Positions 1 through 64,000 of a stretch of DNA of 64,000 nucleotides are shown here, in pieces. Numbering within the stretch: position 1 is the stretch's first letter; the number at the start of each line of letters is the position of its first letter. The stretch comes from an uncultured SAR86 cluster bacterium. Lineage in GTDB: Bacteria; Pseudomonadota; Gammaproteobacteria; Magnimaribacterales; AG-339-G14. The position numbers and the translations under genes were made by a program. The DNA lies in contig CABZIF010000003.1 of the NCBI GenBank assembly GCA_902525735.1, positions 1 through 64,000 of the forward strand. Direction: 5' to 3'. The notes beneath the pieces are model-generated. The model was not told where the DNA came from and searched no databases. It saw only the letters and a list, made by a program, of their open reading frames with translations.

Positions 1-663
1 GGAAAACCAAGAACTCATTCTAAACAACCCACTTTTAAAAAAATCTTAGAAGGCAAAACTACTCCTCATTTTTTTGCTAGATGGGATCAAAAACCGGATT
101 TTACATATCTTGGCATAGGTTCAGTAGTTGATTTCCAAGACAGCGTTCTTACCAGAGAGGGAAGTGCGATAGAGTTAACTTTAGCGGTTAAAGATGCGAA
201 AGATATTTTGAATTATGCTGCATCGTCAGAAGACTCATCCGTAAAAGGAACCGATGAAATCATATTGCCCCCTTCTTCTTTCGTTCTTGAAAAACATTTA
301 GAGGATTACATTTGCAAAAATTGGAAAAATACTATCTTTGGAAGAGAGTTCGATATCTATGAAAATGGGAGGCAATATCAAACAAATACAGGACCTTTAG
401 ATATCCTTGCAAAAAGGAAAGACGATAAAGAATTTTTGGTTTTAGAACTCAAGAGAGATCTAGCGAGTGATGTAGTAGTTGGACAAACTTTAAGTTACAT
501 GGGTTACATAAAGCAAAATCTGGCACTAAACGATGAAAAGGTAAGGGGATGCATAATTGCTACTAATGCAGATCAGCGCTTAAGAAACGCTCTGTCATCA
601 GTGGATAACATTGATTTTTACGAATATAAAATTAACTTTTCAATGAACAGAATTGAAACCTAA
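1..663 (+). CDS. NucS/DUF91-like PD-(D/E)XK endonuclease-domain protein, 5' end outside window
   Basis: Frame 1 is open from base 1 (GKPRTHSKQPTFKKILEGKTTPHFFARWDQKPDFTYLGIGSVV...) through the listed 208..663 ORF, so the TTG at 208 is not the true start. The C-terminal half has GPLDILAKRKDDKEFLVLELKRDLASDVVVGQTLSYMGYIK, a NucS-like ELK nuclease core. Confidence 0.75.
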   Translation, partial: GKPRTHSKQPTFKKILEGKTTPHFFARWDQKPDFTYLGIGSVVDFQDSVLTREGSAIELTLAVKDAKDILNYAASSEDSSVKGTDEIILPPSSFVLEKHLEDYICKNWKNTIFGREFDIYENGRQYQTNTGPLDILAKRKDDKEFLVLELKRDLASDVVVGQTLSYMGYIKQNLALNDEKVRGCIIATNADQRLRNALSSVDNIDFYEYKINFSMNRIET

Positions 664-740
664 TGAAGAAAAAACAGTCACATACAAATCAAGTCAGTCA
701 CGGTGGAGTAGATTTGGTTGTACCGGTTAAAACAAGTTGA
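663..740 (+). CDS. 25-aa micropeptide MKKKQSHTNQVSHGGVDLVVPVKTS (HGGV copy 1)
   Basis: ATG overlaps the upstream stop (taATGa) and its TGA abuts the next ATG at 741. Its core recurs at 1181-1268 and 1348-1380. Confidence 0.5.
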   Translation: MKKKQSHTNQVSHGGVDLVVPVKTS

Positions 741-1184
741 ATGAAGACCACTAAACAGCAATTAGGTGATTTTGGTGAAAATCTAATACAAAAAAAATTT
801 AATTGCCCTAAATGCAAAAGAGCAAAAACTTTAAAAAAACTTCCACCAAATTTTAAATGTGCAGACATTATTTGTGATTTCTGTGGTTATTTAGCACAAG
901 TCAAAACACATAATGTAAAAGATATATCCCAATTTCCTAAAAGAGTTCTTGGAGCAGCGTGGGGACCACAAAAAGAAAGGATGGATGCAGGAATATATTT
1001 TCCTCTATATGTTGTCCTAAAATGTGAGAAAAAATATTCAGTTTTTTATCTTTCGTCAGACCTACAAACAGAGGAAATGTTTATTAAAAGAAAACCATTA
1101 TCTAGTTCTGCAAAAAGAGCAGGATGGCAAGGGTATCTTTTTGATGGAGAGATAATGAAAGACCTAGTAACTAGGTTAATATGA
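741..1184 (+). CDS. DpnI-type Zn-binding PD-(D/E)XK nuclease domain protein (no winged-helix domain)
   Basis: CPKC...CDFC zinc ribbon, CADIICDFCGYLAQVK with the same D(x10)[E/Q]xK spacing as DpnI, and IKRKPLSSSAKRAGWQG resembling DpnI IQRKPLAPTARRAGWIG (recalled). Confidence 0.75.
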   Translation: MKTTKQQLGDFGENLIQKKFNCPKCKRAKTLKKLPPNFKCADIICDFCGYLAQVKTHNVKDISQFPKRVLGAAWGPQKERMDAGIYFPLYVVLKCEKKYSVFYLSSDLQTEEMFIKRKPLSSSAKRAGWQGYLFDGEIMKDLVTRLI

Positions 1185-1268
1185 CTAAAAAAACAGCTAC
1201 AACCAATTCAACTCGGTCACGGTGGAGTAGTTCCAATTGAAAAATTAATTTTCTGTTATAATAATTAA
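1181..1268 (+). pseudogene. HGGV micropeptide copy 2, frame broken at an A7 run; one A fewer gives MTKKQLQPIQLGHGGVVPIEKLIFCYNN
   Basis: ATGA overlap with the upstream stop. Removing one A from 1187-1193 gives an ORF aligning with copy 1 and ending TAA directly before ATG at 1269. As written, the frame is MTKKTATTNSTRSRWSSSN* (1181-1240). Confidence 0.45.
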
Positions 1269-1328
1269 ATGTGTGATTGCTGCGATTGCTGCGAATGTTC
1301 CTGTTGCTCAAAAGCAAAAATTAAATAA
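1269..1328 (+). CDS. 19-aa cysteine-rich micropeptide MCDCCDCCECSCCSKAKIK
   Basis: ATG TGT GAT TGC TGC GAT TGC TGC GAA TGT TCC TGT TGC TCA AAA GCA AAA ATT AAA TAA; 8 Cys in 19 residues; start directly abuts the TAA of the corrected HGGV copy 2. Confidence 0.45.
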   Translation: MCDCCDCCECSCCSKAKIK

Positions 1329-1347
1329 AGGTAAAGACCACCTATAA

Positions 1348-1380
1348 AAACAACTATCCAATGGTGGAGTTGATCCCTAG
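1348..1380 (+). pseudogene. Degenerate HGGV micropeptide copy 3 (KQLSNGGVDP*)
   Basis: AAA CAA CTA TCC AAT GGT GGA GTT GAT CCC TAG; matches the KKQ...GGVD core of copies 1 and 2 but has no in-frame ATG. Confidence 0.35.
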
Positions 1381-1401
1381 GTGTAGTTTGTTTTAAAAAA
1401 G

Positions 1402-2199
1402 TTGAAAAGAATAATACTTAGCAGAAAAGGATTTGATGCTAAAGCAGGCGGAAGTGCGTCACCTATATTTAGCGACGGAAGGATTTTTTCTATACCGATT
1501 CCTCAAGATCACCCTTCACCAAAAAAGTATAAAGATTTAAACCTTGACGGAACATCAGGCACACAGTTATTGAAAGAGGCATCTGCCAAGGTAAAACCTA
1601 CAGATTATTGTCATAATGACCCACTACTAAATGAAGATATTGGTATTTTCGGTCAAGCAGGTTCTTCGCAAACAGAATTAAAAAATAGTAGTGTAGGTCC
1701 GGGAGACTTATTTCTATTCTTTGGATGGTTTAAAAATTTTTCAATTAAGGGAAGAGATCTACATCATCTTTTTGGATGGTTACAAATAAAAGAAATAATC
1801 GAAGGGTCTAAAGCAATAACCACATATCTTAAAGAAAAGAATATTGCTCATCCTCACGGATACGGAGACACTTCTAAATTCTTAAATAATACTATCTATG
1901 TTGGCAAAAAAACTTTAGAGATAAATGAAAAAAAAGTTTTTAACAGAGGATACGGTTTATTTAAAAAGACTCACGATGATTTAATTTTGACTGAAGCAAA
2001 TAAAACTCGATCCAGATGGAAACTGCCTTCAAAATATTTCTTAAATACAGAAGGGTTGTTCTTAAACAGAATGAAGTGGGAGAACGAAAAAGAATTTACA
2101 ATCTTTTACAAAGGGTTTGGGCAAGAATTCATCCTTGACATTGAGAAAAATCCAAGTGTAATGACGTGGGCAGTAAACCTAATAAAAAAACACGGATAA
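1402..2199 (+). CDS. Nmad3-like (nucleotide modification associated domain 3) protein
   Basis: TTG start; MKRIILSRKGFDAKAGGSASPIFSDGRIFSIPIPQDHPSPKKYKDL and later FFGWF...LHHLFGWLQI pattern as remembered for Nmad3 proteins. Confidence 0.65.
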   Translation: MKRIILSRKGFDAKAGGSASPIFSDGRIFSIPIPQDHPSPKKYKDLNLDGTSGTQLLKEASAKVKPTDYCHNDPLLNEDIGIFGQAGSSQTELKNSSVGPGDLFLFFGWFKNFSIKGRDLHHLFGWLQIKEIIEGSKAITTYLKEKNIAHPHGYGDTSKFLNNTIYVGKKTLEINEKKVFNRGYGLFKKTHDDLILTEANKTRSRWKLPSKYFLNTEGLFLNRMKWENEKEFTIFYKGFGQEFILDIEKNPSVMTWAVNLIKKHG

Positions 2200-2218
2200 T
2201 TTATATGGAAGATAAAAT

Positions 2219-2905
2219 ATGGTTTTAGTAGCGGGCGTGCTCTTAGTTTTGGCATTGATATTCGGACCTTCTTTGTGGGTGAAGCTGATTATGAAAAGGT
2301 ATTCATCGCAACAGCCTGAAATGCCTGGCACTGGTGGAGAGCTCGCAAAGCACTTGATTGAGCGATTTTCTTTAAAAGATGTGAAGGTCGAAGTAACTGA
2401 ACTCGGAGATCACTACGATCCAATTGAAAAAAAAGTTAGGCTCTTACGAGAGCACTACGATTCTAAATCACTAACCGCAATTGCTATTGCAGCGCATGAG
2501 GTTGGACACGCAATTCAGGATCAGCAAGGTGATAAACGTTTGGCTACAAGAACAAAGATGGTCCCCATTGTTGATAAGGTGGCTCGTTTAAGTGTTGCCA
2601 TGATTTCTCTATCACCAGTGATCGGTATCGTTACGCGGCATCCCATGCCATTTTCTTTATTGCTTTTTTTAGGACTATCCGGCTTTGTTGCTCGCATGAT
2701 GATTCATGCTGTAACTTTACCAATTGAATTTGACGCAAGCTTTTCTAAAGCACTCCCTATATTAAGAGAAGGGAATTACGTATCGCAGTCAAACGAAAAA
2801 GCCGTAAGCAGTATTCTAAGGGCAGCAGCCCTCACTTATGTCTCGGCTGCGCTAGCCGACATTTTAAACCTTAGTCGTTGGATCGTAATACTATTAAGGC
2901 GATGA
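2219..2905 (+). CDS. YugP-type zinc metallopeptidase, membrane
   Basis: AIAAHEVGHAIQDQQG HExxH motif with flanking TM helices. Confidence 0.85.
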   Translation: MVLVAGVLLVLALIFGPSLWVKLIMKRYSSQQPEMPGTGGELAKHLIERFSLKDVKVEVTELGDHYDPIEKKVRLLREHYDSKSLTAIAIAAHEVGHAIQDQQGDKRLATRTKMVPIVDKVARLSVAMISLSPVIGIVTRHPMPFSLLLFLGLSGFVARMMIHAVTLPIEFDASFSKALPILREGNYVSQSNEKAVSSILRAAALTYVSAALADILNLSRWIVILLRR

Positions 2906-3075
2906 AATAATTTTAATGGAAGATAAATATATAAAATTTTTATCAAAGTTCCATAAAAATATTCATAAGAATATCAAATCGTAATTCGCATTATCTCAAA
3001 CACATCAGATTCAGTTGAATAGAACTGTTTCAAGTAGTTAAATAACAATGCGATATTATTTAATAAGGAGATTTT

Positions 3076-4293
3076 ATGAAAACTTTGAATAAAAAAATAT
3101 TTTTTTTTATAGCAATAATATTTATGCTTCCACAACATTTGGCTGGTAATAATCTTCAAGAAAATGTCCTAGCATATCAAGAGGCTTTAGTAGCAGCAGG
3201 AATAACAGGATCCAGCGTTGCTGGCGTATACAGTGCCGAAAATACTTTAGCCTTCTCTATTGTTAATTCTAGTATAGAAGGTGATAAATCTATTTCCAAT
3301 GAAACTATATTTCCAATATGGTCCATGTCAAAACCAATAACTATAGTTGCAATGATGATCTTACATGACAGGAATCTCTTTGACGTAACAGATCCTGTAA
3401 AAAACTACATCCCATATTTTAAAGATCTGCAATGTGAAGCAGAAGAAGAAAACATAGGAACTTATACTTGTGCAAATGATCTTTTAATAGAACACTTACT
3501 ATCTCATAGAAGTGGATATGGATATGCTTCTTATGATGCTAATGTCCCGGACCATCTAGATCCTTTTCAGGATTTGGATGAATTTGTTAGACATGTAGCA
3601 AGCCGACCAGTTAAATTCGAGCCTGGATCAGAATATCTATACGGAATAAATCAAGCAATTTTAGGAAGACTTGTAGAAGTTATATCCGGCCAAGAGTTTT
3701 TTGAATTTCTTAAAGAAAATTTATTTAATCCTTTGAACATGAAAAATACAAAGTTTTATTTGACCGATGAAGATAGAAAAAATTTCCACCCTTTATACAG
3801 AAAGGCCCAAGAAGAGGCAGGCATTAATCTTTTAAATCCTGACAGCGGAGTAAGCGAAATTACTTATAATTTTGACGAGCTTAAATATAATTTTGGAACT
3901 AAGAAGCAGCTAGGTGGAGAGGGCCTAGTGAGTACATTTGACGATTACAGAAAATTTTGTCAAATGCTTCTTTTGGGAGGTAAATACAATAACAAAACTA
4001 TAATATCGAGCGAATCCTTTGAGCTGATGACCAAAGTTGTAACGCCTCATTTTATAGCTGGAGGATACGATGATGGATTTGGATATTCATATTCTATGTT
4101 TTCTCTTCAAGAACCACTTCTCGACGGTACGGGATCACCAAAAGGTATTTTTGGATGGTCTGGTTATCACAATACGCACTTCTGGATTGATCAAACAAAC
4201 CAAATATATGGTTTATTTATGACAAGGACAACACCATTTCAAATTGAAATCCAAAAAAATTTTAGATCAGCAGTATACAAAAACATAAATTAA
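3076..4293 (+). CDS. Serine hydrolase, class C beta-lactamase-related
   Basis: Signal peptide; SxxK motif SMSKP; LLSHRSGYGY; YLYGINQAILGRLVEVISG. Confidence 0.85.
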   Translation: MKTLNKKIFFFIAIIFMLPQHLAGNNLQENVLAYQEALVAAGITGSSVAGVYSAENTLAFSIVNSSIEGDKSISNETIFPIWSMSKPITIVAMMILHDRNLFDVTDPVKNYIPYFKDLQCEAEEENIGTYTCANDLLIEHLLSHRSGYGYASYDANVPDHLDPFQDLDEFVRHVASRPVKFEPGSEYLYGINQAILGRLVEVISGQEFFEFLKENLFNPLNMKNTKFYLTDEDRKNFHPLYRKAQEEAGINLLNPDSGVSEITYNFDELKYNFGTKKQLGGEGLVSTFDDYRKFCQMLLLGGKYNNKTIISSESFELMTKVVTPHFIAGGYDDGFGYSYSMFSLQEPLLDGTGSPKGIFGWSGYHNTHFWIDQTNQIYGLFMTRTTPFQIEIQKNFRSAVYKNIN

Positions 4294-4392
4294 AAAAAAC
4301 TTAAAAAAATAATTATTTTTTAATATCTTAAAAAAAACTTGTCCTATAAACTTAAACTTTAAACAGAATTGTTAAAATAAGTTAAACATGGA

Positions 4393-5730
4393 CTATTCAT
4401 TTAAATCAGTTTTATAAGTCTCTGTAAGAAAATAGACAGAGAGCAAAGAAGCAGCTGAAGCTAAAGCAATATAAACAGAAACCCAAAAAATATCGTAACT
4501 TGTCCATAGCAAAGTTGCTATGGTTGGTGCGAAAGAACCACCTAAAATAGCTCCAATTTGATAGCCAAGAGACGCACCAGAATATCTAACTTCGGTAGAA
4601 AAAAGTTCAGCAAAGAAAGCTGCTTGAGGTCCATACATCATTCCTAAAAAAGCCAATCCTCCAGTAACAGCCAAAATAACCAGATAAAAATTACCCGTAT
4701 CAATTAGAGGAAAAAGAAAAAAAGACCATAAAGCCGTTAGGCAGGCACCAGCCATAAAAATTCCTTTTCTACCATTTTTGTCCGAATAATGAGAGAAGTA
4801 AAATTGAGCAGGCACCATAATGGCTGAGCCAATCAACACAGCGGCAAGCAAATCATTTCGAGAGAGGTCTGTAGTTGCAACACCATAAGCCAGTATGAAA
4901 GCCACTAAGATATAGAAAGTTACCTGGATTGAAAGAAATGCTCCTGCAGCAAGAGAAATTCTTCGAGGGTACCTTCTTAAAGCCTCAAGTATAGGCGAAG
5001 ACTTTATTTCTTGTTTGACGTTGTCTTGAGAACTTTTAGCTGCTTCGAGCTCTTTAAAGGCTTTGGTATCTTCAAGTCTTAATTGGATATACATACTAAT
5101 TATTACTAAAACAAAGCTTATTAAAAAAGGAATTCTCCAACCCCAGGAGAGAAAACTTTCCTCTGAAGTAAGCAAACTCACTGAGATAAAGGCGATGTTA
5201 GCCAGAATTACGCCAACTGGTGCACCCGCTTGAGCATAAGCTCCGTAGTAACCTCTTCTATGGCTTGGTGCGCTTTCAGTGATCAATAACATTGCACCTC
5301 CCCATTGACCGCCAATGGCAATTCCTTGACAGAATCTTAAAAAGGTAAGGAGAAGAGGTGCTGCTATACCTATAGTTTCATAAGTTGGTAATAGACCAAT
5401 TAAAGTTGATGCTATTCCCATTAACACCAACGCAAATACCAATGTTTTCTTTCTGCCAACAAGATCTCCAAAGTGGCCAAAAATAATCCCACCAATGGGT
5501 CGCGCGATGAAACCAGCTGCAAACGTCATGAAAGATAATATGAGTGCGGTTGTCGGATCTACTTCTCCAAAGAAAAGTTTTGGAAACACTAGCCCAGCTG
5601 CTGCGCCATATAAAAAGAAATCGTACCACTCGATACTAGTGCCTGATAAAGAGGTAAAGGCAACTTTTCTAATATTTGATTCTGTTGAAATTTCTTTCAT
5701 GACATCATAATAAACGTAAATCTCTTTCAT
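4393..5730 (-). CDS. MFS transporter, MHS (metabolite:H+ symporter) family
   Basis: GTSIEWYDFFLYGAAAGLVFPKLFF, FGHFGDLVGRKKTL and RFCQGIAIGGQWGGAMLL signatures. An internal ATG at 5700 is an alternative start. Confidence 0.85.
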   Translation of the reverse strand: MKEIYVYYDVMKEISTESNIRKVAFTSLSGTSIEWYDFFLYGAAAGLVFPKLFFGEVDPTTALILSFMTFAAGFIARPIGGIIFGHFGDLVGRKKTLVFALVLMGIASTLIGLLPTYETIGIAAPLLLTFLRFCQGIAIGGQWGGAMLLITESAPSHRRGYYGAYAQAGAPVGVILANIAFISVSLLTSEESFLSWGWRIPFLISFVLVIISMYIQLRLEDTKAFKELEAAKSSQDNVKQEIKSSPILEALRRYPRRISLAAGAFLSIQVTFYILVAFILAYGVATTDLSRNDLLAAVLIGSAIMVPAQFYFSHYSDKNGRKGIFMAGACLTALWSFFLFPLIDTGNFYLVILAVTGGLAFLGMMYGPQAAFFAELFSTEVRYSGASLGYQIGAILGGSFAPTIATLLWTSYDIFWVSVYIALASAASLLSVYFLTETYKTDLNE

Positions 5731-5825
5731 TACACTACACTCAAAAGAGTTGATATTTTTAAAAAAAAATTGCTAGAAAGAAAAAAATAAGTTGAACTGA
5801 TTTGAAAGAATTTTAAAATTAAATA

Positions 5826-6215
5826 ATGAAATCAATTATTACAATTTTATTTTTAATGTTATCTCTCAATGCTTTTGCGGAGAAAGTTTATTTTATAAAT
5901 ATCAAAGAAGGAGACGTTTTGAAATCACCGTTTCTTGTTCAATTTGGATTGTCAGGCAAAGGCGTTGCTCCAGCGGGAGTTGATATAGAAAATACTGGTC
6001 ACCATCACCTTTTAATAAATGTTGATGAGATAGATTATTCTTTGCCAATCCCATCTTCTAAGCAACATCTTCATTTTGGCTTAGGCCAAACCGAAACAAA
6101 TCTTGATCTTGCAGAAGGGGAATATCAGTTGCAGTTAATTTTGGGAAATAAATACCATATACCTCATCAGCCACCTTTAGAATCAAAAAAAATTAAAGTT
6201 ACAGTGATCCCATAA
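5826..6215 (+). CDS. DUF4399-type secreted protein
   Basis: Signal peptide; VYFINIKEGDVLKSPFLVQFGLSGKGVAPAGVDIENTGHHHLLI. Confidence 0.75.
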   Translation: MKSIITILFLMLSLNAFAEKVYFINIKEGDVLKSPFLVQFGLSGKGVAPAGVDIENTGHHHLLINVDEIDYSLPIPSSKQHLHFGLGQTETNLDLAEGEYQLQLILGNKYHIPHQPPLESKKIKVTVIP

Positions 6216-6268
6216 GTGAAAATAATTTGATAACCTAAATAATAAAAACAAAAAAAGGAGTTATAAAT

Positions 6269-6724
6269 ATGTTGGATTTAATTAGTTTTGATGAATCGAA
6301 GATTGATTGGAAACCGCTACCAGGCCCTGATGGTGAACCAGCTGATCATATCTCGTTGTCTATATTAAACGTAGATGACAGAGCTAAAATAGTCGATGTT
6401 TTATTTAAGTTTTCAGCAAATGAAAAAATTCTGATGCACAGACATACATCACACTATAGTACTTTCACTGTTAAAGGAGAGTTGAGAACTTATCTTCCCA
6501 ATGGAGAATTAAAGGATGTTAGACCTGCGGGAGTATTTAAAGCCGGTGAACCAGGGGAAGCGCATACAGAAGGCGGTGGAGACGAAGATGTAGTGGTTTA
6601 TTTTAGTTTAAGACCATATACGGCCACAGATCCTATATATGAAATTCTTGACGAAAACTTAGAAGTTCTTCAAGCGATGAATTTTGAAGATTTGAAGGGT
6701 CTGAATGAGGAACATTCTTTTTAA
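6269..6724 (+). CDS. Cupin-domain protein
   Basis: HRHTSHYSTFTVKGELRTY and GEAHTEGGGDEDVVVYF cupin motifs; RBS aaggag upstream. Confidence 0.7.
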   Translation: MLDLISFDESKIDWKPLPGPDGEPADHISLSILNVDDRAKIVDVLFKFSANEKILMHRHTSHYSTFTVKGELRTYLPNGELKDVRPAGVFKAGEPGEAHTEGGGDEDVVVYFSLRPYTATDPIYEILDENLEVLQAMNFEDLKGLNEEHSF

Positions 6725-6797
6725 GTCACATTGACAAAAGTTGTATCTTAAGGACTATTAATTTAAAGTGTTCGATCCTTAAGGAGAGTATAAACAT

Positions 6798-7196
6798 ATG
6801 AAAAATTCCCAGTTAATTTCAGACAGGCTGGCTATGACATTATCTTTAGCTTGTATAGTGCATTGCCTATTTGTGCCGGCTTTCTTAATTTCTTCTGTTG
6901 CTTTGTTTTCCATACAGTTTTCCGATGAAATTCTTCATTATTCTCTGCTTTTTTTAGCCGCACCAATAAGTCTATATGCTCTTTACCAGGGTAAAAAAAA
7001 TCACAAAAGTAATTCCTTTTTCCCGATTGGAGTTTTTGGGTTGGCGGTTCTTCTTTTTGCCTTGTTTAATGAAGGAGAGTATTTAGGTTTTCCATTAGAA
7101 AACATATTCACAATAATTGGGTCAGCTTTCTTAATATTTGCCCACTATAAAAATTATCGAACTTGTCAAAATTCTGACTGCGATTGTCACGAATAA
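6798..7196 (+). CDS. MerC-domain membrane protein
   Basis: SDRLAMTLSLACIVHCLFVPAFLI and C-terminal CQNSDCDCHE. Confidence 0.75.
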   Translation: MKNSQLISDRLAMTLSLACIVHCLFVPAFLISSVALFSIQFSDEILHYSLLFLAAPISLYALYQGKKNHKSNSFFPIGVFGLAVLLFALFNEGEYLGFPLENIFTIIGSAFLIFAHYKNYRTCQNSDCDCHE

Positions 7197-7245
7197 TTTT
7201 TATTTTTAACTTGGAAAGCTTGAAAAAAAAATTTAATATTTTCCT

Positions 7246-8445
7246 ATGTTAAAAGAAGAACAAAACAGACTACTCAAAGGTTTGATCACTCATTTAGACG
7301 CTAATACAAATGTTGATGCAGGTGGGATAGTTAAAACACCAGCTGATACTTACACTTGTGAAGAAAGATTTGATTTAGAGTGGAAAACCTTTTTTAAAGA
7401 TTATCCTCAAATTGTTGGCATGTCTGGAGATTTGGCTGAACCAAATAGTTTCGTTACGATCGAAGATTTTGGCTCATCAATAATCGCTGCACGAGATCCC
7501 CAAGGAAAGTTTCGGGCATATGCGAATGTCTGTTCTCATCGAGGTGCTGAAATCGAACAAGATAAAAAAGGTGTAAAGTCTAAATTCTCGTGTCCTTTCC
7601 ATGGATGGACTTTTAATAACGAAGGAGATTTGGTCGGTTATCCTAAAAGGGACCAATTTGGAAAAATAGATAAAGACTGTTATGGACTAACTGAATTACC
7701 GAGTCTAGAAAAGTATGGTTTCTTATGGGTGCATCCAAATTCAAAAGGAGAAATTAATTTAGATGAATTATTAGGCGATAAGTTGAATGAAGAATTTGCT
7801 GCGTGGGATTTTGATAAGTTAGTGCTTTCTCATGAAGATGAATATCGAACTGACATGAATTGGAAGTTAGCTATAGATACTTTTGGAGAAACTTACCACT
7901 TTTCTGTTTTGCATAAAGACTCTCTTTTTCAAGCTTTTCATGGCAACTGTCAATTGTTTGATAGTTTTAAAAGGAATGGAAGATTAATTTTGTGCAAGAG
8001 AGATATCGATGCAATGAGAGAAATGCCTGAAGAAGATTGGAAAATCTGTACAGGAACGTTGCCAGTTTATTATTTATTTCCAAATATAATCTTTATGCCA
8101 ACTCCAGAAGGGGCTTTTTTGGTTAAAGAGTATCCTTTAGAAGATTCACCTCATAAAAGCGTTTCAAAGATTTCGTTCTATTTTTATCCAGAAGCACTTG
8201 CAGCCGCCAAAAAAATGGGAGTATCTCCAGAAACTGGTCAAAATCCTCTTGAAGAACTCTACACTGCATTTGGCAATGTAATTCGAGACGAAGATTATGT
8301 AGCTGCTGCCTCATCTCATAAGGGTTTAAATTCTGGCAACCTTGAATTTCTTACTTTTGGTAGAAATGAACCAGCTCTTCATCATTATCACAATACCTAC
8401 AGAGAAGCATTAGGCTTGCAAAAATTACCTCTTATTAAATCTTAA
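7246..8445 (+). CDS. Rieske aromatic ring-hydroxylating oxygenase, alpha subunit
   Basis: Rieske CSHRGAEIEQ...CPFHGWTF; non-heme iron region DTFGETYHFSVLHKD. Confidence 0.9.
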   Translation: MLKEEQNRLLKGLITHLDANTNVDAGGIVKTPADTYTCEERFDLEWKTFFKDYPQIVGMSGDLAEPNSFVTIEDFGSSIIAARDPQGKFRAYANVCSHRGAEIEQDKKGVKSKFSCPFHGWTFNNEGDLVGYPKRDQFGKIDKDCYGLTELPSLEKYGFLWVHPNSKGEINLDELLGDKLNEEFAAWDFDKLVLSHEDEYRTDMNWKLAIDTFGETYHFSVLHKDSLFQAFHGNCQLFDSFKRNGRLILCKRDIDAMREMPEEDWKICTGTLPVYYLFPNIIFMPTPEGAFLVKEYPLEDSPHKSVSKISFYFYPEALAAAKKMGVSPETGQNPLEELYTAFGNVIRDEDYVAAASSHKGLNSGNLEFLTFGRNEPALHHYHNTYREALGLQKLPLIKS

Positions 8446-8449
8446 TTAA

Positions 8450-9184
8450 ATGATAGATCTTTATTATGCTCCAACACCCAATGGTTGGAAAATTTCTATT
8501 ATGCTTGAAGAATGCGAGATAGATTACAACGTAATTTATGTCAATTTAGGCAAAGGAGACCAATTCAAACCGGAATTTTTAAAAATCAGCCCAAATAACA
8601 GAATGCCGGCGATCGTTGATCATAAAAATGTAATCGATGGGCAGCCAATGAGCGTGTTTGAATCTGGCGCAATATTAATGTATTTAGCGGAAAAGGTAGA
8701 AAAATTTTTTCCTCAGAAATCTCCTGACAGAGAAAGAGTTTTAGAATGGTTATTTTGGCAAGTTGGAGGATTAGGTCCAATGGCTGGTCAGGTAAGTCAT
8801 TTTGTTAATTATGCTCCGAATTTCCCTGGTGATCACTCATATTCCGAAACTAGGTATAAAAACGAATACGATCGCTTGTTAGGTGTAATGGATAAAGTTT
8901 TGAATGAAAGAGAATTTTTAGCTGGAGATTATTCAATTGCAGATATGGCGTCTTTTCCGTGGGTAACCGCCTATAAAAGGTACGAAGTTAATTTAGACTC
9001 TTTTACAAATGTAAGAAGATGGTTTGATGCTATTAAAGTCAGACCTGCGGTAAGAAGAGGAATGGATGTTGGAAAAGAAGTAAGAAATTTCGGTGAAGGA
9101 ATATCCAAAGAAAGTCTTAAAACTATGTTTAAACAAGATGCCAAAAGTATTTCTGAAATGGCAAAGGCAAAAGAAAAAAATTAA
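8450..9184 (+). CDS. Glutathione S-transferase family protein (YfcG/YghU-like)
   Basis: YYAPTPNGWKISIMLEECEIDYNVIYVNLGKGDQFKPEFLKISPNNRMPAIVD; ESGAILMYLAEK. Confidence 0.87.
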   Translation: MIDLYYAPTPNGWKISIMLEECEIDYNVIYVNLGKGDQFKPEFLKISPNNRMPAIVDHKNVIDGQPMSVFESGAILMYLAEKVEKFFPQKSPDRERVLEWLFWQVGGLGPMAGQVSHFVNYAPNFPGDHSYSETRYKNEYDRLLGVMDKVLNEREFLAGDYSIADMASFPWVTAYKRYEVNLDSFTNVRRWFDAIKVRPAVRRGMDVGKEVRNFGEGISKESLKTMFKQDAKSISEMAKAKEKN

Positions 9185-9188
9185 ATTT

Positions 9189-9788
9189 CTAGAGTAAGTT
9201 TTCGATTAATTGAAGCCTATCGTTACCAAAATACATATCTTTATCGTTGATAAAGAATGTTGGTGAACCGAAGCCGCCTCTTTCCATAAGTTCTTGGGTA
9301 TTTTCCACAAGTCTGTTTTTTGTATCAGGCAGATTAATAAACTCAATATAATTATTTGAATCAACACCTAAGGCATCAACAATTTTTGCTAAACAATCTT
9401 CGCTTGATATATCAATCCCGTCTGTCCAATAAGCTTTAAATATAGATTTAAGATAAGACTCTATTTCAATCTTTTCATCTAAAAAATAAAAAGCCCCCCT
9501 CATAGCTCTAACGCTATTGATCGGAAAAATTTTTGGCCAATTTATTTCAATACCTCTTAATTTAGTCCAATCATTCATATCTTTTTGAGAGTAATCTAAT
9601 TTCTCTTTTACTGGATTTTTTCTACTTTCGTAAACGCTCGGATTGATCGAATTAAAAATACCGCCCACTAAAATAGGTTTCCATATAATGTCAAAATCTT
9701 TAGTTTTTTTTAAATTTAAAATTCCTTTGAAGGAAAGATAAGTCCAAGGACTGCTGCAATCAAAAAAATATTCAATTTTTTTTGTCAT
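9189..9788 (-). CDS. 2-hydroxychromene-2-carboxylate isomerase / DsbA-family oxidoreductase
   Basis: IEYFFDCSSPWTYLSF; WKPILVGGIFN; ERGGFGSPTFFIND. Confidence 0.85.
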   Translation of the reverse strand: MTKKIEYFFDCSSPWTYLSFKGILNLKKTKDFDIIWKPILVGGIFNSINPSVYESRKNPVKEKLDYSQKDMNDWTKLRGIEINWPKIFPINSVRAMRGAFYFLDEKIEIESYLKSIFKAYWTDGIDISSEDCLAKIVDALGVDSNNYIEFINLPDTKNRLVENTQELMERGGFGSPTFFINDKDMYFGNDRLQLIENLL

Positions 9789-9797
9789 CTGTTTGAT

Positions 9798-10544
9798 TTA
9801 CTCCAGAATAATCTTAACGCCACCTAAAGAAATTTCTTCGTTTTGAAAAATTTTCATTGATTTTGCATTTTTTATAATTTGATCTTTATTCAGTGCCTTA
9901 ATTTTAAATGCATTGATGCCTAATCCTCTTCCATCAATGCTTTCTACAAAGTTTATAGTTGATTCTTCTAATTGAATTTTTAACTCATTGGCGGCTCTTT
10001 TTATTCCAAGAGCTTTTTCCCATTGTGCGCATAATTGTTCTGGATCATCGGATTGCATGACAACACCTGAAAGTACATCCACAAGATTTTTGTTTATGTC
10101 TTTTTCCCAATTTGTACCGGCCCAAAGCCAAGCATTTTTAGGATTCATATGATCTATTGATAAAATGGCACCACCAACCTGTTTCGGGTGAAGATGGATT
10201 GTTCGGGCATTTATTTCCTCTTCGTTTCTATTGCCATGCCAAACAATCTCAATTCCAGATGACTCAACTCTTTTTTGTTCACTTTCAAAGTCATCGACAG
10301 CCACAATGACCATGTAGCCACCATCTCCATTTCTTTTGTCTAAAAATCTCTCAGCAGTAGTATTTTCTTGGACCGGCATGACTATTTCAAAGAAGGTGTC
10401 ACCGAGTGGAATCAACACATTTTCTAGACCAAAATTAATTAACCCCGCATCATGATAAGTCTCTTTAAGATCAAGAAGGGTACAAATTTCCCTTGCCAAC
10501 CTGTCTCTTTCTCGAGAAACAAAAACTAACTGTCTTAATCTCAT
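9798..10544 (-). CDS. VOC/glyoxalase-superfamily protein
   Basis: Tandem VOC-like halves: MRLRQLVFVSRERDRLAREICTLL..., GGAILSIDHMNP. Confidence 0.7.
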   Translation of the reverse strand: MRLRQLVFVSRERDRLAREICTLLDLKETYHDAGLINFGLENVLIPLGDTFFEIVMPVQENTTAERFLDKRNGDGGYMVIVAVDDFESEQKRVESSGIEIVWHGNRNEEEINARTIHLHPKQVGGAILSIDHMNPKNAWLWAGTNWEKDINKNLVDVLSGVVMQSDDPEQLCAQWEKALGIKRAANELKIQLEESTINFVESIDGRGLGINAFKIKALNKDQIIKNAKSMKIFQNEEISLGGVKIILE

Positions 10545-10584
10545 AATATTTGTAGAATAACAAATTAAAACTAGAGAGGAAATT

Positions 10585-11406
10585 ATGAGAGAGTTAGATA
10601 CGGGAACAGACCATTTACTTGCTAAATTAGAAAATGGTGTTGGCTATTTAATTATGAATAGACCAGACGCACGAAATGCAATGTCAGCTGAAATGAATGA
10701 AGCAATGCAAAAAAATATAGCTAATTTTGAACTAAATAATGAGGTGCGTTGCATAGTTCTCACTGGAGCAGGAAATGCCTTTTGCGCTGGAGGGGATGTC
10801 AAAGGAATGTCTTCGAGAAACTCTGAGGGTAGAAGAGATATAACTATTGATAAAGCAATCCATCAACAAAGAGATCACCAAAGAGGTACCTCTGGTAAAT
10901 TATTTAAAATGCCAAAACCTACGATTGCCTCTCTGCCTGGAGCGGCAGCAGGAGCAGGCTTATCTTATGCTTTGTCTTGTGACTTGCGTATCATGTCATC
11001 ATCAGCCTTTATGACAACGGCCTTTGCAAAAGTAGGTTTTTCAGGTGATTATGGCGGTACTTATTTTATGTCTCAGCTCATTGGTTCTGCAAAAGCTAGA
11101 GAATTGTATTTTCTTTCAGACCGAGTTTCTGCCGAAGAAGCTTTGAGTTTAGGTCTTACTAATTGGGTCGTAGAACCTGACGATTTAGAGAATAAAACGA
11201 AAGAGATAGCAGAACATTTGGCGGCTGGACCATCTGTTGCTTATAGATATATGAAAGAAAACTTGAATCGTGCTATGAGCGGAGACGTCGACGATTGTTT
11301 AGATTTAGAGGCAACCCATCATGTGCATTGTGGCGAAACACTGGATCACAAAAATGCTGTCAAAGCTTTTATAGAGAAGAAAAGTCCAGAATTTCAAGGA
11401 AAATAA
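10585..11406 (+). CDS. Enoyl-CoA hydratase/isomerase family
   Basis: VGYLIMNRPDARNAMS; GAGNAFCAGGDVKGM; GAAAGAGLSYALSCDLR. Confidence 0.92.
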   Translation: MRELDTGTDHLLAKLENGVGYLIMNRPDARNAMSAEMNEAMQKNIANFELNNEVRCIVLTGAGNAFCAGGDVKGMSSRNSEGRRDITIDKAIHQQRDHQRGTSGKLFKMPKPTIASLPGAAAGAGLSYALSCDLRIMSSSAFMTTAFAKVGFSGDYGGTYFMSQLIGSAKARELYFLSDRVSAEEALSLGLTNWVVEPDDLENKTKEIAEHLAAGPSVAYRYMKENLNRAMSGDVDDCLDLEATHHVHCGETLDHKNAVKAFIEKKSPEFQGK

Positions 11407-11430
11407 TTTTAATTAATAAAAGGAGGAAAT

Positions 11431-11733
11431 ATGTTTTTGGCAATGAATAGATTCAAAATCGTGAAAGGGCGTGAAGAAGACTTTGAAAGAATTTGGAGAG
11501 AAAGAGATACTCATTTGCAAGGTGTAGACGGCTTTAAAGAATTTAATTTATTGAAAGGAAATACCGAAGAAGATTTTTCACTTTATGCTTCTCACAGCAT
11601 TTGGGAGTCTAGAGAACATTTTATCAATTGGACTAAGTCGGAAGCTTTTCGCCTTGCACACAAAAATGCTGGCCAACATGCTGAGATTTATATCGGTCCT
11701 CCGCAATTAGAAACTTTTGAACAAGCATTATGA
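11431..11733 (+). CDS. Antibiotic biosynthesis monooxygenase (ABM)-domain protein
   Basis: MNRFKIVKGREEDFERIWRERDTHLQGVDGFKEFNLLKG; SHSIWESREHFINWTKSEAF. Confidence 0.88.
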   Translation: MFLAMNRFKIVKGREEDFERIWRERDTHLQGVDGFKEFNLLKGNTEEDFSLYASHSIWESREHFINWTKSEAFRLAHKNAGQHAEIYIGPPQLETFEQAL

Positions 11734-12512
11734 TTAAAAAAATATTTGTTGTTATTTTTTTGTTGGCCGGGCCTTTTCTTTCAGCAGATCCTTTGCGCGA
11801 TGCAATTGAAAACTCAGATAGAACAGCAAAAAATGTTACTAGAGATGTATACAGAAACCCTTATGAAACCATATCTTTTTTCAAGATAGAACCAGATATG
11901 AAAGTTATCGAATTGTCTCCTGGGGGCGGCTGGTATACAGAAATCCTTGCGAATTATTTAAATGACTCGGGACTGTTAATTGCTGCGCATTTTAACCCAA
12001 AAATAGAAAATAATTATTTGAAAAGAAGTCGAGCTAATTACGAGCAAATGTTAAGTACTAACGAAGCCTTTAATAAAGTTAAGTTAGTTGATCTTGATTC
12101 TACTTTAGCTCCTGCAAGTTCAGTAGATGCAGTTTTAACTTTTAGGAATCTTCATAATTGGTTGGGACCCACAATGGATGAAATCTTTACAAATAGTTTT
12201 AACGCTTTAAAACCAGGCGGCTTATTTGGAGTAGTGGAACATCGAGCAAAACCGAAGACATCAATTAAGAAAATGAAAAAAACTGGATACGTTACCGAAG
12301 CCTATGCAATCCGAGCAGCTGAAAAAACTGGATTCATTTTGGTCGATAAATCCGATATCAACTCGAACTTTAAGGACACAACCGACCATCCCAAAGGAGT
12401 ATGGACTTTGCCTCCGACTTTGAGATTAAAAGATGTAGATAAATCTAAATATTTAGAGATTGGAGAAAGCGATAGGATGACTTTGTTGTTTATAAAACCT
12501 GAAAATTCTTGA
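11730..12512 (+). CDS. Secreted SAM-dependent methyltransferase-like protein
   Basis: Signal peptide; KVIELSPGGGWYTEILA; NSFNALKPGGLFGVVEHR. Confidence 0.85.
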   Translation: MIKKIFVVIFLLAGPFLSADPLRDAIENSDRTAKNVTRDVYRNPYETISFFKIEPDMKVIELSPGGGWYTEILANYLNDSGLLIAAHFNPKIENNYLKRSRANYEQMLSTNEAFNKVKLVDLDSTLAPASSVDAVLTFRNLHNWLGPTMDEIFTNSFNALKPGGLFGVVEHRAKPKTSIKKMKKTGYVTEAYAIRAAEKTGFILVDKSDINSNFKDTTDHPKGVWTLPPTLRLKDVDKSKYLEIGESDRMTLLFIKPENS

Positions 12513-12526
12513 AATTTTAAGATACT

Positions 12527-13942
12527 TTAGACTCTTCTTTTCATCCGACTTCCATGTTTCAAATAAACATCTCTAGCAAGTTTCTTGAAATCTTTGTTAG
12601 CTCTCATTGACCATATGGTCTCTCTGGCTTTTTTTGCGCTAGCTTTTGGATCGCAAATAATTTCTTTATAGGTTTCTGATAGCTCTGCATTGTGAATGCT
12701 ATTTGCAGAAAATTCTCTCAATTGAGGAAGTTGACTTTTAATCCATGATGCATCCGGATCTTGATCCTTGCTTTGTTTTATAACTGAATAAATTCTAGGA
12801 AGATTGATGCCAGTAACACCGCTTTGCATTTGAACCTGACAGATATGTATCCCAGGCTCATAATCGATAAACAATTGTGCCAATAGTGGAGAAGTTTTTT
12901 GCCAAGGTTGCCACAAATTATAAGAAGCAAAGGACATAATCATTGCGCGCATTCTAAAATTAATCCATCCCTTTTTTTTAAGGAATTGCATACACGCATC
13001 AAGAAATGGAAAACCAGTTTCTCCTTTTATCCATTTTTCTATTATCTCGTTGTTTCCATCACCTCTCAGCTTGTCACACATAGGATGCATCGAAGAGAAT
13101 TCCAATTCTGGTTCAGTTTCTAATTTCTGGATGAAATGACAATGCCAATGAAGCCTTTTTTTAAAAGAGTACAAATCTTTTTTGAAAGGTGAGTAAGGAA
13201 TAGCTTCTAGTAAAGATTGATATACTGTTTTCAGCGAAATGGAACCAAAGGCAATGTGAGCGGAAAGTCTAGAACATGCAAACTCAGCCTCTACCGGACT
13301 AGACATTTTAAGAGCGTAGCCACTACCTCTTTCTTCTAAAAAAGAATGCATTAGCTCAAATGCTTTCGTTTCTCCTCCAATTTGCGATTCAGGCATTTGA
13401 TCAATTAAAGATATTTTGGAAGAGAACTCTTCAAAGCTACTTAATTTAATATTTTTAGGCGACCATGGATCAGAAGTTTTTATTTCAGATAAAATAGGTT
13501 TGGTCATTATTTTTTGCCAATCAAACGACCAAGTATCGCGATTGAAATTTTTTGTTTGAATTCCAAAATTTTCGAAAATTTTTATTCTTTTTTGATCTGC
13601 ATAAAAGCGTTTAAAAACATTAGTTTTAGTTCGGTAATAGTCGATATCTGTAAAATGATTCATGTAAATTACAGAATTTGGAAAATTAATTTCAATCCAT
13701 TTTTTAAGCTCTTCGTAGTCTCCTTCAAAAATATGCAGAGGAATATTTTTATTTTTTAAGTTATCTGAAACTTCCCTAAGACAATCCATAGCAAATTTAA
13801 GTTGAAAAGCAGATTTTCCATTGCCTTGCCAATAGTTTTTGTCATAAACGAAAACGACCAAGGCTTCTTCAACATTCGTGCCATGAAACAAAGCTGGATT
13901 GTCATGTATTCTCAAGTCACGATGAAGCAAAATTATATTCAT
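12527..13942 (-). CDS. Photolyase/cryptochrome family protein
   Basis: ILLHRDLRIHDNPAL N-terminus; ETGFPFLDACMQFLKKKGWINFRMRAMIMSFASYNLWQPW FAD-binding core. Confidence 0.88.
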   Translation of the reverse strand: MNIILLHRDLRIHDNPALFHGTNVEEALVVFVYDKNYWQGNGKSAFQLKFAMDCLREVSDNLKNKNIPLHIFEGDYEELKKWIEINFPNSVIYMNHFTDIDYYRTKTNVFKRFYADQKRIKIFENFGIQTKNFNRDTWSFDWQKIMTKPILSEIKTSDPWSPKNIKLSSFEEFSSKISLIDQMPESQIGGETKAFELMHSFLEERGSGYALKMSSPVEAEFACSRLSAHIAFGSISLKTVYQSLLEAIPYSPFKKDLYSFKKRLHWHCHFIQKLETEPELEFSSMHPMCDKLRGDGNNEIIEKWIKGETGFPFLDACMQFLKKKGWINFRMRAMIMSFASYNLWQPWQKTSPLLAQLFIDYEPGIHICQVQMQSGVTGINLPRIYSVIKQSKDQDPDASWIKSQLPQLREFSANSIHNAELSETYKEIICDPKASAKKARETIWSMRANKDFKKLARDVYLKHGSRMKRRV

Positions 13943-14022
13943 GCGAATAAGATTAACTTAGAATAATTGAAAAACAGCTAATATCTTTATAAGAATAATA
14001 AATAAAAACTTTTTAGAAACTT

Positions 14023-14994
14023 TTATCTGTAAAGATTTTTAATAGGGTTTTGATCTTTAAAGTTTTTTACGTTTTCCAAAAATAATTCAAAAGAACGAGG
14101 CAGACCTAGAAGAGAATGTGCCGAGTCATGCGCAGATATGAAACAATTTTTTGCTGTCCATAAATCCGAAGAAGCATCTAACGGTTCAATTTTAGTCGTA
14201 TCCAAAGCTGCAGCCGCAAGCTCTCCTGAATTAAGGGCATTTGAAAGATCTTGTTCATTTATTGAATTTCCTCTGCCAACATTAATAAGCATTGCTGAGT
14301 TATTTAGTTTTTGCAGAACTTTTTTATTGATTACGTCATCGGTATCTTTAGCATTCGGCAAGGCCATCACTAAAAAATCAGTCAAAGGTAAAAATTCCTC
14401 AAATCGATCCATAGTTAAAACTTCATCAGCAAATTCGCATTCCTTAGGTTTTCTTCTTATTCCGATTACATTCATTCCAAAAGCTTTACCAAGTTTAGCT
14501 ACTTCTTTGCCTATCCCGCCATAACCTAATATCAATAAAGTTTTGTTTGTTAATTCCCCGTCACCACCCATAGGACTCCAATTTTTTTCATGCTGCAACT
14601 CTATGTGTTGGTCTATTCTTTTATTCCAACGCAACATTTGAGAAAAAACATAATGAGAAATAGGAATTGCATGAATACTACTAGCATTGGCAATAACTGC
14701 CTTGGATTCTTTTAACATCGCTTGGCAAAAGGGGTCGTCCATCCCAGCATAACCAGTCTGAATAAATTGCATGCGTTTGCATAGATTTAATAATGGCTGA
14801 AAAAGCTCCTGGTTGTCTCTAATTGCAAATAAAAATTGATACGAAAGAAAAAGTGCTTCGCAGTCTGGAATAGAATCCCAAGCTGGATTTGAAGCATTTT
14901 CGGGATCTATGGGAAAAATTTCAACTGAAAAATCAAGTTCTCTTAGTTGAGATCCAAAATATTGATCAGTGTCTTTGGCAATAACTAACTTCAT
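14023..14994 (-). CDS. D-2-hydroxyacid dehydrogenase
   Basis: TLLILGYGGIGKEVAKLGKAFGMNVIGIRR; MLINVGRGNSINEQDLSNAL. Confidence 0.87.
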   Translation of the reverse strand: MKLVIAKDTDQYFGSQLRELDFSVEIFPIDPENASNPAWDSIPDCEALFLSYQFLFAIRDNQELFQPLLNLCKRMQFIQTGYAGMDDPFCQAMLKESKAVIANASSIHAIPISHYVFSQMLRWNKRIDQHIELQHEKNWSPMGGDGELTNKTLLILGYGGIGKEVAKLGKAFGMNVIGIRRKPKECEFADEVLTMDRFEEFLPLTDFLVMALPNAKDTDDVINKKVLQKLNNSAMLINVGRGNSINEQDLSNALNSGELAAAALDTTKIEPLDASSDLWTAKNCFISAHDSAHSLLGLPRSFELFLENVKNFKDQNPIKNLYR

Positions 14995-15021
14995 AAAGTT
15001 TAGAAGTTATCTTAATCATTT

Positions 15022-15058
15022 GAACGCCGAAAACAACTCAATATTGCTTTCGGCATTC
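15022..15058 (-). terminator. Inverted repeat / possible terminator downstream of the TonB receptor
   Basis: tgaaCgccgaaa (15022-15032) pairs with tttcggcAttca (15048-15058), one mismatch; no strong U-tract on the minus strand. Confidence 0.4.
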
Positions 15059-15076
15059 AGGAGATGTTTTAGAATT

Positions 15077-17107
15077 TTATAGAGTAACTCTAAAACCTAT
15101 ACCTAAGTTTTTGCCTGGTAAGGGCACTTCATTTTTAACAGTAGACGAATGGTTTCTTGCTATTTCATCTAAGAGATTGTTAGCAAAAAGCACTACTTTG
15201 AAGTCTTCAACTCCTTCAACTGGGAAAGATCTGCTGATACTTAAATCGAGTAGTTCAAATCCGGCAGTAAAGGAATCACCATCAGAACCAAAATCAGGCT
15301 GTGCGTTTACTTCAATTAAATCTATGTCAACTGACAAGTTGTCTTCTGTGTAAGACAGCGTATAAATGTCTCTCGCTGGAACTATTCTAGGGATATTGGA
15401 ACCGTCTGTGAAAGTTCCGTCGACAGAGTCTCTACCAATCGTTACACCTAAGTTTCCATTTAGAAAATCAAATTCTGTTCCAACTTGAATCTCGTAACCA
15501 TCGAGTTCAGCGTCTTTTTGCACAAAATTTGCGATTTCGAGCTTCATTTCACCTGTGCCTTTAACTCCGGTATCTTTACGATAAATGTAGTTGTCGACCT
15601 CATTTTGGTAAAAGTTTATTGATCCATAGATGACGTCGTTGTCAAAGCTCAAACCAAGATCAATGTTTTGAGCTTCTTCAGCTTGCATATTTGGATTACC
15701 CCTTTCATCTCTTTGAACAGCAGCATGTTCGCCGTTCATAAACATTTCAACGGATGAGGGCGCTCTTTCGACTGAACCAAAACTAAGGCTTAAGTCAGTT
15801 GTTGAAGATAGATCAAAACCAAATCCTAGGACATAACTTGTTGAGTTAAAGTCTTTATCGTAAGCAGTTGAACCAACTTTACTTTTTCTATTTACTTCGT
15901 CTCTTCTGATACCAAAATCAAGATCGAAGTTAGAAAATTCTCTACTAAGGTAGTATCCATAACTTGTTTCTTCACTTTCTACATTTTCCATGAAAGCTTC
16001 TTCGCCAAGAATAGAAGTGTCTTCTTCCATCGAACGAATCACAACTTTTTGCGTCAAAGCATCGTTAGATAAATCTAGAATTGCTCCAAGTTCTTGTGCA
16101 TCGTTAAGGAAAGTCGTTTTTTCACCGCTATGCTCGCCACCGATGTGCAACTCAACAAGCTCATAATCGGTATCGCTGTAGAAATAGTCAATTTGATTGA
16201 TGAAATCACTTGCTATTTTGTAAGCACCTTTTATGTTTGTGGTGTCAGAATCAGTTGAAGATTCAATTCTTTCTTCTTCGTGTTCTTCTTCACCATGACC
16301 TTCTTCCTCTTCTTCATGTTCACCATGAAAAGGAATACCATAAACGTTTTCAATATTTTTGAATGAGACTCCAAAATAACCCCAATCTTCAACAATTGAA
16401 ACACCAGTTTTGTAAGCGGCAATTTTTGCATCAGAATTTTCCAAATAATCCTTTTCTTCCTCTTCATGACCTTCTTCCTCATGGATTACAGCCTCATCGG
16501 GAATTTCAAAATTATTAAAATTTTGATGCTTGTAGGCAAGACTTACATTAAGGCCTTCAATATTATCGCTAAAACTAATGTTGTGAACATCGCCGTCACT
16601 TACTGAGTTGTGCTCAAAACCAAGTTTTATTTCTTGTTCAGAAAAATCTTCTTGGGTGATTGTGTTATCGACAACGTTAACAATACCTCCAAGTGCACCA
16701 TTGCTGTAAAGCAAGGAACTTGGCCCTCTAACAATTTCAACTTGTTGAATATTATTTAAGTCGATGTCAATCGGGTGGTCTGCACCAATTCCTGAAACGT
16801 CTCTATTAACTAATCCATTTTCAAGAACCTTAACTCTTGCTCCAGAAAGTCCCCTAATTACAGGTTGCCCAACAATGGATCCAAAATCTGTATTGGTTAC
16901 ACCAAGTAAATTATCTATGGATTCACCTATGCTGTGACTTCCAGACTTATTAAGAGTTTCCTCGTCAATGACGTGAATGGGATTCTCAATTTGGCTTTTT
17001 GTACCCAAAATCGATGAAGTTACAACAACATCTTCAATATCTTGAGCAAAAGCCGGGATCATAGCTACTATGCCCAATAATGTGAGCATTTTTGTAAATT
17101 TTTTCAT
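15077..17107 (-). CDS. TonB-dependent receptor, ZnuD-like (probable zinc)
   Basis: Plug domain DVVVTSSILGTKSQIENPIHVIDEETL, VIRGLSGARVKVLENG; His/Glu-rich loops HEEEGHEEEEKD and HGEHEEEEEGHGEEEHEEE; C-terminal FRVTL. Confidence 0.85.
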   Translation of the reverse strand: MKKFTKMLTLLGIVAMIPAFAQDIEDVVVTSSILGTKSQIENPIHVIDEETLNKSGSHSIGESIDNLLGVTNTDFGSIVGQPVIRGLSGARVKVLENGLVNRDVSGIGADHPIDIDLNNIQQVEIVRGPSSLLYSNGALGGIVNVVDNTITQEDFSEQEIKLGFEHNSVSDGDVHNISFSDNIEGLNVSLAYKHQNFNNFEIPDEAVIHEEEGHEEEEKDYLENSDAKIAAYKTGVSIVEDWGYFGVSFKNIENVYGIPFHGEHEEEEEGHGEEEHEEERIESSTDSDTTNIKGAYKIASDFINQIDYFYSDTDYELVELHIGGEHSGEKTTFLNDAQELGAILDLSNDALTQKVVIRSMEEDTSILGEEAFMENVESEETSYGYYLSREFSNFDLDFGIRRDEVNRKSKVGSTAYDKDFNSTSYVLGFGFDLSSTTDLSLSFGSVERAPSSVEMFMNGEHAAVQRDERGNPNMQAEEAQNIDLGLSFDNDVIYGSINFYQNEVDNYIYRKDTGVKGTGEMKLEIANFVQKDAELDGYEIQVGTEFDFLNGNLGVTIGRDSVDGTFTDGSNIPRIVPARDIYTLSYTEDNLSVDIDLIEVNAQPDFGSDGDSFTAGFELLDLSISRSFPVEGVEDFKVVLFANNLLDEIARNHSSTVKNEVPLPGKNLGIGFRVTL

Positions 17108-17152
17108 AATACCTCCTATGAAAAATTAAAATTAAAAATTTGTTACGACTTT

Positions 17153-17422
17153 TTAAATTTTAGGAGGCGCTCTAGTTGAGTAGGGAGATGAATGAGATAA
17201 AAAATAAGAAGAATACTCTTCTTTAAATAAGTTTTTGTTAAGGGTATTGGAAATTTCTAAATGATTGAAATGATCGATTGAAGATATTTCAACAAAATGA
17301 CAAACAACGCAAGATTCCTCATGATGGTCTTCATCATGATGATCATGGACTAAAGGTTCTGCAGATACGGAAATCGCAAAAAGCAGAACGCTTAGTAATA
17401 AAAAAAATCTCCTACCCTTCAT
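17153..17422 (-). CDS. Small His-rich secreted protein with CxxC, possible metal-binding (DUF2946-like)
   Basis: Signal peptide then EPLVHDHHDEDHHEESCVVCHFVE; C-terminal STRAPPKI; located directly upstream of the TonB receptor. Confidence 0.6.
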   Translation of the reverse strand: MKGRRFFLLLSVLLFAISVSAEPLVHDHHDEDHHEESCVVCHFVEISSIDHFNHLEISNTLNKNLFKEEYSSYFLSHSSPYSTRAPPKI

Positions 17423-17432
17423 TTTTAAGGAG

Positions 17433-18341
17433 TTACTGTATCAGAATTTTTTTGAATACAGGTAAATATCCATCAGAAATTTCCATTTCATCAGTAAAGC
17501 CCTTTTCTCTGAGCATTAGATGAGCTTTAGGTAAGTTATACCAAGGACAATAAGTGAATAAATGATGTTCAATGTGATAATTTACATTGAGTGGCGCTAA
17601 AAAATATTTGAGATACCAAGGCACAAGCGTTGTTCTGGTAAATGTAAAATCGTCACTGCCGCTTAGCCCTGAATGTTCAGTAATGCTTCTGATTCTGTAA
17701 AAAAGACTAAAAAAGGTTAGCATTGGTAACCACCATAAAAACAAGTACAGCCATCCTTGATTGACGAAAATTAAACTGGCGAGAATTATAAAATTGGTGA
17801 TGAAAAAACCTTTTAATTTAAATACAAATCTTTTTAAACTTTTAAAAAAAGAATTTTCATTGCCCCAAGCCGAAATCAGAACTGCAAAATATCTTCTAAC
17901 CCCGGCAATGCCGGATAAATCTCTAGCAAATTTTCTAACAAGACTTTCTTTAGATGCAGGAAACGCTTGAGTGAGACCTAAATCAGGGTCCTTTTCAGTA
18001 TCTGTGTGCTTGTGATGTTGAGAATGGACTTTTCTATAAGGCATTGTATCTGTCATCACCGGATAGGCGCAGAGCCATTGAGAAGCAATATCGTTTAATT
18101 TTCTATTTTTGAAAATAAGACCATGTGCGCCATCATGCATAAAAACAACCATTTGAAATTGTTTGGCAGCAATGACAATTGCCGAAATAAAAAATGTTAG
18201 AGGATTGGGAAATAAAATGAACAATACAAAAGCCAGTATTACTTGAACCCACATAGACGCTAAAGTAAAAACGTTAATATGATCTTTTTTCTGTTTTAGC
18301 TCGCTTACTTCCGAATCATTTAATAGTTTATCGATCGACAT
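17433..18341 (-). CDS. Fatty acid desaturase family protein
   Basis: His boxes HDGAH, HSQHHKHT and HIEHH. Confidence 0.88.
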   Translation of the reverse strand: MSIDKLLNDSEVSELKQKKDHINVFTLASMWVQVILAFVLFILFPNPLTFFISAIVIAAKQFQMVVFMHDGAHGLIFKNRKLNDIASQWLCAYPVMTDTMPYRKVHSQHHKHTDTEKDPDLGLTQAFPASKESLVRKFARDLSGIAGVRRYFAVLISAWGNENSFFKSLKRFVFKLKGFFITNFIILASLIFVNQGWLYLFLWWLPMLTFFSLFYRIRSITEHSGLSGSDDFTFTRTTLVPWYLKYFLAPLNVNYHIEHHLFTYCPWYNLPKAHLMLREKGFTDEMEISDGYLPVFKKILIQ

Positions 18342-18377
18342 AAAAGAATTATATAAATTAAAAAAAATAAGTAAAAA

Positions 18378-18818
18378 CTATTTAACAGACGTTCCGGCAA
18401 TAAAACTCTTCAATTGCTCAGCTTCTTCACAAGAATTAGGACAAAGAATGTTGAGTTTTTCTAAATTAGCTAGTGCTAATGCAGGCATTTCCAATTCAAC
18501 GTAGAGTTCACCTTGATATTCTAAAGCTGCTTTGTTGTCAGCATCCAGCGATAAAGCTTTTTCATACAATCCTTTTGCTTTTTCTAAGCCTCCAAGCTTT
18601 CTTTCACTGAAAGCATATAAGGTCCAGCCATAGGAATCTTCTGGCTTAGATTTTGTATACGCTTTAAGAACTTTCTTTGCTTCAAAGAATCTTTCTTGCT
18701 CAATGAAGTTGAGCGCTCTCGTATAAAGCTTATCAGGATCAGTTTTTCCATATTTTGCTGAAAAAATAAATGAGGAAGACACCAAAAACAGGAAAGCAAT
18801 TAAAAATTTTATTTTCAT
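18378..18818 (-). CDS. TPR-repeat secreted protein
   Basis: Listed ORF starts at 18935; the ATG at 18818 begins a good signal peptide (MKIKFLIAFLFLVSSSFIFSA); TPR-like ALYEKALSLDADNKAALEYQGELY. Confidence 0.7.
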   Translation of the reverse strand: MKIKFLIAFLFLVSSSFIFSAKYGKTDPDKLYTRALNFIEQERFFEAKKVLKAYTKSKPEDSYGWTLYAFSERKLGGLEKAKGLYEKALSLDADNKAALEYQGELYVELEMPALALANLEKLNILCPNSCEEAEQLKSFIAGTSVK

Positions 18819-18894
18819 ATAAAAATTATAGCTATTACAATTGAAATTTACATTCACTAAAACTTTATAAAATAAGCTTTTAACCTTTAAAAAC

Positions 18895-19296
18895 ATGAAT
18901 TTAGGATCAACTTTTTTTATTTTTATCTCTGGCATAAGTGCAGGAATAATTTTGTTTCAATCATTTATTGTTGCTTCTTCTATTTTTAAAGTTTTGCCTG
19001 AAGATAATGCAGGAATATTATTAAGAAATCTTTTTCCAAAATTCTTTCTATTTTTAGCCGCTCTTGCGCTGGCCGCTTTAGCTATAGGATTAGTTTATAG
19101 GTTAGAATTTTTCCCCCTAGTTTTTATGCAATTAGTAAATTTTATTTTCTTTGTTATTTGTTATTCGTTAATACCCGCTACGAACAAGGCTAGAGATGAA
19201 GACAATAAAAAAACCTTTGGACTGCTTCATACAGTAAGCGTTCTATTAACTCTGTTAGCTTTAATAATTAATTTATCTTTGGTTTTTTTAATTTAA
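18895..19296 (+). CDS. DUF4149-like membrane protein
   Basis: Four TM segments; GISAGIILFQSFIVA...RNLFPKFFLFLA. Confidence 0.6.
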   Translation: MNLGSTFFIFISGISAGIILFQSFIVASSIFKVLPEDNAGILLRNLFPKFFLFLAALALAALAIGLVYRLEFFPLVFMQLVNFIFFVICYSLIPATNKARDEDNKKTFGLLHTVSVLLTLLALIINLSLVFLI

Positions 19297-19305
19297 AATT
19301 AGTAA

Positions 19306-19854
19306 ATGGTTGATTATTTAAAAGCTCAAAAAGTCATTCATTGGTTGATGGCGATAATAATAATGTTGGATTTAAATGTTGCCCAAAAGTTTGGTGGTGA
19401 CATGGAGCTTTGGGATAGACTTGAATCCAGAGTAGATCATGCTCAGGCTGGTTTAATTGTTACGTTTCTTTTTTTATTGAGAATTTTTCTAAGATATAGA
19501 TATGGTGCTCCAGCGCTTCCTGCAGAGATGCCTAGTTGGCAAGTAATTTCGGCAAAAGCAGGTCACTATGGGCTTTACATTCTAATGGGCATGTTAATTG
19601 TGACTGGAATTTTGTCTGCCAATTTCACTTCTGATCCGGTTGTGGTTTTTGGCTTATTGAATTTATCTTCTGAAACTCAAAATATTGAAATGTTCAATCT
19701 GATTCGAGGAATTCATGAGTTTTCGACAAACGCAATTATTTTATTAATTGTTGTTCATATTTTTGCAGCTCTTTACCATCACTTCGTAGTCAAAGATCAG
19801 ACGACTATCAACATGACTAAGTTTTGGACTTCAAAAGTTAAAAACGAAGTATAA
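19306..19854 (+). CDS. Cytochrome b561 family protein
   Basis: KAQKVIHWLMAIIIMLD; KAGHYGLYILMGMLIVTGIL; VVHIFAALYHHFVVKD. Confidence 0.87.
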   Translation: MVDYLKAQKVIHWLMAIIIMLDLNVAQKFGGDMELWDRLESRVDHAQAGLIVTFLFLLRIFLRYRYGAPALPAEMPSWQVISAKAGHYGLYILMGMLIVTGILSANFTSDPVVVFGLLNLSSETQNIEMFNLIRGIHEFSTNAIILLIVVHIFAALYHHFVVKDQTTINMTKFWTSKVKNEV

Positions 19855-19859
19855 AATTT

Positions 19860-21005
19860 TTAAATATTTTCTGATAAAGCCGCAATACCCAAGAAAGTAT
19901 TACCAAGTAGCAACGCGTTATCTGGCTCAGGATGTGAGGAAAGCTTTACTATTACAACTTTATTTTTTTGGTCAACATAAATAGCTTGGCCGTAGATACC
20001 AATACAAATCATTGTCTCAGGGTTACCGACCCAAATTTGATTTTTATAATGAAAACCCGGAAGTCTTAAACCATATTCACTTCTTGAAAAAATATCTTTA
20101 TGTTCGATGGAGCCTTCAAGCGTCGACTTAATCCAGTTTTTTGGAACGATTTGCTCATTATTAAAAGTTCCATTATTCATTAGCATTAAACCAAATTTAG
20201 CAAGATCTCTTGCGCTTGCATTCATTCCGGCTCCCATATAGGGAAAATCAGTTTCGTCAGAAACTATGTGTGATTCGTATTCAGCTTTTAACTTATCCCA
20301 GATATAGGTTTGCAATAGATTTTGAAACTTTGTCTCGCAAGACCTCTCTACTGTCAAAGCCAAAATGTTGGTAAGTACTGTTCGATAATCAAAAATTTCA
20401 AACTCCTTTTGGGAAGTTTCTTTTAAATTTGCCATAAATTCTAAAAGAGTTTTTGGAGAGTTTTCTTCTCTAAGATCTTGTCGCCAATTTACTACAGCAG
20501 CTTCATACCAAAAATCAGAAGAAGGATCTAAATAATTTTCAGAAAATTTAACAGCCGCTGTCATATCCAAGGCATGTTGTATAGATGTTTCCCTAAAAGC
20601 AGAGTCTTGCAATTCTGGAATATATTTTTTTAATTTATCTTTTGAATTGAGTTTTTGTTTTTCCTCTAGAATTCCTATAAGCATGCCAACAAAAGATTTT
20701 GATACAGAATTCATAAGATGAAGATCGTCTTCCCTCATTTCATTTTGGTATTCTTCAAAAATTATATTGTTGTCTTTAAGAACAACAAACGCGTCAGTGT
20801 AGCTAGAATCTAACATTTCTCTAATTGTAACTTTGCCTTCAAGCCCATCAAATTCAAATGATTCTAAATTAGTAAGATTTTGCGGAATAATGTAAGGATC
20901 ATGAGATTTAGATAATTTAACCGTTCTGAACAAAGAACTCATGTTTTTAAAGCTCCATCTGTTATTTGGAGGAACCAGCCAGTTTGTTTTATTTATATTA
21001 TTCAT
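19860..21005 (-). CDS. Serine hydrolase (beta-lactamase/6-aminohexanoate hydrolase-like)
   Basis: LMNSVSKSFVGMLIGIL SxxK; YMGAGMNASARDLAKFGLMLMNNG. Confidence 0.85.
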   Translation of the reverse strand: MNNINKTNWLVPPNNRWSFKNMSSLFRTVKLSKSHDPYIIPQNLTNLESFEFDGLEGKVTIREMLDSSYTDAFVVLKDNNIIFEEYQNEMREDDLHLMNSVSKSFVGMLIGILEEKQKLNSKDKLKKYIPELQDSAFRETSIQHALDMTAAVKFSENYLDPSSDFWYEAAVVNWRQDLREENSPKTLLEFMANLKETSQKEFEIFDYRTVLTNILALTVERSCETKFQNLLQTYIWDKLKAEYESHIVSDETDFPYMGAGMNASARDLAKFGLMLMNNGTFNNEQIVPKNWIKSTLEGSIEHKDIFSRSEYGLRLPGFHYKNQIWVGNPETMICIGIYGQAIYVDQKNKVVIVKLSSHPEPDNALLLGNTFLGIAALSENI

Positions 21006-21084
21006 TATTTCAGGACAAAGATTGATGTTTGCAAGCTATCGAGTTAGTCTAAACATCTACATTAAAAATGAAAAGGATAAACAT

Positions 21085-21543
21085 ATGAAAAAGATTTTAA
21101 CGGTTTTGATTTTTTCGCTAACACTATCCTCTCAAGCTATGCATCATGGCGATTCACTAATGAGTGCTGAGGAATTAGTCAAAAAAGCTTATGCAACTTT
21201 TGCTGCCGGTGATTCGGAGGCTTGGGCAAAGCTTCATGCAGCTGACCTGAAATTTACTATTTTAGGACAGCTACCGCATTCGGGAACTTTCAATGGAACC
21301 GAAGCGACTATAAAAAACGTATTTGAAGTGATTCCAGTCTATTGGCCTAGTTTCAAATTAGAAACTATCAACATTGATATCGTCGATAGTAAATCAGGCA
21401 AAACAGTCTATGTGTTGAATAAGTTGATGGGCGACAACCTAAATAGTTTTGCACTTCACATGTTTACAATAGAAGACAACAAAATTGTAACTTTTACGGC
21501 TTTTGATGATTATGACTCAATGCGTCAAGCAATGGTTGAATAA
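21085..21543 (+). CDS. SnoaL/NTF2-like secreted protein
   Basis: ATG at 21085 with signal peptide; EELVKKAYATFAAGDSEAWAKLHAADLKFTILGQ. Confidence 0.75.
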   Translation: MKKILTVLIFSLTLSSQAMHHGDSLMSAEELVKKAYATFAAGDSEAWAKLHAADLKFTILGQLPHSGTFNGTEATIKNVFEVIPVYWPSFKLETINIDIVDSKSGKTVYVLNKLMGDNLNSFALHMFTIEDNKIVTFTAFDDYDSMRQAMVE

Positions 21544-21561
21544 CATACTATAGGAGAAAAA

Positions 21562-22149
21562 ATGAAGATTTTAATATTTATGATGAGTTGTTTCATTTCT
21601 TTTGGCGCATTGGCAGGAGGTCATGAGCAAAATGAAAAACATAAATCACCTTATTCAAAAAATTCACTTATTAAGATGGCAAAAAAAGCTGCTCCTTCTG
21701 CTATTACAGATAGTGCAACATTTATGGACTTTGATGGATCACTTCTTAGAAAAGGCTCTAATGATTGGGTTTGCATGACTGGTAGCACACCTCAAAGAAT
21801 AGCTCCTATGTGTTTAGACGAAGAATGGCGAAAGTGGAATGAAAGATTTATGGCTGGAGAAAAAAACGATATTGAAAATCAAAAGTTTGGACAAGCTTAT
21901 ATGTTGATGGGAGACGTTCCAGTAGATAATGATGTTCCAACCAGTGTGGGAATGGAAGATCATAAAAAATCTGCCGAGACAGGAAATTTTCATGATTCAG
22001 GACCTCATCTAATGTTGCTGCTTCCAAGGGGAGTTTTAAAACAAATTACCTCCAACCCATATGCTGGAGGTTCATACGTTATGTTTCCAAATACAGAGTG
22101 GGAACATTTGATGATTCCAATTACAAACGTAGTGCCTTCTTTCGATTAA
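21562..22149 (+). CDS. Hypothetical secreted protein
   Basis: Signal peptide MKILIFMMSCFISFGALAGGHEQ; tandem with the SnoaL-like gene. Confidence 0.6.
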   Translation: MKILIFMMSCFISFGALAGGHEQNEKHKSPYSKNSLIKMAKKAAPSAITDSATFMDFDGSLLRKGSNDWVCMTGSTPQRIAPMCLDEEWRKWNERFMAGEKNDIENQKFGQAYMLMGDVPVDNDVPTSVGMEDHKKSAETGNFHDSGPHLMLLLPRGVLKQITSNPYAGGSYVMFPNTEWEHLMIPITNVVPSFD

Positions 22150-22228
22150 ATTAAGACAATTAAAAAATCATTAGAAAGCTTTAAAACTCAATGATAAATT
22201 GAGATAATCATTTTTTTGAAGGTTTAAT

Positions 22229-24133
22229 ATGGCAGTAAATACAGAAAATTTTAATTTTGACCCAGATCAATTAAGAGATAAATATAGGCAAGAAAGAGAT
22301 AAAAGGCTCAGAGCTGATGGGAACGATCAATATAAAGAAGTTGAGGGAGACTTCAAATATTTTGTCGAAGATCCCTACACAGAAAAGGTTAAAAAAAATT
22401 CCGAAAACTTAATTACAGAAGTTGCAATAATCGGCGGAGGCTTCGGAGGAATCTTAGCTGCTTCCAGACTTAGAATGTCTGGAATAGATGATTTTAAAAT
22501 AATTGAAAAAGGCGGAGATTTTGGAGGAACATGGTATTGGAATCGTTATCCGGGAGCATCATGTGATATTGAGTCATATATTTACTTTCCTTTGCTTGAA
22601 GAAACAAAATTTGTACCAAAGCACAAATATACTAACGCACCTGAAACTTTAGAATATATTGGCAAAATTTCGGAAAAATTTAATCTTGCGGAAAACGCTA
22701 TTTTTCAAACTGAGGTGACAGAGGTAATTTGGTTGGAAAAAGAAGGTTTGTGGAAAATATCGACAAATAATGGCGATGACATAAGATCAAAATTTGTAGT
22801 TCATTCTAACGGTCCTTTAAATAGACCGAAATTACCGGCTATTGAAGGGATTAATGATTTTGAAGGCCATACTTTTCATACCAGTAGGTGGGACTATGCT
22901 TATACTGGCGGAAGCTCAAAGGGAAATTTAGAGAACTTAAAAGATAAGAAAGTAGCCATTATAGGAACGGGTGCCACTGCAGTTCAGTGCATTCCTCATT
23001 TAGGTGAAGCTGCTAAAGAATTGTATGTTTTTCAAAGAACTCCATCATCAATCGACGAAAGAAATAATTCTCAGACGGACGAGGAATGGTTTAAAAATTT
23101 AAAACCTGGTTGGCATAATGAAAGAAGAGAAAACTTCGAAGGGTTTTTGACAGGAAATTTTCAGCAAAAAGATTTGGTGAATGACGGTTGGACAGAAATT
23201 TTTAGAACCATATTAGGAAGCATCAGAAGCAGCGCACCATCCAAATTAACTATGTTTTTTTGGTTTTTGGGCGGGCTATTTACAAAAGAATTTTACAAGA
23301 AAGGAATCAAAAATTATTTGATGGATAAATTTATCAAGCACGTGGGCGAAGATAATTTAATGAACAAAGTCGAGATGGTCGATTTTGAAAAAATGGAAAA
23401 AATAAGAGCTAGAGCTGATCAAGTTGTGAATGATCCAAAAACTGCCGAGTCATTAAAACCTTACTATAGACAGTTTTGCAAACGTCCTTGTTTTCACGAT
23501 GAATATTTAAAAACTTATAATCGAGAGTCTGTGACCCTAATTGATACCGATGGTAAAGGATTGGATAAGATTACAGAAAAAGGCATTTTCTTTAACGGTA
23601 AAGAATACGAAGTTGATTGCATTATTTTCGCAACAGGTTTTGAAGTTGGCACAGAGTACACGCGAAGAAGCGGATATGAGATTATAGGAAAAAATAATTT
23701 ATCAATTTCAGAGAAATGGAAAGATGGTTTGGTCACATATCACGGTATGCATTGCAGAGGATTTCCAAATACTTTCTTTTTTGGGCCAGCTCAGGGTGGT
23801 TTCACAGCAAATTATACTCACTCTTTGGATGAGCAAAGCGTTCATTTGTCTTATATCTTAGATGCCATGAAGAAAGAAGGTAAAAATTATGTAGAGGCTT
23901 CAGAAGAAGCAGAAAAAAACTGGGTAAACACTGTGATTGAAAAGGCCAGAAATATGCAGGCTTTTCAAGAAAGCTGTACACCGGGTTATTATAATAATGA
24001 AGGTAAGCCCAACACATCACCGCAAAATAATCCTTACGGTGGTGGCTCATTAGAATTTTTTAGTTTAATGAAAAAATGGAGAAAAAAAGGCTCTTTAGAG
24101 GGTTTGGAACTTCAAAGTAATTCTTTTAATTAA
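22229..24133 (+). CDS. FAD-dependent Baeyer-Villiger-type monooxygenase
   Basis: IIGGGFGGILAASRL; GGTWYWNRYPGASCDIES; FEGHTFHTSRWDY fingerprint; VAIIGTGATAVQCIP. Confidence 0.92.
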   Translation: MAVNTENFNFDPDQLRDKYRQERDKRLRADGNDQYKEVEGDFKYFVEDPYTEKVKKNSENLITEVAIIGGGFGGILAASRLRMSGIDDFKIIEKGGDFGGTWYWNRYPGASCDIESYIYFPLLEETKFVPKHKYTNAPETLEYIGKISEKFNLAENAIFQTEVTEVIWLEKEGLWKISTNNGDDIRSKFVVHSNGPLNRPKLPAIEGINDFEGHTFHTSRWDYAYTGGSSKGNLENLKDKKVAIIGTGATAVQCIPHLGEAAKELYVFQRTPSSIDERNNSQTDEEWFKNLKPGWHNERRENFEGFLTGNFQQKDLVNDGWTEIFRTILGSIRSSAPSKLTMFFWFLGGLFTKEFYKKGIKNYLMDKFIKHVGEDNLMNKVEMVDFEKMEKIRARADQVVNDPKTAESLKPYYRQFCKRPCFHDEYLKTYNRESVTLIDTDGKGLDKITEKGIFFNGKEYEVDCIIFATGFEVGTEYTRRSGYEIIGKNNLSISEKWKDGLVTYHGMHCRGFPNTFFFGPAQGGFTANYTHSLDEQSVHLSYILDAMKKEGKNYVEASEEAEKNWVNTVIEKARNMQAFQESCTPGYYNNEGKPNTSPQNNPYGGGSLEFFSLMKKWRKKGSLEGLELQSNSFN

Positions 24134-24158
24134 GAAAGATAAAAAGGGGGAGAACTTA

Positions 24159-25382
24159 ATGGAAACATTTCCAGTTTCTGGATATTGCCATCCAAAATTC
24201 AAAAAAATTGAATCAATTTTTTCTGAAGCCATAAAATCAGGACATGAATTAGGCGCATCAGTGGCTATCGAGCATGAAGGCGAAATGGTTGTAAATTTAT
24301 TTGGTGGGCACAAAGATGAAAAAAGAGAAAAAGCCTGGGAACAAAATACTTGGGTAAATGTTTTTTCAGTAACTAAAGCGGTAACTGCCACTTGCATAGC
24401 TAAATTAATTGAAGAAGGTAAATTGGATTGTAATGAAAAAGTAACCACTTATTGGCCGGAGTATGGGAATAATGGTAAGGAAGATACAAAAGTAAGTGAC
24501 TTTTTATGTCATCGTGCAGGTATGTTTGGGTTTTCGGAAGGCATTCCAATTACTAATTGGTCCAAATTTGAACACTTTAGAGAAGCATTAGAAAAACAAA
24601 AACCTATTCGAGAACCAGGATCGTCTCAAGGATATCATGCGTTAACTTATGGATGGCTAGTTGGCGAGATAATTAAAAGAGTAGACGGTAGATCCGTTGG
24701 AAAATATTTTGAAGAGGAAATCGCTACTCCATTTGGAATAGATTTCAAAATTGGACTAACTCCTGAAGATTTTTCTAATTGCGCCGATATGATCATGATA
24801 GAAAGAGTAGATGCTCAAGTTTTTCCTTTAGAAAAAATTAAATACATACCATCATTCCTCTTGCCCAGACAACTTAAAAATATGAAAAATGCAATTATTG
24901 GCGGAGATTTCTATTGGGCATTTCAATCACTAGCACAAGGAGCAGGATTGACTGGAGTTAACGATCCCGAATGGCGATGTGCAGAAATCCCTTCTGCAAA
25001 TGGACATGGTAGTGCAGAGGGTTTGGCTAAACTATATGGAATCTTAAGTTCTGGTGGTTCAAGAGATAACAAAAAGCTTATTTCTCCTCAGACTCTAGAT
25101 TTAATAACTACGCAAATATCTAACGGTCCAGATACTGTTTTGATGGGAGGTGACGTAGCTTTTGGTCTTGGTTATATGTTGCATAACAAGACTGCCAGAG
25201 TTGAAGAGTCACCAAAGCATACCAAAGGATATTTTGGTCATGCAGGAATAGGAGGGGCAGTAGCTTATGGTGACAAAGACAAAAATTTAGGTTTTGCTTT
25301 TGTATGTAACAAAGAACATGAAATCAGAGAGCTCTACAAAACGTCTAATCAAATATCTAAAGCATTGCATGCATTGATTTAA
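24159..25382 (+). CDS. Serine hydrolase / EstB-like beta-lactamase-fold esterase
   Basis: NVFSVTKAVTATCIAKLIEEG SxxK; SDFLCHRAGMFGF; GYFGHAGIGGAVAYGD. Confidence 0.87.
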   Translation: METFPVSGYCHPKFKKIESIFSEAIKSGHELGASVAIEHEGEMVVNLFGGHKDEKREKAWEQNTWVNVFSVTKAVTATCIAKLIEEGKLDCNEKVTTYWPEYGNNGKEDTKVSDFLCHRAGMFGFSEGIPITNWSKFEHFREALEKQKPIREPGSSQGYHALTYGWLVGEIIKRVDGRSVGKYFEEEIATPFGIDFKIGLTPEDFSNCADMIMIERVDAQVFPLEKIKYIPSFLLPRQLKNMKNAIIGGDFYWAFQSLAQGAGLTGVNDPEWRCAEIPSANGHGSAEGLAKLYGILSSGGSRDNKKLISPQTLDLITTQISNGPDTVLMGGDVAFGLGYMLHNKTARVEESPKHTKGYFGHAGIGGAVAYGDKDKNLGFAFVCNKEHEIRELYKTSNQISKALHALI

Positions 25383-25383
25383 A

Positions 25384-26655
25384 ATGAAGATCATCAACAA
25401 AAAAACAAAATTTTTTTTGATTTCTTTATTATTTATCTTTTCTTCTTTTTCGAAATCAATTGAATTTGAAACAGCTGATCCGGAAGAGGAAGGATTTTCT
25501 AAAGAGAGACTAGAGAGAATTGCGCCCGCAATGGAAAAATATATTAACGCGAATCTCACGCCAGGAGTCTTAACAGCGATAATGAGAAATGGAAAAATTA
25601 TTCATTTCGAAACTCAAGGTTACATGGACGTTGAGACTAAAAAGCCTATGACGGACGATGCAATTTTTAGAATCGCATCAATGACAAAACCAATAGCATC
25701 CATTGCTTTGATGATTTTATGGGAAGAAGGACTTTTTCAATTGAATGATCCAGTCTCCAAATATATTCCTTCTTTTAAAGATGTCAAAGTCAGTACAACT
25801 TCAGATGCAAGTGGTAAAACTGGTAAATTAATTGCTCCAAACCGTGAGCCAACTATAAGAGACATGCTTACTCACACCGCAGGCCTTGCTAATAGTTATT
25901 TAGGAAATTCAAAAGCTTATGATGAAATTATGAATGCAGAACCTATACCTAAAAATAATGCAGAAAGAATTAATCGACTTTCTAAAATACCACTGAATTA
26001 TCATCCAGGTGAAAAATGGGAATATTCGCATGCTACAGATGTAATTGGACATTTAGTAGAAGTAATTTCAGGTGAATCCTTGGATATTTTTTTAAGAAAA
26101 CGAATTTTTGAGCCACTAGATATGCGAGATACTCATTTCTATCTAGATGATACCAAAGGCGGAAGACTAACTGCTCAATATGGACCTGGAGAAAAAATGG
26201 AAATAGAACTTAGAGATCCAGGTTCGGATGAAAGTAGATGGATTCAATCACCAAGATATTTATTTAGCGGAGCCGGCGGCCTGGTTTCTACTGCTCGCGA
26301 TTATTTAAGGTTTCAAGAAATGGTTTTAAATAATGGAAAGTTAAATGAAGTAAGAATATTGGCTCCTTCAACAGTTTCATTAATTCTTGAAAATCATACG
26401 TCAGACTATTTAATCTGGTTATATGGAAAAGGGGTTGGCTTCGGACTCGGTTATGGAGTCGTAACTGACAGAGGAAAGGCTTCGACAACTATGTCGGAAG
26501 GCTCGGCTTTTTGGGGAGGGGCTTATTGCACACTTTCATGGATAGATCCTGAAAATAATCTTATAGGCTTAATAATGACTCAACTTCGTCCTTACAGGCA
26601 CATAAACATTAGACAAGATTTTCAAGTTCTAACTTATCAAGCTCTTATGGAGTAA
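25384..26655 (+). CDS. Serine hydrolase (beta-lactamase family)
   Basis: FRIASMTKPIASIALMILWEEG; RDMLTHTAGLANSYLG; WEYSHATDVIGHLVEVISG. Confidence 0.9.
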   Translation: MKIINKKTKFFLISLLFIFSSFSKSIEFETADPEEEGFSKERLERIAPAMEKYINANLTPGVLTAIMRNGKIIHFETQGYMDVETKKPMTDDAIFRIASMTKPIASIALMILWEEGLFQLNDPVSKYIPSFKDVKVSTTSDASGKTGKLIAPNREPTIRDMLTHTAGLANSYLGNSKAYDEIMNAEPIPKNNAERINRLSKIPLNYHPGEKWEYSHATDVIGHLVEVISGESLDIFLRKRIFEPLDMRDTHFYLDDTKGGRLTAQYGPGEKMEIELRDPGSDESRWIQSPRYLFSGAGGLVSTARDYLRFQEMVLNNGKLNEVRILAPSTVSLILENHTSDYLIWLYGKGVGFGLGYGVVTDRGKASTTMSEGSAFWGGAYCTLSWIDPENNLIGLIMTQLRPYRHINIRQDFQVLTYQALME

Positions 26656-26660
26656 CGAAA

Positions 26661-27287
26661 ATGAGAATTCACTGGATAATTTTTCTACTTGTATACTTCG
26701 GTTTTTTTATCTGGTATACCAATTTGTCAGGCCCTTTGTCTGAAGAAGAAATAGATCTTGTTATAGAAAGAATAGACAATGGCGAAACAACTATTTCTGA
26801 AAAGGATAGATCAAATTTTATTAAATTTCTCCGTAATGATGACGGTGGAGATTTTTACATGGTCAATTTTTTAGACCTTAACGAAAATCCCCCGATAATG
26901 GAAAATACTGGTGAGTCTGCTTCGGCATCTGATCTCTTAGATTTTTATATGGAGTATATGTATCCTGAATTATTTATAAGAGCTTCTCATCCTGTGTTTG
27001 GAGGGGAAGTTTCTGCAAATGCAATTGATCACATAGGCGCAGAAGAAACTAAAGAGTGGGATCGAACTGCGATAATGCGATACAGAAGTATTAGAGATTT
27101 GCTAGAAATAGGTAATAACGAAATATTTTCAAAAAGACACGAATATAAAATAAATGCATTAATCAAAACCATAGCAATACCGGTAAGTGCGCCTATTTTT
27201 TTAGACTTTAGAATAGTTTTTTTCCTTTTTTTATTAACTTTAACTTTACTTGTAGATAAATTAAGAATTCGAAATAAAATTAGATAG
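26661..27287 (+). CDS. Membrane-anchored hypothetical protein with DUF1330-like central domain
   Basis: N- and C-terminal TM helices flanking DFYMVNFLDLNE...SHPVFGGE...EWDRTAIMRYRSIRDLLEI. Confidence 0.5.
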   Translation: MRIHWIIFLLVYFGFFIWYTNLSGPLSEEEIDLVIERIDNGETTISEKDRSNFIKFLRNDDGGDFYMVNFLDLNENPPIMENTGESASASDLLDFYMEYMYPELFIRASHPVFGGEVSANAIDHIGAEETKEWDRTAIMRYRSIRDLLEIGNNEIFSKRHEYKINALIKTIAIPVSAPIFLDFRIVFFLFLLTLTLLVDKLRIRNKIR

Positions 27288-27403
27288 GGATCAAAATATC
27301 AGCAATTTCTTTTTGCTCTATGGAAGTATGTATATAGTAGGGCTTGGAATTAAATTTATATATATTCTTAGAAACAAACATTTAACTTAGAAAGGGAGAA
27401 AAA

Positions 27404-28540
27404 ATGACAGATTTAAAATCAAAAGAAATTAGATCGGAAATAACTAGTGAGGGAAAATTAAACTTATCTATTGTCACCTCGGATGTACCAACCCCAAGTG
27501 ACGACGAAGTGTTAATAAAAGTCGAAGCATCACCCATCAACCCTTCTGATTTGGGCTTGCTGATAAGTTTTGCTGCTGATCTTGATAGCATTTCATCTCA
27601 AGGTTCGGGTGACAACACAGTTACATCAATGGGAATTCATCCGGGTTTGATGCAGTCTATGAAACCGAGAATAGACAAATCTATGAAAGTTGGAAATGAG
27701 GGCGGAGGGATTATAGTTGATGCAGGAAAAAACGCAAAAGATTTAATAGGCAAAACGGTTGGTGTAGCCGGAGGAGCGATGTATTCTCAATACCGTTGTT
27801 TGCCAGCAATGAGTTGTTTGGTTATGAATGAAGGGACGACTTCAGCTGAAGCTGCTTCTTCCTTCGTGAATCCTTTAACAGCACTTGGGTTTACCGAAAC
27901 CATGAAGCTAGAAAATCATTCAGCATTAGTTCACACAGCTGCCGCCTCTAATCTTGGACAAATGTTGGTAAAAATCTGTCTGGCCGACGATATACCTCTT
28001 GTCAATATTGTACGAAAAGAGGAACACGTTGAATTATTAAAAAATTTAGGTGCCAAATATATTTGCAATACTTCAGATGAAAATTTTATGAAGAATTTAA
28101 TAGATTGTTTGGTGGAGACTGGAGCCACGTTAGGATTCGACGCAACTGGGGGTGGAAACGAGGGTAAATTGGCAGGACAAATTTTATCGGCCATGGAAGT
28201 TGCGGCAAATAAAAATGCCACGGAATATAGTCGTTACGGTTCTGATACATACAAACAGGTTTACATTTATGGTGGTTTGGACCCAACTCCAACGGTACTC
28301 AATAGATCTTTTGGATTATCTTGGGGGCTAGGCGGATGGCTGTTAACTCCTTTCATAAGAAGAGTAGGAACGGAGAAATTTCAGGAAATGCGAGATAGAG
28401 TTGCCAGAGAAATCACGACTACTTTTGCAAGTAGCTACACAAAAGAAGTCTCTTTAGAAGAAATGCTAGAACCGGATGCAATTAAAACTTATGCAAAACA
28501 AGCAACTGGAACTAAATATTTAGTTACGCCACATAAGTAA
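27404..28540 (+). CDS. MDR-family zinc-type alcohol dehydrogenase/quinone reductase-like protein
   Basis: DEVLIKVEASPINPSDLGLL; ALVHTAAASNLGQMLVKIC; TLGFDATGGG. Confidence 0.85.
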   Translation: MTDLKSKEIRSEITSEGKLNLSIVTSDVPTPSDDEVLIKVEASPINPSDLGLLISFAADLDSISSQGSGDNTVTSMGIHPGLMQSMKPRIDKSMKVGNEGGGIIVDAGKNAKDLIGKTVGVAGGAMYSQYRCLPAMSCLVMNEGTTSAEAASSFVNPLTALGFTETMKLENHSALVHTAAASNLGQMLVKICLADDIPLVNIVRKEEHVELLKNLGAKYICNTSDENFMKNLIDCLVETGATLGFDATGGGNEGKLAGQILSAMEVAANKNATEYSRYGSDTYKQVYIYGGLDPTPTVLNRSFGLSWGLGGWLLTPFIRRVGTEKFQEMRDRVAREITTTFASSYTKEVSLEEMLEPDAIKTYAKQATGTKYLVTPHK

Positions 28541-28543
28541 TTT

Positions 28544-28798
28544 ATGTTTCTAAGACTATTTGGGGTAGGTTTAATCTTATTGTCTGTAGCTGTGTATCCA
28601 CTAGTAGGAGCAATAGCAATTAGTTCTTCATTCAATATAACTGAAAAAGCAATATATTCTTCTTTAGTATATGCCTTGAGTTGGATAATCCTAATAATAG
28701 GAGCTTATTTTGCTGGACCAGAGCTTGTAGAAAAATTAAAAACTATGTCTGCAAACTTAAAAAATAGGATATTTGCAAAAATAAGTAAGAAGGAATAA
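28544..28798 (+). CDS. Small membrane protein, hypothetical
   Basis: Two TM segments; its stop overlaps the next start (TAATGA). Confidence 0.6.
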   Translation: MFLRLFGVGLILLSVAVYPLVGAIAISSSFNITEKAIYSSLVYALSWIILIIGAYFAGPELVEKLKTMSANLKNRIFAKISKKE

Positions 28799-30009
28799 TG
28801 AAAATGAACTGGATAATTTTTGGCAGCATCTTTATTCTGCTTATATTAGCTATAATATTTGGTCCTAATGCTTGGAGGCTATACAAAGTGGCTAATCTTT
28901 TTGATAAAAAAACTATTTCTTATAACTTCATAAATATGAAGGAGTTTTTTCCAACTTCCACGCCAATAAAAGCCTCAATCAGTCCCTATGTCTTTAAAAA
29001 AAGAGAAGGTTTTAATCTGCCTGAGTTTTACGAATTTGAAGGAAAGGAAGAACAAATTCAAGCAGCCATAGATTACTTCAATACCGATGGATTAATGATC
29101 TTACAAGATGGGGACGTTTTATATGAAAATTATTGGAATGAAAATAAAGAAAACAGTAGACATATTATTTGGTCTGTTTCCAAATCTTTTTTGTCTGCTT
29201 TGGTAGGAATAGCATTGGATGAAGGTTTAATAGATGATATCAACGATCCAATAATTAAATATCTAAATGATTTTAAAGGAACAGGTTACGAAGGAGTCTC
29301 AATTAAAAATTTATTGCAAATGTCATCTGGAATAGAATTTAACGAAGACTATGGAGATCCAAATTCGGATATTAATAGATACGCCAGAGTGACTGCTACT
29401 GGAACTTCACAAAGAGAATTCGCTAAAACGCTTAAGAATTCGAGAGAACCGGGCACCTACAATCATTATATTAGTTTAGATTCTCAAATGTTGGGAATGT
29501 TAGTCGCAGAAGTTACTAATATGACCGTCAAGGAATATCTTTACGAAAAGATTTGGAGTCAAATCGGAATGCAAGATGATGCTTTTTATCTTACCGATAA
29601 GCAAGAAGTAGAAATGTCTTTAGGAGGTTTGAATGTTACGCTTAGAGATATGGCTAAATTCGGTCAGCTATACCTGAACAAGGGGAGTTGGAATGGAAAA
29701 CAAATAGTGCCGGCTGAATGGGTTTCAAACTCAACAATTCCACTAGACAAACACGTCCAACCTAATGCTGGAGAAGAATTTACTTCAGATGCATGGGGCT
29801 ATGGTTATCAATGGTGGATTCCAGGTCCAGAAGTATCAGATTACTCTGCGCATGGAATTTACAATCAATTTATTTATGTTAATCCTGAATCAAAAGTTGT
29901 AATAGCCAAAACATCATCTAATTATAATTTTGTTGAGGAGAGGCAATATACTAAAGATGCTCATATCGCTATTTTTAGAGCCATTGCAAAATCTATTTCC
30001 CAAAAATAG
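28798..30009 (+). CDS. Serine hydrolase (6-aminohexanoate-dimer hydrolase-like)
   Basis: IIWSVSKSFLSALVGIALDEG; YNHYISLDSQMLGMLVAEVT; WGYGYQWWIPG. Confidence 0.88.
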   Translation: MKMNWIIFGSIFILLILAIIFGPNAWRLYKVANLFDKKTISYNFINMKEFFPTSTPIKASISPYVFKKREGFNLPEFYEFEGKEEQIQAAIDYFNTDGLMILQDGDVLYENYWNENKENSRHIIWSVSKSFLSALVGIALDEGLIDDINDPIIKYLNDFKGTGYEGVSIKNLLQMSSGIEFNEDYGDPNSDINRYARVTATGTSQREFAKTLKNSREPGTYNHYISLDSQMLGMLVAEVTNMTVKEYLYEKIWSQIGMQDDAFYLTDKQEVEMSLGGLNVTLRDMAKFGQLYLNKGSWNGKQIVPAEWVSNSTIPLDKHVQPNAGEEFTSDAWGYGYQWWIPGPEVSDYSAHGIYNQFIYVNPESKVVIAKTSSNYNFVEERQYTKDAHIAIFRAIAKSISQK

Positions 30010-30152
30010 TTATTTATATTGAATTCTTCAACCAAGACAATTCTTCTTTTAGTGGTTTTTTTGAGCCAACAGGAGATAATGATCGAGATATAGAGTTTGT
30101 AAAAAATTTAAACCAAAAATACCTAGTAACTTTTAAGGAGGGATAATTAGTT

Positions 30153-30569
30153 ATGGAAATCTATCAAATTGTATTTATTGGATTGTGGCTAATCCTCACA
30201 ACAATCGTTATCCAAGCAATGATTATGGTGGGAGCACACAGAGCCGAAAAGGATTATAAAGTTGGAAAAATTGACCCTAATTTAGGTCAAGAGTCTTTCT
30301 TTTTTAGAAGTCATAGAGCTTTTTGGAATTCATTGGAAAATATCATTCCTTTTTTAGGAATGTCAATTGTGGCAATCTTGTCAGGCTATAGTTCTTTTAA
30401 ATTAGGAATAGTGGTTTGGATTTATGCAATTTCTAGAATTATTCACATGTTGCTTTACTATTACATAGCTACTGAAAAAAATCCCAGCCCTAGAAGTTAT
30501 TTTTATGGATTCGGATTATTAGCTACGCTTTATTTAATAGTAGACCTAGGAATCTTTTTGATATTTTAG
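30153..30569 (+). CDS. MAPEG family protein
   Basis: AHRAEKDYKVGK...FFRSHRAFWNSLENIIPFLGM; YAISRIIHMLLYYY. Confidence 0.75.
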   Translation: MEIYQIVFIGLWLILTTIVIQAMIMVGAHRAEKDYKVGKIDPNLGQESFFFRSHRAFWNSLENIIPFLGMSIVAILSGYSSFKLGIVVWIYAISRIIHMLLYYYIATEKNPSPRSYFYGFGLLATLYLIVDLGIFLIF

Positions 30570-30588
30570 ATTCAACATATAATTAACT

Positions 30589-31443
30589 ATGAGTCTTTTA
30601 AAGGAAAGTATTTCCTTTGTAATCGTATGCTATAAAAGTAGCGAAGCTTTAAAATTACTTTTGCTTTCAATTCCAAAAGAAATCGAAGTTATCTTAGTCG
30701 ATAACTCTCAAGACGAAGAGACAAGAAAAATTGCTGACGCATATGATTGCATCTTAATACAAAACAAAGAAAATATTGGGTATGGTTCAGCATGCAACCT
30801 TGGAGCAATAAAAGCTACTGGCAATTATCTATTTTTTGTTAATCCTGATTCTGAGATTCAGCCTAATGCTCTAGAAGAATTGATCAAAGCGGTTAAAACC
30901 TATCCCGATGCAAGCGCCTTCAATCCTAAAATTGTCAATAAAATTGGTAAACAAAGCTTTAAAAGAAGATCTGTCCTTCTTGCAAGATCTGAATGGATGA
31001 GCAGAACTTTTCCCACATCCGATAGAGAAGTATCAGTTTTAAGTGGTGCCGCAATTTTTATCAAGAAAGAAAACTTTCTAAAAGTTTCAGGATTTGACGA
31101 AAAAATATTTTTGTATCATGAAGACGATGACATCTCTATTAGATTAAAGGATGAAATTGGATCACTGATGTATGTTCATAACTCAGTGATAAAGCATATT
31201 GGCGGAAGTTCAAGTTCAAGAGACAAGTCTATTGCAGCAATAAAGGGTTATCATATGGGTAGGTCAAGAGTATATTCACAAAAAAAACATAACCATAAAG
31301 CAGTTTCTATAAAAAACGTGATATTTGCGATGATACAAATTTTTTCTCCTGAAATGCTTTTTTCCGAAAGAAAAAGAGCCAAATACATTTCCTTTTTAAA
31401 AGGTGTGCTTGCAGAAATAAATTTATTGGAATTAATTAGATGA
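30589..31443 (+). CDS. Family 2 glycosyltransferase (rhamnosyltransferase-like)
   Basis: ISFVIVCYKSSEALKLLL; VDNSQDEETRKIA; NIGYGSACNLGA; YHEDDDISIRLK. Confidence 0.88.
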   Translation: MSLLKESISFVIVCYKSSEALKLLLLSIPKEIEVILVDNSQDEETRKIADAYDCILIQNKENIGYGSACNLGAIKATGNYLFFVNPDSEIQPNALEELIKAVKTYPDASAFNPKIVNKIGKQSFKRRSVLLARSEWMSRTFPTSDREVSVLSGAAIFIKKENFLKVSGFDEKIFLYHEDDDISIRLKDEIGSLMYVHNSVIKHIGGSSSSRDKSIAAIKGYHMGRSRVYSQKKHNHKAVSIKNVIFAMIQIFSPEMLFSERKRAKYISFLKGVLAEINLLELIR

Positions 31444-32435
31444 TTATTGTCACTGGCGGAGCTGGATTCATAGGTTCAAATTTTATCTTGAGGTGGCTAG
31501 AGAAGTTTGATGAAGATATTTTGAATATTGATAATTTGAGTTATGCAGCGGACTTAAATAACTTAAAAGATATCGAGCACAATTTAAATTATTCTTTTAA
31601 AAAATTAAATATACAAAATCAAGATGAAATTACAACATTAATCCTAGAGTCAAAACCTAGAGCAATATTGAATTTTGCAGCAGAAAGCCATGTCGATAGA
31701 TCAATTGAAGGCCCAGAAAATTTTATTAATTCAAACATAGTTGGAACATATTCTCTATTAGAAGCCTCTCTTCAATATTGGAATTCATTAGGCGAAAAAG
31801 AAAAAGATAATTTTAGATTTTTTCATATCTCTACGGATGAAGTTTTTGGATCATTGAATATGCGTGATGAAAAATCTACCGAAGATAGCCCTTACAGACC
31901 CAATAGTCCTTATTCAGCATCAAAAGCAGCAAGCGATCATTTAGTTAGAGCTTGGCACCATACCTTTGAACTCCCCACTTTAATTTCAAATTGCACAAAT
32001 AACTATGGCCCTCATCAACACCAGGAAAAACTTATTCCATTGATCATCACTAATGCTCTAGAAAATAAAAATCTTCCAATCTATGGAGATGGAAAAAATA
32101 TAAGGGATTGGTTATATGTAGAAGATCATTGCGAGGCAATTATTAAAATACTAGAAAATGGGAAACCAGGAGAGACTTATAACATTGGCGGTAGTTGTGA
32201 AAAAAATAATTTAGAAGTGGTTAGCGAAATTTGTAAAATCTTAGATTCTATAAAACCTAAGCAGGATGGCTCTTCCTATAAAGAACAAATCGAGTTTGTA
32301 AAAGATCGACCAGGGCATGATTTTAGATATAGTTTGGATACTTCAAAAATAAAGAAAGATTTTAATTGGAAACCAAAAGAGTCTTTTTCTTCAGGACTAG
32401 AAAAAACTGTTCAATGGTATTTAGATAAGGCTTAA
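31440..32435 (+). CDS. rfbB: dTDP-glucose 4,6-dehydratase
   Basis: VTGGAGFIGSNFIL; NFAAESHVDRSIEGP; STDEVFGSL; SPYSASKAASDHLVRA. Confidence 0.95.
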   Translation: MIIVTGGAGFIGSNFILRWLEKFDEDILNIDNLSYAADLNNLKDIEHNLNYSFKKLNIQNQDEITTLILESKPRAILNFAAESHVDRSIEGPENFINSNIVGTYSLLEASLQYWNSLGEKEKDNFRFFHISTDEVFGSLNMRDEKSTEDSPYRPNSPYSASKAASDHLVRAWHHTFELPTLISNCTNNYGPHQHQEKLIPLIITNALENKNLPIYGDGKNIRDWLYVEDHCEAIIKILENGKPGETYNIGGSCEKNNLEVVSEICKILDSIKPKQDGSSYKEQIEFVKDRPGHDFRYSLDTSKIKKDFNWKPKESFSSGLEKTVQWYLDKA

Positions 32436-32439
32436 ATTT

Positions 32440-33321
32440 ATGAAAAAGATTTTAGTCTTAGGATCAACAGGTCAAATAGGAATGGCATTAAAAAAAGATT
32501 TAACCAAATGGTGTGAAGCAACCTTTTTGAATCGAAATGATTTAGATTTTGCAGATATAGAATCTTTGAGTGCTAAATTAAAAGACTTCAAGCCAGATTT
32601 CATAATCAATAGCGCTGCATATACTGATGTTGATCAAGCTGAAGAATTTCAAGAAAATGCATTTCAAGTAAACAGTTTTGCTGTTGAAAAGTTATCTAAA
32701 TTGGCAAACAGCATTGGAGCTGTATTAGTTCATTTTTCTACCGACTATGTTTTTGATGGGAAAAAGAATACGCCTTATACAGAAACAGAAACTCCTAACC
32801 CTTTATCAATATATGGAAAGTCTAAATTAGAAGGCGAACAATTTGTCGAGAAGAATTGTTCAAAATTTTTAATTTTAAGAACTTGCGGAGTGATATCTAA
32901 AAACAATGATAATTTTGTTTCAAAAATTAAAAAACTTTCAAAAACTAAAAAAGAATTATCGGTAATCAATGATCAAATAACGGCTGTGAACTTTGCATCC
33001 TATATTTCTGAAGCTACTTCAAAAATATTAAAAAAAATTGAAGATAACACAGAAAATGAAAACAGATGGGGTATTTATCACATGTCCGGAGGTGAATCTG
33101 GATCTTGGTTTGATTTCGCAAAATATGCTCAAAAAATCAACGCATTAAGCTATCCTGATTCGTCATTTTCCCAAATAAAAATTTTACCTATTTCTTCAAT
33201 TGAATTTAATCAAAAAGCAAAAAGACCCAATTATTCTTTTCTAACTTCTGATAAATTAAAAAATGATTTTGATATAAGTTTGCCAAACTGGGAAAAAAGT
33301 ATTTCTGAAGTTATTGGGTGA
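32440..33321 (+). CDS. rfbD: dTDP-4-dehydrorhamnose reductase
   Basis: ILVLGSTGQIGMAL; IINSAAYTDVDQAEE; HFSTDYVFDGKKNTPYTE. Confidence 0.95.
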   Translation: MKKILVLGSTGQIGMALKKDLTKWCEATFLNRNDLDFADIESLSAKLKDFKPDFIINSAAYTDVDQAEEFQENAFQVNSFAVEKLSKLANSIGAVLVHFSTDYVFDGKKNTPYTETETPNPLSIYGKSKLEGEQFVEKNCSKFLILRTCGVISKNNDNFVSKIKKLSKTKKELSVINDQITAVNFASYISEATSKILKKIEDNTENENRWGIYHMSGGESGSWFDFAKYAQKINALSYPDSSFSQIKILPISSIEFNQKAKRPNYSFLTSDKLKNDFDISLPNWEKSISEVIG

Positions 33322-33322
33322 T

Positions 33323-34195
33323 ATGAGAAAAAATAGAAAAGGGATAATTTTAGCGGGGGGAATAGGTTCGAGACTTCATCCTCTAACGCAAGTTATCTCC
33401 AAACAACTATTACCGGTATTTGATAAACCAATGATTTATTATCCATTATCAACTTTGATGTTAGCGGGCATTAAGCAAATTGCAATAATTACTACTCCTC
33501 AAGATCTGCCAAAGTTTAAAAAACTTCTTAGATCTGGTAAACAGTGGGGACTAAAATTTTCTTATATAGTACAAAAAAAACCTAATGGCATAGCAGAGGC
33601 TTTTATTTTGGCTAAAAATTTTATTAAAGACTCTCCGAGCTGTCTTATTCTTGGGGATAACATTTATCACGGTAATAATTTATCCAATATTTTAAAAGAA
33701 GCAGACGAAGATAAAGAAAATTCAACGATATTTACTTATCAGGTAAAGGATCCAGAAAGGTTTGGAGTAATAAATCTTGATAAAAAAGGGAAGCCGGTAA
33801 AAATTGTAGAAAAGCCTAAAGCGCCTAAAAGCAATTTAGCTATAACTGGCTTATACTTTTTTCCAAAAGATGTTGTTTTTCGAGCAAAGAATTTGAAACC
33901 CTCGAAAAGAGGCGAGTTAGAAATTACAGATCTAAACCAGAGTTATTTAAGTGATAAAAAATTAAAAGTTAAAAATTTAAATAGAGGTTTTACTTGGATG
34001 GACACAGGCACTTTTGATAGCTTGCTTGAAGCTTCAAATTTTATATCTTTAGTTCAGAACAGACAAAACACTATAGTTGCTTGTCCAGAAGAAATTGCTT
34101 ATGGAAATAAATGGATAAACAAAAGCGATGTTAAAAGAGTAGCAAAACTCATGCAAAGCGCATACGGTCAGTATTTGAAAAGCTTTATTAGATAA
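33323..34195 (+). CDS. rfbA: Glucose-1-phosphate thymidylyltransferase
   Basis: KGIILAGGIGSRLHPLTQVISKQLLPVFDKPMIYYPLSTLM; ATG at 33323 preferred over the upstream TTG at 33314. Confidence 0.95.
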   Translation: MRKNRKGIILAGGIGSRLHPLTQVISKQLLPVFDKPMIYYPLSTLMLAGIKQIAIITTPQDLPKFKKLLRSGKQWGLKFSYIVQKKPNGIAEAFILAKNFIKDSPSCLILGDNIYHGNNLSNILKEADEDKENSTIFTYQVKDPERFGVINLDKKGKPVKIVEKPKAPKSNLAITGLYFFPKDVVFRAKNLKPSKRGELEITDLNQSYLSDKKLKVKNLNRGFTWMDTGTFDSLLEASNFISLVQNRQNTIVACPEEIAYGNKWINKSDVKRVAKLMQSAYGQYLKSFIR

Positions 34196-34199
34196 AATT

Positions 34200-34736
34200 A
34201 TGAAAAGAGATATTCTTGAGGGTGTAAAAATTATAGTTCCAGAAATTTTTTCAGACGAAAGAGGAAATTTTTCAGAAAATTTTAATCAAAAAAAATTTAA
34301 TAAGACTACTAATACTAATTTTTCTTTTGTTCAAGATAACAAAAGTTTTTCAAAAAAAGGCGTTTTTAGAGGATTGCATTATCAATTAAATCAGCCACAA
34401 GGAAAACTTGTGCAAGTACTTTCTGGAGAAGTTTATGACGTAGTAGTAGATTTAAGAGAAAGCTCTGAATCTTTTGGAGATTGGATGGGTATAATTCTAT
34501 CTGAGCAAAATAACAAGCAACTATGGGTTCCTCCTGGTTTTGCACACGGATTTTTAGTTATGAGTGAAATTGCTGAATTTTTTTATAAAGTTACAGATTA
34601 TTGGAGTAAAGACGATGAAAGATGTATCAAATGGGATGATGAAAAAATTGGAATCGAATTCCCCAATAAGCCAAAAAATATTTCCGAATCTGATCAAAAA
34701 GGAACTTTATTTGCAGATGCAGAATATTTTTTATAA
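34200..34736 (+). CDS. rfbC: dTDP-4-dehydrorhamnose 3,5-epimerase
   Basis: DERGNFSENFNQKKF; FVQDNKSFSKKGVFRGLHYQ; WVPPGFAHGFLVMSE. Confidence 0.95.
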   Translation: MKRDILEGVKIIVPEIFSDERGNFSENFNQKKFNKTTNTNFSFVQDNKSFSKKGVFRGLHYQLNQPQGKLVQVLSGEVYDVVVDLRESSESFGDWMGIILSEQNNKQLWVPPGFAHGFLVMSEIAEFFYKVTDYWSKDDERCIKWDDEKIGIEFPNKPKNISESDQKGTLFADAEYFL

Positions 34737-34754
34737 TTTAAAGTGGAGATAAAT

Positions 34755-35678
34755 ATGAATAGAGTGACTCAACATTTAGGTACCAAATACCCTATCATTC
34801 AAGCGCCAATGGGCTGGATTGCAAGAAGTAAACTTGCATCATCGGTATCTAATGCTGGAGGCTTAGGAGTCATTGAAACTTCCTCGGGTGAAGTAGAAAT
34901 TTGCAAAGAAGAAATTAAAAAAATGTCAGATCTTACTGAAAATCCTTTTGGCGTAAATTTACCAATCTTATTTTTACAAGATGAATCTATAGTTGATTTT
35001 GTTGCAGAATGCGGAGTTAAATTTGTAACCACTTCCGCTGGAAGTCCAGCCAAATACATTGATAAATTAAAGGGAGCTGGATTAACTGTATATCATGCTG
35101 TTCCTAGTTTAGCTGGAGCGTTAAAAGCCGCAGAAGCTGGTGTTGATGGTTTAGTTGTTGAAGGAACGGAAGGTGGCGGTTTCAAAAGTCCGGAAGAAGT
35201 TGGCTTGTTTGTATTGATTCAGGCAATAAGAAAAAAAGTTGATTTGCCTATAATAGCTGCAGGCGGAATCGCAGATGGACAAGGAATGGTAGCAGCTTTT
35301 TCTGTTGGTGCCGAGGGAATTCAAATGGGAACTAGATTTGTTTCCAGCCAAGAAAGTCCAGTTCATGAAAATTGGAAGAACGCTATATTAAATGGCACTG
35401 AATCTGACACTTATGTATTAAATAAAACTGGTTCTCCTTGTCTGAGAGCTATAAAAACTGACTATACAAAAGAAATATATGAAAAAGGTTCGATGGATAT
35501 GAGTGTTTTTGGAGGAGTTCAAGATTTGTATTTTGGTGGAAATCTAAATGCTGCTCCTGCCTTAACGGGGCAATCTATGGGCCTAATAGATGAAATTAAG
35601 TCTGTTGAAACAATCATTAATGAAACAGTAAAAGAATTTAATGCTACCTGTGAAAAACTTAGCTCGGTAAAGCTCTAA
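34755..35678 (+). CDS. Nitronate monooxygenase family protein
   Basis: YPIIQAPMGWIARSKLASSVSNAGGLGVI; LVVEGTEGGGFKSPEEVG; IIAAGGIADGQGMVAA; ATG at 34755. Confidence 0.88.
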   Translation: MNRVTQHLGTKYPIIQAPMGWIARSKLASSVSNAGGLGVIETSSGEVEICKEEIKKMSDLTENPFGVNLPILFLQDESIVDFVAECGVKFVTTSAGSPAKYIDKLKGAGLTVYHAVPSLAGALKAAEAGVDGLVVEGTEGGGFKSPEEVGLFVLIQAIRKKVDLPIIAAGGIADGQGMVAAFSVGAEGIQMGTRFVSSQESPVHENWKNAILNGTESDTYVLNKTGSPCLRAIKTDYTKEIYEKGSMDMSVFGGVQDLYFGGNLNAAPALTGQSMGLIDEIKSVETIINETVKEFNATCEKLSSVKL

Positions 35679-35752
35679 TTTAAAAAAACTATTTGTTTCA
35701 AAATCTATAGAAAACAATTAATCTTAACGACCAATTTAAGAATTTTTTAGTT

Positions 35753-36217
35753 GTGAATTTTATTTTTGAAAATATTACTACCATTATTCAAGCACTTGCC
35801 GCCTTTGGGGCAATAGGAACAGTTTATTTTTTAGTGCGCGAATTGGGAGAACAAAATAGGGTTTCAAGGGCTAATGTTCGTCAAAATGTCGCTGACAGTC
35901 ACCAAAAAATGGCATTGGCCGGAATGAAAAAAGATATTGTAAAGATAAAATTAAAACTTAGAAAAAATGAAGAATTAACAGAAATTGAAGATGCAACTTA
36001 TTTATCCTACTTTGCAGTTATGCTCAGATCCAGAGAAAATCAATATTATCAATATACTATTGGAATGTTAGATGAAGCAGAGTGGAATTCTATGCTTAAA
36101 TCATTTAAAACTTTGTTCAGATCCCCCTATCATCTTAAATTATGGTCTTTTATGAGAGACACTTTTGATGAAGAATTTGTAGAAATTGTTGATGAAATAA
36201 TTGAAGAATTACAATGA
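35753..36217 (+). CDS. Hypothetical membrane-anchored protein
   Basis: GTG start; one N-terminal TM followed by an acidic helical domain; ATGA-type overlap with the EAL gene. Confidence 0.6.
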   Translation: MNFIFENITTIIQALAAFGAIGTVYFLVRELGEQNRVSRANVRQNVADSHQKMALAGMKKDIVKIKLKLRKNEELTEIEDATYLSYFAVMLRSRENQYYQYTIGMLDEAEWNSMLKSFKTLFRSPYHLKLWSFMRDTFDEEFVEIVDEIIEELQ

Positions 36218-37314
36218 TTAAGCAAGGTCAAGAATTCTATTTAACGGAGTCTCTTCAACAACACCCAAGTGCTTTTATTATTTTTGATAAGGATTTAAAG
36301 ATCAAATGGATGAATAATTCGTCCAAATATATATTTACTTGTGATGATTCAAAAGATTTAGCAATCAAAGGAGTTTTTTCTTTGGGAGAGTCAAAAAGAC
36401 TTGAAGAAGCAAATATTGCATCATCTTTTGAATCAAATATTGAAATTCAGCTAAGAAAAATCACTTTCTTTTTAAGATCAAGAGTTCATGAAGTCCCTTT
36501 AGAAGACGGTTCATCATTTTTTCTTCTGGAAGTGATAACAAATTCTAAGGAGTCTTTAGAGGCTATGAAGGGAACAATCACTTGTATTGAGTATGACCGA
36601 ATAGATTTAGCTTATCAAAAACAAATAAATCTTAAATCAGGAAAACTAGTTGGTTTGGAAGCTCTCTTAAGATTAAGGGATGAAGATGGAAATATAATTC
36701 CAAATGACAAATTTATTCCCCTAATTGAAGGCGAAAGCTTATTTTCTCTTGTAGTAATGTCTTCACTGCAAAAACTTAAAAAAGCTTTTGAACTTAAAAA
36801 TGAATTTGATATGAATGGAGTAACCATTTATTTAAATGTCTCAGCACATACTGCGATGCAGGATAACTTTACAAAAATTTTTGCTGATTTTGTCAAAGAC
36901 TTAAATTTAAAACCCGGCGAACTAGGATTGGAAATAACTGAAACAGCAGAATTAGCAGATGTTAAAAAAGCTGGAGAATCTTTTCAAAAATTAAAGGATG
37001 TTGGTATCCCATTAGCAATAGATGATTTTGGTGCTGGCTATTCTTCGTTGAGTTATTTAAGAGATTTGCCCGTTGATTCAGTAAAGTTAGATAAAGTCTT
37101 TGCTCAGACTATATCTGAAAAAACTACTTCTGAATTAATTAAATTTGTTGTTAGTGTATGCGACACGCTGTCTTTAAATATGTTGGGCGAAGGAATAGAA
37201 ACAGATGACCAAAAAGAAAAATTTATTAAAATAGGATGTCCCAATGGACAAGGATATTTAATGCATAGGCCAGAATTTATAGAAGATTTAAAAAAAAGCT
37301 TGAAATGGAAATAA
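36214..37314 (+). CDS. PAS-like plus EAL-domain c-di-GMP phosphodiesterase
   Basis: EALLRLRDEDG, LNVSAHT, EITETAELAD, IDDFGAGYSSLSYL, VKLDK and GEGIET motifs all present. Confidence 0.9.
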   Translation: MIKQGQEFYLTESLQQHPSAFIIFDKDLKIKWMNNSSKYIFTCDDSKDLAIKGVFSLGESKRLEEANIASSFESNIEIQLRKITFFLRSRVHEVPLEDGSSFFLLEVITNSKESLEAMKGTITCIEYDRIDLAYQKQINLKSGKLVGLEALLRLRDEDGNIIPNDKFIPLIEGESLFSLVVMSSLQKLKKAFELKNEFDMNGVTIYLNVSAHTAMQDNFTKIFADFVKDLNLKPGELGLEITETAELADVKKAGESFQKLKDVGIPLAIDDFGAGYSSLSYLRDLPVDSVKLDKVFAQTISEKTTSELIKFVVSVCDTLSLNMLGEGIETDDQKEKFIKIGCPNGQGYLMHRPEFIEDLKKSLKWK

Positions 37315-38765
37315 ATCGAGACAAACCTTCCAAAGGAGCAGAACAAATACTTCTTGCTCAAATAAAGCAAGAGTTTACTGCTCCTGCAGATGCTATTGAA
37401 CAATATATAGATTTAGTTTCTCAATACATTGAGGAAAATAATATAGCTGTTGAGGACGAGGTAGAACAAATAAAAACAGGACAAAAGAAACTTCTTTCTC
37501 AATATGAGGAAGCCTTTAGAGAAAATACCAAAAGTGATTCACAGAAAAATAAAACTGCTGAAGAATATTCTGAATTGAGACATAACTTGAGAACGCCTCT
37601 AAACGCAATAATTGGCTACAGTGAGATTTTGATGGAAGATTTTGAAGATGATCTTTCTGAAAGTTGTATAAACGATCTAAATAATATTCTTTCTCACTCT
37701 AGAGAAACTGAAAAAGCAATAGAAAAATTTGTTGATTTCATTAAAGGGGACCTCAAACCCGAGCCAACAGATGACTCTGGCCAATCAAATGTAAAAAACG
37801 CTGAATCACTTTTTAAGTCTTTGGGAGATTTGGATTACAGTCTTGAGATTGATGATAATCTAAAAGATGCTGATATATTAATTGTTGATGATAATGTAAC
37901 AAATTGCGAAGTTCTGCAAAGGAGGTTATCTCAACACGGTCTTCAGTGCAGGGTTGTATATGATGGGGAAAATGCACTTAAGGAGGTAGAAAAAAAAACT
38001 CCAGATTTAATTTTACTGGATGTCATACTCCCAGATATAAATGGTTTAGAGCTATTAAAAGAATTTAGATCTAAGCATACCGATGACGAGTTACCAATAA
38101 TAATGGTTTCAGCTTTTAATGATGTGGATAGCACTGCCAAATGTATAAAGCTTGGAGCAACAGATTATTTGCCAAAGCCACTAAATGGAACAATCTTGAT
38201 GGCTAAAGCAGTTGCAAGCTTAGAGGCAAAATATTTTAGAGAGGCCAACAGAAAATTACTAGAAGAATTACATGTTCGTGCCACCACATGCCCTTTGACA
38301 GGAATTGCAAATCGTAAAGTCATATTTGACTATGGAGAAAAATCTTTCTTGGAAAAGAAGAAGGAGAAGGGAAAAGATTTTTCTCTTTTATCCATTGACA
38401 TAGATTTTTTCAAAAAAGTAAATGATACATATGGGCATCCCGGCGGAGATGAAGTTTTAATAGCTTTTTCAAAATTATTAGAAGAAAAAGGCAAACCAAA
38501 TATTGTTGGAAGAGTTGGCGGAGAGGAGTTTATGGCGATTATTATGCATAGTGAATCTCAATCAGTAGAAGAGTTCTGTTCTCTTCTTCGAGAGGATGTA
38601 AATAATTTAGAAATACCATTCCAAGATGTCGTTATTAATATTAATATAAGTGGTGGTGTAGCTAGTTCTGAATCAGCTGAAAGTTGGGAAGATATGGTTA
38701 ATCTTGCGGACGAAAGACTTTATAAGTCAAAAGAGAATGGACGAGACCAAATTACATATGATTGA
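37305..38765 (+). CDS. DHp(HisKA-like)-REC-GGDEF protein without HATPase
   Basis: ELRHNLRTPLNAIIGYSEIL (DHp), LIVDDNVTNCEVL...LILLDVILPDINGLELL (REC), RVGGEEFMAI (GGDEF). Confidence 0.9.
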   Translation: MEINRDKPSKGAEQILLAQIKQEFTAPADAIEQYIDLVSQYIEENNIAVEDEVEQIKTGQKKLLSQYEEAFRENTKSDSQKNKTAEEYSELRHNLRTPLNAIIGYSEILMEDFEDDLSESCINDLNNILSHSRETEKAIEKFVDFIKGDLKPEPTDDSGQSNVKNAESLFKSLGDLDYSLEIDDNLKDADILIVDDNVTNCEVLQRRLSQHGLQCRVVYDGENALKEVEKKTPDLILLDVILPDINGLELLKEFRSKHTDDELPIIMVSAFNDVDSTAKCIKLGATDYLPKPLNGTILMAKAVASLEAKYFREANRKLLEELHVRATTCPLTGIANRKVIFDYGEKSFLEKKKEKGKDFSLLSIDIDFFKKVNDTYGHPGGDEVLIAFSKLLEEKGKPNIVGRVGGEEFMAIIMHSESQSVEEFCSLLREDVNNLEIPFQDVVININISGGVASSESAESWEDMVNLADERLYKSKENGRDQITYD

Positions 38766-38779
38766 TTAAGGAGAGTAAA

Positions 38780-39139
38780 GTGAAGAAAATTTTGTATGTA
38801 GAAGACAATGAAATGAATAGAGATATGCTGGGCAGAAGATTGTCTAGACGAGATTTCGAAGTGATATTTGCTTTTGATGGTCAAGAGGGATTGGATAAAA
38901 TGAAGTCTGAAAATCCTGATTTAGTTCTGATGGACATGGGTTTGCCAGTTCTGGATGGTTGGGAAGCAACAACTAAAGCGAAAGAAGATCCAGAAATATC
39001 AGGTATTCCAATAATAGCTTTAACTGCTCATGCAATGGAGCACGACAGACAAAAGGCTTTAGATTGTGGAGCCGATGATTTTGATACCAAGCCAGTGGAT
39101 TTTAAAAGGCTGCTAGAGAAAATAGAGCAAAAAATATAA
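38780..39139 (+). CDS. Stand-alone response regulator receiver (DivK-like)
   Basis: GTG at 38780 with AAGGAG upstream (listed TTG start at 38762 less likely); LYVEDNEMNRDML...LVLMDMGLPVLDGWEA. Confidence 0.88.
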   Translation: MKKILYVEDNEMNRDMLGRRLSRRDFEVIFAFDGQEGLDKMKSENPDLVLMDMGLPVLDGWEATTKAKEDPEISGIPIIALTAHAMEHDRQKALDCGADDFDTKPVDFKRLLEKIEQKI

Positions 39140-42136
39140 TCAACTTTTGCTTAAAATTTTCGACACCATTCTGGGTAGCTGATTTATAGAAACATCATCC
39201 TTTTTGATCAAGCCCTCTACATTTTGCTTTAACAATTCTTCTTGAACATCGGTTAAATCTTTTCCTGAATAAACCAAGACATTTGGCCTTTCGCTTTCGT
39301 CCTTAATTTCGATAAGATTTTCTAGAAATTCAAAACCATCCATCCTAGGCATTTCTAAATCTAAAACAATTAAAGCGGGATCTTTATCCAGTTTTGAAAG
39401 ACCATCTTTACCATCTTTAGCTAAAATAGCTTCGTAACCAGCGTCTACTAAAGCTCTTTCTAAAATATCTCTGGTATTAGCATCATCATCTACCACTAAA
39501 ATAGTTTTATTTTTATCGTCTGCACCTATTAAAGAAGAAACTGTCTTTAAAAACTTTGCTCTATCAATTGGTTTCGTTAAATAATCATCTGCTCCCAAAG
39601 AAGAAGCAAGTTTTTCCTGAGACATTTGGCTAACCATTACAACTGGGATATTTTTTATTTCCTCATCTGTTTTACATTCTTTTAAAATAGACCACCCATC
39701 CCTTCCTGGCATTAAAACATCTAAAAGAATTAATTTAGGCTTCACTTCACGAATCATTTTCAAACCTTGTTCACCATCAGTAGCCCCAATCAATCTCATG
39801 CCTGCCTTGACAATTGTCCGTCTAATTAAATCATGCATTGCAACGTCATCGTCTATCAACACACATATATTTTCGTCGTCAATATTTTCTACATTGACTT
39901 CGGAAATATCTTCTTGTTCAGAACAAATTCTAGGAATAAAAATAGAGAAAACTGACCCTTTGCCTTTTTCAGAAGAAACTCCAACATCGCCACCCATTAG
40001 TTGAGCAAATCTTTTGCTTATTGGGAGTCCCAAACCGGTTCCTCCATGAGTAGCAGAAGTTGAACGTTCGGCTTGGGTATATTCTTCAAAAACTTTTGCA
40101 ACTCCCTCTTCGCTCATTCCTTCACCATCATCGGTTACTTTAAATTCAATCATTTCAATATCATCTTTAACAAAGGAAGAAACATCCAAAGTTACTAAGC
40201 CATTCTCTGTAAATTTGAAGGCATTACTCAGAAAGTTAGTAACACACTGCCTGAGTTTCGTTTCGTCTTGAGTCATCGAACCAATCGCATCTTCTACATT
40301 TATTTTAAAACCATTATCGTTTTTCGAAGCTAAAGGAGAGTTAACATCCTTTAAAGTATCTACCAATTTTTCAATTTCAAAACTAGTAAGATAAAGTTCC
40401 ATTTTTCCAGCTTCAATTTTTGATAGATCTAGAACGTTGTTAATTAGAGACAATAAATGCGTACCAGCAGATGTGATCTTTTGAAGATCTGGCATTAAAT
40501 CATCATATCCAAGGTCTTCACACTCCTCATAAAGCATCTCACCATATCCTAAAATAGCATTAAGCGGGGTTCTAAGTTCATGACTCATATTTGCAAAAAA
40601 CTTACTTTTTTGTTCGTTTGCCTCTTGAGCTTCGTCTCTAGATTCTTCCATTTCTTTTGTTCTTGAATCTATAAGAACTTGTACTTCGTCTGCCATTCTA
40701 GAAAAGGCCATTGTCATTAATTCAACAGATTTATCTTCGCTTGACTCTTCCTCATTATCTGTAGCCAGATCTTGCATTTTCTTTATATCGTTCAGTATTA
40801 GCGTCCTAGAATCTCCTTCAAGCTCATCAGCAAGAATCGACATTTTATTGATAATTGCTTCGTCTCTTTCTTTTCGCCGCCTCGCTTGCTCCTCACGAAT
40901 ATTCTCCATCTCTGTAAGATGGCCTCTATATATTTCTAATGCTTTTCCTAATTGACCAACTTCATCATCGTCAGATGTAAGGAAGCTTCTTCTTTCGGGC
41001 ATATTTTTAGATAAATCTCCACCAGTTAGAGCTTCTAGAACCTCAATAGCTTTATTAATAGATCCGAATGTACTTGCTGTAATTAGAGACATTATTAAAA
41101 TTACTACCCCAATTACAATCAATATCAGAAAGTAGATAATATTTAAAATATTATTTTCTTGGGCGATACTTGCACTTTCATCTTTAAAAATAAAAAATTG
41201 AGCCATATCTGCTGAGGTATAAGAGCTCAGCGGGAGCATTGTAATTGATGAGCCTAAATCTGCATCTCGAACATTGCTTCTATTTCCATAATCAGATAGA
41301 TAACTTTCTGCTTTCTCAACAAATAATGACAAATCATTTTCGTTCCCAAAGGAATCAACTTGCTCCTCATTTAATGCTGATTCGTATCTTGCGTAATCAT
41401 CTCCTAAAGAAATAATCCCTTCAGGTGTTCTTACTGCTGAAATCAATTCAAATTCATCTCCAAAAGTCTCTAAAGATTTTCTTATATCTATTCCCATAAC
41501 CATTACAGCTTCAGCATTATTGCTAAAAGCTTTAATCGGAAAAGCCATTGCTTGATTTAAAGTCGATATTTCTTTTCCAGAGACGTCAACAATCGTAGAA
41601 AGGGTTCTTCTGGGTCTTCTACTTGCATCCGTTATGTATTCTTCTAGGTTAGAAAAAAAATCAGGTTCAGCTTTTGGGTTGCACGGATCAATACCCGACA
41701 AATCCAGTGCACTACTGCAATAAAATCTATTTCCATCTGGGTAATAAGCCATAACATAACTTAAATTTCCTTCATCTAAATCAAATTCAAACATTAAATC
41801 CAATAGGTATCCGGCTTCCCCAGTATTTTTGGTTGTAATAAATTCGATTAAAGGATTTTTATATTCGTCATCAGGAGATGAAAGTTCCTCTTCAGGAAAA
41901 ATTTCATTTTCAGGGTCCCAAAAAGTTCCCCTCTCTCCACTGGGAAGCCAGCTAGAAATAGTATCAAAAGATGTTTCTAGAGTTTGAAACCAAGCTGCTT
42001 CATAAGTCGTTACAAGTGACTCTGAAGAATACTCTCTTTGAGTATTTTCTCTCCATGTATATAAACCATAGAGAACTGCAGCAAGTAGAATGTTTCCTAC
42101 TAAACCAATTAAAATTAGTGTAGTTCTAATACGCAT
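39140..42136 (-). CDS. Membrane hybrid sensor histidine kinase (HAMP-HisKA-HATPase-REC-REC)
   Basis: FFANMSHELRTPLNAILGYGEML, GGTGLGLPISKRFAQLMGG, two receivers (ILLDVLMPGRDGW; VLDLEMPRMDGFEF), N-terminal extracytoplasmic domain. Confidence 0.93.
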   Translation of the reverse strand: MRIRTTLILIGLVGNILLAAVLYGLYTWRENTQREYSSESLVTTYEAAWFQTLETSFDTISSWLPSGERGTFWDPENEIFPEEELSSPDDEYKNPLIEFITTKNTGEAGYLLDLMFEFDLDEGNLSYVMAYYPDGNRFYCSSALDLSGIDPCNPKAEPDFFSNLEEYITDASRRPRRTLSTIVDVSGKEISTLNQAMAFPIKAFSNNAEAVMVMGIDIRKSLETFGDEFELISAVRTPEGIISLGDDYARYESALNEEQVDSFGNENDLSLFVEKAESYLSDYGNRSNVRDADLGSSITMLPLSSYTSADMAQFFIFKDESASIAQENNILNIIYFLILIVIGVVILIMSLITASTFGSINKAIEVLEALTGGDLSKNMPERRSFLTSDDDEVGQLGKALEIYRGHLTEMENIREEQARRRKERDEAIINKMSILADELEGDSRTLILNDIKKMQDLATDNEEESSEDKSVELMTMAFSRMADEVQVLIDSRTKEMEESRDEAQEANEQKSKFFANMSHELRTPLNAILGYGEMLYEECEDLGYDDLMPDLQKITSAGTHLLSLINNVLDLSKIEAGKMELYLTSFEIEKLVDTLKDVNSPLASKNDNGFKINVEDAIGSMTQDETKLRQCVTNFLSNAFKFTENGLVTLDVSSFVKDDIEMIEFKVTDDGEGMSEEGVAKVFEEYTQAERSTSATHGGTGLGLPISKRFAQLMGGDVGVSSEKGKGSVFSIFIPRICSEQEDISEVNVENIDDENICVLIDDDVAMHDLIRRTIVKAGMRLIGATDGEQGLKMIREVKPKLILLDVLMPGRDGWSILKECKTDEEIKNIPVVMVSQMSQEKLASSLGADDYLTKPIDRAKFLKTVSSLIGADDKNKTILVVDDDANTRDILERALVDAGYEAILAKDGKDGLSKLDKDPALIVLDLEMPRMDGFEFLENLIEIKDESERPNVLVYSGKDLTDVQEELLKQNVEGLIKKDDVSINQLPRMVSKILSKS

Positions 42137-42156
42137 TTAGCGTTTGATTAAAAATT

Positions 42157-42546
42157 TTATTGAACTTTAAATGTGAGTTTTACTTGAACATCATTAACTT
42201 TTACTGAAACTCCTTCGTATACAGGAGGCTCGTAAAGCCATTTTCTTATTGATTTCATAGCTGCTCTTTCAAATAATCCAGCAGGCTCACTCTCAACTAC
42301 GTAAGGATCGATTACTGAACCATCGGTATCAATATCAAATTCTATTAACACATAACCATCTTTGGCTAACCTTAATGCCTTTCTTGGAAATTTAGCAGGT
42401 TGTGTATAAATTCTATTTACATCAATTTCTATTTTGTCATCTTCGCCGACATATCCTACGTCCGCAAGAGAAGAACTAGTAAAAATAAAAAGTGCAACGC
42501 CTAAAGATAAGCTTTTTACACTTATATATTTATATAAATTTTTCAT
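42157..42546 (-). CDS. TonB C-terminal-domain protein
   Basis: ATG at 42546 (MKNLYKYISVKS) with signal; YPR-like PAKFPRKALRLAKDGYVLIEFDIDTDGSV...RKWLYEPPVYEG. Confidence 0.8.
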   Translation of the reverse strand: MKNLYKYISVKSLSLGVALFIFTSSSLADVGYVGEDDKIEIDVNRIYTQPAKFPRKALRLAKDGYVLIEFDIDTDGSVIDPYVVESEPAGLFERAAMKSIRKWLYEPPVYEGVSVKVNDVQVKLTFKVQ

Positions 42547-42609
42547 TTTAATCTCCATGAGAAAGAAAACATTATAAAACGGATCAATTTCAACGTAAAA
42601 TCATTATTT

Positions 42610-43008
42610 ATGGATCATAAAGTCAGTGAAATGCTCTTAAACCAAAGATACTGGGATATTTTCACTGTTACTGATAATTGTTCTGTAAAAAAAGCTATTA
42701 AGATGATGGATGAAAAAAAAATTGGAGCTCTTCTGGTTCATTGCCCCGAAAGTAATAATCCGCAAGATTTGACTGGCATACTAACAGAAAGGGACATTAT
42801 CGAACTGTTATCTAGAAGTGATGAAAATTTAGATAATTTCAAAGTTAAAGACATTATGTCAGAAAATATTATTAGCGTAACTTCTTCTCAAACAGCAGGA
42901 GATGCATTGGCTCTCATGATAGAAAATCAAATAAGACACTTAGCCGTAATGGAAGAAGGAAGTCTTGTAGGAGTTTTGTCGATGAGAGACATTTTGAAAA
43001 AAAAATAA
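42610..43008 (+). CDS. CBS-domain protein (two CBS motifs)
   Basis: MDEKKIGALLVHCPE...GILTERDI; ALMIENQIRHLAVMEEGSLVGVLSMRDI. Confidence 0.88.
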   Translation: MDHKVSEMLLNQRYWDIFTVTDNCSVKKAIKMMDEKKIGALLVHCPESNNPQDLTGILTERDIIELLSRSDENLDNFKVKDIMSENIISVTSSQTAGDALALMIENQIRHLAVMEEGSLVGVLSMRDILKKK

Positions 43009-43009
43009 T

Positions 43010-44578
43010 TTAAAACCTAACACTATCTTTTGATAAGTTTGATGGTATAGCTTTTTCTTTCAATTCTGGGTAGTCGATTGTGTAATGCAAACCTCTGCTT
43101 TCTTTTCTTTTTATAGCACTTTCAATGATAATTCTTGCTACTAGTACCAAGTTTCTTAATTCTATAAAGTCAGATGTTATTTCATAATTTTTATAAAAAT
43201 TTTCTACCTCTTCGAATATTAACTTTATTTTTTCTTTGGCCATTTCAAGTCTATTATTGCTTCTTACAACGCCCACATAATCCCACATCAATCTTCTCGT
43301 TGCATCCCAATTATGGGCAATAACAATGTTTTCTCCTGCTCTTATTACTTTTGAGCTATCCCAATCAGGCAAATCAATTATTTCTGAGTCAAAATTCAAT
43401 TTGATGCTTTCAGCAGAAGATTTTGCAAATACAACACACTCTAATAAAGAATTACTTGCCATTCGGTTTGCTCCGTGAAGACCAGTGCAAGAAGTTTCGC
43501 CAATTGCATATAGGTTTTTTAGATTAGTTTGTCCGTTTAGATCAGTTTTTACTCCTCCACAAGTATAATGAGCAGCAGGAACAACCGGAATAGGGTCTTT
43601 TGTAATATCAAAACCAAATTCTAAGCATTTTTTTAAGATTGTAGGAAAAGCCTGTTTTATCTCATCACTGTCTTTATGACTGATATCGAGAAAAACATTA
43701 TCATTTCCAGTTTTTTTCATCTCAGCATCTATTGATCTCGAAACAACATCTCTAGGAGCAAGTTCTTTTCTTGAATCATAAGCCTCCATAAACTGATTAC
43801 CTTTATAATTTTTAAGTTTTGCTCCTTCACCTCTAAGAGCTTCGCTTATCAAAAAAGATTTTGCATCTGGATGATAAAGACAAGTAGGATGAAATTGATT
43901 GAATTCCATATTGGATAGCTCGCATCCAGCTCTCCATGCTAAAGCGATTCCATCGCCACTAGCTCCGTCAGGATTACTTGTGTAAAGATATACTTTGCTG
44001 GCTCCGCCTGTAGCTAAAACTGTTGCCCCAGCAGATATCGATAACACCTCCTCTTGCTTCTTGTCGAAGACATAGGCGCCTCGGCATTTTTTTTCTTCAA
44101 TTATTAAATCAACAGCCAAATGGTTTTCTAATATTCTAATTTTTTTATTTTTTAAAACTTTAGCAGCTAAGGAATCGGAAACTTCTTTACCTGTCGCATC
44201 AGCGGCATGAATTATCCTTCGATGAGAATGACCACCTTCTTGTGTTAAATGAAAATCATTTGTTGCATCGTTTTTTGTGAAAGTTACGCCAGAGTTTATT
44301 AACCAATCAATTGCAGATTTACCATTTTCTATACAAAATCTGACAGCTTTTTCATCACAGAGACCATCTCCTGCAATTAAAGTATCTTTTATATGACTTT
44401 CAGTAGTATCTTCTTTTGCAAGAACAGCAGCAATTCCTCCTTGTGCATACCAAGTTGAACTGTCAACCAACGTCTCTTTCGAAATTATTAAAACATTGAA
44501 TTTATCAGCTAATTCTAACGCAGCCGTTAGCCCAGTAGCACCACTTCCTATAATTAGGACGTCTGTTTTTATTAACAT
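43010..44578 (-). CDS. nadB: L-aspartate oxidase
   Basis: VLIIGSGATGLTAALELA; STWYAQGGIAAVL; GGHSHRRIIHAADATGKEV; AAHYTCGGVKTDLNGQT. Confidence 0.95.
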   Translation of the reverse strand: MLIKTDVLIIGSGATGLTAALELADKFNVLIISKETLVDSSTWYAQGGIAAVLAKEDTTESHIKDTLIAGDGLCDEKAVRFCIENGKSAIDWLINSGVTFTKNDATNDFHLTQEGGHSHRRIIHAADATGKEVSDSLAAKVLKNKKIRILENHLAVDLIIEEKKCRGAYVFDKKQEEVLSISAGATVLATGGASKVYLYTSNPDGASGDGIALAWRAGCELSNMEFNQFHPTCLYHPDAKSFLISEALRGEGAKLKNYKGNQFMEAYDSRKELAPRDVVSRSIDAEMKKTGNDNVFLDISHKDSDEIKQAFPTILKKCLEFGFDITKDPIPVVPAAHYTCGGVKTDLNGQTNLKNLYAIGETSCTGLHGANRMASNSLLECVVFAKSSAESIKLNFDSEIIDLPDWDSSKVIRAGENIVIAHNWDATRRLMWDYVGVVRSNNRLEMAKEKIKLIFEEVENFYKNYEITSDFIELRNLVLVARIIIESAIKRKESRGLHYTIDYPELKEKAIPSNLSKDSVRF

Positions 44579-44789
44579 TTAGAAGAAAAATCTTATTAAA
44601 AGTGATATTGATAGTATTGAAACAAGCGCCCAAATAAATATTTTTAATAATGGACTTCTTCCTTTAGACCAGTCGATTCTGTCCTCTCGATTTCTCTGCT
44701 TAACAGATGCTCTTAACGGGCCAAGAAAAAAAAAATATGCCCAATGAGCTAATAGCTAAAAGCCCAAAAAAAATAGTGTTGAAATCCAC
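44579..44789 (-). pseudogene. Small two-TM membrane protein interrupted by a +1 indel in an A10/T10 run
   Basis: GTG overlaps the upstream TAG. Removing one T from the run (44726-44735) gives VDFNTIFFGLLAISSLGIFFFLGPLRASVKQRNREDRIDWSKGRSPLLKIFIWALVSILSISLLIRFFF*; length 211 = 3n+1. Confidence 0.55.
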
Positions 44790-45568
44790 TATCTACTTCT
44801 TAATTTTGCCAAGAGTCTTAGCATTTCTAAGTAGAGCCAAATCAAAGTAACCATTAAAGAGAAAGCTCCAAACCACTCCATATACTTAGGCGCCCCTTGT
44901 TCTGAACCTTGTTCGATAAAATCAAAATCTAAAACAAGATTAAGCGCTGCAATAGCAACAACGAATAAGCTAAATCCAATTCCAAACAAACCATTGGAAT
45001 GAATAAAACCAATACCAGAAGAGCCAAACATGTTCATAACCATACTCACTACATAAAGCAATGCTATACCCATAGTCGCTGAAACAATCATTAATCTAAA
45101 ATTTTCAGTAGGTTTGATAATTCCGGTTTTGTAAAGAACTAATAAAGAAGCCAAGGTTCCCATGGTGAGTCCGACCGCTTGTATAACAATTCCAGGAAAT
45201 TGAAGTTCAAAAATAGCAGAAATAGCCCCCAAGAACAAACCTTGACTTAATGCATATAGAGGAGCTGTAACAGAAGCCCAAGTTTTTTTAAAGATAGTTG
45301 CAAGAGCAAAGCCAAACCCAAAAATTGCCCCACCGATAGCAATTGGCATGACAGTTTCAGGCAATCCAGTTGAAAAGAATTGATTCCAAGTATAGGTAGC
45401 GGTGATCATAACTAGTATTAGCAAGATTCCAGTTTTATTTACAGTTCCTTGCAGCGTCATAGTTTGTCCTGGAACTATTGAGTCAGGATTAAAATTAGAA
45501 AAAGTAGCATCGTTCATTGCAGGGTTTCCAGATCTGCCGAACATATTTAGAGCATTGTGTTTAGACAT
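44789..45568 (-). CDS. Bax inhibitor-1/YccA-like membrane protein
   Basis: MTLQGTVNKTGILLILVMITATYTWN; C-terminal YMEWFGAFSLMVTLIWLYLEMLRLLAKL. Confidence 0.85.
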   Translation of the reverse strand: MSKHNALNMFGRSGNPAMNDATFSNFNPDSIVPGQTMTLQGTVNKTGILLILVMITATYTWNQFFSTGLPETVMPIAIGGAIFGFGFALATIFKKTWASVTAPLYALSQGLFLGAISAIFELQFPGIVIQAVGLTMGTLASLLVLYKTGIIKPTENFRLMIVSATMGIALLYVVSMVMNMFGSSGIGFIHSNGLFGIGFSLFVVAIAALNLVLDFDFIEQGSEQGAPKYMEWFGAFSLMVTLIWLYLEMLRLLAKLRSR

Positions 45569-45604
45569 ATTTTAAATTGTTAGTTTAGGTTAATTTTAAA
45601 ACAT

Positions 45605-46198
45605 TTATGGAATTAGCCAACTGCTTTTTAATTGATTTGAACTCCAATCAAATAATGATCTTCGATGTCCAGCGCCTTTTAAAAAGAGAAACTCAAGAGA
45701 GTCGTAGCAAAATAGCAAGACAGCAAAATTCTCATAACCAAGTTCTATATCGATTTCTTCTTTCACTATATCGAAAGACTCTGGGGAAGAAATTTTTAAT
45801 CCCGGAGAGTCTTTGACTGAATAGCAAACTTTTGACATCTCTCTAGATTGAGACCATGCATTTTTAGAAATTTCATCCTCGATGTGAATATAGGTTTTTC
45901 CCTTTAATCTAATTTGAACTTTTAGGTCCGGATCATAACCATGGATTGAAGAAATGGAATTTTCTTTTAATTCATCTATTTTCCCAGATCTATTATCAGT
46001 GTGAAATCTAAGAATTCTCTTCTTTGCATTAAATTCTCTAAGGACAACAGTTCGAGTAGAAATCGTTTTGTTTACAAAAGTTGATAAAACAGGAGTATGA
46101 AATAATGATTTACTATTGTTTACACCATCAGCGATTAGATTTTCTGCTTCAAGCAGAGTCAATTCTAAAGAGTTATAAAAATCTAATTTTTCTGACAT
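45605..46198 (-). CDS. Pyridoxamine 5'-phosphate oxidase-like FMN-binding protein
   Basis: STRTVVLREFNAKKRILRFHTDNRSGKIDELKEN; AWSQSREMSKVCYS. Confidence 0.7.
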   Translation of the reverse strand: MSEKLDFYNSLELTLLEAENLIADGVNNSKSLFHTPVLSTFVNKTISTRTVVLREFNAKKRILRFHTDNRSGKIDELKENSISSIHGYDPDLKVQIRLKGKTYIHIEDEISKNAWSQSREMSKVCYSVKDSPGLKISSPESFDIVKEEIDIELGYENFAVLLFCYDSLEFLFLKGAGHRRSLFDWSSNQLKSSWLIP

Positions 46199-46237
46199 TA
46201 TTCTCGCGTTTACTATTTATAGCTTAAACTATAAAAA

Positions 46238-48409
46238 ATGGATATCTCATATATTTTAGACGATTTAAACGAAGTACAAAGAGATGCAGTTACAGAGGAA
46301 TTACCTTATTCACTTGTTTTAGCCGGAGCAGGCTCAGGAAAAACTAAAGTAATAACTCATAAAGTTGCCTGGTTGAGTAAAGTTAAAAATATCAATCCTT
46401 TAAGCCTTTTAACTGTCACATTTACTAATAAGGCCGCTAAGGAAATGCGAGGTCGGATTGAATCCATCCTCGGCGAACAATTGAATCAAATGTGGTGTGG
46501 TACTTTCCACGGCTTGTTTCATAGAATGCTGAAGATGCATTGGGAAGAAGCTGGCTTAATTAAATCGTTTTCTATCCTTGATGGCGATGACCAAAACAGA
46601 GTCATTAAAAGAGTGATAAAAAAAATGAATTTAGATGAGGCTACTTGGCAACCCAGACAAACACAATGGTTCATCAATAAACAAAAAGACGAAGGCCGAA
46701 GAATAGCTAAGCTTCCTAATAAAGCTACTTATGTTGAAGAAAAAATGGCTGATATCTATTTGGAATATCAAAAAACTTGCGAAGAAGAAGGTGTAGTCGA
46801 TTTTGCTGAAATTCTATTGCGTTGCCATGAGATGCTCAATAAAAATCCTGATCTTTTATTGCATTATCAAAAAAGATTTCAACATATTCTCGTGGATGAG
46901 TTTCAAGATACGAATGAAATTCAATACCTATTGTTGAAACAGCTTGTTGGTAAGGATGGACACATAACTGTTGTTGGAGATGATGATCAATCTATTTACA
47001 GCTGGAGAGGGGCAAAAAGCTCAAATATCAATAGGTTTATTAAAGATTTCAAAGGAGCAAGAACTTTAAAGTTAGAACAAAATTATAGATCTACAACAAA
47101 TATCTTAGCAGCTGCAAATGCAGTAATAAGAAATAATCCGGAAAGACTAGGCAAAGAGCTTTGGACAGAAAAAGAAGAAGGAGAGTTAATCAAAGTTTAC
47201 AGAGCTTTTAATGAAAGAGACGAAGCAAAATTTATAGTAGACATAATTAAGAGTTGGGTTGACGAAGGAAGGAATTTATCTGAATGCGCCATCATTTACA
47301 GATCTAATGCGCAATCAAGGATTCTTGAAGACTCTATTTTAAGAGCTGATTTGCCTTATAGAATATATGGAGGCGTTAGATTTTATGAAAGATTAGAGAT
47401 AAAAAATGCACTTTCATATGCAAAATTAGCTATCGATAGACAAAATGACGCAGCATTTGAAAGAATTATTAATGTTCCAAGCAGAGGAATAGGTGCAAAA
47501 ACTATGGATCAAATTCGTGAGTTAGCTAGAGAAAATGTCCTTTCACTATGGGATGCAGCTGAAAAACTATCAGAAAGTTCAGGGCCCAAAGTTTCAAATG
47601 CGCTTAAAGAATTTTTTTCTGTTGTAAATAAAATTTCTAAAATAGCCAATAATAAAGAAATCGAAGAATTTTTCGAAAAACTTGTCAATTTATCTGGTCT
47701 AAAAGAATTTCATGGAAAAGAGCCGGGAGAAAAAGGAAGATCTAGAGTGGAAAACCTAGAAGAACTTGTATCAGCAGCAGCAGGATTTTTTTCTATTGGC
47801 GAGGATGCCGATGACGAAAGGTCACAACTTGAATTATTTCTTGATCAGGCATCATTAGATGCAGGAGAAAACCAAGCTAAAGAAAATGAAGACGCAATTC
47901 AGATGATGACCTTGCATTCTTCTAAAGGACTCGAGTACCCATTGGTTTTTGTAGCCGGCTGTGAAGAGGGACTTTTCCCTCACAAAAGATCAGTAGAAGA
48001 TCCTCGACAGTTAGCTGAAGAGCGAAGACTTTGTTATGTAGGAATGACGCGAGCAATGGAAAGACTATATCTAACCTACGCAGAAGTTAGGAACGTTTTT
48101 GGAGTAGATGGCTTTAGTCCAGCTTCAAGATTTTTGAAGGAAATTCCTGACGAATTTAAATATGAAATTAGAATAGCTTCAGAAAATGTTAGTCAGGCAA
48201 AATCTTTTTCACCTAAAATAGTTGGTGGAACGGATCATAAAGTTGGAGGTTTTGCACTTGGCGATAGAGTGGGGCACCCATCTTTTGGAGAAGGCGTAAT
48301 TTTAAATTATGAAGGTGATGGAAGTAATGCCAGAGTGCAGGTTAATTTTGATACAGAGGGGACAAAATGGTTAGTTTTAAGTTTTGCAAAACTAGACAAA
48401 ATTTCTTAA
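46238..48409 (+). CDS. uvrD: DNA helicase II (UvrD)
   Basis: LAGAGSGKTKVITHKVAWL; VTFTNKAAKEMRGR; VVGDDDQSIYSWRGA; MTLHSSKGLEYPLVFVAGCEEGLFPH. Confidence 0.95.
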   Translation: MDISYILDDLNEVQRDAVTEELPYSLVLAGAGSGKTKVITHKVAWLSKVKNINPLSLLTVTFTNKAAKEMRGRIESILGEQLNQMWCGTFHGLFHRMLKMHWEEAGLIKSFSILDGDDQNRVIKRVIKKMNLDEATWQPRQTQWFINKQKDEGRRIAKLPNKATYVEEKMADIYLEYQKTCEEEGVVDFAEILLRCHEMLNKNPDLLLHYQKRFQHILVDEFQDTNEIQYLLLKQLVGKDGHITVVGDDDQSIYSWRGAKSSNINRFIKDFKGARTLKLEQNYRSTTNILAAANAVIRNNPERLGKELWTEKEEGELIKVYRAFNERDEAKFIVDIIKSWVDEGRNLSECAIIYRSNAQSRILEDSILRADLPYRIYGGVRFYERLEIKNALSYAKLAIDRQNDAAFERIINVPSRGIGAKTMDQIRELARENVLSLWDAAEKLSESSGPKVSNALKEFFSVVNKISKIANNKEIEEFFEKLVNLSGLKEFHGKEPGEKGRSRVENLEELVSAAAGFFSIGEDADDERSQLELFLDQASLDAGENQAKENEDAIQMMTLHSSKGLEYPLVFVAGCEEGLFPHKRSVEDPRQLAEERRLCYVGMTRAMERLYLTYAEVRNVFGVDGFSPASRFLKEIPDEFKYEIRIASENVSQAKSFSPKIVGGTDHKVGGFALGDRVGHPSFGEGVILNYEGDGSNARVQVNFDTEGTKWLVLSFAKLDKIS

Positions 48410-49469
48410 TTTTATTTCTAAGTTTTATTTTTATTTCTTGTTCGGCGCAAGAAACTTCGAATCAAACTTCAGAGGTTAAAGAAAGTTTTAAATGGCGCAT
48501 GGTAACGACTTGGCCTAAAAAATTATCCGGGCGTCGGCTTGGGAGCTGAAAACTTAGCCAAGCTTGTTGATGAAATGAGTGACGGAAGGTTGCAAATAAA
48601 AGTTTATGGTAATGGAGAATTAGTTCCGGCATTAGAGGTATTTGATACTGTTTCCAGAGGTAGTGTAGAAATGGGTCATGGTGCAGCTTATTATTGGATC
48701 GGAAAAGTTCCAGCAGCACAATTTTTCACTGCCATCCCTTTTGGCTTAAATGCTCAGGAAATGAATGCTTGGCTTCATTACGGAGGTGGCCAAGAATTGT
48801 GGGAAGAGCTTTACGAGCCTTTCAATTTAATTCCCATAGCTGGGGGCAATACTGGTGTACAAATGGCTGGTTGGTTCAACAAAGAAATAAATAGTTTAGA
48901 GGATTTAAAGGGAATTCGCATGAGGATACCTGGCTTAGCTGGAAAAGTTTTTACTAGAGCTGGTGGAGAGGCCGTATTGATGCCAGGTAGTGAAATTTTT
49001 ACAAATCTTCAAACTGGGGTCATTGATGCTGCTGAGTGGATTGGCCCTTATAACGATTTAACTTTTGGATTTCATCAAGCTGCAAAATATTATTATTATC
49101 CTGGTTGGCATGAGCCTGGACCTACTTTAGAAACTATAATCAATAAAGAAGCTTATGACTCTTTACCAAAAGATCTTCAGGCAATTTTAAAAACAGCTTC
49201 AAGAGCTATTAACCAAGATATGTTGGACGAATACACTTCAAGAAATAACCAAGCGCTTATATCTTTGGTAAATGATCACAACGTTGAACTCAGAAAATTA
49301 CCGAATGACGTTCTAGCCGAATTTAAAAGAATAACCGAAGAGATATTAGTCGAGATGACGCAAGAGAATGAATCATCAAAAAAAGATTTACGAATCTTTA
49401 TTCAATTTTCAAAAAAATGTTTCTCAGTATCATGAGATATCAGAGGAAGCTATTTATAAGCTGAGATAG
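48367..49469 (+). pseudogene. dctP: TRAP transporter substrate-binding lipoprotein (DctP), two +1 indels in A-runs
   Basis: Fragment 1 ends FKWRMVTTWPKK; fragment 2 GAENLAKLVDEMSDGRLQIKVYGNGELVPALEVFD. Removing one A at 48517-48522 gives WPKNYPGVGLGAEN; removing one A at 49378-49384 gives SSKKIYESLFNFQKNVSQYHEISEEAIYKLR*. Length 1103 = 3n+2. Confidence 0.85.
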
Positions 49470-49752
49470 AGTTAATTTTTCTAATAATTAAAAGACCTAT
49501 GAGTGTGGTGAAAAAGAACCTTAGAAAAAAAAGCAACGCTGCAGGAAGAGTTAATAGCCAGTTAATGTAGTTGCTTAATAAATAATTAAGCGCTCCAAAC
49601 CATTCGAATAAATAAAGAGCCACTTGCCAATATTCTAGAAAATAATTTTCTACTGTTATCGGACTGACAAAAATGCTGTGAATGAAAAAAAGCACTAAAT
49701 AAAAATCTCCCCAAATTAAAAAGTAACCAAAAGCTTTTAGAAAATTAAACAT
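49450..49752 (-). CDS. Small membrane protein, hypothetical
   Basis: Three hydrophobic segments; overlaps the start of the dipeptidase reading frame by a few bases. Confidence 0.55.
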   Translation of the reverse strand: MFNFLKAFGYFLIWGDFYLVLFFIHSIFVSPITVENYFLEYWQVALYLFEWFGALNYLLSNYINWLLTLPAALLFFLRFFFTTLIGLLIIRKINSISAYK

Positions 49753-50842
49753 CTGCCAGGGCTCTGACCTCTTTCCAAACCCTTAGAATATTTTCATTTA
49801 ATATTTTATCTATTTCACTTTCTGTGTAGCCTCGAATCAAAAGTTCTTCAATTAAATTTGGAAATTTTGATACATCATTTATATCTTCTGGTAAAGGAAC
49901 TTCTCCATCAAAATCAGAACCAAAACCAACATGATCGATGCCAACTAAATCTCTTACTCGATCAATGTGATCGACAACGTTTTTGACAGAAACTTCAATA
50001 TCAGGATTATCCTTTCGATTGGTGACAAAATCAGAACCAAAACAAAGCTGAATAACTCCTCCATTTTCAGCAAGAGCAATCAACATTTCATCAGAGACAT
50101 TTCTTTCCCAACCCGGAGTGAAGTGTCTTAAAGAACTATGAGTCGCTACAACTGGTGCTTTACTTAGTTCAAGCACTTTCATAAAAGCCGCATCCGAAAC
50201 ATGAGAAATATCAATCATCACTCCTTGTTTATTCATTTCTTTAACAACTTTGAACCCAAAAGGACTTAAGCCGTCAGGCCATCTCTTATTTTCATCGTAA
50301 GAACTATCAGAAATATGATTACTTTTTGAATGAGCAAGAGTAATGTAATTAACTCCCAAATCTGCAAAGAACTTAATATTTTCTAAATTACCTTCAAGAG
50401 GAGCTCCATTTTCTATTCCATAAGCCATTCCAACTAAATTTTTATTACTCTTTAAAGTTTCAATATCCTCAGGATTTCTAATAAAAATAAATTTATCTGG
50501 ATTTTCTTCAATGATTTCATTCATCATTTCAATTAATTCTATTGCTAAATCATAAGAGGTACCTTCGGGCTCGGTTCTAGGAGGAATCCAAATACTTTGA
50601 AAAGTTAAGTTTAATCCACCTTCAATCGCTCTAGGGTAGTCAAAATGATAACTTGTGCTTCTGGTAATATCATCATTAGTGCCAGTATTGTTTCTCTGTC
50701 TCCAAATCTGAAAAGGCGTATCTATATGTGTATCAATTATAATTTTTTCTTGGCTAAATTTTTTTGCTTTTTCAGAAAGGTTTTCTGCACATGAAAATAA
50801 AACAAACGGAATTAGAATTATTAAGAACTTTATGTATTTCAT
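49745..50842 (-). CDS. Membrane dipeptidase (peptidase M19)
   Basis: IIDTHIDTPFQIW; GVMIDISHVSDAAFMKVLELSKAPVVATHSSLR; VGFGSDFDG; lipoprotein signal. Confidence 0.9.
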   Translation of the reverse strand: MKYIKFLIILIPFVLFSCAENLSEKAKKFSQEKIIIDTHIDTPFQIWRQRNNTGTNDDITRSTSYHFDYPRAIEGGLNLTFQSIWIPPRTEPEGTSYDLAIELIEMMNEIIEENPDKFIFIRNPEDIETLKSNKNLVGMAYGIENGAPLEGNLENIKFFADLGVNYITLAHSKSNHISDSSYDENKRWPDGLSPFGFKVVKEMNKQGVMIDISHVSDAAFMKVLELSKAPVVATHSSLRHFTPGWERNVSDEMLIALAENGGVIQLCFGSDFVTNRKDNPDIEVSVKNVVDHIDRVRDLVGIDHVGFGSDFDGEVPLPEDINDVSKFPNLIEELLIRGYTESEIDKILNENILRVWKEVRALADV

Positions 50843-50876
50843 TTTATAAATATATCAAATTTAAAATTTTTTTTAA

Positions 50877-52238
50877 TCAGTAAATTGCTGAAGGAAGATA
50901 AGTTGCCATAAAAGGAAAATATGCAACTAAACAAAGAATAAATAGTTGAATCAAAATAAAGGGAAGAACACCTTTATAAATAGTTTCTGTCTTTATTCTT
51001 TCTGGCGTTACGCCTCTTAAATAAAATAAAGCAAATCCAAAAGGCGGCGTTAAAAAAGAAGTTTGTAAATTTATAGCCAGCATTATTCCTAACCACAATG
51101 GATCAGCTCCCATCGCAATAAGAATCGGCCCAACAATTGGAACGACAACAAAGCTTATTTCAATGAAATCTAAAATAAAACCTAATAAAAAAACCAAGAT
51201 CATTACAATTAACATAGAACCAAAAAGCCCTCCTGGTATGGCATCAAATAAGTTTGAAATTAATTCTTCTCCTCCATAACCTCTAAAAACTAAGGAAAAT
51301 ATTGAAGCACCGATTAAAATCATAAAAACCATACTGCTAATAAAGGCGGTTTGTTTCACTGCATCCGATAAAACCAATAAAGATAATTTTTTGTTAAGCC
51401 CGGCAATCAAAATAGATCCCATTGCCCCAATTCCTGCTGCTTCAGTAGGCGAAGCTATTCCTAAAATAATCGATCCCAAGACAGAGAAGATCAGCAAGAA
51501 GGGCGGAATTAAAATCTTCAATATATTCTTAAAAGAAACAGAGGCTTTTGTTTCACTAAAATCAATATTTTTGTTTGAAATGTTTAAAACAAAATAAAAA
51601 GAATATGCAGTTACTAAAAGCAAACCTGGAATAATTGCCGCAATAAATAAATCACCCACAGATATAGATTTGGCAGAGAAATTACCCATACTCAATTGAG
51701 CCTGTTGATAGGCTGTTGCTAAAACATCACCTAATATAACTAAAGCTATTGAAGGCGGAATAATCTGCCCAAGTGTTCCTGTGGCAGCAATCAAACCAGT
51801 TGAAACCTCTTCTGAATAACCTTTCTTCAACATAACTGGTAAAGAGATCAAGCCCATAGCTATTACCGTAGCTCCTACTATTCCTGTACTAGCTGCTAAT
51901 AAGGTGCCAACAATGATTACTGAAATGCCTAAGCCACTTTTAAAATTTCCGAAAATCTCCGACATTGACTCAAGAAGTCTTTCTGCAATTTTTGATTTTT
52001 CTAAAATAACTCCCATGAAGACAAAGAGAGGAACTGCTACCAAAGTTGCATTAGTCATAATTCCAAATAATCTATTTGGAATTGTCTCCAACAGGTAAAG
52101 ATCAAATACTCCAAATATTGTTCCTATACCTGCAAAAATTAATGAAACGCCACCCAAAGTGAAAGCAACCGGAAATCCTAGAAGCAAGCTGGCACAAATA
52201 ACAATAAATAAAATTAGTGGAATGAACTCAATCATCAT
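50877..52238 (-). CDS. dctM: TRAP transporter large permease
   Basis: ASTGIVGATVIAMGLISLPVMLKKGYSEEVSTGLIAATGTLGQIIPPSIALVILG; LTPPFGFALFYLRGV. Confidence 0.94.
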   Translation of the reverse strand: MMIEFIPLILFIVICASLLLGFPVAFTLGGVSLIFAGIGTIFGVFDLYLLETIPNRLFGIMTNATLVAVPLFVFMGVILEKSKIAERLLESMSEIFGNFKSGLGISVIIVGTLLAASTGIVGATVIAMGLISLPVMLKKGYSEEVSTGLIAATGTLGQIIPPSIALVILGDVLATAYQQAQLSMGNFSAKSISVGDLFIAAIIPGLLLVTAYSFYFVLNISNKNIDFSETKASVSFKNILKILIPPFLLIFSVLGSIILGIASPTEAAGIGAMGSILIAGLNKKLSLLVLSDAVKQTAFISSMVFMILIGASIFSLVFRGYGGEELISNLFDAIPGGLFGSMLIVMILVFLLGFILDFIEISFVVVPIVGPILIAMGADPLWLGIMLAINLQTSFLTPPFGFALFYLRGVTPERIKTETIYKGVLPFILIQLFILCLVAYFPFMATYLPSAIY

Positions 52239-52729
52239 TAAAATAAGAAAAAATAGATGCTAGACTTTGCAGTATTAGAATTACAGAAAAAATCAAAATA
52301 CAGCTTTTGTATAGATAAACAAATGGCAGTCCTCCTGGCTCTGGAGAAACTTCATAAATGGACCAGGAAAATAAAACATAATTTAAGGACAAGATAAATA
52401 TTGTCCATGCCATCGGCTGAAGAAAAATTAAGTTACCGATTAAATTAATTATTTTTTTATTTTTTTCACTCGATCGTCGATAAAAAATATCTACTCTTAC
52501 GTGTTCATCGTTTTCATAGGCATATGCTGAACAAAATAAAAAAGCTATACCATGAAGATAAATAACCATTTCTTGAAGACCTACAACCCCAATGCCTAAA
52601 AAAGTATCTTAAAAAAACTATCAAGGTTGTAAGAACAATCATTAAAAAAATGGCCCATGAGCTTATAATTCCTAAAGAATGAGGAAAAATTGTAAGTAAA
52701 TATTGAAATGTTTGATTGATATTTTTCAT
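52228..52729 (-). pseudogene. dctQ: TRAP transporter small permease (DctQ), +1 indel in an A6/T6 run
   Basis: Two overlapping ORFs (52514..52729 and 52228..52569). Removing one A from 52598-52603 joins LRYFLGIGVVGLQEMVIYLHGIAFLFCSAYAYENDEHVRVDIFY. Length 502 = 3n+1. Confidence 0.8.
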
Positions 52730-52755
52730 TTCGATTTTATGATTTAATAATATCT

Positions 52756-53532
52756 ATGATTATTGTTTTATCACCTGCTAAAACCTTAGATTACGAATCT
52801 CCCCTCAATGGGTTTGATTATACAACTCCTAACTTCTTAGGTAAGTCAGAGTCGTTGATAAAAATAATGAGATCTTATGAACCTGAATACATTTCCGATT
52901 TAATGGGCTTAAGCGATAATCTTGCCTTTTTAAATTTTGAGAGATATCAAACTTGGAAAAAACAAAGCAAACCTTCTAAAGATTCAAGACAAGCGATATT
53001 CGCTTTTAAAGGAGATGTCTATCAAGGCTTGGACGCGGGTAATTTATCAAACTCAACTATTAATTATTCTCAAAATCATTTGAGAATACTCTCAGGCTTA
53101 TACGGACTGCTTAAGCCATTGGATTTAATTGCACCTTACAGATTAGAAATGGGTACTAAGTTGAAGTCTGGAGAGATAAATGGCTTGTATAATTTTTGGA
53201 AACCCGAATTAACAGAAGCTATCAATTCTGATTTGGCGTCTCAAAAAGAAAATACTTTGGTTAATTTAGCTTCAAACGAGTATTTCTCAGCTTTGGATCA
53301 GACAATGATAAACGGAAAAATCATTTCTCCAGTTTTTAAAGATTATAAAAATGGAAAGTACAAGATAATCAGTTTTTATGCAAAAAAAGCTAGAGGATCG
53401 ATGGCTAGGTTTATTCTAGAAAATAAAATAGAACATTCCAAAGAATTAAAAAACTTCAATTTGGATGGTTACAAATTTAGCAGGGAAGCGTCCTCTGAAA
53501 AAAATCCTACTTTTTTAAGAAAAGAAACTTAA
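52756..53532 (+). CDS. yaaA: Peroxide stress protein YaaA
   Basis: MIIVLSPAKTLDYESPL; FKGDVYQGLDA; LRILSGLYGLLKPLDLIAPYRLEMGTKL. Confidence 0.95.
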   Translation: MIIVLSPAKTLDYESPLNGFDYTTPNFLGKSESLIKIMRSYEPEYISDLMGLSDNLAFLNFERYQTWKKQSKPSKDSRQAIFAFKGDVYQGLDAGNLSNSTINYSQNHLRILSGLYGLLKPLDLIAPYRLEMGTKLKSGEINGLYNFWKPELTEAINSDLASQKENTLVNLASNEYFSALDQTMINGKIISPVFKDYKNGKYKIISFYAKKARGSMARFILENKIEHSKELKNFNLDGYKFSREASSEKNPTFLRKET

Positions 53533-53533
53533 G

Positions 53534-54397
53534 TTATTTAGCGGAAGACTTTCCGTAGTCTTTGATCTCCTGCATGTCTTGAAACTCAGGATCTCTCTTT
53601 TCCATATTCGACATCATTGCTTCTGCCATGTCTTCTTGAGGTAGCATTGCTCCACTCCAAAGAGCGTTATATTCTAATCCCTCTGCTATGGTGTGATCTC
53701 TAGAAAAATTAAGAATAGCTTTTGTGCCGTAAACAGCTAAAGGGCTTTTGGAAGCTATTACAGCTGCCATTTCTTTCAAGCCAGATACCATCTCTTCATG
53801 GCTTTCATATACTTTATTGACTAAACCAGCATCCAAAGCTTCTTCTGCAGGCATTCTTCTTCCGGTGTAAGCGAGCTCTCTTACTTTTCCTTCAGGAATA
53901 ACTCTAGGTAACCTTTGAAGAGTCCCAATATCTGCTGCCATTCCTATATTTACTTCTTGAATACAAAAGAAAGCATCTTTACTAGCAAATCTCATATCAG
54001 CAGCTGTAACTAAATCTAGTCCGCCACCAATACATCCACCTTGAATTCCAGCGAGAACTGGTATTCTCAATTTTTCTAATTTGGAGAGCATATCTTGCAA
54101 CTCTTTAGCTACTCTATAAAGATTTTCTCCAATCCTTGCTTTATCTGGAACATTCGTTTTCTTTTCCGAATCGCTACCAAGAGTTCCAAAATTTTTAAGA
54201 TCCATACCTGCGCAAAAATGTTTGCCAGTTGAGGATAGAATCAACACCCTCAGAGAAGCATCTCTATCTATTTCATCTAAAATTCTCGGCAGTTCATACC
54301 AAAAATTCATAGTCATTTTATTTAAATCTTCTCCTTTATTTAAAACAAGGTGGCCAACACCATCTTCTGATGAATATTTAAAGCTTTCGTAATTCAT
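53534..54397 (-). CDS. Crotonase/enoyl-CoA hydratase family protein
   Basis: VLILSSTGKHFCAGMDLKNFG; VLAGIQGGCIGGGLDLVTAADMRFAS. Confidence 0.92.
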   Translation of the reverse strand: MNYESFKYSSEDGVGHLVLNKGEDLNKMTMNFWYELPRILDEIDRDASLRVLILSSTGKHFCAGMDLKNFGTLGSDSEKKTNVPDKARIGENLYRVAKELQDMLSKLEKLRIPVLAGIQGGCIGGGLDLVTAADMRFASKDAFFCIQEVNIGMAADIGTLQRLPRVIPEGKVRELAYTGRRMPAEEALDAGLVNKVYESHEEMVSGLKEMAAVIASKSPLAVYGTKAILNFSRDHTIAEGLEYNALWSGAMLPQEDMAEAMMSNMEKRDPEFQDMQEIKDYGKSSAK

Positions 54398-54421
54398 AAT
54401 TTCTCTCCTGATTTTTTATTT

Positions 54422-54592
54422 CTACTCTTTTAAATCTTTTACTAAACTGTCTGCCACTTCTTCAAGTTCTTCAATTAAGTCGTACGAACTATGATATGGC
54501 ATAACAACCTTTCGACTTTTTTTGCTCAATCTTTTTAAACCGTTAGATATTTCTTCTGCTTTCTCTAACAATTCTTTGTTATTTTCGCTCAT
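54422..54592 (-). CDS. 56-aa small helical protein, hypothetical (absent from ORF track)
   Basis: ATG at 54592 gives MSENNKELLEKAEEISNGLKRLSKKSRKVVMPYHSSYDLIEELEEVADSLVKDLKE*. Confidence 0.5.
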   Translation of the reverse strand: MSENNKELLEKAEEISNGLKRLSKKSRKVVMPYHSSYDLIEELEEVADSLVKDLKE

Positions 54593-54655
54593 AATTAAAA
54601 TTTAAAGAATTACATTGTAAATCAAAACTTAAAATTTAAAAGATTTCATTAAAAA

Positions 54656-55465
54656 ATGAAGACAAAAGAGCTTGTTCAGCCAATAAAATTAATTATGGAG
54701 GGAGCTTCTAAATTAATTATTGAAATTTATGAAAGTCAGAAAAATATCGATGTTCAAAGAAAAAATGATGATTCTCCTTTGACGATTGCAGATTTAAGAT
54801 CAAATGAATTGATTTCTGCTAATTTAAAAAAGTTAATTCCTGATGTTCCAATTATTTCTGAGGAAGGAGAAGGGAAAATTAATAAGGAAGAAATTTTTTG
54901 GCTAATAGATCCTTTAGATGGAACCAGAGAGTTTATTCAAAAGAGTGACGAATTTACAATTAACATAGCCTTAATAAAAGATGAAAAACCTATATTTGGG
55001 GCAATATATATTCCCATTAAAAAAACTTTTATCGTTGGAGGTACAGATTTTAAAGCTTTTAGTGAAAAGAATGGTGAAAAGAGAGATCTTAAAACTTTTT
55101 TTTCCAGAGAAACTTGTCGAATAACTATAAGCAAGCAGCATCAAACTGGTGAAGAACAAAGATTCATAGATTTTTTAAAAAATAAGTTTAAAAAAGTAGA
55201 ACTTTTTCCTGCAGGAAGCTCTCTAAAAATTTGCTTAGTAGCTAGTGGTGATTGCCACATCTACCCGCGTTTTGGTGACGTAGGTCAGTGGGATATTGCG
55301 GCAGGACACGCTATATTAAAAGCTTCAGGAGGCAACATCGTGGACTTGAATATGAATGAAATTAAATACAATACCGAAAAAACTTCAAAAATAAATGGAT
55401 TTTATGCCTTATCAAATGAAGTATTTTTTAGTAAAATTATTCAAGAAAATCAATATTTTAAGTAA
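54656..55465 (+). CDS. cysQ: 3'(2'),5'-bisphosphate nucleotidase
   Basis: IISEEGEG; FWLIDPLDGTREFIQKSDEFTINIALI; GDVGQWDIAAGHAILKASGG. Confidence 0.92.
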   Translation: MKTKELVQPIKLIMEGASKLIIEIYESQKNIDVQRKNDDSPLTIADLRSNELISANLKKLIPDVPIISEEGEGKINKEEIFWLIDPLDGTREFIQKSDEFTINIALIKDEKPIFGAIYIPIKKTFIVGGTDFKAFSEKNGEKRDLKTFFSRETCRITISKQHQTGEEQRFIDFLKNKFKKVELFPAGSSLKICLVASGDCHIYPRFGDVGQWDIAAGHAILKASGGNIVDLNMNEIKYNTEKTSKINGFYALSNEVFFSKIIQENQYFK

Positions 55466-55520
55466 AATAATATCTTTTTATATGCAAATAACGCATTTTT
55501 AAGTATAAAATTCGACTTAT

Positions 55521-56372
55521 ATGGGTAGACAACTGCAACCAATGGATATTTCAGCCCCAGGTCAAAACCTGGAGTCATATCTATCTTCTATACAAAACAT
55601 AGCTATTTTAACGCCAGAACAGGAAAAAAAATTAGCTGAAGACCTTTATTATAACGACGACCTTGAAGCAGCGCGTCAATTGGTAATGGCACATCTTAGA
55701 TTTGTAGTCCACATTGCCAGAGGATATGCGGGATATGGATTACCTCAATCAGATTTAATTCAAGAAGGAAACGTAGGACTTATGAAAGCCGTTAAAAAAT
55801 TTAATCCAGAGGTAGGTGTAAGGCTTATATCCTTCGCAGTGCACTGGATTAAATCTGAAATGCATGAATACATAATTAAAAATTGGAAAATAGTTAAGGT
55901 TGCTACGACGAAAGCTCAAAGAAAGCTTTTTTTCAATCTTAGAAGTCAAAAAAAAGAATTAAATTGGTTAAATCCTGAAGAGATCAAAGTCATATCCGAA
56001 GAACTCGGAGTTGATGAAAAATCTGTAAAAGAAATGGAATCAAGGCTTTCTTCATCTGACATGTCGTTCGATCCTCCAACTGAGGCCAGTGATGAACAAG
56101 CTTCATTCAGTCCATCAGGCTTCTTAGCAGATGACACATGTGATCCTGCCGACATAGTAGAGAAAGAAGATTCTGACGATTTTAGTTATGAGGCTCTTCA
56201 TAAAGCAATGGAAGAACTTGATCCTAGAAGTAAAGAAATACTTGTTGATAGATGGCTAGAAGAACAAAAGCTCACACTTCATGAATTAGCAGATAAATAC
56301 GGCGTTAGTGCCGAAAGGATAAGGCAAATAGAAAAAGCTGCAATGGAAAAAGTTAGAAGCTTTATTTCCTAA
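55521..56372 (+). CDS. rpoH: RNA polymerase sigma-32 factor
   Basis: LAEDLYYNDDLEAARQLVMAHLRFVVHIARGYAGYGLPQSDLIQEGNVGLMKAVKKF; C-terminal region 4 HTH. Confidence 0.95.
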   Translation: MGRQLQPMDISAPGQNLESYLSSIQNIAILTPEQEKKLAEDLYYNDDLEAARQLVMAHLRFVVHIARGYAGYGLPQSDLIQEGNVGLMKAVKKFNPEVGVRLISFAVHWIKSEMHEYIIKNWKIVKVATTKAQRKLFFNLRSQKKELNWLNPEEIKVISEELGVDEKSVKEMESRLSSSDMSFDPPTEASDEQASFSPSGFLADDTCDPADIVEKEDSDDFSYEALHKAMEELDPRSKEILVDRWLEEQKLTLHELADKYGVSAERIRQIEKAAMEKVRSFIS

Positions 56373-56386
56373 AAATTTGATATCAA

Positions 56387-56596
56387 ATGACTAAAATTAA
56401 GATACTTCTTAATGGCAAATCTCGTGAGGTCCCTGAAGATTTATCAATTAAAGAGCTTTTTACATTCTTGGATTTATCTGAAAAACATTGTGCAGTGGAA
56501 ATTAATAAAGAAATAATTTTTAAAACGAACTGGGATAAGAGGTTGCTTATTAATAAGGATAAGGTGGAGATAGTAAGAGCCATAGGAGGCGGCTAA
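56387..56596 (+). CDS. thiS: Sulfur carrier protein ThiS
   Basis: LNGKSREVPEDLSIKELFTFL...VEIVRAIGGG C-terminal GG. Confidence 0.93.
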   Translation: MTKIKILLNGKSREVPEDLSIKELFTFLDLSEKHCAVEINKEIIFKTNWDKRLLINKDKVEIVRAIGGG

Positions 56597-56598
56597 TT

Positions 56599-57384
56599 TT
56601 GGAAAAAGATCCCTTAATTATTGCAGGGAAAGCATACAATTCTCGGTTACTTGTTGGTACGGGAAAATACTTAAGTGAAAAGCAGGCTCTAGAAGCTATA
56701 AAAGCTTCAAATAGTGAAATCGTTACAGTAGCTGTTAGAAGAGTAGAGCTAGATTCCGAAAACAGATCTGACTCAATTTTAAATTACATAACGCCAGAAA
56801 AATATAAAATCCTGCCAAACACTGCTGGTTGTTTTAGTGCTAAAGAGGCAATTCGAATAGCCTGTTTAGGCAGAGAATTATTAAATGGTGAGAATTTAAT
56901 CAAACTGGAAGTTTTAAAAGATAAGGAAACTCTTATGCCTTTGATGGAGGAAACTGTCGCAGCTGCAAAAGAACTTGTTTTACTAGGTTTTGAAGTCATG
57001 GTGTATTGCACGGATGAAATTGACTATGCTATTAACCTTGAAGATATAGGTTGTGTTGCAATTATGCCTTTAGCTTCTCCGATTGGCTCCGGCCAGGGAA
57101 TCATCAACCCGGATTCCATAAATAAAATAATTGAAAAAATTTCATGCCCAGTAATTATTGATGCAGGAATTGGAGCTGCATCAGAAGTCTCAGTTGCCAT
57201 GGAAATGGGTTGTGACGGTGTCTTATTAAATACGGCTATAGCGAAATCAAATAATCCAGTGTTAATGGCTGAAGCAATGAGAGATGCAGCAATAAGCGGG
57301 CGAAAATGTTTTCTAGCTGGCAGAATACCTGTAAAAAAAATAGCTGATCCAAGCTCTCCAACCAAAGGGATAGTTGATTCTTGA
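56599..57384 (+). CDS. thiG: Thiazole synthase
   Basis: YNSRLLVGTGKYLS; LPNTAGCFSAKEAIRIACLGRE; MPLASPIGSGQGI; IDAGIGAASEVSVAMEMGCDGVLLNTAIA. Confidence 0.96.
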   Translation: MEKDPLIIAGKAYNSRLLVGTGKYLSEKQALEAIKASNSEIVTVAVRRVELDSENRSDSILNYITPEKYKILPNTAGCFSAKEAIRIACLGRELLNGENLIKLEVLKDKETLMPLMEETVAAAKELVLLGFEVMVYCTDEIDYAINLEDIGCVAIMPLASPIGSGQGIINPDSINKIIEKISCPVIIDAGIGAASEVSVAMEMGCDGVLLNTAIAKSNNPVLMAEAMRDAAISGRKCFLAGRIPVKKIADPSSPTKGIVDS

Positions 57385-58040
57385 AAAATTCTATCAAAAG
57401 TTTTTCCAAAGCAAGGTCACGTTCTTCAATAAAAAACAAAAGACTTCTTTCGATAGCAGATAAAACAATTATTTGGTCTGAAGAAAACTTTAAAGACTTT
57501 AAATTTTTATTTAATGACTCTACTAAATTAAATTTAGAAATCGGATTTGGCGATGGAATTTTTTTATTTGATCAAGCTTTAAATAATCTAGAAGAATCTT
57601 TTATTGGTATAGAAGTATTTGAATCAGGACTAATGAATACTTATAACAAAATAAAAAAGTCTAATTTAAAAAACCTAAAACTTATCAACGGAGATGTAAT
57701 TCAAATTTTATCTAGAAATAAAAGTAAAAACTTATTTGATTTGATAATTATTCTTTTCCCGGATCCTTGGCCAAAATCGAAACACAAGAAAAGAAGATTA
57801 CTTAAAAGTGATTTTTTTATAGTTTTGCAATCTCTGCTTAAAAAAGACGGGAAGATTATCGTAAAGACTGATTGGCAGGACTATGCTGAGGAAATTAGAG
57901 AGACTTTGAATAAATTAGACTACAAACATACTCACATTTATGAAACAAACAATTTCAAAGAGCTGAAAACTAAATATGAAATAATTGCATTAAAAGAAAA
58001 CAGATCAATTAATAAATTTTTGATTCCTTCAATAAGGTAA
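57381..58040 (+). CDS. trmB: tRNA (guanine-N7)-methyltransferase
   Basis: LNLEIGFGDGIFLFDQA; IILFPDPWPKSKHKKRRLL; KTDWQDYAEEI. Confidence 0.93.
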   Translation: MKNSIKSFSKARSRSSIKNKRLLSIADKTIIWSEENFKDFKFLFNDSTKLNLEIGFGDGIFLFDQALNNLEESFIGIEVFESGLMNTYNKIKKSNLKNLKLINGDVIQILSRNKSKNLFDLIIILFPDPWPKSKHKKRRLLKSDFFIVLQSLLKKDGKIIVKTDWQDYAEEIRETLNKLDYKHTHIYETNNFKELKTKYEIIALKENRSINKFLIPSIR

Positions 58041-58599
58041 TCATCTTTAAAGTGGACATAGTTCTATGACTTATTCTCATCCTTTCAGTTTTGGAGATTT
58101 CAGCTAAAGTTAAATTAGAGTTTTTTACTTGAAATATTGGGTCGTAACCAAAGCCGCCTTTACCTTTGGGAGAATCTATTATTTTTCCAAATAGCTCTCC
58201 ATAGGAAAAAAAAGGATTTTTCAACTCAGGGTCCAAAAAAGACAAGATAGAAACAAATTTGGCAGATCTATTTTTTTTTAGACTTATTTCTTTTAATAAT
58301 TTGTTGTTATTCAAAGAATCATTACCTTTTTCACCGGCATATCTAGCAGAAAAAATTCCTGGAGCCCCATCCAAAGCCTCCACCTCTAATCCAGAATCGT
58401 CTCCAAGAGAGGGAAGCCCCGTTATCTCAGCAGCAAACTTTGCTTTTAGGAAAGCATTCTCTTCATAGCTGTTTCCAGTTTCAGCAATATCCTCATTGCT
58501 AAATCTAGAAATAGGTATGAGTTCGATATTTGTGTTTTTAAATAAATAGTTGAATTCTTTCAACTTTCCAGCGTTTCTTGAAGCCAGAACTATTTTCAA
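58009..58599 (-). CDS. rdgB: dITP/XTP pyrophosphatase
   Basis: IVLASRNAGKLKEF; ETGNSYEENAFLKAKFAAEITGLPSLGDDSGLEVEALDGAPGIFSARYAG; SHR motif. Confidence 0.95.
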   Translation of the reverse strand: MKIVLASRNAGKLKEFNYLFKNTNIELIPISRFSNEDIAETGNSYEENAFLKAKFAAEITGLPSLGDDSGLEVEALDGAPGIFSARYAGEKGNDSLNNNKLLKEISLKKNRSAKFVSILSFLDPELKNPFFSYGELFGKIIDSPKGKGGFGYDPIFQVKNSNLTLAEISKTERMRISHRTMSTLKMITLLKESKIY

Positions 58600-59183
58600 G
58601 ATTTTTTTTCTAGTTTGTAAACCGCAATTTCAGCAAATAAGTTCGGAAAAAAATTAGATAAAAAAGTACTTTCGCCAGAAGCTTTTATTAATTTTTTCTC
58701 TGAGATTTTTATGTTTGAGTTTTCACATAAAGATTCAAAATCCTTTAAAGAACATAAATGAAGATTGGGAGTTGAATACCATGAATGCGGTAAGGCTGAA
58801 GATACTGGCATTTTCCCGGTTAAAAAAAGCTGTAACCTACACTTAAAGTTAGCAAAATTTGGAATACTCACAATACACTCTTTACCTATCCTGATGATTT
58901 CAGACAAAGCTAGATCAGGCCTTTTTAATGCTTGAATCGATTGACTCATCAAAACCAAATCAAAAGATTGATCTCCGAAGTTACTTAAACCTTGATCAAT
59001 ATCCTGTTCAATAACATTTAATCCTTTTGATAAACTAAGCTGGATGTTATTTTCGGAAATATCCACTCCAAGTCCGTTAATGTTCAATTCTTTTTTTAGT
59101 TCAAAAAGCATTGATCCATCACCACAGCCAAGATCTAGGATATGAGAGTTTTCGGGAATCCATTTATTAACTATTTTATACAT
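58596..59183 (-). CDS. metW: Methionine biosynthesis protein MetW
   Basis: ILDLGCGDGSMLFELK; adjacent to metX; SIPNFANFKCRLQLFLTGKMPVS..WYSTPNLHLCS. Confidence 0.93.
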   Translation of the reverse strand: MYKIVNKWIPENSHILDLGCGDGSMLFELKKELNINGLGVDISENNIQLSLSKGLNVIEQDIDQGLSNFGDQSFDLVLMSQSIQALKRPDLALSEIIRIGKECIVSIPNFANFKCRLQLFLTGKMPVSSALPHSWYSTPNLHLCSLKDFESLCENSNIKISEKKLIKASGESTFLSNFFPNLFAEIAVYKLEKKS

Positions 59184-60276
59184 CCGAACTCAAAAAGGTT
59201 TTAATGGTATTTACGTATCTATTATCTGGAAACAAAAATCCATCATGCCCCTGAAAAGATTCAATATTTACGTAACTGACAGGTTTTTTTGCTGCAACTA
59301 AGGAATTTACAATTTCTTTGGATCTTTTAGGCGAAAATCTCCAGTCAGAAGAAAAAGAAATTATTAGAAAATTTGACTTTGTTTGCTCGAGACTAGAAAT
59401 TAAATTTCCATCAAAATACTTAGCAGGATCAAAGTAATCTAATGCTTTTGTCATTAGTAAATAAGTGTGAGCATCAAACTTATCTGAAAAATTGTCTGCT
59501 TGATATCTTAAATAGCTCTCTACTTCAAACTCAACATCATAGCCGTATTCAATTTTTTCTTTTTTTAAATCTCTATCAAATTTTTCCTTCATTACCTCTT
59601 CTGACAGATATGTAATGTGACCTAACATTCTAGCTAAGCCAAGACCTCTTTTCGGATGATGAGTGCCTTTTTCAAAATCTGGATCATTTACAATTGCTTG
59701 TCTTGCAACTTCGTTAAAAGCTATATTCTGAGCACTTAATTTTGGAGCAGCCGCGATAACGACTGACTTTTCAACCAAATCAGGATAATCAATAGCCCAT
59801 TGAAATGCTTGCATGCCTCCCAAACTTCCTCCTGCAACAGCAAGCCAACGGTCAATTCCTAAATGAGATCTTAATAAATTTTGGCTATTGATCCAGTCTT
59901 TAACTGTTACTAACGGAAATTCTTTTCCAAACTTTTCATTTGTCAAAGGGTTAATGCTTGAAGGTCCAGTAGATCCATGACAACCGCCTAAATTATTCAA
60001 TGAAACTACAAAATATTTTTCTGTATCAAATGCTTTCCCAGGCCCAATCAACTCATTCCACCAGCCAGGCCGCTTGTCATTTTCGTTGCTTAAACCAGCA
60101 GCGTGATGATTTCCACTCAAAGCATGACAAATAAGAACAGCATTGTCTTTTTTATCAGAAAGCTTTCCATATGTTTCATATATAAGTTCAAAGCCATCTA
60201 GACTTTTGCCAGATTCGAGTGAAAATGTACCATCAAATAAAAAAATCTCAGGTTCAATTATTCCTAATTCACTCAT
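59176..60276 (-). CDS. metX: Homoserine O-acyltransferase MetX
   Basis: LSGNHHAAG; CHGSTGPSSINP; AVAGGSLGGMQAFQWAI; ESFQGHDGFL. Confidence 0.94.
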   Translation of the reverse strand: MSELGIIEPEIFLFDGTFSLESGKSLDGFELIYETYGKLSDKKDNAVLICHALSGNHHAAGLSNENDKRPGWWNELIGPGKAFDTEKYFVVSLNNLGGCHGSTGPSSINPLTNEKFGKEFPLVTVKDWINSQNLLRSHLGIDRWLAVAGGSLGGMQAFQWAIDYPDLVEKSVVIAAAPKLSAQNIAFNEVARQAIVNDPDFEKGTHHPKRGLGLARMLGHITYLSEEVMKEKFDRDLKKEKIEYGYDVEFEVESYLRYQADNFSDKFDAHTYLLMTKALDYFDPAKYFDGNLISSLEQTKSNFLIISFSSDWRFSPKRSKEIVNSLVAAKKPVSYVNIESFQGHDGFLFPDNRYVNTIKTFLSSDV

Positions 60277-60831
60277 TTAAAATAATGTTGGTAAGTTCAT
60301 GCTGAATCTTAAATTATCTAAAATTCTATCAATTTGGATTAATAAAAAGAAAACAATAATTGGAGAAAAATCCATGCCTCCAAAGTTAGTTAGTCTCTGA
60401 AAAGGCTTCAAAAGAGGTTGAGTTATATTATGACAAATACTTAGAAAAGGGTTGTTAGAGGTCGGCGCTACCCAACTTCCAATAATTGAAATAAAAAGTG
60501 AGAATCTTAAAATTTGAGAAATTAAAAAAAATAAGCTCAAGATAGACCAAGAAATAGCGTTAACTAAATCAAAGTCCATTTCTTTACTGGAACTAAACAA
60601 ATAAAAGGAAATAAACTTGAGATCGATAATCCAAAAGATACAGGCTAAGTCTATTCCAAACATAATGGGTAAAAATATCCTAAATGGTCTACAAAAGGGG
60701 TCCAAGGTAGAAAAAGATAGTTTTACGATTGGATTGAGAAAGCTAATCTCAAAAAATCTAAATAACAAATAAAAAGAAAAAACAATTGCTAATAAATTTG
60801 TCAATATTGAAGAGGCATAAAGTGGATCCAT
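60277..60831 (-). CDS. YggT family membrane protein
   Basis: Two YggT repeats; DPFCRPFRIFLP and NITQPLLKPFQRL. Confidence 0.88.
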   Translation of the reverse strand: MDPLYASSILTNLLAIVFSFYLLFRFFEISFLNPIVKLSFSTLDPFCRPFRIFLPIMFGIDLACIFWIIDLKFISFYLFSSSKEMDFDLVNAISWSILSLFFLISQILRFSLFISIIGSWVAPTSNNPFLSICHNITQPLLKPFQRLTNFGGMDFSPIIVFFLLIQIDRILDNLRFSMNLPTLF

Positions 60832-60833
60832 TT

Positions 60834-61616
60834 TTAATCTCCTAAAGCCTTAGATTTAAGAATTGCTTCATTTATAGCCTCTTCCCATATTTTCTCTATT
60901 CCCTCGGAATTTATCCTATTAAGAGCTGCCTCAGTAACACCTCCTTTTGAAGCAACCATTTCCATGATGTCCCCAAATTTATTACTTTCGTTAGATTTAT
61001 GTATATAAGAAGTACCTTCCAATATGTCTCTTATCCAGGGCTCAGGGTCAATGAAACCATGTTCTTTTGCAATTTTAGACAAAATATTTGATAGATGGCT
61101 AATAAACGCAGGCCCAGCGCCAAAAATTGAAGTAAATGCATCGAATTGTTTTTCATCTATTTTTAAGCATCTTCCTAAGATATTTAAAATATCTATGGAA
61201 TTGTTTTTATCTATATTCAAATCAGTAAAGAAAGCAATTGGACTTGAACCGCCACTAATTCCAAGAGTAGGCATTGCTCTAATAATATTTTCATGACCTC
61301 CCAACATAGTTTTCAGCTTATTAAACTTAAGTCCGGCAACAAAAGAAATTATCAATTGATCGGATAAAAGATTTTTAAGTTGATGCGAAATTTCCTCAAC
61401 TTTATTAGGCTTAATTGTTAAAAAAATTATTTCTGACCTATTTGCTAAATCCTTTATTTCAGTATATTTGGCACCTAAATCTATTATTCTCTGATCTTCA
61501 AAAGGATCATTTACGAGCAAAGGAAACTCACTAGCTAATTTTTCAATAGCATGTCTTCCTAAATTCCCAGCTCCGATAAAGCCTATTGTTTTATTTTTAT
61601 TAATTTCTTTCACCAA
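60834..61616 (-). CDS. proC: Pyrroline-5-carboxylate reductase
   Basis: TIGFIGAGNLGRHAI; FGAGPAFISHLSNIL; VASKGGVTEAAL. Confidence 0.92.
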   Translation of the reverse strand: MVKEINKNKTIGFIGAGNLGRHAIEKLASEFPLLVNDPFEDQRIIDLGAKYTEIKDLANRSEIIFLTIKPNKVEEISHQLKNLLSDQLIISFVAGLKFNKLKTMLGGHENIIRAMPTLGISGGSSPIAFFTDLNIDKNNSIDILNILGRCLKIDEKQFDAFTSIFGAGPAFISHLSNILSKIAKEHGFIDPEPWIRDILEGTSYIHKSNESNKFGDIMEMVASKGGVTEAALNRINSEGIEKIWEEAINEAILKSKALGD

Positions 61617-62250
61617 ATATTCCTGTTCCTATTCTAATCATTGTCGACCCATTTTTAATGGCTAACTCAAAGTCATTGCTCATTCCCATCGAAATTTCAT
61701 TAACACCTTTGAAATTTTTATTTAACGCAATTGCTATTTGTTTTGTTTTAGCGAACGAAACTTCAGTTAATTTTGAGTCTGTCGTATTTTTAGGTATCAC
61801 CATAATTCCTTTTAAATTTAAGTTAGGCAGAGAAATAATTTTTTTAGCCAAACTACAAATTTCACTTTCACTGATGCCGTTTTTACTTTTTTCATCATCA
61901 ATATTAACTTGAATAAGAACATTTATTGATTTGTCATGAGGGCAATTATCGTTCAAAAGCTTTGCAACCTTGTATCTATCAACCGTATGAACCCAGTTAA
62001 AATTTTGTGCAATTTCTTTGCATTTATTAGACTGTATTTTCCCAATAAAGTGCCAACTTATATTTAAATGTTTAAGAATAGAAATTTTTGCTAAGGCTTC
62101 TTGTAAGTAGTTTTCTCCAAAATTTAATATTCCATTTTCATAAGCTTTTTCTATCAAGTCAGCAGACTTTTTTTTGCTAACGGCAATGATGGTCGTATCT
62201 CTATTTATAATTTTTTTTAAGTTAGAAATATTTTTCTTGATATCAATCAC
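61600..62250 (-). CDS. yggS: PLP homeostasis protein YggS
   Basis: IIAVSKKKSADLIEKAYENGILNFGENYLQEAL; WHFIGKIQSNKCKEI; MGMSNDFELAIKNGSTMIRIGTGIFG. Confidence 0.94.
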   Translation of the reverse strand: MIDIKKNISNLKKIINRDTTIIAVSKKKSADLIEKAYENGILNFGENYLQEALAKISILKHLNISWHFIGKIQSNKCKEIAQNFNWVHTVDRYKVAKLLNDNCPHDKSINVLIQVNIDDEKSKNGISESEICSLAKKIISLPNLNLKGIMVIPKNTTDSKLTEVSFAKTKQIAIALNKNFKGVNEISMGMSNDFELAIKNGSTMIRIGTGIFGERN

Positions 62251-63896
62251 TACATTTTCTCTGGAGTTTCTATTACCAATACGTCCATTCCACTTTTAAT
62301 AGTTTTTTTAATTGCTAGCAGCAGGGTAAATTTTGCATTTCTTAATTTTTGATCATCATTAATAATAGTTTCAGAATTATAGTAAGAATGAAATTTTGAT
62401 GCTAAATCTCTCAGATAAAAACATACAGGATGTACTTCGTAATTTTTACAGCATTGTTCAATGATAATTTTATAATCCTCTAAAGAAGAGATGATTTCTA
62501 GTTCTGTTTTATTTTCTAAAAGATCTAAGTTGTCTATTCCTTCTTTAAGATCAAAAATCATTCCTCTCTTTTTTAATTCTTTTTCTAAACTACAAATTCT
62601 TGCATAGGCATATTGAATGTAATAAACAGGATTATTTTTGTCCTGACTAATCGCAAGATCTATATCAAATTCTAGCGCTTGATCACTTTTTTTTGTTAAA
62701 TAAAAAAATCTAGCGGCATCAACTCCAACTTCTTCTAGAAGTTGATTTAAAGTTACAAAATCCGCCGATCTGGTCGACATAGATATTTTCTTGCCATTTT
62801 TAATCAAAGAAACAAATTGAATAAATATTGTCTTTAATCTTTCAGGGTTAAGCTTTAGCGCTTCAATTGCCGCTTTTACTCTTGGAAGGTAACCGTGGTG
62901 GTCTGATCCCCAAATATTAATTAGTTCATCATAATTTCTTTGAAATTTATCTTTATGATATGCAATATCAGATAAAAAATAAGTTTCTTGTTTATCAGAT
63001 CTAATTAAAACCCTATTTTTGTCGTCTCCAAACTTCGTTGATTTAAACCAAAGTGCGCCTTCTTTTTCAAAAGAATGATCACTTTTTAAATCTTCCAAGA
63101 CCTCTAGTGTTTTATTTGCTCTTTTATCATATAAAAAACTCTCTGAAAAAAAAGAATCAAAATTTACTTTAAAGTTATTTAAAGTCTCTTTGATGCTAAG
63201 CATCATTTCGTTAATTATTAAATTAACAAATTCTTTCTCATTTTTTATTTTTATAAAGGTATCTTTTTTAAGATTTTTAATTTTAGATGCTAGCTCGTCT
63301 ATGTATGAACCTTTGTAAAAATTTGTACTGTCTATTTTCGATATGTCTATATTAAATTTTTCTAAATACTTCATATGGACGCTATCAGCTAAAATTTTTG
63401 TCTGTAAACCCCTATCATTTACGTAATACTCCTCCGTAACTTTATTGCCAGATTTTTTTAGCAAATTACTTAATGCCGAACCAAAAGCAGCTCCTCTTCC
63501 ATGTCCTACATGTAATGGCCCTGTGGGGTTCGATGAAACATACTCAATTAAAATATTTTTTTTATTTTTTTCTTTATATGGGAAAAAAGACTCTTTGTTA
63601 TCTAAGAGTTCTTTTAAATATTTTAAATTAGCTTTTTTGCTCAAAAAGAAATTTATAAAGCCAGGCCCAGCTAGTTCTATTTTCTCTATCCAATCTTCTT
63701 TTGAGAATGAGTTAATTATTTTTTTTGCCAATTCTTTTGGGTTCTCTCCTCTTTTTTTGGCTTCAATCATTGCAACATTAGAACTCCAGTCTCCATGTTC
63801 TTCAGATTTTGTTTTGACTATTTCGATTGATAAATCTTTACTTTCATAAAGGTCATTAATGGCAGACAAAAGCAATTCATGAATTCTATCTTTCAT
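62250..63896 (-). CDS. argS: Arginyl-tRNA synthetase
   Basis: [42 protein letters not shown]-like [21 protein letters not shown]-like [14 protein letters not shown]. Confidence 0.95.
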
Positions 63897-64000
63897 TTGT
63901 TAACCCTACTTTGGTACTCATTAGTTCTTGTATCTACTTTAATAAAGTCACCTTCTTCAATAAAAAGCGGAACCTTTACTTCAAGACCATTAGATAATTT
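63893..64000 (-). CDS. efp: Elongation factor P, C-terminal end (partial, runs off window)
   Basis: Minus strand reads [35 protein letters not shown]; stop overlaps the argS start (ATGA). Absent from ORF track. Confidence 0.85.

Follow-up and report, generated by a model that had tools for sequence, protein, structure and literature searches.

Metallothioneins, of the bacterial SmtA/MymT type as well as of the eukaryotic class, are several tens of residues long, and at least about 20-30% of these residues are cysteines arranged in CxC and CC motifs. Bufferins and methanobactin-type MNIO RiPPs are also cysteine-rich peptides, which have been proposed to bind copper, and DoxX genes occur in bufferin operons. 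In mycobacteria, leaderless polycysteine ORFs and cysteine-sensing leaders have been reported (PMC4633059), with a further precedent in Canestrari 2020, as cited in PMC9094748; these accounts treat the ORFs, which lie upstream of cysA2 and of other genes that are cysteine-related or hypothetical, as cis regulators. Here, we describe a cysteine-rich microgene of the SAR86 lineage that shares features with each of these systems.

The window analysed here is a stretch of 64,000 nucleotides, which forms the start of one contig in a SAR86 genome of 1.18 Mb and 16 contigs (Table 1). A first-pass annotation of this DNA had pointed to a 19-codon ORF with eight cysteines, and the translation listed in Table 1 bears this out. 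The ORF had also been judged to lie far beyond random expectation, and we came to the same view: with up to two mismatches allowed, a DNA pattern for seven of the cysteines had a single match in the window, and 100 dinucleotide shuffles of the window gave no match.

Table 1. Position of the microgene, its promoter elements and the surrounding features in the window
Feature	Position	Strand	Remarks
NucS_C endonuclease domain	1-663		
43-nt intergenic HGGV repeat	669-711		at gene 3' end; TCACGGTGGAGTAG core
DpnI/Dam-replacing family	741-1184		
43-nt intergenic HGGV repeat	1188-1230		at gene 3' end
Extended -10 element, TGTTATAAT	1254-1262	+	TATAAT at 1257-1262; ends 6 nt before ATG
Spacer AATTAA (6 nt), -10 box to ATG	1263-1268	+	too short for a Shine-Dalgarno leader; contains the TAA (1266-1268) closing the HGGV copy-2 frame
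Cys-rich microgene	1269-1328	+	ATG at 1269, stop TAA at 1326-1328; 19 aa, 8 Cys, MCDCCDCCECSCCSKAKIK
HGGV repeat	~1360-1376		at gene 3' end
Nmad3 domain protein, downstream gene	1402-2199	+	nucleotide-modification domain; Pfam PF18754, E=1.1e-54; adjacency not conserved elsewhere
Gene cluster	5826-9184		small secreted-type protein, cupin-like, MerC, Rieske-type oxygenase-like and GST-like genes; names by inspection except MerC
MerC-family membrane protein, sole MerC of the genome	6798-7196	+	PF03203, E=2.7e-26 at 6822-7160; ~5.5 kb downstream of microgene

The annotation had further proposed a search for conserved cysteine-rich micro-ORFs, and had named orthologous loci in which this one is lost or interrupted as counter-evidence. 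The ORF is intact in related loci of 76-80% blastn identity (G018, G022, G004 and G020), and a whole family emerged within the SAR86 order. Of the 203 genomes of the order, 31 carry the ORF in the form captured by a degenerate pattern with Asp or Glu at the x positions; with the relaxed form C-x-CC-x-CC-x-C-x-C, the number rises to 72, spread over three of four families and 10 of 22 genera. This distribution is patchy, and as most of the 203 genomes are incomplete drafts, absence from a given genome is uncertain. A reversed control pattern gave no match in the same 203 genomes. The 72 copies follow the formula MC-x-CC-x-CC-x-C-x-CC-x-K and all end after 12-19 residues, mostly with a terminal Lys. 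Two different copies, MCDCCNCCKCSCCSK and MCDCCKCCECSCCSK, coexist in one SAR86 genome (G187). Beyond the order, the strict form, with Asp or Glu at x, was found in only 30 contigs across 84,980 species; 28 of these are titled SAR86 and two only Pseudomonadota or Gammaproteobacteria. The relaxed pattern matched twice in 369 genomes of the class, both times in SAR86, and once in 399 genomes of the phylum, namely in the source genome of the window. The family was thus not found outside the SAR86 order in the other prokaryote genomes searched, and it is apparently undescribed.

Since seven of the cysteines are imposed by the search pattern, the evidence of selection rests on codon 13 and the x positions, which were left free. 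Codon 13 encodes Cys in 71 of the 72 copies (65 TGC and 6 TGT); the remaining copy is a natural truncation, MCDCCDCCECSC, with TGA at this codon. The x positions hold only Asp, Glu, Ser, Lys, Asn, Thr, Gln or Ala, and no large hydrophobic residue occurs there in any copy. Moreover, both TGT and TGC are used at every Cys codon, and the spacing of the cysteines is constant across the 72 loci. From these comparisons, the SAR86 microgene is a genuine gene that has long been kept in the lineage.

The region upstream of the ORF is conserved as well and holds a promoter that had escaped the first pass. At positions -12 to -7 relative to the ATG, the 72 copies show T (67), A (69), T (63), A (70), a variable base (A36/C18/T13/G5) and T (70). 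At least five of the six bases of TATAAT are matched at exactly this position in 67 of the 72 family members, compared with 4 of 67 other genes of the window. When an independent search required only TATANT followed by 6 nt and M-C-x-CC, it gave 64 sites, which lie in 63 genomes; all are family members except one in G085. One copy (L077) has a displaced box, with a Shine-Dalgarno-like sequence in its place. Because the -10 element ends at -7, sigma-70 geometry predicts a transcription start at or beside the A of the ATG, and thus a leaderless mRNA. The mean score for a palindromic operator upstream of the microgene was equal to that of shuffles. Some copies of genus g8 (L143, L144 and L146) carry a local palindrome around -35, e.g. 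CAAACATGAAATGTTTG, a possible operator that is not family-wide.

The genes on either side vary between genomes: across the loci, those downstream fall into about 31 families and those upstream into 36; thus, the conserved unit consists of the -10 box and the ORF only. The commonest neighbour is a gene for a MerC-family membrane protein, which lies within ~5.5 kb in 38 of the 72 loci and is directly adjacent in 12. MerC (PF03203) is present in 165 of the 203 SAR86 genomes, mostly as a single copy. Several SAR86 genomes, among them G107, G111 and G139, encode the peptide without a MerC match, and one family (f3) has MerC and lacks the peptide. Genes for SDR, HXXEE, Zn_peptidase_2 and DoxX proteins are also frequent near the microgene; as nearly all of these island genes are co-oriented, the shared strand of MerC is no evidence of a partnership. 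The proximity of MerC is suggestive of such a partnership, although it may instead reflect a shared variable island. In two of the related genomes (G018 and G020), the microgene sits directly before MerC inside a cluster equivalent to that at 5826-9184.

On the other side, the ORF begins right after a stop codon that closes the frame of the second HGGV repeat, as had been noted in the first pass. The juxtaposition itself is real, but the bases just before the other 71 microgenes contain no HGGV sequence and the link is therefore incidental. A functional tie to the extension upstream fared no better, the flanks of the microgene being unconserved. Accordingly, we set the HGGV link aside: the repeats are separate intergenic elements, and a blastn search of 40 family genomes with the intergenic DNA returned the HGGV repeat and the micro-ORF separately, as two unrelated matches. 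An HGGV peptide from copy 2 is doubtful, since its frame has no ATG unless a frameshift is assumed. Related copies of the repeat occur in other family genomes and are paired at a spacing of ~220-1370 nt in several loci (L007, L010, L011 and L014), an arrangement that recalls the recombination sites of gene-cassette arrays. The run of nuclease and modification genes at 1-2199 looks like a cluster of defence or restriction cassettes.

What, then, might the product do? Eight thiolates in 12 residues amount to metallothionein-like chemistry, which makes a soft-metal or thiol buffer the best reading; we consider it probable, with some reservation, that the product is a minimal metallothionein-like peptide binding soft metals or thiols. 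RNA polymerase would initiate on the A of the ATG or right next to it, and the 70S ribosome would read the leaderless mRNA into a soluble peptide of 14-19 residues, M-C-x-CC-x-CC-x-C-x-CC-x-K. Its eight thiolates, which have only polar or small residues as neighbours (Asp, Glu, Ser, Lys, Asn or Thr for the most part), would most likely enclose a small cluster of metal ions, soft or borderline, with Cu+, Zn2+, Cd2+ or Hg2+ as candidates, so that the peptide would serve as a metallothionein of minimal size or as a thiol buffer. It would plausibly pass metal to the nearby-encoded MerC-type membrane protein or protect the cell jointly with it. Part of the earlier functional proposal is thereby retained: of the roles it had listed, a metal-binding or redox peptide is the class best supported by the conserved Cys spacing, the hydrophilic x positions, the frequent MerC neighbour and a phage analogue beside IscU/IscA.

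This analogue is one of a larger set. The relaxed pattern matched 53 viral contigs, and 44 of them have ORFs of 13-17 residues once overlaps and low-complexity sequence are removed (e.g. MCKCCKCCNCTCC, MCSCCKCCNCNCC, MCKCCKCCTCTCPECN and MCKCCDCCDCGCDC); the discarded matches lack a Shine-Dalgarno motif and comprise L151/159/160/167/168/177/184 (an 85-aa frame), L163, L200 (poly-C) and L203-L223. When the cysteines of the pattern were spaced differently as a control, only the poly-C contig matched. A Shine-Dalgarno-like motif precedes 43 of the 44 phage ORFs, many of which are packed tightly between genes, often of structural type, and their Cys codons vary synonymously. The neighbour gene of one large phage group points to Kyanoviridae-type marine phages (Pelagibacter phage HTVC008M, 45%; Methylophilales phage Melnitz, 54%), and the marine phage carriers are mostly T4-like; in a second group (L161/L193), the gene tested had no named relative. 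In one contig (L157:3577-4400), a Shine-Dalgarno-led MCKCCKCCNCTCCE ORF lies directly upstream of genes for IscU (NifU_N, E=1.3e-37) and an A-type Fe-S carrier (E=1.3e-13). A tblastn search with the joined phage peptide gave no match in named phages, the Melnitz-3 record contains no M-C-x-CC, and on HTVC008M, C48C1 and AG-345-L05 the matches to a two-mismatch pattern were swamped by noise. The phage micro-ORFs (L150-L202) resemble those of SAR86 in their M-C-x-CC-x-CC-x-C opening, in size and, for many, in the C-x-CC ending. However, they differ in their Shine-Dalgarno start and their frequent placement in gene clusters, and some end in TCPECN or GCDC; at such length, common ancestry is not demonstrable. 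Convergence of phage and SAR86 on a single thiolate spacing would itself point to a function at the level of the peptide.

The chief rival is a cysteine-responsive leader, in which ribosomes stalling at the Cys codons under cysteine shortage would alter expression of the following gene. It owes this rank mainly to genus g8, where a glyoxalase II (HAGH_C) gene consistently follows the microgene at 63-68 nt and the genes upstream change; in g6 the microgene precedes another gene by 12-13 nt, and the predicted leaderless architecture with its run of Cys codons fits as well. The next gene shares the strand of the microgene in 65 of 71 loci, to be read against 82% of neighbouring gene pairs in the same loci. 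However, the 31 downstream families, which in the mycobacterial case would be expected to centre on cysteine or sulfur metabolism, show no cysteine-metabolism theme; in six loci the gene downstream runs the other way, and four of the 31 families occur in that orientation only. The downstream gene is retained more often than the upstream gene (103 versus 64 pairs), but barely so once g8 is removed (53 versus 49), and control gene families scatter both ways. Terminator-like hairpins behind the ORF are not in excess (32 of 72, against 33 in shuffles), and an Rfam search of positions 1-10000 of the window gave no match. Codon sensing needs neither rigid Cys spacing nor polar x residues, and the phage analogues are Shine-Dalgarno-led and often lie within gene clusters. 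The rigid spacing, the polar x residues, the independence from the downstream gene and the phage usage all argue for a peptide product, and we regard a leader as unlikely.

Two other rivals accept a functional peptide. A Fe-S or redox factor, which would carry or scavenge iron-sulfur clusters or persulfide instead of soft metals, is recommended by the phage analogue immediately upstream of IscU and the A-type carrier and by the glutathione-thioester hydrolase gene downstream in g8; as Fe-S genes were seen on that one phage contig and are absent beside the SAR86 microgenes examined, we give it a low probability. A RiPP precursor, such as a copper-binding bufferin or a methanobactin-like product, had also been entertained in the first pass and would suit a short Cys-rich peptide with DoxX genes among its neighbours. 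We consider it very improbable, since PF05114 (MNIO/DUF692) was found in none of the 203 SAR86 genomes while control genomes were positive; moreover, 15 residues are too short for a distinct leader and core, and the loci have no conserved neighbour enzyme. As for a chance ORF or an artefact of low-complexity DNA, which two exact tandem copies of the 9-bp repeat gattgctgc within the window ORF might suggest, order-wide conservation, in which Cys codons change synonymously and the promoter stays fixed, rules it out for practical purposes, as does the absence of the seven-Cys pattern from the shuffles.

Going beyond the metallothionein-like reading of the SAR86 peptide, one may speculate, with rather little confidence, that SAR86 and marine T4-like phages share a class of ultra-minimal, genetically encoded thiolate peptides (13-19 residues, C-x-CC-x-CC-x-C-x-C(C)) that buffer soft metals or feed Fe-S/thiol chemistry. 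The phage copy would manage such chemistry during infection; in the bacteria, a bare promoter-plus-ORF unit of ~80 nt would travel through variable islands.

If translated, the microgene would be among the smallest conserved bacterial protein genes and its product a metallothionein-like peptide cut to 14-19 residues; it would also allow leaderless translation in Gammaproteobacteria to be studied in a clean setting. It is small enough to be missed by ordinary gene callers. Its host lineage, still uncultured, ranks among the most abundant in the surface ocean, and marine phages have an analogous form. The metal chemistry is directly testable through chemical synthesis, for example of the peptides MCDCCDCCECSCCSK and MCDCCSCCECTCCAK.

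Compared with the mycobacterial leaderless polycysteine ORFs (PMC4633059; Canestrari 2020, cited in PMC9094748), as far as these accounts describe them, the SAR86 microgene has in common the short ORF, the clustered Cys codons and the leaderless start, the latter predicted from the -10 box 6 nt before the ATG. It differs in its rigid peptide spacing, in its varied downstream genes and in the opposite orientation of these genes in six loci. With bufferins and methanobactin-type MNIO RiPPs, the likeness is the richness in cysteine; the SAR86 genomes lack the MNIO enzyme, and bufferins are far longer. No sequence match to a described metallothionein family was found: the peptide gave no Pfam match and only a chance-level match in the PDB, its shortness limiting both searches. 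With 8 cysteines in 19 residues, it nevertheless lies well within the metallothionein range, and it shares with these proteins the CxC, CC and CxCC spacing, the polar intervening residues and the expected lack of a hydrophobic core, whereas it is only 14-19 residues long, is encoded by a microgene predicted to be leaderless and is a putative metal binder.
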